A stretch of 64,000 nt of DNA from Cliona cf. orientalis (Eukaryota; Porifera; Demospongiae; Clionaida; Clionaidae). The notes beneath the pieces are model-generated. The model had not been told where the DNA came from, ran no database searches, and worked only from the letters and a program-made list of their open reading frames with translations. The number at the start of each line of letters is the position of its first letter. Positions within the stretch are counted from its first letter, which is position 1. The DNA lies in NCBI GenBank assembly GCA_963930775.1, contig OZ005700.1, positions 8,690,609 through 8,754,608 on the forward strand, read 5' to 3'. Shown in pieces: positions 1 to 64,000 of the stretch. The position numbers were made by a program, and so were the translations under genes.

Positions 1-26
1 TATTCAATTTGTGCTTTATTCTGCAG

Positions 27-7005
<6,979 letters not shown>

Positions 7006-7217
7006 TAGCTAGACTTACATTAATTTTAATAACTACTAATAATTATATTATTATTATTATATCGAGTATTGTGTGCCAAGCATTGAGTGCTATTTGTTTG
7101 AAATATTATATTTTGTGGTATCATCAATCTTAATTATTTTTTGTTTGTTTGTCACAAGTATTATTATTACTGTGCAGATCGATCATATCCCTCTACTTTA
7201 CTGTGCATACATAATAT
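7006..7217 (+). other. RGS 3' UTR and spacer before the retrotransposon
   Basis: AT-rich sequence (many ATT/AAT runs) that contains the RGS 3' UTR. The retrotransposon entered here: the host bases ATAT occur at 7214-7217 and again at 13339-13342, consistent with a four-base target duplication. Confidence 0.6.
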
Positions 7218-7356
7218 TGTTAACTCTTTTATTGATCAGAATAATAGTCAAACTCAATGCGCATGCCCAATGCAAGTATGACATCAGACAAAAATCAAAA
7301 TTAATAATTACATATTCATAAAGTTAGATAAGAGTTCAATAGTCCACACAGTTACA
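7218..7356 (-). repeat. 3' LTR (139 bases)
   Basis: Identical to 13200-13338 by direct comparison. It begins TGTTAACTC and ends GTTACA on the plus strand. Very short for an LTR. Confidence 0.95.
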
Positions 7357-7370
7357 TCACTCCCCCCTTA
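7357..7370 (-). promoter_or_regulatory. Polypurine tract
   Basis: On the element strand the sequence AAGGGGGGAGTGA directly abuts the 3' LTR and overlaps the gag-pol stop codon at 7368-7370. Position and composition fit a plus-strand priming site. Confidence 0.8.
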
Positions 7371-10300
7371 AGAGGTGTGTTCGTCCCGAACAATTACTTG
7401 CTGTACGAGTCTATCAGGAGGTTTGACTGCATGTCTCAAGTTGTAGCGTGCATTTGGTAGCACACTTCGATCGCTTGTTGGGGTAGTCTGATCAGTTTCA
7501 GGCTCCAATAGCTCCTGACTAGCATCATTAGTTGGTTCAATCTCTTCCTCCTGTGGTGTTAACACGTCACTGGTCTCGGTTGTTGTGTCGTCCTCTTCTG
7601 GAGAAGTTGTATCTTCAGCTGACACAATCTCGTCCTCTGGTTCGGCAGGCTCATGAGATAGCAGTTTCTCTAACCACCGGGGTACTCCACCTCGACTGAG
7701 TTTGTTTCCACCATACCAGTAAAAACCAGTAGGCCACTTAGGAGGACAACAGCATACTCTAGACTGGTGCACTTGAATTGAGCCACTTTCAGGAAAATGA
7801 ACAGGAACTACAGTCACATCTGGATCGTTCTTTTGAGTGACTCTATATGGCCCATGCCATGGCTTAGACAATTTACGTTTCTTTCCAGTTTCTTCTTGTG
7901 GGAAACGTACTAAGACCCAATCTCCACTCTTGTATGGGTGTGGTTTCACATTCGATTTGTTGTCATAACGTTCCTTGGTTCGTTTCTGTTCATTATGGAT
8001 GTTGGTAGCAGCAAGTTCTCTTGCGGATGACAGAGATAGTATAAGTTCCTCTCGATAGTCTCCAACATCACTTGGCTCAGGTGGTTCGATAGGCAATAGC
8101 GCTGCTTCAGTGGGTGATCGAAGATCTAAACCAAACATCAGAAATGATGGCTTCTCCTTTGTAGTCTCGTGAGGGCTATTCCGATAAGCCCATAAAACAC
8201 CGGGTAGAAACTTATCCCACTGTGGTCCGAACTTCACAGCATGTTTCCGTAACATGGCTTTCAAGGTACGGTTCATACGTTCTATCATACCATTGCATTG
8301 AGGATGATAGGCTGTAGTGTTCAGTTTGGTTATCCCCAATAACGAGCATACATCCATCATCACATTGGCTAGCAAGTTAGCTCCACGATCGGATAGCAAC
8401 GACTCAGGAACTCCAAACATGGGAACTATCTCCTCAGCAACGAGTCGTGCGATTCGGATGGCTTTCTGATCTGGTGCAGGGAAAACCAACGGCCACTTCG
8501 TCAAGAAGTCTTGGAAGACTATAACGTATCGATTTCCTCTCTCTGTGATCGGGAGTTCCATGATGTCCACACCGAAAATTTGGAACGGACGCTGTACCGG
8601 AATTGGATGGAGCGGAGGTACATACTTCCTTCCTGTTCCAGAGACGACTGCACAGTCAGGGCAGCTTTTGCAGAAGTCCATGACATCTCTGTAGATTGTC
8701 GGCCACCACCACTTACGACAGATCGTACTGTACAGCTTTCCACCAGAGAAATGTCCTGCATACACTCCTCCATGGCTCTCCTTAAGGATGTTTTCTCTCA
8801 AGTGTGCTGGGACGACAACACGCTTTCGATATCCAGCTTTTTGATCCACAAAGTAGAGCAATTCGTCAATGACTGCAAAGTTCAGGGCTTGCACCGTAAG
8901 CTTCTGAGCTTCTTTGGGGTCAGCAGGTAGTTCACCGTGCTCTAGACAAGCAAAAAGAGTCTCAAGCTCTGGATCCTTCCTCTGTTCCAAATGAAAATCA
9001 CTAGCAATGGCATTCGATCCTGTATCTTCTTGTAACAGGTCACTAATATCCTTCTCATTGTTATGAATAACTTGAGAAACTCGTGCTTCCACTTCCAAGT
9101 GGTTGCTCTCCTGCATAGCAACAGGGTTTCGCGATAAAGCGTCTGCTCGGTCATTCTCTCTGCCAGGGCGGTATACAATCTGTACGTCTTTTACACCACT
9201 GCCAAACACTTTTAGCCACCATCGAGCATGTTTGCCACTCGAACAAGGGGCTCCTAGCACTGTCTTGACTGCTGAGTGGTCTGTCACAACTGTTACTTTG
9301 TGACCATAGAGATAAGCTCGGAAATGCTGCATGGCCCAGACAACAGCAAGTGTTTCGAGATCTGTTACACTGTAATTTCTCTCGGTAGGCGAAAGTGAAC
9401 GACTTGCAAAGGCCACTGGGTGTAAAACACCATCATCCTGCTGCTGGGATAGTACGGCTCCCAACCCCTTTACAGAGGCATCCGTCTCCAAGACGAAGTC
9501 TACTTGAAAGTTTGGATATGATAACACAGGTGATTGCGTGATAGCAGCTTTCAAAGATTCAAAGGCCCTTTGGCACTCGGTTGACCACTCAAACACTGCT
9601 TCTTTTCGTGTTAAGGCATGTAATGGAGCGGCTACTTTGGCGAACTGAGCAATGAAACGCCGATAGTAAGATGTTAGGCCAAGAAACTGGCGCACATTGG
9701 TTACAGACTCAGGTATTGGGAATTCAACAACAGCTTTCACCTGTTTCGGATTCGGCTTCAGACCTTGCGGGGTAATCAGGTGCCCCAGGTACTCAACACT
9801 TTCTCGCAGAAAATGGCACTTCGATGGCTTGAGCTTTAAACCAGCTTTCTTCAGGCGTTCTAGAACAAGGCGAATGTGCTCGAGATGTTCCTCCAGCGTC
9901 TCAGAGAAAATCAGGACATCATCAATGTACACTTCAACGAAATCCTTTCCACTTTCTGTCTTCAAGCCGCTCAAAACTCTCTGCATTAATCGCTGAAATA
10001 CAGCTGGCGCGTTGGTAAGCCCAAACGGCATCACTCGAAACTCGAATAAACCATGATGGGTGACAAATGCCGTCTTTTCTCTGGAGGGCTTGTCGACTCG
10101 AATCTGCCAGTATCCAGACGCGAGGTCCAACGTCGTGAAATAACGTGCTTCTCCAAGCTGATCTAGAAGGTCATCAATGCGAGGAAGAGGAAATTGGTCG
10201 AGCTTGGTCACTGAATTCAATCCACGGTAATCTACGCAAAAGCGCAGTGTCCCATCCTTCTTTCGGACTAAAACTACGGGACTCGCCCAAGGACTACTCG

Positions 10301-12956
10301 AGGGCTGAATCACATTAGAAGCTTGCATTTCCTCCAGACTGCGGGCTATTTCATCCCTAACTGCAAAGGGAACTCGTCGCACCGGATACTTGCGTGGTTC
10401 AGCATCTCCTGTATCAATGTGTAGCTCGATCAGGTCTGTTTCACCTCGATCTTCCTTGCTCAAGCTGAAGACTTCATGATACTCCTCGAGCAAAGCACCA
10501 AGCCTCTCCTCTCCACGGGTTCCATCTAGCTCGGCTTTCAGAGTTTCATGTAGTCTCTCTTTTCTGTCTTCCACAGCCTTCTCTGCTGAGTTTGGGTTTT
10601 CTGTTTCGTCCGTGCCAACTTGAGATACAACTCCCTGGCTGGCTTCCATGGACTCCACCAGGTCGACGGGTAGGGCTCTGCCCACCTCTTCACCACTCTC
10701 CAACTGTTGAGTGAATCCTAAGCAATTTGTCAGCACAACTTTGGCTGTTCCCTTCTCAGCGTCAGCATCGGATACGAAGACATCAGCAACATGGATACTA
10801 CGGCTCAATTGGAGTGATTGGTTGGCTTCCAAGAGCAGTGGTCCCTTCAGACCTTCTTGTTTCCAGCTCACCTCTGCGATGATACTCTGATCTGGCCTCG
10901 GCGGTAACTTAACACTTTGCAATAGCTGCACTTTCACAGCGGGTACACTAACTGTATCACTGACTTCCTGTGGTCGAGTGTCAACTTCTGGATGATAGGT
11001 AACGATCCCTAACTGTCGACACACACCCTCGGACAGTAGTAGCTGCTCGGAGGCATCCATTTTGACGTAGACATCGGTCGTCATAGTGCAATCTTTAAAG
11101 GAAACATCCAGTTTCAGTTTCCCGTCAAGTCGAAAAGGTTTCCTGTCGTAGTTGTAGGGGGTCTTGTCTGCTGGCTTAAAATCTTTCTTGCGTAGCTTCG
11201 CCACAGCTGCAACCTTCTTAAACATCTCACCTCCAATTATGGTGACATCGGCAGCAGTGTCAATAACTCCCAGCATTGGAACTCCTCCTACTGTTACGTT
11301 AGCTCGTTGGGGTTTACTCCCCTCATCCTGCATTCGCACTTGTCTCACTTCACTTGTATCCTCAGAATCAGACAACAAGTACTGTAACGGATCATCCAAT
11401 ATCTCGGGGGAAAGAGTAGTAGTCTCAGCACTACTAACCATCTTGGTACTGGCTGGTTTGTGATTCGATCTGCCGGTACTTTCTCTCCTTGGTTTGGGAC
11501 AATTGTAAGCCATATGCCCAGTTTCGTTGCAATTCCAGCACTTTCTCGATCCTGGGTCGATACTAGCACTGCTGTTATCTCCTTTTCCTTGTTTGGACTG
11601 ACTAGCTCCAGAGCTCCTCCCTGATCTCTGTCCTGGCTTGAATCGACTTCCACCAGAAGAGACTTGAGGTTGGCTAGTTGTCTGCTTGGGCTGGGGTGAC
11701 TGATACTGCTTCCTCTTCCGCAGTTCAGCAAGTCTTCTTTCCTCGCTCTTAGCAGCAACACAAAGTGCTTGGTAGCTCAAAGCTCCTGAGACAGACGGGG
11801 CCTTCATCAGCTCATACTTCAGTCCTTCCTGCAGTTGTGCATAGAGGAGTGCATCTCTGGTCTCTGAAAGCATCGAATCGTGTCCATAGGCACGACGGAA
11901 CGTCTTCTCGATACGACGAATGAAATCATTGACGTTCTCGCTCTCTTCCTGTGCTGCATGCCGGAAGTCCTGGGCAGCCAACGCTTTGCTGCCTGGATCC
12001 AGTCTTGCCCGTAGCGCTCGCACTGCTTTCTCATAATCACTCGTTTCGCTCTCTCCCAGAAGACTCCACTCCTGGCGGGCTCGGCCTTTTAGGTGACCAG
12101 CTAACTGAATGAGCAACTCAGGCTTAGTCCATCCGTTCCAATCAGCTGCTCTCGTCAGAGCAGGTAACCAGTCGTCAAGGGTGTTCTCACTATCCTCTCC
12201 GCTGAACATCTCCACAGGAGGGGCTCTCCCTCTTCGATGTGTAGAAGGTGTAGGTAAGCTGCTCTCGGTCTCCCCCTCTGAAGGTGTACTTGGAGAAGAA
12301 GCTCTCGTACCCTCCTCAGCATGGTGCAATTTGGCCTTCAACTGTCCAATTTCTTCATCCTTATCCAGTATAGCATTGTCGAATTCGGTTAATTGAGCAC
12401 AGTTTAGACTCCACAACTTTCTATACTTCTCCTTTTCCTTCTCCAGTTGCTCCTGCAGTCTGGCTATTTCAATCTCCTTGGCTGCCTGCTGTTCTTGTGC
12501 CTCACGGAGTGCTGCTTTCAACCCCTCGACTCCTTCATCATCACTCTCAGTACCGCCCTCCCCAACAGTTTCTTCAGGGGGGTCATCAGGCTTCCCGAGA
12601 TCAACAACTATCGGCTTTACCGTCAAAAAAACTCCATCAGCGTCTTGCAGACTAATATTCACTCCGGTCTCCGCTTCGTGCAACACCGCTTGCGTGTTCC
12701 TAGGGTCATGCCCCATGTCTCCTAGTTTTCCTTCGATCAGCGTGCGTAATTCATCTCCGGAGGACGTCGCAGGGATATCCAGTCCTCTCGCCAACTGCTT
12801 CAGCAAGACTCCAGTCAATCTCTTAGAATTGAGTGGTAAGGGTCGTCCGGACCCCAGTCCCGCCCTCAACTCGTGACGTTCACGTGCTGCTTCCTCGACC
12901 TCGTGGCCCTCTGCCTCGTGGTCCGCCATATCCACCTTTTCAGTCCAAATCAACAA
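7368..12956 (-). CDS. Gag-Pol polyprotein of the Ty3/gypsy element
   Basis: A single 1,862-residue frame without a gag-pol frame break. It may start at the first Met or at the tenth residue (MADHEAEG). In order it shows a SAP-like helix pair near residues 44-77, a coiled-coil and retrotransposon-gag region, and a CCHC zinc knuckle near 470 (CWNCNETGHMAYNCP). A retropepsin follows near 565 with active site DTA (VIDTAAD) instead of the usual DTG/DSG. The reverse transcriptase carries YIDD near 1010, then RNase H (VLETDAS), an HHCC zinc finger (HGGVYAGH ... CKSCPDC) and the DDE integrase core (DIMEL, SDRGAN, MIERMN). The C-terminal tail is acidic, with no clear chromodomain. All catalytic blocks are open and look intact. 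Confidence 0.95.
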   Translation of the reverse strand: MLIWTEKVDMADHEAEGHEVEEAARERHELRAGLGSGRPLPLNSKRLTGVLLKQLARGLDIPATSSGDELRTLIEGKLGDMGHDPRNTQAVLHEAETGVNISLQDADGVFLTVKPIVVDLGKPDDPPEETVGEGGTESDDEGVEGLKAALREAQEQQAAKEIEIARLQEQLEKEKEKYRKLWSLNCAQLTEFDNAILDKDEEIGQLKAKLHHAEEGTRASSPSTPSEGETESSLPTPSTHRRGRAPPVEMFSGEDSENTLDDWLPALTRAADWNGWTKPELLIQLAGHLKGRARQEWSLLGESETSDYEKAVRALRARLDPGSKALAAQDFRHAAQEESENVNDFIRRIEKTFRRAYGHDSMLSETRDALLYAQLQEGLKYELMKAPSVSGALSYQALCVAAKSEERRLAELRKRKQYQSPQPKQTTSQPQVSSGGSRFKPGQRSGRSSGASQSKQGKGDNSSASIDPGSRKCWNCNETGHMAYNCPKPRRESTGRSNHKPASTKMVSSAETTTLSPEILDDPLQYLLSDSEDTSEVRQVRMQDEGSKPQRANVTVGGVPMLGVIDTAADVTIIGGEMFKKVAAVAKLRKKDFKPADKTPYNYDRKPFRLDGKLKLDVSFKDCTMTTDVYVKMDASEQLLLSEGVCRQLGIVTYHPEVDTRPQEVSDTVSVPAVKVQLLQSVKLPPRPDQSIIAEVSWKQEGLKGPLLLEANQSLQLSRSIHVADVFVSDADAEKGTAKVVLTNCLGFTQQLESGEEVGRALPVDLVESMEASQGVVSQVGTDETENPNSAEKAVEDRKERLHETLKAELDGTRGEERLGALLEEYHEVFSLSKEDRGETDLIELHIDTGDAEPRKYPVRRVPFAVRDEIARSLEEMQASNVIQPSSSPWASPVVLVRKKDGTLRFCVDYRGLNSVTKLDQFPLPRIDDLLDQLGEARYFTTLDLASGYWQIRVDKPSREKTAFVTHHGLFEFRVMPFGLTNAPAVFQRLMQRVLSGLKTESGKDFVEVYIDDVLIFSETLEEHLEHIRLVLERLKKAGLKLKPSKCHFLRESVEYLGHLITPQGLKPNPKQVKAVVEFPIPESVTNVRQFLGLTSYYRRFIAQFAKVAAPLHALTRKEAVFEWSTECQRAFESLKAAITQSPVLSYPNFQVDFVLETDASVKGLGAVLSQQQDDGVLHPVAFASRSLSPTERNYSVTDLETLAVVWAMQHFRAYLYGHKVTVVTDHSAVKTVLGAPCSSGKHARWWLKVFGSGVKDVQIVYRPGRENDRADALSRNPVAMQESNHLEVEARVSQVIHNNEKDISDLLQEDTGSNAIASDFHLEQRKDPELETLFACLEHGELPADPKEAQKLTVQALNFAVIDELLYFVDQKAGYRKRVVVPAHLRENILKESHGGVYAGHFSGGKLYSTICRKWWWPTIYRDVMDFCKSCPDCAVVSGTGRKYVPPLHPIPVQRPFQIFGVDIMELPITERGNRYVIVFQDFLTKWPLVFPAPDQKAIRIARLVAEEIVPMFGVPESLLSDRGANLLANVMMDVCSLLGITKLNTTAYHPQCNGMIERMNRTLKAMLRKHAVKFGPQWDKFLPGVLWAYRNSPHETTKEKPSFLMFGLDLRSPTEAALLPIEPPEPSDVGDYREELILSLSSARELAATNIHNEQKRTKERYDNKSNVKPHPYKSGDWVLVRFPQEETGKKRKLSKPWHGPYRVTQKNDPDVTVVPVHFPESGSIQVHQSRVCCCPPKWPTGFYWYGGNKLSRGGVPRWLEKLLSHEPAEPEDEIVSAEDTTSPEEDDTTTETSDVLTPQEEEIEPTNDASQELLEPETDQTTPTSDRSVLPNARYNLRHAVKPPDRLVQQVIVRDEHTS

Positions 12957-13180
12957 ATTCGTTGAGAATGTTCACGCTCCCGACGATCACACTGTCCTTT
13001 TCGAACTGTTCTGTCCGTAGACGGTAGGTACCACAACGTACGACTATATCACACTTGCTCCACCGCTAGCAGCATAGAGTTCCTTTCTTTCTAGCCCTAG
13101 CCTAGCAAGAAATAGTCTATTCTGAGGTCTACCTACTCAGTTCTCACTTTAGACTATGTCCCAAGACCGATTTACTCAGG

Positions 13181-13198
13181 TCTCGGCGGGGACCTCCA
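13181..13198 (-). promoter_or_regulatory. Primer-binding site, possibly tRNA-Thr
   Basis: On the element strand TGGAGGTCCCCGCCGAGA starts one base inside the 5' LTR. The leading TGG matches the universal CCA end of a tRNA. The rest resembles the 3' end of animal tRNA-Thr with one extra base; this tRNA identity is from memory and tentative. Confidence 0.6.
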
Positions 13199-13199
13199 C

Positions 13200-13338
13200 T
13201 GTTAACTCTTTTATTGATCAGAATAATAGTCAAACTCAATGCGCATGCCCAATGCAAGTATGACATCAGACAAAAATCAAAATTAATAATTACATATTCA
13301 TAAAGTTAGATAAGAGTTCAATAGTCCACACAGTTACA
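13200..13338 (-). repeat. 5' LTR (139 bases)
   Basis: Promoter-bearing LTR of the minus-strand element, identical to 7218-7356. The 243 bases between it and the gag start are the leader, which carries the primer-binding site. Confidence 0.95.
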
Positions 13339-13692
13339 ATATTATTATACCGATGTCAAATTCAGCAATTTTACACTATTATAATCAACATCTTTTTCAA
13401 TTTGTATTCTTGTATTATTAATGAATCGACTCTTGGTCAAATCATTGCGATCGTGTAGAGTATAGCTATGTAACGGATGCATGGGCCTTGCCATGACTGC
13501 AGTAATATTATTATTATCGAGATATATTATTATATTTTTACGAGCAGTGGAGCCACTGATCACACCTCTCACTTATTACTTCCAGTAACATTAATTTTAC
13601 TTTTGAAATAATCCCCCCCCCCCTTCAGGCAGTCTACAAATTGAGCTTAAAACAATGTCATGATTATTAAAAATTCGAAGTAATTTAGCAAT
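13339..13692. other. Spacer between the retrotransposon and the MAEA stop
   Basis: AT-rich sequence with a C-run near 13612-13623. It holds the MAEA 3' UTR (minus strand). No gene seen. Confidence 0.6.
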
Positions 13693-15129
13693 TCACATGA
13701 CATAAACTTTCTTGACTTCTGAAAATTGGAATGAGTTTTTTGTCCTTGGGCACATCACTACTCCATCGTTCTCTCTGGACATCTCCTGTAATGCCTGAAT
13801 GATAAAATTTATCGCAGAATAATCATCAAAGACTCATTAATTTTATGTACCCCCAAAAATTTGGTACAAGCTTCATCTAGTTATTATGAGCTGAACGCGA
13901 ATATTACTAGTGCATATACATTTGACGACCTTTGCCAATTATTATTTCCACTATTCGGTAAAGTGTGTCAAACTTAATGGTACCAATCTCTACAACTGCA
14001 GTATTGCCCCTAGGCCAGGCCAACTCCAGGGGTACACAGCAGTGATTGATTTTTTTTTTTTTTTTACCTTTTGTCCATAGACGTATCCGTTTGGCAGAAC
14101 CAGTGGAGGGTTGTGTTCATTCATTGGCTCACCAGAGAGAGCACAGATGAGGTAGGACTGGGAGTGGTGAGCAAACGGGAGCGTCTTGCCAAGCTCGTTA
14201 AAGTGCTTCGAACAAACAGGACACTGCACATTGAATTCCTCCGGCTTGTAACACTGACTGGGGGTCTTGACTTAAGGACAACAAAATGAAACACACTCAT
14301 AATAATACTATAGCAAAAAAAACATTGTTTGTTGGTTCCCAAATCAGTTCGGTACACGTATAATATGTAAGTAAGAACTGCTTGGTTATTAACTAGCTAG
14401 CTGTATGTGAGGATACGGTGTCTTGAGAGAAGAGAGGCCAGCCTGTAGGGTGATGGTCAGCACTGAGTGAGTGTTCAGTTGGAATAGGTTGAAGTTTTCT
14501 TGCCTAAACTGCTCTATCAAATTCTCCCACCGAGTAGACGAGAATAGCTTCTAATAATATTATTGTCAGCAAGAAACATGGAGGGAGGGGGGATGAATTG
14601 TTGTTTTACCAACACATGGAGATTGGACTGACTTGGTATCTCTTGCACTTGGTTGATGGAGAGAAGGCTAGTAGACCCATAGCGGTTTGGATCTCCTTCA
14701 AAAGGTGCTCGTTTCCACTACTGAAATGCTTTCGGGCATACCTAGAAGATGATGTTAAACACCACGCATAATCATACTCTTAACTTAAGCATAGAACTAG
14801 GCTCCCTAATCTTTATAACATATTTATGAGGAAGCTGGAAACAGCTTATAGTGATAGGACAGTCAACTTACTTAATAGCTTCCATTCTCCTCTCTTGTCT
14901 AATCAACTCGATAAAATCTTGAAGTCTGGTCTGAAACTCGAGAGTACTCTTCAGCCGACGAAGTTTGGAGCGATTTTCATGGCAGTAGGCTAGACACGGG
15001 GCTGTGTCGTGATTCCTCAATGCATCCTCCACTCTCTGGCACACAACAAAGATGTCGACATCTACAAGTTCCTGTGGGGAAGCAAGTGCCAGATCAGTCA
15101 ACATATCACTCTCTCCCCCTTGCTCGTCA

Positions 15130-15190
<61 letters not shown>

Positions 15191-15828
15191 TCTCGTTCCC
15201 TCACCTCAATTCCTGAACTCTCGGCTAATGACATTGCTGCGCTGTAGTGACCAGCTCGGAGAATATGATCAACCAACATTCGATCTACTCTTGTCTTTTG
15301 CCAAGCCTTCTTCATTCCCTCCGTCTGTTCTCCTATCAATCGATCAACAACAGCGAGATCATGATAATTAAATTTCAATACACTACTTGTACGATTAATT
15401 AAAATCAGCTGTTATCATCTGTTAAAAGATTGAGAATATTCACCTGAGGCGTAGGACTTCAGGTGATCCAATCTAGCTTTACAGAGCCGGGTGCTGTCTA
15501 GTTCCTCTTCTGTATTCTCCTCAGCCTTGCGCTTCAGAGAGGTCACCTTTTGTATGACCCCGTCCAGGAGACCGCTGACCTCGCGAACGCTCGCCCCGGT
15601 GGGCTTCAACGCACACGTACTCAGCTCACCACTACTGTTGCCAGCAGACGCGATCTCTCGGTCGTAAACTTTTTGGATTCCTCTGAATTTTCTGTTGAGC
15701 AATTCGTAGGGAACCTGAAAAAGTGGTGGACTGTAAAGTGGTTGTTGAGCACGATGTTCACTTACTTTGAGCGTAGCGTGCTCGAGGACTGTTATTTCGT
15801 CCTTCGCCGGCATCATCGTTGTTGCCAT
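13693..15828 (-). CDS. MAEA: MAEA, RING-like subunit of the CTLH/GID ubiquitin ligase
   Basis: The animal counterpart of yeast Gid9/Fyv10, which pairs with RMND5 to form the catalytic core of the CTLH E3 ligase. Exons on the minus strand are 15766-15828, 15444-15714, 15205-15332, 15071-14872, 14741-14633, 14550-14417, 14257-14068 and 13794-13693, giving 398 residues, close to the human length. It begins with the conserved [11 protein letters not shown] block, followed by LisH and CTLH helices ([21 protein letters not shown]). The C-terminal atypical RING (CPVCSKHF ... [17 protein letters not shown]) is present, and the last exon ends KKVYVM. The start is the Met 21 codons before the first intron. 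It faces the CtBP gene head to head. A TC/GA microsatellite sits just inside intron 3. Confidence 0.96.
15133..15186. repeat. (TC)27 microsatellite in MAEA intron 3
   Basis: Fifty-four bases of TC (GA on the coding strand) begin shortly after the MAEA exon 3 donor at 15204. Confidence 0.95.
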
Positions 15829-16019
15829 CTTTTTCTGGGGATCGGATCGCGGATCGGACGAGACGTTGTACAAATTTTCAGTCATTCGGATAAATAGACT
15901 AGGAAGCAATTTGCGAGCGTCAAAAGCGCGCGCATCCTGTAGCTGTTCCCCTATCTGTCACGTGTTCAAGATTATCCTCGATCGACCTCGCACAAAATTT
16001 TCAAAGGCGCAAAAAAAAG
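15829..16019. promoter_or_regulatory. Probable bidirectional promoter, MAEA / CtBP
   Basis: The two start codons point away from each other with 191 bases between them, so both 5' UTRs and promoters must share this interval. No TATA box is evident. The arrangement is seen directly; the promoter function is inferred. Confidence 0.6.
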
Positions 16020-17692
16020 ATGGCGGATCCGGAGATCCAGACTGATTCTACCGCGCCCGAATCGATCGTGCAGATTGCGGCTGTGCCAGAAGCGACTCCA
16101 GCTGAGGAACAATCTGAGCAAACCGAGACTCCAACTAGCACGCCACAAAAAGGCCGTAAAACGTCGAGATACCGAAAAACGAAGCAGTACCACCTCTACA
16201 CGCCCGAGCAGAAGGCGACCATAGCCAAATACGCTGCTGAACACGGGAATACAAAGGCGTCTAATCGCTTCACGAAGGAGCTGGGCATCGTAGTGCCGGA
16301 GTCCACCATCAGAACCTTCAAGAAGGCTTACTACGCGAAGCTGAGTGAGGGGAAGCAACCAGATGAGATAACTGAGATACCACTTCGAAGAAGAGGCAGA
16401 CCGCGCAAGGTGGATGGTGACACAACCCCCAAGACCGTGAAAGCTACCCCTGTCAAGGCAGCCGGAGCTGGATCGAAAACTGAGATGATGCAGATTGCTG
16501 ATACCCCAGCGTTTCTTGAGATGAGTGGTGATATCTCCATGAGCACTATATCCGTAAGTAATTTTTTATCAACTTTTAAAAAGGGAATTGTGGTATGATT
16601 GCTTTTCACCTCCCACTTTAGGATTTAATTAATGCTGACGGAGCAGAGAAACCACTCGTCGTCGTATTTGGAGCAACTGATGGAGTTGCCGAGTCAAGAG
16701 AACTAATCGACGTTGCAACCGTGAAGTCTTTCCCTGAAGACAAGAACCCTGCTACGCTATCGGACGACCACTGCTCCCAGGTGGTGGCTCTAGTCGTTGG
16801 GGTGCAGTGCGAGATTAATCTAGCATTCCTTAGTCGATGCCCCAAGCTTAGGATTGTCATCGTTTTTGGTGTGGGCACTGATTGTGTGGAGCTCGAGTAC
16901 GCCGGCAGGCTCGGTATCGTGATATGCAACGTACCCGACTACGGAGTTGAAGAGGTAGCGGATACTACCATCGCTCATATTCTCACTCTCTTCCGCCAGA
17001 CGCTATTCTTCCACACAAACGTCTCCAAAGGTATGCAGTATCGCACGTTCAAAGACATCATGAGCGATACAAAGTGTCGACGCATACGTGGTAAGACTCT
17101 TGGCTTGGTCGGAATGGGGAAGACTGGCTTTGCCGTCGCTCAAAGGGCAAAAGCTTTCGGCTTCAACGTCGCATTTTACGATCCTTGCATAGGCAGCGGG
17201 TGGGACAAGGCATTTGGTGGACTGGAACGGTATAAATCACTCACTGACCTCGTGATGAAAAGCGACTGTGTCTCCCTCCACTGCATGCTCACCGAGGAGA
17301 GCAGGCACTTAGTCAACGAGCCACTTTTGAGGGTATTCAAACGAGGAGCCTACCTAATCAACGTATCTCGAGGTGCACTGGTTGACGAGGCAGCGTTGGC
17401 TAAAGCTCTCAAGGAAGGCTGGATTGCTGGGGCGGCTCTAGACGTTCACGAACAAGAGCCTTTTAACATTCTCCAGAGTCCCTTGAAAGATGCTCCCAAT
17501 CTCATCTGCACTCCTCACATCGCTTGGTACAGCAGAGAGGGATTCGCCGAACTTCGATCGAGCAGCATCAAGCTCGTGCGCCAAGTGCTTACCAGCTCTG
17601 ACCCTACCGGTATTGAGAACTGTGTCAACGAACAGCACCTTGATGGTGAGGCTTGCAACGCTCGATGGAACACAAAAATGGAGCAGAACTAG
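16020..17692 (+). CDS. CtBP-like: CtBP-type corepressor with N-terminal HTH and AT-hook
   Basis: An NAD-dependent D-2-hydroxyacid-dehydrogenase fold that acts as a nuclear transcriptional corepressor. Exons 16020-16553 and 16622-17692 give 534 residues. The second exon is a full CtBP core: GxGxxG at about residue 342 (GMGKTG), the catalytic Arg near 428 (SRGALVDE), Glu near 457 (HEQEPF), His near 477 and the following Trp (TPHIAWYS). The long C-terminal tail of vertebrate CtBPs is missing. The first exon is not part of ordinary CtBP. It has a helix-turn-helix-like block at about 58-108 (YTPEQKATIAKYAAEHGN ... VPESTIRTFKKAY) and an AT-hook at 123-130 (RRRGRPRK). That HTH plus basic pair resembles the N-terminal DNA-binding part of DDE-transposon proteins common in sponges and cnidarians (recalled, not searched). 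The gene may therefore bind DNA directly. Confidence 0.93.
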
Positions 17693-17942
17693 CAGCACCT
17701 CCCAGTGTGCTGTATCACCTCATGTGTTTAGTACAATTCAGCTTACTTTAGTGATATTATTGATGTTGAGCCTTTGTCAACATAACATGACCTTGCCCCA
17801 TTTTCTTGTTTCTGTTCTATAATATTGTATAGCTAACTGGTTGAATTAGAATGTTTGTTAATAATACATCTCACATCACTGTTCATTATTGTATTATTAA
17901 GGATTTGTATAATTATACGCTATGCTTGGCATAGTGTTATAC

Positions 17943-20085
17943 CTACATGTCCTCTAGTTGGTCCAAACTCTCAATTTCTTCCAGTAGTAGTTCATCTTTG
18001 TCCAGGTTGTCTGTGGTCTTCTTGTTCGACTCTCGTAGGCACATCAAAACAACTGTAACCAGCACAGACACAGCAACACTGACCCCTGTAATAATTATAC
18101 AAAACCAAATTAAATTTTACACATCATTGCAAGCGGCAGTATCATAACAAAAATCATTACTGTTTGGGAGAGGAGGGTGGGGCAAACATTTTTTTTTTGT
18201 GACTGGAGCTATAGCCTTGTGTCTTTAGATTCGTAATCCAATTCTGGAGTATATATAGTAGAGAGTGCTTACCGACAGTGACGAGGAATACAGGTATAGG
18301 GACTCCTGACTGATCCTGGGGCTCCCTCCACCTCTTATTAAATGCGTCGCAGGTGTCCTGACTAGCCGTATCGTTATCCTCTGATATTGATGCTTCAATT
18401 TGCTTACTAGAGATGCCAAGGTCCTGTTCTTGTTGGTGGTAAGCTGTATCGCTAACCTTCGCAATCCTGGGGAAATCCCTATTAGGGCCCCCTTCAGCTC
18501 TAAAAAAGAAGAGCAAGGGCACTTTCAGTCTGTTAAGCACCTCCATCCCCCCTCTTCTCTGGTGGTAGTAGCTATTTCCTCCGTTTGGTACGATTGAGAA
18601 GTGTACGTTTTTATTATCTTCAAGCCAAAGTGTATCTTTCAAAAGCTGAATAAACCACTGGGCATTTTCGTATGGATCTACAGCTGGAAAGAAGAAGTTA
18701 TCTAAATCTCCAATATCTACATAAAACCTTTGGGTCATATGAAGCAGTCGTAGTCCAGGCGCAGTCAGTAGAGTAACATTCATCTCGCGCAAGACTTGGC
18801 CTATCCCTTGTCTCATTCTGTTGATTCCAATGTCTCTTAGTGTGGGCATTGGCCAATGAAAGGGAGCCGAGAGACAAGCAGCATGTTGATAATAATAGGG
18901 GCGAGTAAGCGCAGCATAGCAGGCCAGGAGTCCAGCACCATCAAATCCGATAATGCTCATTCTGTCCCTGGGGAAATTAATCTGAGCACGACTCTGGGTT
19001 GCTTTGGCAATTTCTGAAAGTAGGTTCAGTTCGATAAGGTCAAGAAGGTTATCGGCTCTGCCGAAGCATTCAACTGCTTGCAAGCACCTCGTAGACTGAA
19101 GGATGAACTCATCTTTTTCACATTTCTCAATTCTTTGCTCGTCCCAGCAAGTCTGACACTCGTGGCATTGTTGGCTACTGCCCTTGCATCGCCAGACCTT
19201 GCTGCTTTCAAAAGTCATTGTTGTCATGTCCTCCATGAAAGGATTAAACGCGCAAAATGGAGCATCATCCACGTAGTTGATGGCAACAACAATGGCTTCT
19301 TTGATACTGGCTTCATAAATATACATATGCTCAAGGATGTGTGTTATGGTCGGTGCACCAAACAGCAAGACTAGTGGGTAGGTTTTGCGAGCGTTAAAGT
19401 TAAAACTTGGTGGCAGGATCATGTTAAACTTTGGCATCAAGTTTCTAGTCAGAGTTGTGCCCTGGGGAATGCGTATTTGCTGCACTGTAGTAGAAGTACC
19501 ATCAAACCATGGATAGACCATGACTTCTGGAGGAGTAAAGCCAAGCGCTCCAGCCATGGAGTTAGATATGGGAAGAGGAACGAAAAAGTTTGGTCCAAGC
19601 ATGTCCTGCTTTCCAAGCTCATCCCGGTAGACTCTGAACTCAAGGGCCTTTTGTTGCAGGCTGCAATGCGACGTACTCAAACAGAGAAGTGCATTAGAAT
19701 CGTACGTGTATGAAATGTCTACTTTCCATTTATCGAGTGCACTTGCTGATTTTTGAAGTGCAAGTGGCTTTTCCCAGCTAAGCCCAGGGCCAGAGCCCCT
19801 GATCCAAAGATTGGTCACCTTTTTCACTCCTGGTATGATCTTCAGCTGCCTTAGTCTTGCTGCAATAGAAAACTTAAACTGTCTAGTATCGGGAATGTGA
19901 CAGCTTGATCTTGAAGTAGTTTTGTCCCTCAGGCAAATTCCATCATGTTGCCAGTTTGACTTTGGCTGATAGCATTTGCTCCCATGGACGTCCTTTATGC
20001 ATTTGCCAACATTTCTCGACTCACAGACAAGTAGTGAGGCAGTGATGATCATCAGAAGACCGATCTGTATGGATAGTGCAGACAT
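17943..20085 (-). CDS. Type I membrane protein with an inactive esterase-like ectodomain
   Basis: Exons 20085-18273 and 18085-17943 give about 650 residues. The chosen Met (MSALSIQIG) has A at -3 and starts a clear signal peptide; an upstream in-frame Met at 20127 has a poor context. The ectodomain looks like an alpha/beta hydrolase of the putative-esterase group (Fes/S-formylglutathione-hydrolase-like). The nucleophile elbow reads GFDGAG at about residue 380, so Asp replaces the catalytic Ser. The late His region (PNGGNSYYHQRR) also departs from the usual pattern. Many cysteines lie between residues 310 and 350. A transmembrane helix formed across the intron (PVFLVTV + GVSVAVSVLVTVVLMC) is followed by a short acidic cytosolic tail. 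Probably a receptor-like or binding protein; no orthologue recognised. It faces KCTD9 head to head. Confidence 0.75.
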
Positions 20086-20240
20086 TGTGTGTTGGTTTAC
20101 AGCTGCAAATCTTCTTGATCTGAGCATGCGCAGAAGATGTCAGCTTCCATACCGATTCCGGAACTCCGTTCCAATTTCCAGCTGATTTGCGTTGGCGCTG
20201 CACAAAAATCAATGTGAGAGCGAGGCTGGGGCAAAGAGAG
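20086..20240. promoter_or_regulatory. Probable bidirectional promoter, pseudo-esterase / KCTD9
   Basis: 155 bases separate the divergent start codons. Arrangement seen; function inferred. Confidence 0.5.
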
Positions 20241-23200
20241 ATGGCAGCGGTGAGAATAAACGTATTCCGTAGCGACGAAGAGCTCTCGGGGAAAGCTGGG
20301 AAGGGCAAGGTGAGCGTAAATTCATCTGACAGGCGTAGATATGCGTGGAACTCATAGATAGACTACCAAAACTTGACGTACATTTCGAAGACACTCGAGT
20401 TTAATTCAGTCATGTGTCTGTGTGTTTCCCCCCTGGCCTTGATAGGTGATGGTGGTTGGTACGAGCCTTGAGGAGACTCTACAGCAAGCCAGTGTCAAGT
20501 TTGGGGAAGATATGGTGGAGCTGAGAAGTGCAAAGGGAGGGGTGATAGATGATATCGCAATTCTCAGGCAAGTGAAAACAAAAAAAATCGCATGCCAGTT
20601 TAACTAGACTGTTATGACTGAGTTTATAGAGGGTGTGTATGTGGTTTGATCTTTGTTTCCTTTGCTTGCAGGGATTGGGACACAGTGTTGGCAGTTACCA
20701 AAGGTATGCTTTTGTAGCTGAGTCAGTTGGAGTCAGCCCCCCCCACCAAGAAACCAAATTTGCACCCAAATTATCACCATATCTCTGTATTCATTTATAC
20801 ACTCCTTGTTGAATATGTTTCAATGATTCACAGGTCTATGTGTGTACAGTAACATGTGTACGGCGTATCATTATACATTGGAGCTGCTATACACAATCAT
20901 GTTAATATTGTACAGTGTGTCCTTTTTGATAATAGTACATTTAAATACCGATTTCTGCTATCTACTACAGATGTACACGTCAGGGAATCTGAACTTTCAC
21001 CTACAACAGACGGTGATTCCCACTCGCTTCACTCTGTGCACTCCGCTCACACGTCCAGTCATCCCTCGACGCCCGACAGTCACAGAACGGAGAGAGCTCT
21101 CTGCCCCACGTGCCGGCTCGCCGAACCCATGGACTTTGTACTCCGACAGACCTCCTCCTTTCCCTCGCCCGATGCCTGCTCGAGACACGACTGGGCCAGG
21201 CTGAATGTGGGAGGACGGATATTCGCAACCACTAGGTGAGGGAGAGAGAGAAGCGGGGAGAGAAAGAGAGCCATACTGCATACATGTGTGGTTTTCTTAG
21301 GTGTCAAGTGAGTATAAACGATAACTGTTTTGCTGTTCTTTGATTCCAAATTGTGGTGGCTCCTTGCACTTGTGGTTTCATTTTCCCCCCGTAGCACAGC
21401 AGGTTTGCTAGCTAATACGGAAGATGGTTTTAGGCATGAAAAAACTCAAAGCCAAACACAACTCTTTCCTCCTCTTTGATATACATGATTATATGTATCC
21501 ATGTGGGCCAGAGATAGGTATAGACGATTTGGTTGTTTGTCGCTAATGGACAAGAGCATTATGTAGTGGCTGATGACCGTCCTTTGATAAATTTCATCTG
21601 GTCCATTAATGTTACGATTATCACACTTGGTGTGTGTGTGTGTTTGTACATGCAGGGCTACGTTGACCTCTGACCCCAACTCAATGCTCGCAAGAATGTT
21701 TGAGCCAGGTATGTAGATCAATTTGTGTACGGTGAGTAAGCTGGGAGCGTAATGATGCTGTTCACTACATGTTGAAAGTCAGGAATGAATACCTGTAGTA
21801 GTACTATATTATTATGGGGATTTTACCATTGTCCATTATTGTCTGGGAATATGGTGGGAATTCAGTGCAGACAGTACTAGGCCTTGTGTAAGGAAGTGTC
21901 TAGATATTTTATCCTCTTATTTGGAGCCCTCATCATGCCGAGTAATGGTGGGTGGGTGGAGAGTACTGCTGTGCTATTTTTAGTAACAAGAACTAGACTG
22001 CATAACTGTACATGCATCATTATGCTATCATACACATACGTACATGCACACACACATCAGGCTGGTCTAGTGCCACTGACGCGAGTGGAGCCTACCTCAT
22101 CGATCGCAGTCCAGACTACTTTGAGCCGCTGCTCAACTTCCTCAGACACGGTAAACTCATTCTCAACGAAGGAATCAACCCCCAAGGTGAGTAAGCCCCT
22201 ACCAGTTAATCTCACGTATTGTTGTAAAGCCTCCTTCCTGTAGGTAGTGAGTGACCAAACTCATCATTTAGATAAAGCGTTCTATGATCATGGGACGCAT
22301 ACTACTAAGATTGCATTGTATGATTGCTTTGTTTTTTTTTTTCAGGTGTGTTAGAGGAGGCGCGTTTTTTTGGCATCTCCAAGGCGGTTGAGCCACTGGA
22401 GTTGATGGTACAGAGTGAGGAACTGGCACTGAGTGGACATTTCACAAGAAAGGAGTTCCTGAGGATGCTCTCCATTACATCATCCTCAGCCACTCTACGC
22501 TGTCAGGTGAGGGTGGGGGGAAGGAGAGAGAGAGAGAGAGATATCTCAAAATGAAATTTCCCATCTGGCATAGGGTATCAACATTGAGGGAGTCGATTTA
22601 TCGAACCTTGACCTTCGTAACATCAACTTCAAGTGTGCCAACCTTCGTTACTGCAATCTCTCTAACTGTGATCTCTCCAACTGCGTCTTTGAGCGAGCAG
22701 ACATGTACCACGCCAATCTTGATGTGAGCAGTACACTGCTATAGTATAGTCACAAATCTAAAATTTGCCTCTTTTGTACACCGCTACATGATGATTTTCT
22801 CTTGTAACTTCAGGGTGCGATTATTCAGTGTGTGCACATGCCTAGGGTGAATTTGGAAGGAGCCTCACTCAGAGGCTGTAGCATGGACGAGAGACTGGGA
22901 ATTCATACAAATCTTGAAGGTGAGAGGAGAAACAGAGACAAGGGGGAGGGCTGGTGGTACAGATGATTGATAGAGAGAATCCACTTTATAACTGTTTCCT
23001 ACTCTTGTTTAGGTGCCAATGTGAAGGCTGCAATATTTGACAACAGTCAGATGAACGGGGTGAACCTTCGCCTGGCAAGCCTGCGAGGATCCTCTCTGAG
23101 ATCATGTAACCTGCGTTACGCCATCATGGCTGGCACTGATATGGAGGTAAGAAACTCTTAATCTCAGGCCACTCCTAGCTTCTAAGCTTCTAAGCTTTTA

Positions 23201-24024
23201 AAAAGAAAACTAAAAGTGATGATTAAGTGGATTTTATGTGCTCCATTGTATATAGACATGTGACCTACTGGGCAGTGACTTGCAGCATGCTAACTTGAGA
23301 GGAGCCAATATCAAGGACACCAATTTACAGGACGTTGTAATCTAGCAAGCCTCTTTATAATCGTGTCTACCTCCCCCTCCCCCTCTCTCTACATGTATCT
23401 TTGTTCCCGGCTCCGATAAAATTGGTAGGTATAGCAGCACTAAGTCTTATGTTTTGAATTGAGGGCAGCTGGCTGCTTTTTGAAGTGTATTGCATGTGCC
23501 AAAGTCGAGCAGACTGAGAACAAAAAATTTAATGACTTTTTTCTTTTGTTATACACTCTAACTGCAGTCACTGCCCACATTAATTTTAATCACCCCCCCC
23601 CCCCCAACAAATTATTTTAAAATGTTTTAAAATATTTTTTCTTTCTCAGAACTGTGATTTGACTGGGTGTGAGCTTCAGCATGCCAACCTTCGAGGCTCC
23701 AACCTCACGGGAGCCATTCTCAAGGAAATCCCTCCACTTCACATGTCCCAGACCGTCAATGTGACCACGGTCAGCATTCAAGCCAACGGCTCACACCAGC
23801 ACCAACAAGCACAGGCCCAGGGTCAAGGTTCAGCAGCAGCTGCTCCTGGCCAACCACAACAGCCAAATGTACCCCAAAATCATCAACAACCTAATCAACC
23901 AGGGGCATCCCCACCCCACTTGCAGCAGCTGCCTGGTATGGGTGGAGTTGGGGGTGGGGACATACAAGGTGATCGGCACATGGGAAATGCACAGGAACAA
24001 GCTAGGCAACAAGACAATACATAG
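20241..24024 (+). CDS. KCTD9: KCTD9: BTB plus pentapeptide-repeat protein
   Basis: A Cul3-adaptor-type BTB protein. Exons are 20241-20309, 20446-20567, 20672-20703, 20971-21235, 21656-21708, 22061-22186, 22346-22506, 22574-22723, 22814-22919, 23013-23146, 23256-23333 (optional) and 23650-24024: 556 residues with the optional exon, 530 without. The N-terminus has the ubiquitin-like region of KCTD9 ([13 protein letters not shown]). The T1/BTB domain follows ([12 protein letters not shown] ... [21 protein letters not shown], then [10 protein letters not shown]). About 35 pentapeptide repeats come next, then the conserved PLHMSQ. Two parts differ from the vertebrate protein: a Ser/His-rich insert before the BTB, and a Gln/Pro-rich C-terminal extension of about 90 residues. 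Intron 2 uses a GC donor (AG|GCAAGT). Confidence 0.95.
23256..23333 (+). other. KCTD9: Duplicated cassette exon of KCTD9
   Basis: A 26-codon, phase-0 exon encoding [18 protein letters not shown] and then DTNLQD. It closely copies the start of the next exon ([18 protein letters not shown]). Its donor is weak (GAC|GTTGTA, or three bases later GTAATC). Skipping it restores the vertebrate-like order exactly, so it is probably alternatively spliced. Confidence 0.65.
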
Positions 24025-24159
24025 TATATAATGTGTGTATGCTTAAATTATTGTGTGTGGTTCCATTTTTTTCCAGAAGAACACTGTATCACTTTCTTAA
24101 AATTTGCACTGGTATAATATTTTTATACTTTGACAGAGAACAACAAAAACATACTTTGC

Positions 24160-27100
24160 TCAGTCTAGTAGTATTGGTGCTAGTGCGGTGTAGTAGTCTG
24201 GAGAGACATGGTCCCTCAGTTCTTCCTTGGTGACCCACATGTGGTCAACCAGCTCTTTGTTATCCACTTCTACCTCACCACCACGGTACATCGCCTTCAC
24301 AAAGAAAACCTGAAAATGGTCAAAAATAATTCCAATAATTATTGTCTAAGCTCTTAGTTATAGTTGTTCACCTTGGTTCCCACAAAGCCACTGCTTTGGT
24401 GCAGTGAAGTTGGGTGGTGATAGCTGTGAAATGCCCAGGGGCTGTTGCTGAGGAAATCAACTTTCAGCTTCGACCCACACTCCTCAGCCAACTCCCTCTT
24501 GGCAGTCTGCATGTTCCAATTATCCACCACCATTATGACATCATCCGTAAAATGGATATACATACATACCTCTATCAGAGACTCGTCCTGTTCCAAGCCG
24601 CCCTGAGGTAGCTGCCATGCATATTCCTTTCTCGGTTTCTTGACCAGTAGATAAAGCACTCTGTCGAGTTTTCTCTGAAGCGACTTCATATCTCTTGCTT
24701 TGTCAGCTTCAGTCTCCCGTGACGCTGGGTGGAAGGACTGAAGCTCCACCTCCCTTGCTTCCTGGAGCTCCTCAAATTCATCAGCACCCTCAGCCTAAAG
24801 GAGAAAGGGGGAGAGAGATGAGATTTGGTTAAAGTATGGACATCACGATTACACACCTGTGCTGTGTCGATGTCTTCTTCTAGAGCTCTTCTCTCTCTCT
24901 CCTTCTTCATTTCCTGATGCTTGGCTTCATCCAGCTCAAAGTCAGACAACCGGCTCCTCTCTTCCCTTATGGCGTCCTTCATCGCCTCATAACGCAGCTC
25001 CATCTCTGTCTTCTCTCTCATGATCGAGGGCATTCTCTGGACACACACAGCAGACACGATTCTCCACGGGTGACCCACAGGACGAGGGGGAGGGGAGACT
25101 GAAGCATCATCTGTATGGAGGAAAACAAGACTAGTCTTAGTATGTTTGATATACCAACCATGGGATGATATTATAAATAATATGCATGAGTTATTCATAG
25201 TAATGCCCCCCCAGGTATAAGGACACTGATTATCTGAAAAAAAATATCTTTCGTTGATTATGAGCTACATTTTGGTCTTTGTTCCAGTTCCATAACTATT
25301 ACTGTTACAAGTGAGATGTAAGTGTCTTTCAAGAAACTTGGTATGTATATGGCATAGTCTACCATGTTTAGGACCATGGTAGCTGCTTTCATCTGCTCAA
25401 GAGATACATTTTGGTTTTTGTTCCAGCTCCATAGCTCTTTCCGTTGGCGAGATACACTTTGGCGCGCGCCGCGGTGAAGAGTTAATGATATTCATAGCTA
25501 TTAATTAATTACGTCACGGTCCGTACATTCCAACGTGTAACCCATACGCGTTTTGCTACCCCCTGTCCCAGCTCAATAAATAGCGATTTCCGGGAGGGAC
25601 TATCGGGGCTAGACGGTGTCAGGGGTACCCCCTCTGGCACCTGCAGCTGAAAACTGCACATGGTCCTGGGCATATATGGCTTAGGGGTCGCCCAGGTTCC
25701 TCCCTCGAATACCCCCCCATCCTGGAAAAAGCCCGTATATCCACCATAGGCTGACTTCGGTCCCCTGTGGCTGTGACACGGAAGTCTAACTGGCTGCGGT
25801 AATGTCCGCAGTTCACCCCGACCAACGTTCCAGCCTAGAGCTCGGAAGGTCGAGGGAGGATGGGGGTCATAATTTTTTTTTTCATTCCATCATTCAAAAA
25901 CTGCAAAGTGCATCCTCTCATACTAGAAAACTATTTAGATTTTTGGCTTCATATTGATGCTACTTGGAACATATAAACTATAGTTATGGGCGCTATTACT
26001 TATTGGGTGCATACAAATTAATGTAAATTTCAATTAAAAAATTATAAAAAGTGAATGTACCTACCCAAGTGTATAAAAATGGTCATAACTCCACTTGTGA
26101 TCATTATTTTTTCATCAAACTTGCACCATTGGATTCAGTACACAAAAAGCTATGAATCAATGTGCCAAAACTCAATTTTTATAAAATATCCCGAGTGGTC
26201 CCTTTCACGTCACATAATAATATTATAGTACAAGCGAAGTGAAATAGTGGACCTCCAACTGACCAATCAAATTCCTGGCCTACTTTACCCTACAATACCT
26301 TAAAATATCTTATAATACCTACGATCCCTACATTACCGTATAGGTGTACAAATACTGTGATCCGATTGGACACTCAGAGGCCCGAGACTGTGACAGGCGA
26401 AGTGAAATAGTGGACCTCAAATTCCTGGCCTACTTTACCCTACAATACCTTAAAATATCTTACAATACCTACGATCCCTACATTACCGTATAGGTGTACA
26501 AATACTGTGATCCGATTGGACACTCAGAGGCCCGAGACTGTGACAAGCAAAGTGAAATAGTGGACCTCCAACTGACCAATCAAATTTCTGGCTTACTTTA
26601 CCCTACAATACTGTATAAGTATGTTTAATGTCACAATCATGGGATAATGTGGCTAGTATGCATGATCAGTACAACATAATCCCGAGCCTTATAGTGCGGA
26701 TTTTCTCTCCACCCGCGCCGCACGTTCATAGCAACTGGGCGCATCCAATACGCGTGTCCATGCCCTCATGTAATGATACAGACTATTATAAGAAAACTGT
26801 CACTCTGAAAAATATTTTTCGTTGTATAATAAGTATGTTTGATGTCACAATCATGGGATAATGTGACTGAACACTACTAACAGCATGCTATTGTACCGGT
26901 TAGTATTAGTATAACAAAGAGACGGAAAGAGGGTACCAATTATTAAGAAAATGGTATGAGTCAGTGTTGAATAATTTAGAATTAATTTAACATATAAATT
27001 CAGTATTTCACTTTGAGCCTCACCACTAGCTGATGCTGGTGCTGAATGTTGACTCCTTTGTGACGCTGAATGAAAGTTGGCCCCAGCTATCGATGACGGT

Positions 27101-27274
27101 CTAAGCACAGAATCCACTATCAAAATCAGGAAAAAAAAAACATAAAATTTGATTATAAAATATTTAGTGCTTACCTGAAGTAGTGCGGAACGATCTACAT
27201 GCTCTACAGAGAGCAGGATCCGACACGACTAGCCGAGTAAACCCTCTAACACATGCACTGGCCATGGCGGACAT
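24160..27274 (-). CDS. MRPL46: MRPL46, mitochondrial large-subunit ribosomal protein
   Basis: Mitoribosome protein with a Nudix-like fold. Exons on the minus strand are 27274-27175, 27116-27024, 25110-24857, 24794-24570, 24506-24372 and 24309-24160, giving 318 residues. The N-terminus is Arg/Ser-rich and acid-poor, as expected for a mitochondrial presequence (MSAMASACVRGFTRLVV). The family blocks are clear: WRIVSAVCVQR, SLQRKLDRVLYLLV, WQLPQGGLEQDESLIETAKR, VGTKVFFVKA and HMWVTKEEL. A second in-frame Met at 27265 could be the start. Intron 2 is nearly 2 kb, unusual here, and is full of repeats. The gene ends 135 bases from the KCTD9 stop (convergent) and starts 108 bases from the RAP80-like gene (divergent). 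Confidence 0.95.
25268..25455. repeat. Imperfect ~140-base direct repeat in MRPL46 intron 2
   Basis: The block ACATTTTGGTCTTTGTTCC near 25268 recurs as ACATTTTGGTTTTTGTTCC near 25408, both followed by CAG(T/C)TCCATA. This is a repeat spaced about 140 bases, probably the remnant of a mobile element or satellite. Confidence 0.6.
25600..25870. other. GC-rich island with hairpin potential in MRPL46 intron 2
   Basis: About 270 bases much richer in G and C than the surrounding intron. It contains short inverted repeats, for example GGTGTCAGGGGTACC facing CCCTCTGGCACC, and CTGCGG facing CCGCAG. A 68-codon frame opens on the minus strand without any recognised domain. I cannot name it; an inserted element or a structured RNA is possible. 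Confidence 0.4.
26231..26612. repeat. Tandem repeat, 2.5 copies of ~150-163 bases
   Basis: Units starting with (C)AAGCGAAGTGAAATAGTGG begin at 26231, 26394 and 26544. The second unit lacks about 13 bases present in the first, and the third is truncated near 26612. Confidence 0.85.
26615..26870. repeat. ~40-base direct repeats flanking ~170 bases
   Basis: AAGTATGTTTAATGTCACAA near 26617 recurs as AAGTATGTTTGATGTCACAA near 26830, both followed by TCATGGGATAATGTG. A weaker third copy is near 25139. Looks like a short mobile or satellite element in the intron. Confidence 0.6.
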
Positions 27275-27382
27275 GTTTTTTAGCAGCACCACGTGATTTC
27301 CGTATACTATAGTATCCGGTGCAGTTTTACGGAGAACACGAGGATTCCAACTTGCCTGTGCTTGCTTTTTGGGTTGGGAGAA
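27275..27382. promoter_or_regulatory. Probable bidirectional promoter, MRPL46 / RAP80-like
   Basis: Only 108 bases separate the divergent start codons, the tightest pair in the window. Confidence 0.6.
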
Positions 27383-30300
27383 ATGTCTAACAAAAGCAGA
27401 TCGTCTTCTAAGAGGACGTCGAAGGCGTCGAAGCAGCCTGGACTGTTGGAAACGCTAACGAGATTCGGGAAGAGGACAGCTGTTGTCGATGAAGAAGACC
27501 AAGCCACTGGCACAGTGATTGATCTGGACAGTGATGACCCAGTGAGTCAGCAAGGAACAAATTATTTAGTACTTCTCAGAATAATCCTTATTCTTAGTAG
27601 TAAAAGCTAGTGAACCAACATTGATTTTCAGGAACTTTTTGCTGTTCTTGTGTGGTGTGTCTATCTATTCATTTGGTTTGTTTTTTTTTCCAACAGTATA
27701 AATATGTTGATTCTCAAAGTCTCCTTCCTGATGACTCTGATGGCTCCGCTGCCACAGGCACGGGCTTGGATGATGATGATGACTTCATCACGACATCGTT
27801 GCCAAAGTTAACCTCTGCCCCTCCGGGTCCCACCACGCAGCACCGTAAGGCCAGAGACAATCCCGGTCTCAGCGGTGCGGGGGGCGTGTCCACTCCAAAA
27901 CGGTCCAGGGTGGTGGGCGGGGTAACAGGATCAGCCAAAAGAAAGCAAACTCAAAAATCAAAGAAAAGTAAACACGCAGTGGCTATTTACTTTCTCTAAG
28001 TGAGGATTATTGTATTATTTTACTCATGGTTATATGTAGGTTCAGTTCAGCAGGAAGAATGGTCAGAGGAAGATATGAAGGTATGCTAAAAGTGCCTATC
28101 ATAAATACCTTTGCATAATATAATAGTATATGACACTGTATGTGAGTAATGTATGCGATTTATTAAGGTATTTTTGTGCTTTCTCATGTCAGAGGGCCAT
28201 TGAGGCTAGCCTCCAGGAGAAGCAGAGAGAGGACAGGAGACAGAGACAGAAGATGAGAGAGAGCAAAGTTGAGGAAGAGGAGCAGCTGATGCTGGCTCAC
28301 TACCAGAGCATGGCTGCCATTACTGGAGGGAGGGAGGGGGAGGAGGAATGGAGAGAGGGAGATGACAATGGAACTGGAGAGAGAGATGTAATACAGCGAA
28401 AACTTGATGATTTCAATGAACAGCAGCAGTCGCCACTGACACCATCAGTGGCCAGCACCACTGCCACACCCCATCAGCTCAAATCTGCCTCCATCTCCAT
28501 AAAGAGGCTGAACATGAAGTCGCTACCAGCTAAGAAAGGCAAGAAGCCTGGTGACTTCCTCGAAGAAAAAGAGGAGGAGGAGGAGGATGAAGGAGAGGTT
28601 CAGATTGTAAGTTTACGAGATGAAGGAGAGACTATGGCTGCTCCTGGTGAAGCAGTGAATGCTGCTAGCTCGACTACGTCCGTAAAAGGAGTACCAAAGG
28701 GCATGCAGAGATACTGTATAGAGGATGAGATTGACATTGCCCCAGATGATGATTATGATGCCACACCTCCCATCTTAGGAGAAGGACTGGAGGCCAAACG
28801 TGAAGGTACTGGTGGACCCCAGGCCATTGTTTCTAAGACACCGTCAAGAGGAAAGGCTGGGAGCATCTTGGGGGGAGACCGGGGGGAAAAATCTGAGGAG
28901 GCTGTTGTTACTAAACCACCACCATCCAGAGGTGCAGCAGTCACAGCCGCTTCTTCAAAGAAACAGCCAGTGAGTGATGGGAAAGCAAAGTCAACAAAGA
29001 CGGGACTTAGTCTCAAGAAAGGACGAAAGAGACTGTCTGACTCGGGAAACAGTTCACTTCAAGAGCTACCCCACCACCCTTCCAGTGCACAGGGCCCTGC
29101 CTCAAAACGTCCAAGGGTGGAAGCATCCAACTTGAGCGATTTTAATGACACATCCAAATCTTCAGATGTTGTGTCTGCTTCGGCTAGACCAGAGTTGACT
29201 GCGAATGCTGGGCTTCCTACTAATGCCGCTAATACTGCTTCAGACATGGAGGAGGAGGTGGAGCTTACGATGAACCAAGCTCCACCCACTGAACCTTCTG
29301 TCGGTGCTACTGCATCTGAGATGGGGTCAAAGGACGCCTCAGACAATGGAGATATGGATAGAGTTGCCAAAGAAACTAGTGTCAAACATCCTCCAAAAAT
29401 AGCATCACTCACAGGCACTGAGCAAATACAAGAAATTACAAGAAAGGGAATTGATTTCAGCACGAACCAAAAGGAGAAGATAAACGACCTGCGTGGAAAA
29501 TCGCTTGAAAGAAGGGAAGAACTGACCGCCACGTGTAGCTCTGCTATTGAAAGTGCTATGGAGATCAACAATGCAGCTGCCTTGCAGTCCATGGTGAGGC
29601 TACAATCATCCAGAGCCTCTCTTACTTTGCCTACCAAAGTTGCAGATCGTGACAGAGCCACAAAAAATGCAACAGCATTTGAGCTGGTAAGAAGAGTGAA
29701 GGCGGATGGCTGGCCCCCAGTGAAGATTCAACCCTCGGAGACACCGAGACACCCCTCTCTACGGGCGCCACCTGGTGTTCTCCCTGCTGACCATACGAAG
29801 GTCCTCATTCAGTGCTTCAACGCTTACGTCACCAAGCTGGCCGTGACACAGCGCAAGGTCCTGTGGAGGATAAAGTGGGGGCAACCGGTGGTGTCTAGTT
29901 TCAACAAGGCTGGTGTAAACTCACTCACCTCCGGCAGGAGGACGAGGAGGTCGCGAGCCACCAGTATACCTTACTCGGAGTATGCACTAGATCTGAAGAC
30001 GGGAGGCCCCTCCTCGTCAAGAAGTAAATCAAATTCTCCCATGGTCTCGTCAAAGCATAGCACTCCTTCCAAGTCTCCTGTTTCAAACATCGGACAGCAG
30101 TGGAGTCCTGGGGATGAAAATGATTCAGATAGCGATTTTAAGCCTTCCAAAGGAGTGACGAAACGGATGAGCAGTAGAAAGTCAAGTCTTACCGCTGGAG
30201 CAGGCAAGACCACAACCACGCCTACTATCAAGTCACAGCGAGCCACGAAGTCGCGACTGACCCTGGGCAAGAGGTTACCTCCTCAGCTTCAAGAAGAAAG

Positions 30301-33064
30301 GGCCGACAAATCGCTATCACCTGGTGTTCAATTTGACAAGTCGTCATTGTCCCCCGGTATTCAGTTTGAGCGGGAAGAATCACCCGACATACTCCCTCCC
30401 GCAGCTGCAGAGCGTACACACAGAGAAAGTGGTGACCCCAAGCAGAAGAAGCTGTCTACATCAGCTACTAAGTCAAGTGGTCGTAGATTAGAGTTTGGAG
30501 ATACAGCAGAGAAGTCAACTCTCTCTGTCTCACCTTTGCCACCATCAGCCACCACGAATGAGTCTCCTAGAGCTTCACGTAGTGCGTCTCCTTGGTTTCA
30601 AGATGGTGGTGGTGATGTTGATAATGTGCTGGATCTTACTTCTCCCTCTCCCCCTCTTTTTCCTGCCAAGCCTCAAGAACCAACGACAGCCATTGACTCA
30701 GGTGATACTAGATCTAGAGGTGATGACTTCATGTCTAGCTTCAATGATGGGGAGAAAGATACTTTAATTAGAGAAAAGGCCGTGTTCTCTCACACTCACA
30801 TCAGCCATGATGACTCTACTGACGAAGAGGGGCATCCCCAATCAGTGGTTACTAGTGCAGCTGCCACCACCACCACAGTTGCTACAAGCAGCTCTGGTAG
30901 CTGGTTGGATTCTCGAAAGCCGCCTCCTTCTTCGCAGAAGACAAAGTCAAAGAGACAGCCAGCCAAGCAAACCAAAAACTCTAAGGCTACTGCTCAGAGT
31001 AAGAAGAAGGCAGGAAATGGAAGAGGAGGAGGGGGAAAGGGAAGGAGGCAGGCAAAGAAGACCATACCAGCTGCTCTGAGAATGAAAGCTCTGATAGAGA
31101 AGAGTGACTCTGAAGGAACAGAGTCTGAAAACAGCTCCATGGAAGATGGTGAAGGAGACTCCAGTGGCAAGGAGACAGTGCCAAAGAAGCCACCTGGAGG
31201 ACGGAAGCCAAGACCTGATAGGCGAAGAACGATGGATAGTACGGATGACGAGAGTGAGGTGACTGATATGGAGCTGGGGGAGAGAGGAGGTGGAGAGGGA
31301 GGAGAGGCAGGTTCCTCCTCCGGGGGGCTTACTTCGTGGACTGGTTCGGTGGGGAGAGGTAAAGGTGGAAAAGAGGTCACAGGGTCGAACCAGGGCAGTC
31401 GTAATCTTGAAAGGTATATTTTTTATGGTTTTTACAAGCTACATCTTATAACAGTTATACGTTCTAAATTTCATTCTCATCATCTGCAAATTTTTCTTAA
31501 TTTTTCCCTCAGTGTGATTGATCTGACAACAGAGTCCCAGGTTCCTCATGGCCACACCTCCTCCCCCTCCCCCTTCCCAGTAGCCCAATCTCCAACAGAG
31601 GACGATGATGGGTGCATCCCCTGCCCCATGTGTAACAAACGATTCGACTCCTCCGTTATCCAGCTACACGCTGAGCAGTGTGAAGGCCCCGAGTCAGAGG
31701 ACGACCACCAATGGAGGGAGAGTATCACCACCGCTGCTAAAACCACTACGGCAGCTGCTAGCGCTGGTGGTGGTGGTGGGAGGAAGAGGGAGGGTGGCAG
31801 TGGACTGAGCATGCCCAGAAAGAGACAGGTGCAGCGAGAGACGGGAAGGGGCGGAGGAAGGAGAAAGTCTTACCAGCCGTCTTTGAAGCAGCTAATGAGT
31901 AAGGAGAGAGAGGTGAGGGGAGAGGAGGAGATTGACTCTGACACAACTACTGGTCAGTTCACTAGAAGTGTTTAAATGGAGGTACATGAACAGTAAGTTT
32001 TCTTATTTTCCAGCAGACGATGACCGACTTGATCCAGATGTAAATTTGGATGACCTCATGACCTCTGATGGAGGAGGGGCAGACCCTACGGCCAGCTACT
32101 ATGCTGATACCAACCTTGACTGGACCGAGAGAGATGAATTCCACCAACCATCCACTATCTCTATCGCCACTGCCGGAGCCTCTGTTAGTGGTGGGGGTGC
32201 TTATCGAGAAGGAGCGGGGGAGAGAGAAGAGGGGCCCAGAGGAGGAGGAGGAGTCTTTGGCCAGCTGTCTGAGGATGGGGAGGAGGGAGAGGGAGGCTTT
32301 GTCATCGAGCCAAGCCCCGGTAGCACCCCTCAACCCGCTGAGCCAATGATGATTGAAGACGGAGAGGGAGGATATATCATCGATCCGAATATGATTAGCG
32401 ACTCTCCAATCAGGTGTTTCACAAAGCTGAGCGAGATGGATCCACAGGAGAGTGCCTGGTATAAGGACCAGTTCAAGGCAAAGAGCAGAGGGAGGGGACG
32501 GGGAGGAGGGGGAGGAGGAGGAAGAAGGAGACAGCTGCCGATGACCAGAGAGGAGAGAGAGTCTGCAACGTGGGGGAGGGATGATTTTGGAGACCTCTTT
32601 GGCACTGGTGGGTGGTAACAATCACTAACGTGTTATTTATTCATCTTTCATCTTGTTCATGTCATGTAACATCAGTACCATTATCATCACAATCCTCATA
32701 GAACCAAACTAAAAGTTGATTTTTCACAATGAAAATTTGCAGTGCTAATTTTATTAAATTTGAGCCATTTACATACGTATGTTTAACCATAGATATTTGA
32801 GACTTGCATGAGTGACGTACTTGTGTGCATGCATGTTGTCTCTAATATCTATGGTTGAACAAAATTTAATACATGTGCTGCTGCCGTTTTCTTTCAGATG
32901 AGAGGTCAAAAGGTCAAGGTAGACGCGGTGGCCGGGGGAGGGGTGGCTACGGAGGGAGGAAGTACGACTGGAACAGAGATCGCAGCCGAGGGAAGGGAAG
33001 AGGGAGAGGGAGAGGGAGAGGGAGGGGGAGAGCTGGCTCAAAAGCGAAAGGAAGGAACTTATGA
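27383..33064 (+). CDS. UIMC1-like: RAP80/UIMC1-like ubiquitin- and SUMO-binding DNA-damage adaptor
   Basis: In vertebrates RAP80 brings the BRCA1-A complex to ubiquitinated chromatin. Exons are 27383-27541, 27697-27967, 28040-28080, 28193-31413, 31513-31952, 32014-32607 and 32898-33064, giving 1,630 residues (human about 720). A SUMO-interacting motif at about 43-53 (GTVIDLDSDDP) is followed by a UIM at about 151-168 (WSEEDMKRAIEASLQEK). A stretch at about 690-730 (PADHTKVLIQCFNAYVTKL, then TQRKVLWRIKWGQPV) matches the Abraxas-interacting region of RAP80 residue by residue. A second SIM (VIDLTTES) precedes a C2HC zinc finger near 1266-1286 (CPMCNKRF ... LHAEQC). SPIRCFTKLSEM near 1505 matches a conserved vertebrate C-terminal block. 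The tail is RGG/RG-rich. Most of the rest is disordered. The intron 31414-31512 is 99 bases and open in frame, so it may be retained. Confidence 0.8.
32781..32860. repeat. Inverted repeat, 23-base arms
   Basis: Arms GTTTAACCATAGATATTTGA... (32781-32803) and its near-complement (32838-32860) match at 21 of 23 positions around a 34-base centre, in the last intron of the RAP80-like gene. Possibly a tiny MITE. Confidence 0.75.
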
Positions 33065-33298
33065 TTCATTGATGACAAAATTGCCCTGCAGTACTATTGT
33101 GTAGAATATCACAATACGCCATGTTTATTAAACATACACGTGCATGTAGATGTTTGCAATTGTCATTTTCTGTATTGCGGTTTATCACTTTCACAATGTT
33201 GACGACCATTACCTAATTTGTATTGAGCCGTATGGGCGATATTATGCTACTACACGCATCGATACTTCTATTTGCTTGCTGATCGGATCGACTGGAGG

Positions 33299-35947
33299 AT
33301 GCGAGCGTTGAGGAGAATAAGAAAGCTGTTGGTAAGAACCTGCTTCTTGCCGCTAAGGAGGTTCTGCTTGCCAGTCATGTCGCTGACCAGGACCCCTGGT
33401 GGGCGCCATATGGAATGGGCCTCTGCCTTCTTCGATCCTGTGATGGAGCAGTGCGAGAGAGGCGTATACCTCATAGGACTGGTAAAGAAAAATTATCGTT
33501 TATATGTGCATGTGTATTAGTTCACATATCTAGCTACCTTACTCGCCCACACACTAGTGAAAATTTCCAGCTATATACCCTTGATCTCCTCCCTCCACAC
33601 ATGTTGCAGCTGTGTTTCGTGTTGGTGCTAGTTGGCATCACAATGGTGGTCAGCACCATGTACATCTACGTTGTCCCCTACCTCTATGCGACTCAGCACC
33701 CGGTCATGTTCACCCTCTACGTCATCTATGGTCACTATCTCCTAGTCATGATCTGCTTCAACTACTTTAGCGGTGTCTACACAAACCCTGGAGCTGCACC
33801 TAGGGTCTGTTACTTCTTGTGAAACTACTGGTATTTTCTATGCATGTTGTCCAAGTTGTGCAAAATATAAGTATTTCTCTCTTCCCCCACCCCCATATTA
33901 CACGTATATTATATTATGCACTCATATACGCACATATGCACATATGCACCTGTAGATACCTAATTTTGATCCATCGTCAGCTACTCTGAAGCAGGGCTGG
34001 AAAGTCTGTCATAAATGTAGGTAGCATGAAATCAATCGTATCAGTCACTGATCTCAGTGTGGTCACTTATGTTTTGTGTGGTGATTGCAGGTGAAGCGCC
34101 GAAGCCTCCGAGAGCACACCACTGCAGGATTTGCAACAAGTAATGCATCTCTGTGTGTTTTGTATTTACTACACCATGTATTAGCCAAGCCAAGTCTTAA
34201 ATATCACTGCCACCCCCAATATGTACACCTCCTTCTTTATGCGGGGCAGTATGCTATCACAAATAGATTAGATAGGAGTGCTGTCTATTAATTTTTCTCC
34301 CCTCTAATTTCTTAACCACATGTACCTCTCCCTGGTAGCTGTATACATCCTCTTCATGGTGCACGACTATACAGTATGTGTAGCTAGTATTGCTTTCTCC
34401 CCCTTTCAGATGTGTGCTCAAGATGGATCATCATTGTCGTATCCTACTGGTAGTTTAAATGTGGCAATTTCTTCGAAAAATTTTTTTGTAGCAATTTCTG
34501 AGCCACATTGCTCTGCGTGTATGCTAAGAGTTCTGTACGTATGTTCCTTGACCTTTGCCCTTCAAAGCCTGGATGTTTAACTGCATCGGTCACAACAACC
34601 ATCGCTACTTCATGGTGTTCATAATCTTCATGTGGCTGGGGACTTGCTACGTTGTCAACTGTGGCTGGGCCAGGATGTACGTCCTCCTTGATGTCAGAAT
34701 GGTCAGCAAAAATGAAACTAGTCACGAAAATTAATGATTTATTCACTGTTTCACTTATGCAGGCATTCTTGAATAATCTGATTGATACTTTTGGAATGGT
34801 AGGCACTTTCCGTTTTACTGAAATACATATTACCGTATAGCCGAAAAATTTGGCGAGGAATTAAATTTGGTAGTTTGGCGGTCTATATTACAACCGTCAA
34901 ATTAAAATTCGCCAAAATTTCCTACTCGCATACATACGTATGGCGATCCCATACCGAACCGCCAAATTTAAATCCGCCAATATTCTTGCAATAGTGATTT
35001 TGGGCTCAACTGCCAAATTTAATTCCCACCAATATTTCCAGCTATACGGTATATCCCAAACTTATCAAAATGCATACATGCAAAATTATGTTACACACAT
35101 GCAATGTCATACACACACACTCACACACTCACTCACGTCACACAGCGCAGTAGTGTGACGCTGGCGTCAAGCTACCCTGCCGCCTCCCACCGCGAAGGCC
35201 TGCTGCTATGTCTTCAGTGGTTCGTGTGTCTTGGTGTGACCATAGCTCTCTCGATCCTGGGCGGCTGGCACCTCTACCTCATCTCGGTCAGTGAGACTAC
35301 CATAGAGTTCTACACCAACAAGAGGGATGCCAGGAAGATGAAGAAGGAGGGGAAGGTATGTAGAGACAAAACAAAGCCATAATATTATAAAGAAGATAAC
35401 ACCTCATTATTGTTGGGGGATTTTTCCCTGAATGGGCTACCTTGTTGAATTAATGACTGGAGTTCCTTCTTAGGACTTTCTATGGCTGTGGAATGTAATA
35501 TCAAGTACAGAACAGACAGTTCCCTTGCTAGATTGGGTATCATGTTTTTTTTTTACTCTGGCAAGGAAAACATAGCAATGTTTTCCTTGCCAGACGATCA
35601 TCAATGCATGGGTTTAAGATCAACATTGATGATCATAATATTGAATGCCTTATTTTGTTGTCTTGTCCTTAGGTATTTGTGAACCCCTTCCACTATGGCT
35701 GCCTCAACAACTGGACCATCTTACTGGGATTGGTCAACGGAAGGTCAGTGATGTGTAGGCAGCTATAATTATAGGTACTCTCCCTCTTGCGATCTGTTTG
35801 TGGTACTCTGTTCTCCCGCATACATTTAGGACATTATTTCGTCATGTTCTTCTCCCATCGTGGCACAGGCCCCACCATGACGGAATGGACTGGAACGAGA
35901 GAGATGTTCTCTGTTACAAGGACAAACCTAGAACTATACCTGTGTGA
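33299..35947 (+). CDS. ZDHHC16: ZDHHC16-type protein S-palmitoyltransferase
   Basis: A four-helix membrane enzyme that transfers palmitate to protein cysteines, usually at the ER. Exons are 33299-33481, 33610-33804, 33956-34016, 34091-34139, 34410-34438, 34568-34701, 34763-34798, 35146-35355, 35673-35743 and 35869-35947, giving 348 residues (human 377). The cysteine-rich domain runs VCHKCEAPKPPRAHHCRICNK..., with the catalytic DHHC split from PW by an intron. The C-terminal blocks SETTIEFYTNKRDARKMKKEG and NPFHYGCLNNWTILLG are diagnostic of ZDHHC16 rather than other DHHC proteins. The start ATG is the first in frame after upstream stops. Intron 7 carries a MITE and intron 8 two hairpins. Confidence 0.95.
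34831..35051. mobile_element. MITE with long terminal inverted repeats, TACCGTATAGC family
   Basis: The left end TACCGTATAGCCGAAAAATT and the right end (read in reverse) TACCGTATAGCTGGAAATAT pair over about 45 bases. Repeated GGAATTAAATTTGG(T/C)AGTT blocks occur in both arms. Flanking TA dinucleotides fit Tc1/mariner-type target duplication. 221 bases, non-coding, in a ZDHHC16 intron. Confidence 0.85.
35557..35634 (+). other. Two adjacent perfect hairpins in a ZDHHC16 intron
   Basis: TCTGGCAAGGAAAACAT (35557-35573), a four-base loop AGCA, then its exact complement to 35594. Immediately after, GATCATCAATG (35596-35606) pairs with CATTGATGATC (35624-35634) across a 17-base loop. Seen directly; function unknown. 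Confidence 0.8.
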
Positions 35948-35996
35948 TAGTATAGGTAGGATACTGTTGTAGTTATCTTTTTTTCCTTTTTTACAC

Positions 35997-36002
35997 AATA
36001 AA
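35997..36002 (+). terminator. AATAAA poly(A) signal of ZDHHC16
   Basis: Canonical hexamer 50 bases after the stop codon. Confidence 0.7.
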
Positions 36003-36257
36003 CTGGTTCACATAATTTAATATTATTATTGATGGTTCAAAAAAATTTTAATTATGATGGTTTATAAAATCATAATGGTGGTACCTTAATTCTGTCTAGA
36101 GTTGGCAAGTTCATCAGCTATAAATAATTACAAAATTATTAGGATCATCAACTGAGTGAAAAATTAATTTCTCAGTCCCACTAACCTGATAAAATCTCTC
36201 CCTGAGAATAGAATGGTTGGAGCAGATTTCCATTCTGTATCTGCATGAATAATAATA

Positions 36258-39200
36258 TTATTTCATCCAACCCAGATTGATATTGCCTATTACAAACAGA
36301 CTTACACAAGACACTGCGGGCATCCAGTTGCCATACGATGATCCTGTGTGTGAGGGGGATGACAACTCGGTACTGTTATGCTCAATCTGAGCTTGTTCAA
36401 GGCCATGATGATCATGTCCAGGACTGCTTTCAGCCTCTATGGCAACAGCACCTACAGTCAACCATAATATGATCATGAGCAGCGTAAAAACACACTATAA
36501 TTATTACATTAGAAAGAGGGTGCAGATACACATCGCGTATATACAATATCCCTAAATTTCTGCAATTGCTAATGCACAATGTCATGGCATTGGATGGTTC
36601 AGTTACATGGCACTGACCATTAATTTTTGTCCCAAATGGACTTTCATACTTCCATACACATGTATGTAGCAACATGTATATTATAATATATGCTCACCAG
36701 TGAGAGTGTCAGGAATCCTTTCCTGAGCGCTTGCATAGCTGCCAGCACCCTACAATAATAAATTATAGCATGAAACTAATCAGCAGTATCTAAAAATTAG
36801 TTCCACTCACAATGCTCGAGGTAGATTCGGCAGATCCAGAACGACTCATTCGTATCCGCTTATCTATAAATAAATAATTATTTCAGTGACTCTTAAACAC
36901 CACACTGAAGCTTACATAACTCCGAGTCTTTTGCCAGTTTCCCGGCAATATCCTTCTTTCCCTCGAGCTTTTCAAGGGCAGCACAAACATCACTAATCTT
37001 GAGGGGACTCTCTTTGATGATGCGATTCACTCTCATAAGCAGATCCATGTTCAATTCTTCTGGATCAGATCCTGGACGACTAGCTGACTCTTTGATGCCT
37101 TCATAATCATCATCCTTGATGATACCCTTCGAAACTAGAAGGAATGCTAGCTTCACTGGAGAAACATCGATAAACTCTGCCATGGCTGACTGAAAAGGGT
37201 GATTGATTGACCATGGACTCAAAGGCTCTGACGTAGAGCTCGCAAGGGAGCGCCCAGAGATATTGTGGTGAATACCTGGATTAAAATTTTCTGCATGCAG
37301 TGCTGTAAACATTGGGTATGAGGCTAGTTAGTTAATGAAACACTATCTACAGTCTGCAGAGTATTAGCTGCTGTATCCCATGATATTATTATGATATACA
37401 TGAGGCTATAGTGAGAGCCAACTCAGCACAATAACTGTGGTTTCTTTATCACATGTGGCATACATGTACTATACAATGCATACCTTGAGGAGGGCATTTA
37501 AGGGTAACATTTGAAGCAGGAACCGTTCTCTTGAAAAACTCCTTGGTTCCAGGAAAGGAGACTCTTGCTACTACAGCTTCAGTCGCTCTACATCCATTGG
37601 CTTCAAGAATGAACCTAGGTGGATACTGCTTGGTTTGACACATCTTTACAAGAGCTCGAGGAGAGGGATAGTCCCAGAAACACAACTCCTTTTTGTAGAT
37701 CTGTACATACACAAGAAAATTTATCATTTCTAACTGACAACACGAAGTGGTATGCACAAAATCTCATACTTTGTCGCCACCTTGCAGCGAAAAGGTCCAC
37801 CCACTAAGATTCTCTTCAAATTCTATATTGATGGCTGGATCATTTTCGTCTGAGAATACAACCGTCAAGTGCTTCAGGGTATATTCCTCGTCCTGGAATT
37901 GCTCTTCGACAGCCTGAATTGAAATGGTACTCACAAATCAACTAAACCACAGATATAATATCTCTCACCTTTAGGCATGTTGGTAGGTGGTATGATAAGC
38001 AGTAGTGAATAGCCAGCTCCCTAGACTCGTCGGTAGATTTTGGCCTGGCTTCAGTCAAGCAGAACATTGTCTGGTTGTCGATGTACTCTTTGCTATATGT
38101 ACCAACGCACCAATAGCAACAGTGCTCAGTCGAATAAGCAACGTATGGCATTACTGTCCCAAGTTCTTTGCTACGGACAGTAAAATGTGACACATTTTCT
38201 CTCGGCTGCTCCTCAAAGCGGTAAGTCGGCACGCCATTTTCAATAGTGTGACATGCTTTGAAGACTGCCAATTTACTGCAGTCGTCTGCTGTCTCGAGAT
38301 TGATGTAATGTGGCATTGCTATTACAATTGGCTTGTGAAACTTGTGCTTAGTTGTCTGGGACTGCACAGAAACGATAAGTGAAACTGGATGCATTCCATC
38401 CTTAAACTGAAAATGACCAAAGCCCCCGTGAGGCACAACGCCATGCTTGAGGGTGATCGTCTCTCCTTTGCGAACTGCCCCGGGAGGAACTGAAATGATG
38501 TAGCCATCATCCGGTGAAATGAAGTATGCTCCATCACTTGTTACAGTCAGCTCTTTTTCTCTCAACAACAGATTATTGTCATTGTTTTTCAACATCGAAA
38601 GGTGGGGCACTGTATATTGTAAATAAGAAGCGGTAGCTACATAATACATAATACTAAACATGGCGTTACTACCTTGCCATAGTTGTACTGTCCCATTAGC
38701 ATGACCCACAGCTAATACTTGGCAATCCTTAGAATATGCAACTGAGCTTGTAGCCTACAGTAATAAAAAGAGTAAACAGTGTCATGATATCCCACACAGC
38801 TATGAATTCTGTTAATAATTTCCAGCTGCATGTGAGTGAGAATGTTTCAGTTGATAAGGTCCTCAAAGCTTTCTTCTCAGTGCATTAGGACATTGTGTAC
38901 ACATACAATCCTCTCACTCAGTGTATAGCCCTGCTGGTATGTACACCCATCTATATTAGGCTAAGGCTGGACCAGATTGCTATACTCTAACAATGCCTGA
39001 TGCTGCAGGTGGTGTATGACTAAATTAATTGCTGGTTTTGCATGAGTGACTCAGCTATGTTGCCTCAACCAGATTAGTAACCTCTTACCTAGCTCATGAT
39101 AGCACAATTGTCATTGTGTGCTTACTACTACCTGTACCACATGTACATGGAGCTTCATTGTGGCAGGCTTGCATTCAGGGGCACTCTTACTTTGAAGTTA

Positions 39201-41838
39201 TGGCATCTTCAGTTTATGTTTACTTGAAGTCTTATATTATATAGCTGACCTGACATTTGCTGTTAAGTGATGCTACCAACTTTAGCGATGAAAGCAATCC
39301 TTCAAAGGATCTCATTTCACCAGTGCTCAAACCAATTGTGAGATATGAACCAGCCGGATAGAAACACAAGCTGGTAATGTATTGTGCTACATATCAAAAT
39401 TAATTTCAAATGAAATTAAGAGAGAGGCGTAATAATCATTATAAACACACCATCATTTTTGAGATCAACTGAATGTACTTGACAAGACTGTGTTTTGATA
39501 TTGTACAGCTGCAGATTCCTTCCATTCCCAATTAGTAGGCAGCTGCATACACACAATTAGATTATCAGTGGATACCACAATGGTTTAAACCAACTCTTAC
39601 TCTTCATAGGGGTGGAAGGCTGTAGTAACTGGTTTACCTTTTGCATCTATAATCAGAATAATATTATATGATCACAGATGTGCTATCTATTCATCATGCA
39701 TCACTACAAGTACAATAAAAATGTAGACTTCAGTTCTATAGCTGCACAATGGGGCATTACCATTGAACTTAAGTTCGTGTTTGAGCTCTTTTGTCTCGTA
39801 ATTGTAGAGCCTGACTCTTCTCTGATCTAGTGCACTCTTCAACTGAACAACCACCGCCATCAAAGGTTGATCAGGGTCAGGAGAAACTAACAAACTGCGT
39901 CAACAGCATTATGATTAGCTTTAATGAGCTTTAGGTACTAGCGCCTACCTTTGTATCTCTTGAGCACCTTCAATGATAAGTTGGTCGGCTTTAACTTCAT
40001 GGTTGGATAGGTTCTTAGCCAGTGAATCAATAGCATAGGGCCATACATATACGGAGCACGGTTCAGCCTTGCTGTACGACAACAGTTGTCCGTTGGGAGT
40101 GACTGATACAAACTGAGCACAGTTTGCACCCTTAAATTCAAAAGCAAAACAGTCATGGTGTGTAGAGTTTACATGCATTATACTTGTCATAATTATAAGG
40201 ACTACCTTTGTGGGATAGTTCTTAAGAGTTGTTGTTTCCTTTCTGTTATCCAAATTAACAACTTGAATGTTTGGAAAACCCACTACCAAGTACTTTTTCC
40301 ACACGTCAACTGTACCCACAGCTGTGGCTGACCAATGCTCTAGATCATGACATACCCCAGAGTCAGCAACATCGATCATATGAACCTGTAGTGATGAATA
40401 AACAATAACTAGCTAGCTAACATGGGTAACTAACTCTGTCAACTAACATGTCCTTTGGTAGTTGTAATCAGAGTGTTTGCTCCTCGAAAAACCACTGAAG
40501 AAATTCTTGATTGTGATTTGGAAACCATGGAGAGCAGCTTCCATGTTGACTTCACTGGAAATGGATTTTCCGTACGACTTAATGGGGTCTAAAGTATTAA
40601 TTAATGCAATAGTGAATTATATTATACAAGCAAGGGCTTAAGTTATAGTGACTACCTGTATACGGCTTTGTTGACGTCGATAGGTTTTTGGGGAATAAGA
40701 TGCACCTATATGGTTTGAATTAACTAACTTCAGCATCATATCAAAATGTTACCTTGGGTTGAAGCAATACTATGAGCTGAAGCAACACTACCGTAAGATC
40801 CAGCCCGGTCTCTGGTTCCAGTCTCACTTACAAGTACACCACTGTCTGCGATAACCATAATTAACTAATTCAAACAACAGCATCATACACTACTTACCAA
40901 TACTCCTTCTAAAATGATCTTTCTTTTTTTGCTCCTCTTCAGAGTCTTCTTGTAGGTAGTCCACTCTGAGCACAAATTTTGCAATCGTAATCGTTCCTAT
41001 AACAACAACTATTGGGAATTTAACACATACTCAACTTGAGCTTCCTTATCTCTCCATTGGCTTGATGATGACTGAACTTCTTTTTCTCCCCATTGGCTTG
41101 ATGATGAATATATGGGCACAGATGTACTAAATTCCTCGGCAATGGTGGGGGGTAGGGGGATAGACTCTCCATCGGGGTGGGATCGTGGCTGCTGCCACTG
41201 GGCAGAAAGGGAAGCCAGCCGAGGACGCTGAGAAAACTTGGTTGTCTTTCTGCAGCCTTTGGCTTCCCTCGTTTTTTCATCACAGCAGCTCCACTTGTTG
41301 TTGTTGACCTGACCATATGCCCCGGTGTGGTACCAGTCATACATTTCGTTGTCACTGATAGCTGAATGAAAGGAGTAAGCTTATACCACATGCAGCTGAT
41401 CTTCATTTTAACAAATCATGTGTGTGTGTACCTATTCGGAAAGCTTCCATCCACTCCTTTCTATCTTTGTCAGACTTTGCTCTGAAGTACATAATCTCCT
41501 TTTCGTCTCCAATCTGCAGCGTATAATATTATATAAACAGTTGCACAAATTGATTACACGCCGCATCCACTAACAAAGAGCCGCACTACCTCATAGCTCA
41601 CCTGAAAACAAAAGGCCTTCCCAAAGGTTACCTCAGGAACATTTTCAACAATCCTAATTCGCTCCACTGGAAAAGAATCCTTCAAGTTTGTGCCTTTCTG
41701 GCCTTCGAAGTAATCCAGCGTTCTTGTATCCAAGTGTATGTACCGCTGCTGAAATTTTAGCTTCCTCAGATCTTTGACCGATCTACCTCGCTGCCTTTTG
41801 AGCAGGTAGCCACACTTTAGCAGAGTTTTTGCAGCCAT
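36258..41838 (-). CDS. PH-Btk-propeller-ZU5-UPA-CARD-like multidomain protein
   Basis: Twenty-one exons read from splice phases give 1,180 residues in one frame (first exon 41838-41602, last 36451-36258). A PH domain (about 1-110, MAAKTLLKCGYLLKRQRG) continues into a Btk-type zinc motif (YHTGAY..., WSCCDEKTREAKGC). A disordered linker follows. Residues about 290-618 are WD40-like beta-propeller blades (VTTAFHPYEDCLLIGNGRN; VLAVGHANGTVQLWQ). The exon 38609-37969 begins a ZU5 domain at about 635 (GAYFISPDDGYIISVPPGAV) that ends with NVSHFTVRSKELG. A UPA-like beta region covers about 760-950. A CARD-like helical domain is at about 995-1075 (VSKGIIKDDDYEGIKES ... MRVNRIIKES ... VCAALEKLE). The C-terminus has a short hydrophobic stretch, but a good donor (TGT|GTAAGT) inside it suggests another, unseen ending. 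I know no protein with this order. It is probably a membrane-recruited signalling adaptor or sensor. Confidence 0.8.
38755..39249 (-). other. 495-base intron of the PH-ZU5-CARD gene
   Basis: The largest intron in this gene. Apart from AT-rich sequence I see no repeat, exon or RNA gene in it. Confidence 0.5.
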
Positions 41839-41994
41839 CGTTGCGCTTGCGATTTTATCGGTCAAAAATTGAATCGAATAGAATCGATCATACAACGAGA
41901 ATTAGCTGATCATACAAATCATATTAATTTTAATAAAGACAACTATGCGGAAAATGTAGATCATGTTGCAAACAATAAACCACACACAGCCTAA

Positions 41995-44900
41995 TCATTG
42001 TACTAGTAGAGGGTTCTGTGGGCTGATAGCCCGCTGTGGATGGTGATCTAAAGGCTGCAGTGGAGTACTATGAGTATGATTTCCTACAGTCCGGCCACCT
42101 CTAGTAGCTGCAGTGGTCTTTCCCAACTTCTGCTGAGTTAGCGGTGAGTCTTGGAGCATCACTAGCCTCTTTGGCTTCGATTCCAACACAGAATGCTGTG
42201 CCTGCTCCTTCTTGGAGAGGGTGTGTGTTAGCCCCTGCGACACTGAGCTGCCCAAAGAGGAGCTGCTGCTACCTCCACTGGCCGTGGTTAGCGGGGCTAG
42301 GTGGTGAGGAGGCTGGGGGGCTGGGCCGTGGGGAGGGGGAGGGGTGTCAGTGGGGTAGCCGAAACTGGTTGATCCTGTTGGGGTGGATTCAGTTGGGAGC
42401 GGGGAGACCAGAGAGGGGGCACTGGAGTAACGCACACCACCAACTTCTGATACACGTTTCTTTTTCTGTATAATATTGAAGATGATGCGTGGTACTGAGC
42501 GTTAACATTATGAATTTACTCACATGTGCCTGCAAGGGATCTAATACTCCAATGCAAGGTTTAGCATTGAACAGTTTGTTGTAGTTTTTCTCGCGGTTCA
42601 TTAGCTCGAGCTGATAGAATCTTTTCTCAGCCTGTATAATAATATAGTTATAGTCAATAATTGTGGGTCATCATTAATTTCACAAAAATGGCTTACAATG
42701 AACTCTCTCATTTTCTGCTCTTGTTCTCTGACGATCATTTTGAGTTCCTTAATTGTTTCCAGATCCTCAGGTTTGGAGTCTCGAGCATGGTAGCGACGCT
42801 GCCACTCTGAAATTCTACAACAAAAATAAAACAATTCAACAATCCCTCTGCACACACACATGACTCACTGTCGTTCCATTTCCTGTATCCTGTTGTTGAG
42901 CAGAGCCTTGGCCTGGTTGAAGTCAGCCAGGAGGAGGTTGGACTTGTGTCTGTGCTGTTGCTGCAGGGTGTCCAGCTCAGCTTGGTGGACTGAGGCCAGC
43001 TCACGCTCTCGCAAACTGAAAGAAGGAGGAAAATTAAAAATAACGCATTTCACAAGATGCAGTTTTTCATAGTGGAGCTTCTATTGCTATTATGGACTAT
43101 AATGGACACCCTTGAGACAGCCAAAAATAAATGCCCTCAGGACCTCAATAGTAAAGTGTTCTGGTTATGAAAATACCCTCTTTTCAGGAAAGGATTCCAC
43201 TGTATGTAATAGTGATATAATAATATAGCTACGAACTTACTGGAGTTTGTTATTGGCCTCCCTGCGTATCATGAGCACCTCGTGACCTTTAACCTCCAGC
43301 TCCTTCCTCAAATTGGACACGGAGACGGTGAGAGAGTTGACCTTGTCTCGCAGCTTGCTCAGTTCAGAGTCGCGGCCCTCCACCTTGGACTGAAGCTCAT
43401 TCACAGCTCTCTCATGGCTACTGGTCTGCAGTGGGAAAAAAATTAGGAAGACCCATTAAAAATGAATATTAATACCATGGGTGGTGAAAATAGGCAAAAT
43501 ATACAAACATTTCTTTTTCAATTCTCACCTCTCTCTTTCTGAGTTCCAGCATCTCCTGTAGTTGTTTGCGATGTCTCTCTACCTCATTCCTATGCTCATC
43601 CCTCACTCCTGACATCTCAGCCTGGTGCTGGGAGACCAGCTCGCTCTGCAGTGCTGTCATCTCCTCTCTGTGTCTCTCAGCTTCCTCTGTCAGAGCGCAC
43701 TCTCGTTGAAGCTCCAAAGTCTTCCTGAGGGAGGCCACGGCTAGCTGGTTAGCTTGTTGAAGGTCCACCATTTCAGACTTGTGTAGGCTTTTTAGCTTCT
43801 CTGATAGCTCTTCTCTTTCTCTCTCATGTTGTTCGACCTGTGACGCTACCTCTTCTTTGTGAGAAAGCCTCATCTCTTCAAGCATTCTGGTATACTCGAC
43901 CTCTCTGTCTGCCAGTTCTTGTCTGAGAAAAATGTAATAAAAAAATTATTCCTCCACCCCCAACATGCACAATATTTCTTACTGTAGAGCAGTGATCTGC
44001 GCGTTAGAGGTGAGCTTAGCCTCCTCCAGAGAAGTAGCGGTGGAGTTGTGCATATCTCGTAACTGTTTTGTCAACTCTTCAATCTACACATATACCGGGA
44101 TATGTGGAGGGAAGTGACCACGATTAAATACCACAGACGAGAGGAGAATGTACCTTCTTGAGTAGTTTGGCTTGCTCCTCTTCCCACTGTTGCTTAGCCT
44201 TCTTCATGGCATTGTCCTTCAGGCTGGCCAGCTCTGAGAGAGCAGCTTTGGAGTCCTCACTGTGCCGCTGTGATAGCTCCTGCCTCAGCGAACTGCTTTC
44301 TTGCCTACATAATATTATACAATATGCAATTAGAATAACAGGGCCATGTATAGCTGCTCCGCACATACTTAAGTCGTTCCTTCCACCTCTCCTCAAGTTG
44401 TTGCGTCAGCTCGTCCTTGGTTCTCTTTATCTCTTCATGGTGGGCCTTTTCCGTATCTCTATGCTGTTGCTTCATCGACTCCAACATAACCTTGAAAAGA
44501 TACACATGCACACAGAATACTATAATTGCCAGCTGTGCACTTTTGGGTAAGATAATCATTACCTTTAGTTGGTCACTCTCTCTCTTGCTTCCTTCTAGCT
44601 GTGTCCTGGTGCTGGTTAGTTCTCCTTGAATTTGTCCAAGTTGGCTTCTAAGCTTTTCCACCTGTCCCGCGGCAGAGCCCAAGCCCTGCTCACTCTTAGC
44701 CACTGCCGACCTAAGCCTCTTCAGCTCCTCCATAGCAATGCCCAGCTCAGCACTTTTATCGGTCAACAGGGTGTTTAACTTGGAGATTTCAGCTAGGTGG
44801 GTCTCGGAAAGCTTCCATCGCTCCTCGTCATACTGAGAGGCTAGCTTCTTCCGTAATTCTTCCAAGGCTGTCTCTCGATCTCTTGCAGCTTCAGCCAATG

Positions 44901-47141
44901 CTACATACAGCATCGAATCAAAATGATTCAATGGCAACAATATTATTATTATTAAAAAATTTCTATACCTTTGTTATGGTTATCTCTCAAATCTTGTAGG
45001 GTATTGAGATGTTCAGCACCAAGCTCGGACTCTCTCTCACTTAGCTGAGCGTGAGCAGCCTCTATCTCCCTCGCAAACTGGGCATGAAGCTCCTGCTTCT
45101 CCCTCTTTAATTTATCCAGCTCCTGTACAAATTAACCAATCGATAATTACAGCATCTCTTAGTCCAAAACAAAGGGGAGGGGCCCAAAAACTCACCCTCT
45201 CCAGTGACCTCAGCCTGGAGTTGTGCTGTTCGCTGGAGCTGCGATGTGACGACATCATTGTCTCTTGCTCCGCCTCCAGCTGCTGTAGCTTCTCCTGGAG
45301 GCCGGCTATCTGTGAGCGAAGGTTCTCCACCACTCCCTCGTTGGACACACGCAAGGCCTCAAGCTTCCCTAGGGACACTACAGGAAAATAAGTACGGCAA
45401 GTACATCATCGATGATACAGTGAGAATCCAGCTCAAAGGATGTGCTTCATTTTGGGAGTAATAATTATACGTCCCTTCAAATTTCCATTGCACATAATTC
45501 TCTCTATTTACCAGACATTTCCTGCATTTCTTTGGACTGCTGTCTGTATTGCTCCCTTGCAATGTCCAATTCATTGCTTGTTAAGGTCAGAGATGACTTT
45601 AGGGCACCCACTTTCTGTTCAGCCTCCTGGAGCTGGGCCTGTAGTCCACTTGAGTCAGCCCTATTCTCCTCAAAGGAGGTCACCAATTCCTTGATCTTCT
45701 GTTCAGCTAGTGCCAGCTTATCCTTGGCAGCTCGCAAGTCTTTCGTCAGAGTAGACACTTGATCCTTAAGCTCCTCTTCTTTCTCTGAAACCTCATCTCG
45801 CTGCTTTCTCATCTGCTCTTCCCACTTCCTTCTCTCTTCATTCATCATCTCCTTCTGTGCAGCGCTCATGTTCTCTCTCATACTGTTCATCTTAGCTTCA
45901 TGATCTCGCTTCATCCCTTCCAGCTCCTTAGTGTGTGAAGCAGCTAGAGAGGCCAGCTCAGTCTTCAGTCTCTCAGCTTCCTTTCTTGCTCGCTCCTTGG
46001 CCTCTCTTAACTCTTTCTCGTGCTGTTGTTTGACTTCCTTCAACTGTTCACTGGAAGTCTTGGCAAATGTATCCTTGAGCTGTGATACTTCCTTCAACTG
46101 TTTGGCTTGGTCAGATTTGAATTTCTCGAGCTCTTTGGTCAGTGACTGGACCTTGCTGACGTGTTCTGACCTTAAGCTTTTTAGCTTTTCTTCCACCTCC
46201 TTACGATAAGATACCTACAGTATGGTGTAAATATACGTTCTTAATTAACAATTTAAATAATGTACCGTAGATTGGGATATTTTCGCCGGTGAAATATTTT
46301 GCTTGTAAATTTTTCGCATAGTCTAAATTTCGTCGCCAGACTTTAGCGACCAAAATAGGTATAGGTTGACATATGTTATACAAAATATTTCGAATGTTGA
46401 ATTTTCGTTGGAAAAGGTCGTCGACGAAAAATTTTTAATGGCAAAAATTTCGCGATCTACAGTATTATTGTATTGGTGGCTTAGCCATAGGCAAGGGAGC
46501 TATGTATGTACCTACCTGTACATTATGTAATTGGTCTCTCTCTCCTTCCACTTTCTCCACGCTAGCCTTCAGCTCGTCTATTCTCTTGATCTGAGTCTCT
46601 CTCTCCTTAGTGAAGCCCTCCTCACATCGCTCGAGTCTTGCCGTGCTGTCAGTCAGCAATCGCTGGACCTCGGCTTCGTGCAGTGAGCGCAGTTTGGACA
46701 CAAACTCTTCGTGTTCCTCATTCTGGGTGTTCAGTGCGTAGATCACCTGTAGAAGGAGGGAGGGAGGGAGTAGCATGCTATGAAGAATAGTCTGTGTCAG
46801 GGGAATAATATATGAGTAGTCATGCATATGAGGGGTGCGGTGCGCAAGATCAATCACAGATCTATGTTGCATTTTCAATCCTTCCCACATAATATAAAAT
46901 CATATTTAATAGCAAAGATTAGTAACTAGAGTCCACTCAGATAAAGCAAGATGCCCAGAGGGTATCATGGGACGAGATTCACGTATAGTCGTTTGATATG
47001 CATGACCTGTACATACACGGCATATCATACCTTTGTCAGCTGGGCAATCTTTTTTAGAACCTTTCTGTGATACTCTTTCGGAATGGTATCGCCTCCAGAC
47101 GCCATTAGACCGTGAATAGACGTGGTACTTTTAGTAGCCAT
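41995..47141 (-). CDS. FAM184-like: FAM184-family coiled-coil protein
   Basis: Function poorly known in any animal. Fifteen exons give 1,171 residues: 47141-47031, 46746-46516, 46214-45512, 45377-45196, 45122-44969, 44900-44563, 44490-44369, 44304-44154, 44083-43983, 43922-43529, 43425-43241, 43015-42869, 42814-42697, 42631-42524 and 42465-41995. The N-terminus carries the family signature KKIAQLTKVIYALNTQNEEH. About 950 residues of heptad-rich coiled coil follow. The diagnostic C-terminal block ESKPEDIQ-like (DSKPEDLETIKELK), KRFYQLELMNREKNYNKLFN and IGVLDPLQ precedes a basic KKKR and a Ser/Pro-rich tail. Human FAM184A is similar in length and order. Paralogue A versus B cannot be decided. 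It is divergent from the TMEM127-like gene. Confidence 0.93.
46263..46464. mobile_element. MITE with TACCGTAGAT termini in a FAM184 intron
   Basis: The left end TACCGTAGATTGGGATATTT and the right end (reversed) TACTGTAGATCGCGAAATTT form degen­erate terminal inverted repeats of about 30 bases flanked by TA. About 200 bases, AT-rich, non-coding. It shares the TACCGTA start with the element at 34831. Confidence 0.65.
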
Positions 47142-47726
47142 TTCCCCAGCTCCGCGCCCTTAATTCAGCTAGTTAGGCTGATGTCATGTGCTCGAACGTT
47201 GATATATATATGATATGATCAAAGCGAATGTTGCCTAGCAACGCCTGGTGTAGGCGTGACCAACTGGAAGTCACATGACAGGAAATGAAATCATGCGGTA
47301 TGCGGTATATATGCGCAGTGGGCGTGCAAACAGTGTTGATCAAGCCTCAGAAAATGACATGTCGAGTGTATTATTAGACTCTAAGAAGACAAAGAGCTCC
47401 TAACTACGCCAATCACTCGCCAAGTAGAGGTGTCCAAAGCGTATACGAACAACAGGGGTGAGTCAATTTGCGCATAATCAATTAGACTAAGTAGTTATAA
47501 ACACCTATAAAAGAGTAATAAATTATCGTTATGTTTAATAATTATTATGATCCAACTACCTTTACTTTGAAGTTAATAAAACCACGGATGGTTGTGTGTG
47601 ATGGTAGGGGAAGGGAGAGAGAGAGAGTGGAAGGCGCGTGCGTGTGTGTGAAATTTGACCCGATAATCTTTTGGTTAATATTTGCCGCTCCCCATCCATT
47701 CACTCATCCCTCCATGCAGTGTAGCG
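47142..47726. promoter_or_regulatory. Divergent promoter region FAM184 / TMEM127-like, with a 5' UTR intron
   Basis: 585 bases between divergent starts. An upstream non-coding exon of the TMEM127-like gene may end at 47457 (AACAGGG|GTGAGT) and join an acceptor at 47718-47719 (CATGCAG|TGTAGCG) just before the ATG. No other gene seen. Confidence 0.5.
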
Positions 47727-48971
47727 ATGGTGGACTTGTCTCGTATCCTGAGGCGGCCTCAGCAGCAGGCTCGCCGAGTCTACGACAAGCCAGCGAGAGA
47801 GAGGCACTTCCTCTCCATCATATGTAGCGTACTGTCGTCCATCTTCCTCATCATGGCCCTGGCTCTCAAGGTCTGGGCCAGTGGACACAACGAACAGTGT
47901 AGCTACGTCTTTGGACTAACTCAAGTGTACATAGTCCCTCCATCAGATCAACCAACAATATCGCAGAGTAGTAAGCCAATTAACCCTATTATACATACCA
48001 TGTACATTACAAGTTATCATGGTTGCCTGCTTACAAAGTTTGCACGAAATTTTATAGAGAGAGGTTTTATCAAGATTCCATGTGAATATTCCTCCATACA
48101 GTGTCAGGATATTACTCCATCTCCCAGCAGATCCTGATAGCGTGCATCCTCAGTGTGACTGCTCTGACACTTTTCTCCTCACTTGTGGCGACTATCATCA
48201 GCGCTGGCTACCCCAGAGAGAAACTGGAGTTCATCCGACATTACGCTGTTTTTAATATTGTTTCGTGTAAGTTTGATATTGAAAGATAATGAGGAGTAAG
48301 GGAGAGAGAGAGAGAGAGAGAGAAAGAGAAATCTATCGTTGATTTCTTCCTGTAGTGCTGTGCATAGTACTGGTGGCTGGACTCTGGCTTGCTGTGGCTG
48401 AAACGCTACCTAGCTCAAAAGTTTCTTGCCCAGGAGGAGATACCAATGTAAACATTCAATTTGGTTATGCTTTCTACATTCTCTTGGTTGGAGGTCTCTT
48501 CTCTCTTGGTGCTGCCTCCTTCAATTTACTCTGTGCTCGATCGGCTGCTGATAGAAGACGATCTTTGAGACTTCGATTCAGGTATATATGCTACTCAAGT
48601 ATCACTGTAACAAACCATCCCGCCAAATGTAGCATGACTCATATTCCCCAGGCCCAGGTCCTATTTCTGGAGTTTTTTTTGACACACGCTGTGTTTTTAA
48701 TAACTACAGAGAGCAACAGCTGCGGAATAGACAGCAGACCGAGTCAGAGGGAGAGAGCAGTGGACCAGAGACCAGAAGAACGACGACGACATTGGCGACA
48801 AGAAGTAACAGAAGACGACGAGGGGTAGCCCCTCCTGTTTACAGCCTAATTGACACCGGCTCCGAGCTGACAACAGACAGTGAATTTGAGACTGAGGCAG
48901 AAACTTCTCTGAGTGAACCGGAGTACTCAGAGCATGAGCCTGACCTCTCCCCTCCTCCCTATACCCCCTAG
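47727..48971 (+). CDS. TMEM127-like: TMEM127-like tetraspan membrane protein with PPxY motifs
   Basis: Exons 47727-47970, 48102-48266, 48356-48581 and 48710-48971 give 298 residues. There are four hydrophobic segments: FLSIICSVLSSIFLIMALAL; QQILIACILSVTALTLFSSL; LLCIVLVAGLWLAV; and FYILLVGGLFSLGAASFNLL. A charged cytosolic tail rich in Arg, Thr and Glu follows. Topology, spacing and the C-terminal SPPPYTP recall human TMEM127, an endolysosomal mTOR-pathway tumour suppressor that uses a PxY motif to bind NEDD4-type ligases. A second motif, APPVYSL, lies upstream in the tail. Sequence identity outside these features is modest, so orthology is likely but not certain. The exon 1 donor was chosen because GTAAGC at 47971 gives the only phase that keeps helix 2 open. 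Confidence 0.7.
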
Positions 48972-49287
48972 GAGATCCAATGCCTGCCTACTCTGTGTAT
49001 ACCTGCCATGGAGTCAATGTCAAATTAATTTTAATCTTTTGTGTCATCACTATTATGACTGTGTATTGTATGTAATGATATTGGGTTTGTCATGTCATCT
49101 GCTCCTTTTTTAGAACTCATAACCAAACAAGGAAACTCACTGTTAATTTAAACTGATTTGACCATTGTGTTTTCTATCACCATACATGACATGTATAATG
49201 TACTGAGTACAATAGTGACATGTTAATGTCGACCTCTTACCATACGAGTAGGTATAGGTCGATTGTGACGACCATTTACCAGTTCAC
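48972..49287 (+). other. Spacer between the TMEM127-like gene and MRPS26
   Basis: AT-rich 3' UTR and short promoter region; no gene or repeat seen. Confidence 0.5.
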
Positions 49288-49969
49288 ATGGCGGTGGCAG
49301 CTTGCAACTTTCTGCTTCGAAACGCGTCTCTCGCGAGGCAACCCGGCTTTATAGCTGCCCTACAGGTCAGGAATAAGACCTACGACAGATCTTCTGAGGA
49401 GGCAAAGTACTATAAGAAATTTGAAAGAAAATTGACGCGAGCACGAAAGAAGTTTCAGGATGAGGTGAAGAAGCAGGAGCAAATGAAACTGGAGGGCTTC
49501 AACTCTCAGGCGGCAGAAGCAGCCAGGCTGAACAGAGAGAGAGAAAGAAGAGCATTGGAAGATAATCTGAAAGAAGTGGAGAGAATGAGAATAGAGAGGT
49601 GAGTCCCACCCAATATAAATTGGATGCGGTATTAGTTTTAATTATTTCAGGGAAGAGAAATACGCACGTATCCAGCAAAGGAGGGAGAAGGAATACCAGA
49701 GAGGCAAGCAAATTAGAGAGCAGAAGGAGGAAAAGCAAACTGCACAACGTGAAAACGAGGTTCAGAATCTCGAGGTTAGTGTCTGTGGTATATGAATGTG
49801 GTACTCTGTCAGTAGACTATCGTGAGTGACTGCTTTTACTGTCTTCTAGGAACAAAGTCATGGGTTCATAACGATGGAGAATCTGGATGAGAAGATTCAA
49901 GAAGCCATAGACTATGAAGTGGACTACAATTTTGCATTGAAATCTGATGGAAAGAAAATCACTTATTAA
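49288..49969 (+). CDS. MRPS26: MRPS26, mitochondrial small-subunit ribosomal protein
   Basis: Exons 49288-49598, 49651-49774 and 49850-49969 give 184 residues (human 205). The N-terminus is a basic, acid-free presequence (MAVAACNFLLRNASLARQ). A long charged single helix follows. The family-specific C-terminal block is FITMENLDEKIQEAIDYEVD and NYNFAL-type ending (DYNFALKSDGKK). The stop overlaps an AATAAA signal. The gene converges with MGMT, the stop codons being 152 bases apart. Confidence 0.88.
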
Positions 49970-50121
49970 TAAAAAAAATCACAATTTGCCATCAACAATA
50001 TTGAAAGTGATCAGAATTCTGCCATTGATAAATAAAGTGGAGTAGATGATTGAAAATTTGAATGATGAACAGCAACAAGTCATAATACAGCTGCTACATG
50101 CACTAATTCCAGTGTCAGCTG

Positions 50122-50826
50122 TTACTGTGACCCTTGTAGCATTTTCTTCTCGTGTTGAAGCAGCCACTCCTTGGTGGCTGGCCCCTCCCCTCCGCTATAC
50201 TCCCCAGCGTCCAAGCACTGGCCCTTTGTAGAGCCACGCCCACTCTTCACCACCCTATGGCACGGTACGAGTATGGGCAAGCAGTGCTTCTTCAGGGCTT
50301 GACCAGCAGCACGTGCAGCGTTTGGCTTCCCTGATAGTTTGGCTAGCTCCTTATAGCTCATGGTCTCACCAACTCCAGTGCTGGCTAGGGTACTCCATAC
50401 ACTGTGAAAGAACGCCGTACCTATTTATGGAAAAAAGGATAAACATGAGCTTAACCACTGATCTCTATCACTTAGTAACAAAAATATGTAGTACGGCATA
50501 CCACTTTCTGGTAGCACCAGAGCTGGTTTAGGTGGGTTGGACTCAAGGAGTGTGCCTGCAAAGTATGCATCTAGCCACGTCTTACAAACTTCCAGATGCT
50601 CGTCAGCTCTGCAACTCGCACCTACTGGCACTGCAACAGCTTTAGTATCATCATCAGATTCACCTGCTTCTTTTATGGGAGTGGATGGCTGCTCGTGATC
50701 AGCTGAGTCTGATTTGGATTTGGAATGCTTTCCAAACAGCCACTTCACTGCACAGATCCCTTCAGCAGTGGCTTCCAGCTTCAGAGGACCAATAGGAGTC
50801 TTGTAGATCACTGAAGACACCTCCAT
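50122..50826 (-). CDS. MGMT: MGMT, O6-methylguanine-DNA methyltransferase
   Basis: A suicide repair protein that moves the alkyl group from O6-alkylguanine to its own cysteine. Exons 50826-50502 and 50420-50122 give 207 residues, like human. The active-site motif VPCHRVV is intact. The DNA-binding arginine (AARAAGQAL) and the active-site tyrosine (MSYKELAKLSG) are present, as is the C-terminal EYSGGEGPATKEWLL. The N-terminal domain contains an acidic Ser/Asp-rich loop (KHSKSKSDSADHEQ...). The start MEVSSVIYKTPIGPLKL aligns with the usual N-terminus; an upstream Met at 50886 is also in frame. Divergent from the next gene by 160 bases. Confidence 0.96.
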
Positions 50827-50986
50827 CTCAGTCAGTTCCCTATACTGTCTGTACTTTGCACTGGTGCAGTGCAATTCTAGGTGCACCGGTACAGTATATG
50901 TATCATATGCTGACTCAGCTGAATTGGCATGTGACTGCTATTATGCGCATGCGCATAGTCTGCCTGCAGCTGTCAACAGTGAGATC
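50827..50986. promoter_or_regulatory. Probable bidirectional promoter, MGMT / helical gene
   Basis: 160 bases between divergent starts, with the palindrome ATGCGCATGCGCAT near 50943-50956 (an NRF1-like core). The NRF1 idea is an inference. Confidence 0.5.
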
Positions 50987-52152
50987 ATGAATGTTGTGAG
51001 ACTTGTGGCAGACACTGTCAGACGACAGACAGCAATATTCAGGCATGGTGTGTCCTAATACGCTGCTGAAAACTTGAAAGTGATTGTGTATCTTTTCAGC
51101 CTCCACTACAGCTCAGCCTCTGATTGCTGATCCAGAGACTGAGCCACATAAGTACCAAATCCAGCAGTTAGCCATCTACAACCTCTCTCCTGAAACAAGT
51201 GCAACAATTGATGAGAAAATCAATGGTATAGAGGAATTTCCTATCATAGATAGGCTATTGTGATGATATGACTTAAAAATTTACAATAATATGTGTTGGA
51301 TCCCAATTTATGCCCTTCTGCAGCAATAACAGCTATCGGACACCTCAGTTGGACAGGTAGCTCTGTATTAAATTATAGTAGAGCCTCAGCCCGTGTAAGG
51401 TTAGAACATGATTCAGCTATATAATATACTATTGAGTTGGCAGGAGGACCAAGTGCAGCGGAGTTCACTGGAAGAAATTACCTTCAAATCCTCATAGCAA
51501 TGCTAGTGAAAGAAAGTGAACCACATAAGTTGAGATTGGTGGGTGTAAATATTGTTATGATGTGAATAGTTGATGGCCATGCACTTTTAACAAATCTTAG
51601 CAAATTGTGAAATCCTTGAGTGAAATTTGTCATGGAAGTAGAAGTAACCAGGAGCTTTCCAGGTATATAATATTATATTATATCATATTATACATGCACT
51701 TGGGTGGGGGATAATATTATGTGCTGGATATGTTGTGCCTCTCCAGGAATCTCTCTGCTATTGATGTGATCATTAAATTCATGGCTGAAAATGAAGAAGA
51801 CCAAGAAAGAGTAATACGATGCATTACTATCTTAATACACTGATTCACTGGGTATCGATTTAATATTGATCTTTAATCAGAGGAGATGGTGTCTGCATTT
51901 GCTATTCTTTCTCCTCGTTGACAATGAACCAAACCAGGTCCAAGCTACTGACAACCCCACTCTTAAGGTATGCTGTCCATTGTTTGGAGAACAGGATTCA
52001 TATACATGTACATGTATAGCTATAGCCCAGAACTGATGATACATGATAATGTGTGCATGCAGGAGTGTATCCGGCTGGGGCTGGAGGACAGCTGGGAAGG
52101 ATGGGAGCAAAATGAGGCTCAAGAATTATTACTAATGCTTAAAATCACCTGA
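50987..52152 (+). CDS. Uncharacterised small all-helical protein
   Basis: Exons 50987-51047, 51100-51225, 51324-51356, 51444-51538, 51601-51662, 51747-51810, 51881-51967 and 52063-52152 join in frame to 205 residues. I do not recognise the family. The sequence is leucine- and isoleucine-rich with helical periodicity (AAEFTGRNYLQILIAMLVKE; LSAIDVIIKFMAENEEDQ; RRWCLHLLFFLLVDNEP; RLGLEDSWEGWEQNEA). An armadillo-like helical repeat is possible, but no repeat consensus is clear. The first two residues of exon 1 are uncertain because an in-frame Met also lies at 50864, inside the MGMT promoter. It converges with the sulfotransferase at 52270, and their 3' ends nearly overlap. Confidence 0.65.
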
Positions 52153-52269
52153 AGAAAACTTATTCGCAATGGGCTATATACTTACTAGCTCTTTTTATTG
52201 ACATCGACATAGTAGAAAAATAAAATCTTACTCTATAAGAATAATAATTATTATGTATTAACGAAATAG

Positions 52270-53127
52270 CTATTCTCCATAATAAAAAGTCAGACCAATT
52301 CCACTAAGACGCTCTTGACACACTTTATCCAGACGTTGAACATCCTCAGCCGAAAAGTGGGTTCTCCAGTCACCGATGGCTCCTTTGCGAAAGAAGGGAG
52401 GAGCGTGAGAAGCACGATCGCTCCAAGAATAATTCATTGTATCGTTGCTTTGCATCTTATCAAATGTTGTCTTCTCTGCAATAACTTTAATGACTTCCTG
52501 TGAGAGGTGAGAGTAGCCCATGAACGTGGCTATTTGGGTGATGGTGGTCACGGGATCTCGCTTTAGATCCTCAAATGTGATGAAAAGCACATTGTCGTCA
52601 TCCCTGTGAGCCCACCAGCTCAGAAGGTGGTCAAAATAGTCTCCAAACTCCACTTTACCAACCAAATAATACTCAAGAAATTCCTTCCACTCAATATTTG
52701 GGGCGTGATAAGCGCGGTAATGGTGGTAAAAGGATGTGGCAAGGTCCTTTGGATTTCTTGCGACGTAGATGTACTTGCAGGGTGTGGAGTTTGGCAGACC
52801 ACACGGCATTCTCTCGTAAGGCATGTGACTCTTAAAGGCTCTTGGAGGAGTCATGTCTTCAGCAGTGACAGGAGTATCTTCAGTACCAGTCTCTAGCCAA
52901 GGTACAGCATCGCTGATCTTCTTTCCATCGTCTTTGCCCCCGTTGTGGATGAGGTGAACTATGTACTGTGTCCATGTGGTACCTGCCTTGGGGTAGGTCA
53001 CTATCCAAACGTCATCATCACGAAGCGAGAGCTCCTTCAGCTTGTCTAGAGCTTCTTGCTTGACAATTTTAGGCACCACAAGTCCGTTGAGAACGTGCAT
53101 AGGATCCTGCAATTCCAAATTCGCCAT
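52270..53127 (-). CDS. Cytosolic sulfotransferase A (SULT1-like), intronless
   Basis: Transfers sulfate from PAPS to small hydroxyl or amine compounds. 285 residues in one exon, starting MANLELQDPM. The 5'-phosphosulfate loop is TYPKAGTTW. The catalytic His is in FKSHMPYERMP. The 3'-phosphate-binding block is YVARNPKDLATSFYHHYR, and the C-terminal PAPS signature is FRKGAIGDWR. All are intact, so it is probably active; the substrate is unknown. It lies head to head with copy B, 124 bases apart. It is the most divergent copy in its C-terminal half. Confidence 0.93.
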   Translation of the reverse strand: MANLELQDPMHVLNGLVVPKIVKQEALDKLKELSLRDDDVWIVTYPKAGTTWTQYIVHLIHNGGKDDGKKISDAVPWLETGTEDTPVTAEDMTPPRAFKSHMPYERMPCGLPNSTPCKYIYVARNPKDLATSFYHHYRAYHAPNIEWKEFLEYYLVGKVEFGDYFDHLLSWWAHRDDDNVLFITFEDLKRDPVTTITQIATFMGYSHLSQEVIKVIAEKTTFDKMQSNDTMNYSWSDRASHAPPFFRKGAIGDWRTHFSAEDVQRLDKVCQERLSGIGLTFYYGE

Positions 53128-53251
53128 CTTGACAAAATTAATTACCATCTGCAGCAGGAAATAATTTGCAATCAGCATGGCAATGATTATCACATAAGGA
53201 GGCGGATGCTGCTTGTGCATTTGCATGCAACAAGCCGAGTGACAGGACAAG

Positions 53252-54135
53252 ATGGCCGTGGCAACGAATTTGGAGTTGCATAGTAAAATGAAGGTTGTCA
53301 ACGGACTCGTGGTGCCGAAATTCGTCAAGCAGGAAGTTCTAGACAAGCTAAAGGAGCTCTCGCTTCGTGATGACGACGTTTGGATAGCGTCTACCCCAAG
53401 GCAGGTACCACATGGACACAGTACATAGTACACCTCATCTACAATGGCGGGAAAGACGATGGAAAGAAGATTATTGATGCCGTACCTTGGCTAGAGACTG
53501 GTAATCATAAAACTTCAATCACTGCTGAAGATATGACTCCTCCAAGAGCCTTTAAAAATCACATGCCTTACGAGAGAATGCCATGCGGTCTGCCAAGCAC
53601 CACTCCCTGCAAGTACATCTACGTCGCAAGAAATCCAAAGGACCTTGCCACATCATTTTACCACCATTACCGCGCTTTCCACACCCCAGACATAGAGAGG
53701 AAGGAATTTCTCGAGTATTTTTTGGCTGGCAAGGTCGAATTTGGAGACTATTTTGACTACGTTCTGAGCTGGTGGGCTCACAGGGACGATGACAATGTGC
53801 TGTTTATCATAATATTTGAGGACCTAAAGCGAGATCCTGAATCAATGATCGCCCGAATAGCCACCTTCATGGGCTACTCTCACCTCTCACAGGAGGTGAT
53901 AAAGATCATTGCAGAAAAGACTGCTTTTGACAAGATGCGAGAGAATGCTGCAGTGAATCACTCTTGGAATGATAGACGTGATCCTCGTGCTCCTCCCTTC
54001 TTGCGTCAGGGAGCTGTTGGTGATTGGAAGAATCAGTTTTCTGTTGAAGATTCTCAGCGCCTGGATAGAATCTATCAAGATCGCCTTAGTGGAATAGATC
54101 TTGAAAGCTATTTTGGAGAGTACTGTAGGCAATAA
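53252..54135 (+). pseudogene. Sulfotransferase B, frameshifted at the PAPS loop
   Basis: It starts in frame at 53252 like its neighbours and runs to VWIAST. It then loses frame near 53387-53400, where it is one base shorter than copies A, C and D. The downstream frame (from YPKAGTTWTQYIVHLIYNG) is open to the end and keeps the YVARNPKDLATSFYHH and RQGAVGDWKNQF blocks. It also has a three-base insertion giving FIIIFEDL. Either a young pseudogene or a one-base assembly error. Confidence 0.8.
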
Positions 54136-54344
54136 TTGTCATATCTGTAGATAACGGTAACTTAATTAGTTGTGGTACATGTGAGGATCATGATAATTAT
54201 TATAATATTATTATTGTTGATAAAGTACATTATACCATGGGAAGTGAGAATAACAGTCCACAATAATATAATACGTATATCCTTTCTAGTACAATGACAC
54301 ATCATGATAAACTTGGTGGCTTTATGCCCAGACACTTAACTATA

Positions 54345-54413
54345 GAACTTCCTACTTGACGATTTTAGGCAGCACAAGTCCGTTGAGAACGTGCATACTT
54401 CAAAGTTCGCCAT
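54345..54413 (-). pseudogene. Relic of a sulfotransferase 5' end
   Basis: The minus strand reads ATGCACGTTCTCAACGGACT and on through LPKIVK to an in-frame stop, matching the N-terminus of the intact copies (HVLNGLVVPKIVK) before all similarity ends. It lies head to head with copy C, as copy A does with copy B. Confidence 0.75.
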
Positions 54414-54520
54414 GTTGTCACACATGGCTTTGTTGAGCATTCCAGAGCAACACCGATATCGCCAGGGCTCCCTTCTAGCCAGCTTCAGAACCGCGGCCGG
54501 CCTGACAAGATCAGACAAAG

Positions 54521-55396
54521 ATGGCAAAGAATTTGGAGTTGCTTGGTAAAGTGCACGTTCTCAACGGACTTGTGGTGCCTAAAGTCGTCAAGCAGGAAGT
54601 TCTAGACAAGCTGAAGGAGCTCTCGCTTCGTGATGACGACGTTTGGATAGTGACCTACCCAAAGGCAGGTACCACATGGACACAGTACATAGTTCACCTC
54701 ATCCATAATGGCGGGAAAGACGATGGAAAGAAGATTATTGATGCTGTACCTTGGCTAGAGACTGGTACTGAAAGTACTCCTGTCACTGCTGAAGACATGA
54801 TTCCTCCAAGAGCCTTTAAGAGTCACATGCCTTACAAGAGGATGCCATGTGGTCTGCCAAATGCCACACCCTGCAAGTACATCTACGTCGCAAGAAATCC
54901 AAAGGACCTTGCCACATCATTTTACCACCAATATCGTGCTTTCCACACCCCAGACATTGAGTGGAAAGTATTTCTCGAGTATTTTCTGGCTGGAAAAGTT
55001 GCATTTGGAGACTATTTTGACCACGTTCTGAGCTGGTGGGCTCACAGGGATGACGACAATGTGCTGTTTATCACATTTGAGGACCTAAAGCGAGACCCTG
55101 AATCAATGGTCGCCCGAATAGCCACCTTCATGGGCTACTCTCACCTCTCACAGGAGGTGATAAGGACCATCGCAGAAAAGACCACTTTTGATAAGATGCG
55201 AGAAAATGAAACAGTGAACTACTCTTGGAGAGATTCTAGGCGTGACCCTCGGGCTCCTCCCTTCATGCGTCAGGGAGCTATTTATGACTGGAAAAATCAG
55301 TTTTCTGTTGAAGATTCTCAACACCTGGATAAAATTTATCATGATCGTCTTAGTGGAACAGATCTTGAAAGCTATTTTAGAGAGTACTGTAGATAG
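54521..55396 (+). CDS. Cytosolic sulfotransferase C, intronless
   Basis: 291 residues in one exon from MAKNLELLGKVHVLNG. Intact TYPKAGTTW loop, FKSHMPYKRMP, YVARNPKDLATSFYHQYR and RQGAIYDWKNQF. The last block has Tyr where the family normally has Gly (GDWK), a possible weakening of PAPS binding. Very similar to copies B and D, indicating recent duplication. Confidence 0.93.
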   Translation: MAKNLELLGKVHVLNGLVVPKVVKQEVLDKLKELSLRDDDVWIVTYPKAGTTWTQYIVHLIHNGGKDDGKKIIDAVPWLETGTESTPVTAEDMIPPRAFKSHMPYKRMPCGLPNATPCKYIYVARNPKDLATSFYHQYRAFHTPDIEWKVFLEYFLAGKVAFGDYFDHVLSWWAHRDDDNVLFITFEDLKRDPESMVARIATFMGYSHLSQEVIRTIAEKTTFDKMRENETVNYSWRDSRRDPRAPPFMRQGAIYDWKNQFSVEDSQHLDKIYHDRLSGTDLESYFREYCR

Positions 55397-55414
55397 TAGT
55401 AAATGTCATATCTG

Positions 55415-55476
55415 TATAAAATCTATCAAGATCGTTTTAGTGGAACTGATCTTGATGGCTATTACTGTAGGTAATA
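55415..55476 (+). pseudogene. Duplicated 3' tail of sulfotransferase C
   Basis: A second copy of the last coding codons (KIYQDRFSGTDLDGYYCR) and of the following ATGTCATATCTGTA UTR motif directly follows copy C. A small tandem duplication. Confidence 0.8.
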
Positions 55477-55837
55477 AATGTCATATCTGTAGATAATAGT
55501 AAAATGAATTACATTTGGTACATATGCAGGATCATGCACTAGACTATTATGGGAAATGAGGAATAATCTGCAATAATAATAATACTATATACGCATGCAC
55601 ACGTGCTCATTGTACTGCCCTTAATGATAATGGTAACTATGACAATGCCAAGCTTTCTAGTAATTACCTCATAGATTACGTCATCATTATCTAATAACTG
55701 CAGAAAAGTATATAAAATTAATAATTGCTATATACTGGGGATGTAATATTATTATAATGTGACTGTATATTATCCTATTCTGGTACGATGGGACTTTATG
55801 TCCAGATACTTAAAGTTTAACATGGTAGCCTATCTAT
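55477..55837. other. Spacer between sulfotransferases C and D
   Basis: AT-rich, holds two convergent 3' UTRs; no gene seen. Confidence 0.5.
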
Positions 55838-56716
55838 TCAGTCAAAACAAAATTCTAGTCCAGTTCCACTAAGACGATCTTGATAGATTTTATCCAGACG
55901 TTGAGAATCTTCAACAGAAAACTGATTCTTCCAGTCACCAACAGCTCCCTGACGCATGAAGGGAGTGGCTTTGGGATCACTTTCCCCTTTTGAACTCTTC
56001 CATGAATAGTTCACTGCAGCATTCTCTCGCATCTTATCAAAAGCGGTCTTTTCTGCAATGATCTTTATCACCTCCTGCGAGAGGTGAGAGTAGCCCATGA
56101 AGGTGGCTATTCGGGCGACCATTGATTCAGGATCTCGCTTTAGGTCCTCAAACGTGATAAACAGCACATTGTTGTCATCCCTGTGAGCCCACCAGCTCAG
56201 AATGTGGTCAAAATAGTCTCCAAATTCGACCTTACCAACCAAAAAATATTCAAAGAATTCTTTCCACTCTATTCCTGTGACATGGGTCCTGTGGTAATGG
56301 TGGTAAAATGATGTGGCAAGGTCCTTTGGATTTCTTGCGACGTAGATGTACTTGCAGGGTGTGGAATTTGGCAGACCACACGGCATTCTCTCGTAAGGCA
56401 TGTGACTCTTAAAGGCTCTCGGAGGAGTCATGTCTTCAGCAGAGAATGAAATATCACGATTTCCACCAGTTTCTATCCATGGCACTGCATCGCTGATCTT
56501 CTTTCCATCGTCTTTCCCGCCATTGTGGATGAGGTGAACTATGTACTGTGTCCATGTGGTACCTGCTTTGGGGTAGGTCACTATCCAAACGTCGTCATCA
56601 CGAAGCGAGAGCTCCTTCAGCTTGTCTAGAACATCTTGCTTGACGAATTTAGGCACCACAAGTCCGTTGAGAACGTGCATAGAATCATGCAATTCCATGA
56701 ATTCCAAGCTAGCCAT
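55838..56716 (-). CDS. Cytosolic sulfotransferase D, intronless
   Basis: 292 residues in one exon from MASLEFMELHDSMHVLNG; an in-frame Met nine residues upstream is also possible. TYPKAGTTW, FKSHMPYERMP, YVARNPKDLATSFYHHYH and RQGAVGDWKNQF are intact. It differs from the others by ETGGNRDIS in the loop before the catalytic His and by SSKGESDPKATPF in the C-terminal loop, both regions that shape substrate choice in SULTs. The start lies only about 150 bases from the stop of the HELZ2-like gene on the same strand. Confidence 0.93.
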   Translation of the reverse strand: MASLEFMELHDSMHVLNGLVVPKFVKQDVLDKLKELSLRDDDVWIVTYPKAGTTWTQYIVHLIHNGGKDDGKKISDAVPWIETGGNRDISFSAEDMTPPRAFKSHMPYERMPCGLPNSTPCKYIYVARNPKDLATSFYHHYHRTHVTGIEWKEFFEYFLVGKVEFGDYFDHILSWWAHRDDNNVLFITFEDLKRDPESMVARIATFMGYSHLSQEVIKIIAEKTAFDKMRENAAVNYSWKSSKGESDPKATPFMRQGAVGDWKNQFSVEDSQRLDKIYQDRLSGTGLEFCFD

Positions 56717-56865
56717 TACGTTGCTTACTGAGCCGGCTTGCAAGTTCTAGCCACGCCCCCTACCCGTGATGCAGTGCACAATTATACGCATGCGCATAAC
56801 AAGCGATAATTATGAGTACATTAATACTACTGTTAATAGGTATAGATCTACTTTAACTAGGTTGT

Positions 56866-59800
56866 TCATGGAAAATTCTTGCCACTCACAATGCAACCAT
56901 TATCTCTATAGTGCTTAATAAGCCTACTCCAAACATCACTGTAGGAAAGCAAAGCCCTGTTACCTGCAAGGTATTGGTTTTGATGATTATGTAAATGAGT
57001 CAGTGAGTTCTATTATTTCTTACCTACAATCACCAGCCCATACTTGCAACGTGTGATTCCAACACAAATTTGATGTGAATTTCGCACAAAACCAAGGTTT
57101 TTCAATAACCATCCTATATCTGCATTCTTCTTTTCCTCACCACCGCCTTCACCACCAAGCCAGAGTTCGTGCAGTGGCTTGGAACGAACGGTTGAAAGCA
57201 ACACTATCCCATATTCACTGCCTATAATACCAAAATCAATACCTATCATGAATAGTAATAGGATAAAGTATGACATTGTACATTACCTTGACTTTCAGTT
57301 ACAGTTCTAACGTGCACACTGGAAAGTTTAGGATCTTTCCTTAATAGGCACTTTTTTATTTCGTCCTTCTGTGCTGAGTATGGAGTAAGAGCCGCAATTT
57401 GGTTCGGTGCCACATGGTGGTGCATCATCAACTCAAATGCTATATCTGCCTACAGGGTGAAATAAACAATAAAGGTATATAATACTAATCTTCATCACAT
57501 GGCACTGCATTTTATTTTACAATTTTTCTTGCTTCATCCTTGTTAAATTTCGACTCCAAGCCAACTTTTGTCTTTCCTCTTTGTCCAGTGTGCTCTCCAC
57601 CTTCTCTCCCAACTAGATCAACAAAAACTAGTGGCATGTTCTCACCTTGAGGCCAAAAGCTGCGGAGATGTGCTTCACGAACTTTTGTCCTGCTAGGAAT
57701 TAGTGTACAATCTGTTTTAAGTTTACCCTTATAGAATTCTCTGGAGGGAAATTTGCATAATTCTGGGTGCTACAAAACAGATCATGATAATCATACAGCT
57801 ATGTGATTATTCATAATAGTAACTGACCATTCTATACTGTAGTTCCAACATGTGTGGCTCTTGAATTTGGACATACTTCTCAGCAGACACATAACGTTCA
57901 AACAGTGATGTACCCAGACCCTTTACCTCAGCATTATGATTTTTAATGACTGGCCTCAGCTGCTTGTGATCTCCAATGAGAATAACATGCTCTGCTCTCT
58001 GAATAGGCACCATACATTCAGGCTCAGTGGCCATACCACACTCATCCACGATACAATAAACTGGTTTGAGTGTGGTTCTGATGCGCTTGCTAGATGCTTC
58101 ATTGCAGGTGCATAAAACGATGTCTACATTACCCCTCAAAATTGATCTCTCAGTTCCTGTCAGTATGCGATAGTACTCCTGCCGTTTAGCTTGACTTGGG
58201 ATTTTTCCTTTTCTGTTCAACTGCAAAAATTCGCTATCTAATTCAGTGATCCTGTGGTTTGCCTTTCGTACAAGCTCATGTAGAGCAAACGGCTCATGAT
58301 GAAGTTCACACTTGCTGTCATTGCCACTGCCATACTTCCGAAAGACCTGCTCATGCAATTTAGGACCAGGGTATTTCTCTTGTTCTATGGTCTTGCTGAA
58401 TACTCGGAGAATTTTAAGTTCATCTTTGACCGGAATACCATGCTGTATGAGGATATCTATATACAATTTAATTATTTAGGTTCATAGCCACTTCAGAAAT
58501 AAAATATCTTACTTAGCACTACATTGACTGCTTGGTTAGATGGTCCACAGTACATCACACAGGGCTTCAGCTCTTCCACAACAACACCATTCGCTGCTGG
58601 ACGAAGGGATGAGGTAGAGGAACGTGAATGCTCCTTACGTAGTTTTTTGGCCAACATATAGGCCATGTGAGCACCAGTAATGCTCTTTCCGGTTCCTGCA
58701 ATAAATATTATAGGAATGTTAATAAAAATAGATGTAGTATTTATTAGCACCTACCAGGTGGACCTTGAATAAGAGTAAAAGAATTGCTACAGGCTATGTT
58801 AAGAGCATCCTTTTGATATTTATTCAACTTCCTTCGTCCACCACGACCTTGAATTCGCTTTTGGAACGGCCAAAGTGAATTAGCTATAGATATTTCTTCC
58901 GCTGTGAGAAATCCAAGATCTTGGATACGTGGTGAGCCTGTATACATAGAGGATCAAGTAAAACTTCCATAGCTTTGTAAAATCGTCAAAATAAATATAG
59001 TCATACAGTTTAGATTTGCAGTCTTAGCTTTTCCCAAGGCAATTTGTTTAGCAAGTGGGGAAATATTCTCTTCCAGTCTCAAGTCATGCAAGCAACTGTA
59101 AATCCTCCTATTAGTTAATAACAATAACGTAAATGTGTAATAATTATGAAAGCAATTGTAGGCTAGGGTACCTGAATGGAAGGGTCAGTGGAAGTAATTG
59201 TATTTCACACTTCAAAGTGACTCCTGCAGTAGGAGGTTGAATTAGCAATTTTGCTATCTCTGGGCTAATACTATTTGATGATGGACCCACAAACTTCAGA
59301 TAGAACGTTGCATTTTCAATGTTGCTGGTACGCTCTGCAGTTTTTCTTTCAGCATGATGGATTACCATGTGGAAAACAAAACCAAACTTTCTTTCTTCTT
59401 GTTCAACATCATAGCGCACACAAAGTAAGTCACCGATATCAAATTTGAAAAATTCATAGGACATTTTCAAGAAATCTGTAGGAAGCTTCATGATAACTCC
59501 TCCATCCTTTTTACCAGGTGGGACATTCAACTTATATAAGACATGGCCAAAGGAATCACATTCATAGTTAAGTTTGGGCCAAGTTAAGGCAACATCCTTC
59601 ACAATGAGCAATTCACTTTCAGAGAGACTTTCAGATGCAGCTTCAGATAAAAGAACTTGCTCCCAACACCTAAAATAATCCCCGATTGAGGGATACTGCC
59701 TTTTGGAGGCATCCTCCACCAACTTATCGGCAAAGCATTCTGCTGTATTGCTATTGTGTTGGATGCATATCCTCAACTCAGGTCCAACTTCAACGAGCTG

Positions 59801-62800
59801 AAGGCTGGGAGAGAGAATCGAATTGCGAGTTGAAGTTGTCATTTGTACTTGAAATATTTCACTTGTTTGGATAGGCCTGGAAAGCTTGTAGATCAAAAGG
59901 GGAGAGGAGGAACTGGTTACTGAAGGAAGATCGCTAATTCCTGACTGGTGAAAGGTAAATGTTTTCAAAAGGATCTCTGCTAAGCGTTTTTGATCCTGAT
60001 ATTCCGAGAGATCAAGCTTACAAACACTTTGGAGCTCAGTCCATACGGCTTGAGGCATGCCATGAGTGTATGGAATAACACTTAGTGCAATCTTGTGCTC
60101 AACTAGATTGGAATGTTCACTAAGGATATTTCCTTCAGGAACAAAGAGACTAATGTTAGCACATCTTTTCTGGCCGTGACCATCATCATTACTGGCTGAT
60201 GTTATAAATTGATGATTCAAAAAGAAATCTCTTGCAGTACCCTTGAAATATGCTACTTTCACTTGCCATATAACAGACTCTGTAATGGAAATATCAGAAG
60301 ATAGTTTGTTGGATGGTTCTGGTGACATCTCTCGTCCTTGAACAGAAGGGATTGATAGAGCATTCAAGTGCTTTAAAGCAATTACTCTCTCTCGGGCATA
60401 CAATACCTTGAGGTGAGGGTCAGCAAATGTAAGTTCAATTTCTGCATCTTCTGTGATTCGCTGAACAAAACTGACATAATCTTGGCTTACACTTTCAAGA
60501 CTTGAGGCCAGATCCAGCCTTTTGACTTCTCGATCATACTTATTGGAGTTTTTTTACTGCTTTCTTTACCTGTTCACACATCTCAACTAGTTCCTTTTTG
60601 TGGTAAGGGCACGCTCTTCTGTTGATTGCAGCATGAAGAAGGCGCTGTACAACTATGTCAATGTAACGCCGAATAGGTGAGGTGGAGTGGGTGTATTGAG
60701 CACATTGCAGAGTATCGTGCCAGTACTCTCTGATGCCTGAGTCACTCACAATGTAGTCGGTTCTGCAAGCCTTCCTGCTTTGACGCAAACCAACAGTGGC
60801 CACACCTATCTGTGGGTGCAAGTGCTCAAATTGAACATAGTGTAATGCATTTCTGCACAACTTTTTGTAAAGATAATCCTTAATTTCTGCACACATACTC
60901 CGTAGAATTTGAATCTGATCAACAGGCTCTTGGCCTGGAAGGATATACCTCCTTAGACCGAGAGATAGTGCCATTGCTGGTCCATGGTTCTTCCTAAGGT
61001 TTATAAGTTCACTATCCGGTGGTTTAGGCTGTACTCTTAAGATGGTCTGCTCAGGGAAGGTCTTCAAGAGTTTAAGGGCTACATGACTATTTGCCCAAAT
61101 CATTAGCTCTTCGATAAGATAATGAGCTTCTGGACACTTTTGTTTCTCTGGTTCATCAAGTGTGAAGCTATATGCAGCATCCTTGCCTAATCTATTTTGT
61201 CGGATGAATAAGGCAATTTTCCACAGACATGCAAGCTGATCTTCAATGTTTTCATGAACTGCATTATAGCAAGCAATCTTAGTTTGAAGTGAATGACTGG
61301 GCTCCTTAAATAGAATTTGCTGTGCCTCCTCATAAGTTAATCCCAATGCACTGTTTACTGTGGATTCCTTAAACATTATGCTGTCTGGAACCTCCTCTAC
61401 CTCTCCGCTTTTGTTGATTAAGTATCGACCAACAACTGAAAGGGTGTTTCTTGACTCACCTTCTGTGATGCTGAGTTTAGTTTGAACCATTTCTTCAGGA
61501 AGCATGCTACTAATACATTGATCTGCGGACCGATAACTAGAGCACCCTCTATTACGTGCTTCCTCGTCAAGCTCACTGTCCTTAGGAATGTGAGACTGAA
61601 CGTCTATAATGTGCACACCTATCTCATACTCGACTCCCTTTCCTGCTGAAGAATTTAATCTGCAAGTAAGTGCATCATCATGATCAGCAGAACCTTCAGG
61701 ATCGATGGTGAAGGCACCTCTGAATTGGTATCGAGTGATAAAATGACCCTCTTCAGCCATTTGTATCTGTGGGACACTTTTTACCGAGCAAGCACCTAGG
61801 GGAATATTATTGCTAATCCTCAGTGCAAGCTCACCTGTGTAGCTGGAGTGACCAGGTGGTAGGGCTGCAATGATAATACCCAAGGGATATGGGTATTTCT
61901 TTTGCCAGCCCAAAAATTTAACCACAAAGAGCATTTTGGCAGCCACCTCAAGTGGAATAAAATCGCTAACCTTAGGAGTACTATTAATCGATTTGGGGTC
62001 AAAGCACACTACACCCTTACACGTATGAATCAATAGCATTGGAAGATTTGCAAACTTGGGATAGCGATGGTCAAGTGGGAAGAATAAAATTGGATTCTTT
62101 GGATCTACTCGGCAAGGAAAGGAAGCACCAAAATAAGTGCTTGAAAGAGCATCTTCTGTTTCTTCATCAAAAAGCACACGTTTGCGTATAGTATCAACCT
62201 TTACGATACCCTCATGGAATGTACCCCGGCGGCCTGAGACACTGGAGCTACTTAATTTGATAGGCTCTTCCTTGGAATCAAGTGGATTTGCAACAGCTTC
62301 ACGGAAATTCTTACAGTCCAGCTTACACCATAAAATTCCGGATTCAGTTTGTGCTTCTGAGTCCTCTAGTACCCACGAAATATCACCTGAGGGGCTCTGG
62401 ATAAGCTTTGTTGCCAGCTTATACTCCTGTCTCTTGTTCAGATCATCAATATACCGCTCCATAATGAGATCAATCGCATTATAATCAAGCTCTTCATCTT
62501 CAAGTTGTTGAATGCTCCCACTTAAAAGGACCTTTTCACATATTAGACCAATGATTCTTGGCAGGCTCTGTGCACTGAGCATTGAAACGTTGGCAGGAGG
62601 AATGAAGGACTGGCATTGAACACAACGACGAATATACTCTGTCCAACAGTTAATTCTGTAGTGGGAGCCCATATGAAGGAGAAAGAATGGATTTCCAGCA
62701 ACGAAGATGAGGGACTGAGCTCGAGTGATAACTGTATTGAATACATACTCATTGCATATACTTTTGATACGATCAGCAGGTGCCCCATGTGCATCGGTTG

Positions 62801-64000
62801 GCTCAGCTGTACTGAGAAACACAGCAGAAAACTCCTCACCTGTATAAGTGGAATCACTGATTATACAATATTATGTGCTAGATAGTAACAACAATAATAT
62901 TATTGATCATACCTTGTATGTTGTATGTTGGAAGGATCTCCACTAGGATACCACGAAGGTTTTGATTTCTCTTCATGTTTCTCCATTGTTTTCGAAGGCA
63001 AGCAACCTAAAGGTAGAATTTGTGCATCACATCATTCTGCAAGCTATCATGTTAAAACTCTCTTACCTGCTGCTTAGTAGAGGCGAGTAAACCAATTGGT
63101 TCAGTGGGAGGAGTTGGCCACGACTGTATGTACTCAAGCATCTTCGTGATGAGTAATTTGGCTTCCTCCTCATTTTCAGGCCGACAATTTGTGAAATTAC
63201 CTTGATTCAAGGAAGTACAGGCAAACATAAGTGGATAAGGAGCATTAGGATGAGCTTCCCGTCGACTTTCACTGATTAGTGTACACTCATAGAAGAGGCT
63301 TGAAGCCAACATCAAAATGCTGGGATGACAGCGGTAGTTGGTCAGGAGAGTAGATGAGGTGAGGGAATCGCCTGTTGCTTTATAACAAGAATAAATCCTT
63401 TCAAGAAGCGATTCACCAAGTCCATTATTCCGAGCCTTTTCACTGAGTACACGAACTTGTGGCCCCACCTATTCATAATAGTCCAAAATAATCTCGGTGA
63501 CATACGAGATGTATGATATTGTACTCACCTGTTTATTATCTCCAAAGATGACTACTCTTGTAGCTGCTGAAGCTAGTACCAGAGCACCAAGAGCCTCAGG
63601 CTCTGGGCACTGAGCACCTTCATCGATCAGGAGGTGAGTAAATTCTATGCCCAGATCGACCATACCCAATGCCACTCCAAAGGTTGTAACTAGGACGGAA
63701 AAGTCATATGCTGAATGACTATTGAACTGAAGATCGACTACTGAAGCCCTATCATAAAGCCGTAAATTATTTGCTGCCTCCGTACTTCCCACTACTCGAG
63801 CAACGTGACACTCAATATCCTTCACCTTCTCTTGTAGACTTCTATAGAGACCATCAGCACCTCGGTTTAAGTGGGTGCACACTAATACTTGATTCCCTCC
63901 TGCCTTTACAAGTTTCGCTACAGTTGCGGCCAGTAAGTAGGTTTTACCTGTTCCAAAAGGACCAAGGAGCAGGTAAGGGACACTAGGATTGCAAGAGAGC
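56866..64000 (-). CDS. HELZ2-like: HELZ2-like helicase-RNB-helicase, 5' end outside window, one frame break
   Basis: Exons on the minus strand are 64000-63529, 63468-63067, 63006-62913, 62839-59172, 59095-59007, 58937-58755, 58695-58513, 58456-57828, 57769-57521, 57449-57287, 57221-57024 and 56963-56866, about 2,140 residues. The first Upf1-like SF1 helicase has GPFGTGKT, LLIDEGAQ, FGDNKQ and VITRAQSLIFVAGNP. An RNB exoribonuclease follows, with all four acidic residues (TIDPEGSADHDDAL) and the arginine block STSPIRRY. The second helicase has GPPGTGKS, VDECGMA, GDHKQLRPV, TESQGSEYG and VGITRCKYGLVIVG. This order is that of vertebrate HELZ2, an interferon-induced helicase and 3'-5' RNase. Just after the RNB the frame shifts by one base in an A7 run (60549-60555); conserved-looking sequence continues on both sides. 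Confidence 0.88.

What the first reader, a model, noticed from the sequence alone, without database searches (positions are those of the whole stretch)
36258..41838. New architecture: PH-Btk-propeller joined to a ZU5-UPA-CARD-like module
Twenty-one exons join in a single 1,180-residue frame. PH plus Btk zinc motif is known from Tec kinases and GAP1-type RasGAPs. ZU5-UPA followed by a death fold is known from PIDD, UNC5 and the NLRP1/CARD8 FIIND-CARD end. I know no protein combining them, with a beta-propeller between. The order suggests a lipid-recruited sensor or adaptor whose C-terminus could nucleate CARD assemblies. Domain calls are by eye; the UPA and CARD calls are the weakest.
Basis: partly seen in the sequence, partly recalled or inferred. 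Interest (0 to 1): 0.9.

Follow-up and report, generated by a model that had tools for sequence, protein, structure and literature searches.

The report
New PH–propeller–ZU5–CARD-like animal gene
A single 21-exon gene, probably from a sponge, joins a PH-Btk front end of the kind that binds membrane lipids, a propeller and a ZU5 module to a CARD-like cell-death-signalling end, and a second, now broken, copy elsewhere in the same genome shows that this unusual combination is real and long-lived.

The parts
36258..41838 (-). whole gene, 21 exons, 1,171-aa reading frame
   Evidence: all GT-AG, one frame; colinear paralog
41357..41820 (-). PH domain, residues 7-108 (exons 1-3)
   Evidence: Pfam PH E 1.5e-13; Src-associated adaptor PH E 2.1e-6 and Tec PH-BTK E 2.4e-6
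41240..41332 (-). BTK zinc motif, residues 117-147, with one His and three Cys
   Evidence: Pfam BTK 26.3 bits, cut-off 24; genome scan; same four residues in the paralog
40541..41239 (-). linker, residues 148-303 (exons 3-7); exon ends less certain
   Evidence: 30% identity to the paralog over residues 148-300
38581..40540 (-). WD40 beta-propeller, residues 304-628 (exons 7-15)
   Evidence: several Pfam propeller models, best E 2.4e-15; propeller proteins in PDB, best E 1.9e-10
38125..38547 (-). ZU5 domain, from residue 640 (Pfam core 640-726)
   Evidence: Pfam ZU5 25.2 bits in the whole protein, 27.5 in the piece, cut-off 21; ZO-1 ZU5 E 3.9e-8 with a family profile
38116..38124 (-). H-C-C at residues 781-783, at the place of the HF/S self-cleavage site of PIDD (placed by eye)
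   Evidence: alignment A1: His and third-position Cys invariant in 7 of 7; survey
37484..38115 (-). UPA-like region, residues 784 to about 947 (exons 15-17); call not confirmed
   Evidence: position after ZU5; introns after residues 832 and 880 shared with L015, L016, L022, L023, L035; no Pfam UPA
36917..37210 (-). CARD-like six-helix domain, residues about 975-1072 (exon 18)
36258..36863 (-). tail, exons 19-21; end uncertain
   Evidence: 32% identity to the paralog over residues 1073-1108

Best explanation
One gene encodes a cytosolic multidomain adaptor or sensor. Step 1 (inferred): the PH-BTK unit, of the Tec-kinase kind, places it at phosphoinositide-rich membrane. Step 2 (inferred): the WD40 propeller, long enough for seven blades, binds a partner or ligand. 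Step 3 (inferred from UNC5b, in whose structure ZU5 packs on the death domain; that this is an inhibited state is recalled): ZU5 and the UPA-like region hold the C-terminal CARD-like domain until the complex is engaged. Step 4 (inferred): the freed CARD-like domain binds or nucleates partner CARDs, of which this genome has at least 49 Pfam matches. Shown here: the domain order, the death fold of the last domain as a model, and the maintenance of all parts together by selection. I put about 0.9 on the architecture being one real gene and about 0.5 on this mechanism.
For: 21 exons in one frame. PH, BTK, WD40 and ZU5 by Pfam. PH-BTK matches Tec and BTK structures, and PH alone a Src-associated adaptor. 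Colinear paralog with 17 of 20 window introns matched within three residues and dN/dS of PH 0.13, BTK 0.16, WD40 0.27, ZU5 0.25, UPA-like 0.22, CARD-like 0.26; linkers and tail less constrained. A stretch just before the possible internal Met of exon 18 is conserved in the paralog, so that Met is probably not a separate gene start. CARD-like fold: of the first 41 rows, 38 are natural CARDs or death domains and 3 are designed proteins. ZU5 profile matches ZO-1 at E 3.9e-8. ZU5-death-domain interface of UNC5b: passages of PMC3210808.
Against: No transcript or protein evidence. UPA not found by Pfam or in PDB sequences. The CARD-like domain has no sequence match to CARD, and Foldseek gave no match with E at or below 0.001. 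PH: the alignment to Tec keeps the Arg of the lipid pocket but not one of its Lys (residue roles recalled). The only other copy found in this genome is broken. The paralog has 7 of 24 introns without a partner in the window gene; two of these are the frame break and the transposon read as introns.
Confidence: 0.55

Rival explanations
1. FIIND-like sensor: the ZU5 cuts itself at the H-C-C site by a Cys-driven acyl shift, and the UPA-CARD fragment is released on demand, as in NLRP1 or CARD8.
For: ZU5 then CARD-like order. His and third-position Cys are invariant in 7 of 7 aligned ZU5-UPA members. D'Osualdo 2011 (PMC3210808, abstract and passages) says acyl shifts can use Ser, Thr or Cys.
Against: The Phe before the scissile bond, which that paper describes as important in CARD8, is Cys here. 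The paralog has Cys in place of the His at the aligned position, next to its frame break. UPA itself is unconfirmed.
Confidence: 0.15
2. Two genes read as one: a PH-BTK-propeller gene followed by a ZU5-CARD gene, or a separate gene starting in exon 18.
For: One long intron (39249-38755) and an internal Met in exon 18.
Against: The contig 17 copy has the same order and mostly the same introns across both junctions, and conservation runs upstream of the internal Met.
Confidence: 0.06
3. Scaffold without death-type signalling: a ZO-1 or ankyrin-like membrane scaffold whose terminal helical domain is only a binding module.
For: The ZU5 profile is nearest to ZO-1 in PDB; ankyrins also have ZU5-UPA-death domain (recalled); PH-BTK and WD40 suit a scaffold.
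Confidence: 0.24

Closest known systems
UNC5 receptors (UNC5b cytoplasmic part, PDB 3g5b)
   Same: ZU5, then UPA position, then a death fold
   Different: UNC5 has a netrin-binding ectodomain and a membrane span (recalled); here PH-BTK-WD40 stand in front; only the ZU5 part aligned to 3g5b, at E 0.35, which is not significant
NLRP1 / CARD8 (FIIND-CARD)
   Same: ZU5-UPA followed by CARD
   Different: no NACHT or LRR among the families shown; self-cleavage site reads H-C-C, not SF/S; UPA unconfirmed
PIDD1
   Same: repeat domain, then ZU5-UPA, then death fold
   Different: LRRs and two ZU5 in PIDD1 (recalled); propeller, PH-BTK and one ZU5 here
Tec/BTK kinases
   Same: PH followed by BTK zinc motif; Tec PH-BTK E 2.4e-6
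   Different: no SH3, SH2 or kinase among the families shown
DED-TRADD-N-WD40 proteins (PMC8195603, passages; Branchiostoma by its figure legend)
   Same: death-superfamily domain and propeller in one chain
   Different: TRADD-N instead of ZU5, opposite order, no PH-BTK mentioned

Membership tests
Tec/BTK kinases | PH domain | tested here: met
   Pfam PH E 1.5e-13
Tec/BTK kinases | BTK zinc motif after PH | tested here: met
   26.3 bits, cut-off 24
Tec/BTK kinases | SH2 and tyrosine kinase domains | tested here: not met
   none among the best 25 of 28 families shown; residues after BTK are linker, WD40, ZU5, UPA-like and CARD-like
ZU5-UPA-death-fold proteins (UNC5, PIDD, ankyrin, FIIND) | ZU5 | tested here: met
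   over Pfam cut-off; ZO-1 E 3.9e-8
ZU5-UPA-death-fold proteins (UNC5, PIDD, ankyrin, FIIND) | UPA after ZU5 | tested here: inconclusive
   no Pfam UPA in 7 of 7 members or in the genome scan, which rang in no control either and so does not show absence; no UPA structure by profile; shared introns only
ZU5-UPA-death-fold proteins (UNC5, PIDD, ankyrin, FIIND) | C-terminal death fold | tested here: met
NLRP1/CARD8 FIIND | self-cleavage motif with Phe before the bond and Ser after it | tested here: not met
   H-C-C at the aligned place; motif from PMC3210808
NLRP1/CARD8 FIIND | cleavage in vivo or in vitro | not testable with these tools
   needs expression
CARD | six-helix death fold | tested here: met
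   six helices; matches
CARD | sequence match to the CARD profile | tested here: not met
   no CARD hit at E 10 for exon 18 or for its paralog; hence only 'CARD-like'
CARD | CARD-CARD binding or filament formation | not testable with these tools
   needs an experiment

The most novel reading that the evidence does not exclude
A phosphoinositide-gated, inflammasome-like sensor class in an early animal lineage, in which ZU5 modules with a Cys at the cleavage position (H-F-C or H-C-C, seen repeatedly in this genome) cut themselves by a thioester route instead of the Ser route of PIDD and NLRP1, and release a CARD at the membrane.
Probability: 0.1. Interest if true: 0.85.

Novelty: new variant of a known kind. 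Interest (0 to 1): 0.56.

Why it matters
It ties a lipid-recruitment unit known from kinases directly to a ZU5-CARD-like signalling end, which would let an animal start a CARD complex at a membrane without a kinase or an NLR. It adds a concrete, testable member to the many lineage-specific death-fold architectures reported in a sponge, and the genome's ZU5 genes with Cys at the cleavage position pose a simple biochemical question. Sponges are already known to be rich in such combinations, which limits the surprise.

Tried and rejected
Rejected: the two-gene reading (paralog order); an apparent H-F-T motif about 20 residues before residue 781, because alignment with other ZU5 genes puts the cleavage place at H-C-C. 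My first automatic gene model was too intron-happy and was replaced by hand curation. A sequential exon finder for the paralog went wrong in the linker exons and stopped at exon 15; it was replaced by a spliced aligner. The aligner forces weak alignments: of 21 loci tried, I kept six by eye (L015, L016, L022, L023, L025, L035) and dropped fifteen; L025 is believable only to about residue 860. In the trimmed run of eight loci, the weakly aligned L028 also placed introns at both shared points and L024 at neither within three residues of the first; I did not count these two.

Led nowhere: protein database search of residues 600-1090, none of 6,835 candidates; residues 1-640, 5 proteins among the 7,998 candidates scored, with many propeller families in their precomputed domain lists. 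These nulls are weak. The database does hold close relatives of another open frame of this window, but it admits only proteins of 0.55-1.75 times the query length, so exon-sized pieces of relatives could not appear. Scans with exon 15 found no relative among 15 pattern matches in bacterial/archaeal contigs and 5 in viral contigs, as expected. The ZU5-UPA piece alone found only two myoglobins in PDB. AlphaFold2 of exon 15 was too poor to use, pLDDT 39.8. A single-sequence helical model can reach middling Z by chance (note); the case rests on the gap between death folds and unrelated rows. A genome-wide search with the ZU5-UPA piece never ran.

Full report
What is there. Reading the reverse complement and choosing splice sites by hand gives 21 exons, all GT-AG, one frame, 1,171 residues, from 41838 to a stop at 36258. 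The linker exons 4-7 and the last exon are the least certain.

Domains. Pfam on the spliced protein gives PH (7-108, E 1.5e-13), BTK motif (117-147, 26.3 bits, cut-off 24), several WD40 propeller models between residues 304 and 644, and ZU5 (640-726, 25.2 bits, cut-off 21); 28 families matched at E 10, of which the best 25 were shown. In PDB sequences the PH-BTK region matches 10 distinct sequences at E 0.01, led by a Src-associated adaptor (2.1e-6, PH only) and Tec (2.4e-6, PH and BTK motif), then BTK. The propeller matches 21 distinct sequences at E 0.001, mostly WD40-type proteins by name. A profile of seven ZU5-UPA pieces from this genome matches ZO-1 ZU5 at 3.9e-8 and 1.1e-6; UNC5B comes at 0.35, behind an unrelated glutaredoxin at 0.26, so that match is not significant. 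The window's ZU5-UPA piece alone gave only two chance hits.

The UPA call. After ZU5 comes a region of about 165 residues ending in a conserved Tyr-Pro motif. Pfam's UPA is found in none of seven members, while ZU5 is found in six of the seven. It is not found in this genome at E 0.001 either, but that scan rang in no control genome, so it does not show absence. A profile of the region finds no UPA structure. What supports the call is position, and introns after residues 832 and 880: L015, L016, L022, L023 and L035 have introns at both points (L023 two residues off at the second), and L025 at the first only (eight loci run, L028 and L024 set aside as weak alignments). This is a shared ZU5-plus-C module in this genome; that it is UPA is inferred.

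One gene or two. Exon 18 searched against the whole genome gave 4 matches at E 1, two of them the gene itself and two on contig 17. The contig 17 DNA holds the whole order: PH, BTK, propeller, ZU5, UPA-like, CARD-like. By domain, identity and dN/dS are: PH 62%, 0.13; BTK 49%, 0.16; WD40 51%, 0.27; ZU5 58%, 0.25; UPA-like 54%, 0.22; CARD-like 62%, 0.26; the linkers and tail are 30-37% identical. dS is 1.1-2.4 in these domains, so the ratios are rough. From the two lists, 17 of 20 window introns have a partner within three residues; the other three lie in the linker (2) and tail (1). Of the paralog's 24 introns, 7 have no such partner; one of these is the frame break and one the transposon. A propeller search of the genome at E 0.01 found only these two genes (11 matches, 7 and 4). 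The paralog is no longer intact: its frame breaks in ZU5, and a DNA transposon of about 6.2 kb with long inverted ends (arms of 127 and 121 bases) sits in the CARD-like exon. So one apparently intact and one broken copy remain, and the arrangement was kept under selection before the break.

Setting. The genome (216.8 Mb) has at least 38 ZU5 matches, at least 49 CARD matches (exon 18 is not among them) and 11 BTK-motif matches at E 1, 8 of them over the cut-off, including this gene, its paralog and three neighbouring PH-BTK genes on contig 17. All these are lower bounds; the contig 17 paralog's own ZU5 is not in the ZU5 list.

Mechanism. The best guess is a phosphoinositide-recruited adaptor whose CARD-like end is held by ZU5(-UPA) and released on engagement. 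Lipid recruitment, holding and release are all inferred from Tec, UNC5b and CARD biology (recalled, apart). Self-cleavage of the FIIND kind is doubtful. D'Osualdo 2011 (PMC3210808; abstract and passages seen) reports SF/S in CARD8 and NLRP1 and HF/S in PIDD, with an important Phe; here the place reads H-C-C, and the paralog has Cys instead of the His. In the 20 of 38 ZU5 loci that I fetched, read by eye, the place is H-F-S in 2, H-F-C in 5, H-C-C in 2, H-F-T in 1, and lacks the His in 10. In the seven-member alignment the His and the third-position Cys are invariant. Whether a Cys version cuts is open.

Novelty. Paper searches for ZU5 with sponge, death domain and CARD (5 papers), ZU5 with UPA and WD40 (2), Btk motif/WD40/PH domain/ZU5 (at least 3 of 4 terms: 0), ZU5 with Porifera (4) and with Amphimedon (6) listed no paper on such a protein, judged by titles, abstract starts and the passages named next. 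Two broader searches (24 papers, 15 listed; 22 papers, 10 listed) showed none in their listings. I saw passages only of PMC12909245, PMC8195603 and PMC8260672, and the abstract and passages of PMC3210808; supplements and subscription papers were not seen. PMC8195603 describes 357 TRADD-N proteins in Amphimedon, up to half with unique architectures and most joined to death-type domains, propeller combinations in another lineage, and UPA-Zu5 fusions. The present case is therefore a new variant of a known kind rather than a new kind.

Noticed in passing
L014 2893-9086 (contig 17 paralog): A DNA transposon of about 6.2 kb with long, nearly perfect inverted ends and, by eye, a short target duplication interrupts the CARD-like exon of the paralog; one of its frames has HTH_21 similarity below the cut-off.
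   Followed up: partly
L014 near base 1930: The paralog's frame breaks within ZU5, beside the place of the self-cleavage motif.
   Followed up: partly
L016-L035: Several ZU5 genes of this genome have Cys instead of Ser at the place of the FIIND/PIDD cleavage Ser (by eye H-F-C in 5 and H-C-C in 2 of 20 loci).
   Followed up: partly
L001 1192-3039 (-): A frame that looks like signal peptide, short ectodomain, membrane span, then ZU5, resembling UNC5 in order; judged by eye.
   Followed up: no
L038, L042, L043 (contig 17, 1350-1368 kb): Three neighbouring PH-BTK genes with PH domains like the window's; no propeller like the window's was found there.
   Followed up: partly
L015 7-7199: Another ZU5-UPA-like gene lies directly downstream of the contig 17 paralog.
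   Followed up: partly
L005 649-1938 (+): A ZU5 gene with a weak, below-cut-off CARD match at its N-terminus (12.6 bits, E 0.14).
   Followed up: no
window 7371-12971 (-): One 1,867-aa open frame with zinc knuckle, reverse transcriptase, RNase H and integrase: a Ty3-type retroelement by its domain order (type recalled).
   Followed up: no
window 28127-31972 (+): A 1,282-aa open frame with no Pfam family at E 0.001, only a weak C2HC zinc finger.
   Followed up: no
window 60543-62870 (-): RNB exoribonuclease with relatives up to 91% identical in the protein collection, apart from the window's own entry.
   Followed up: partly
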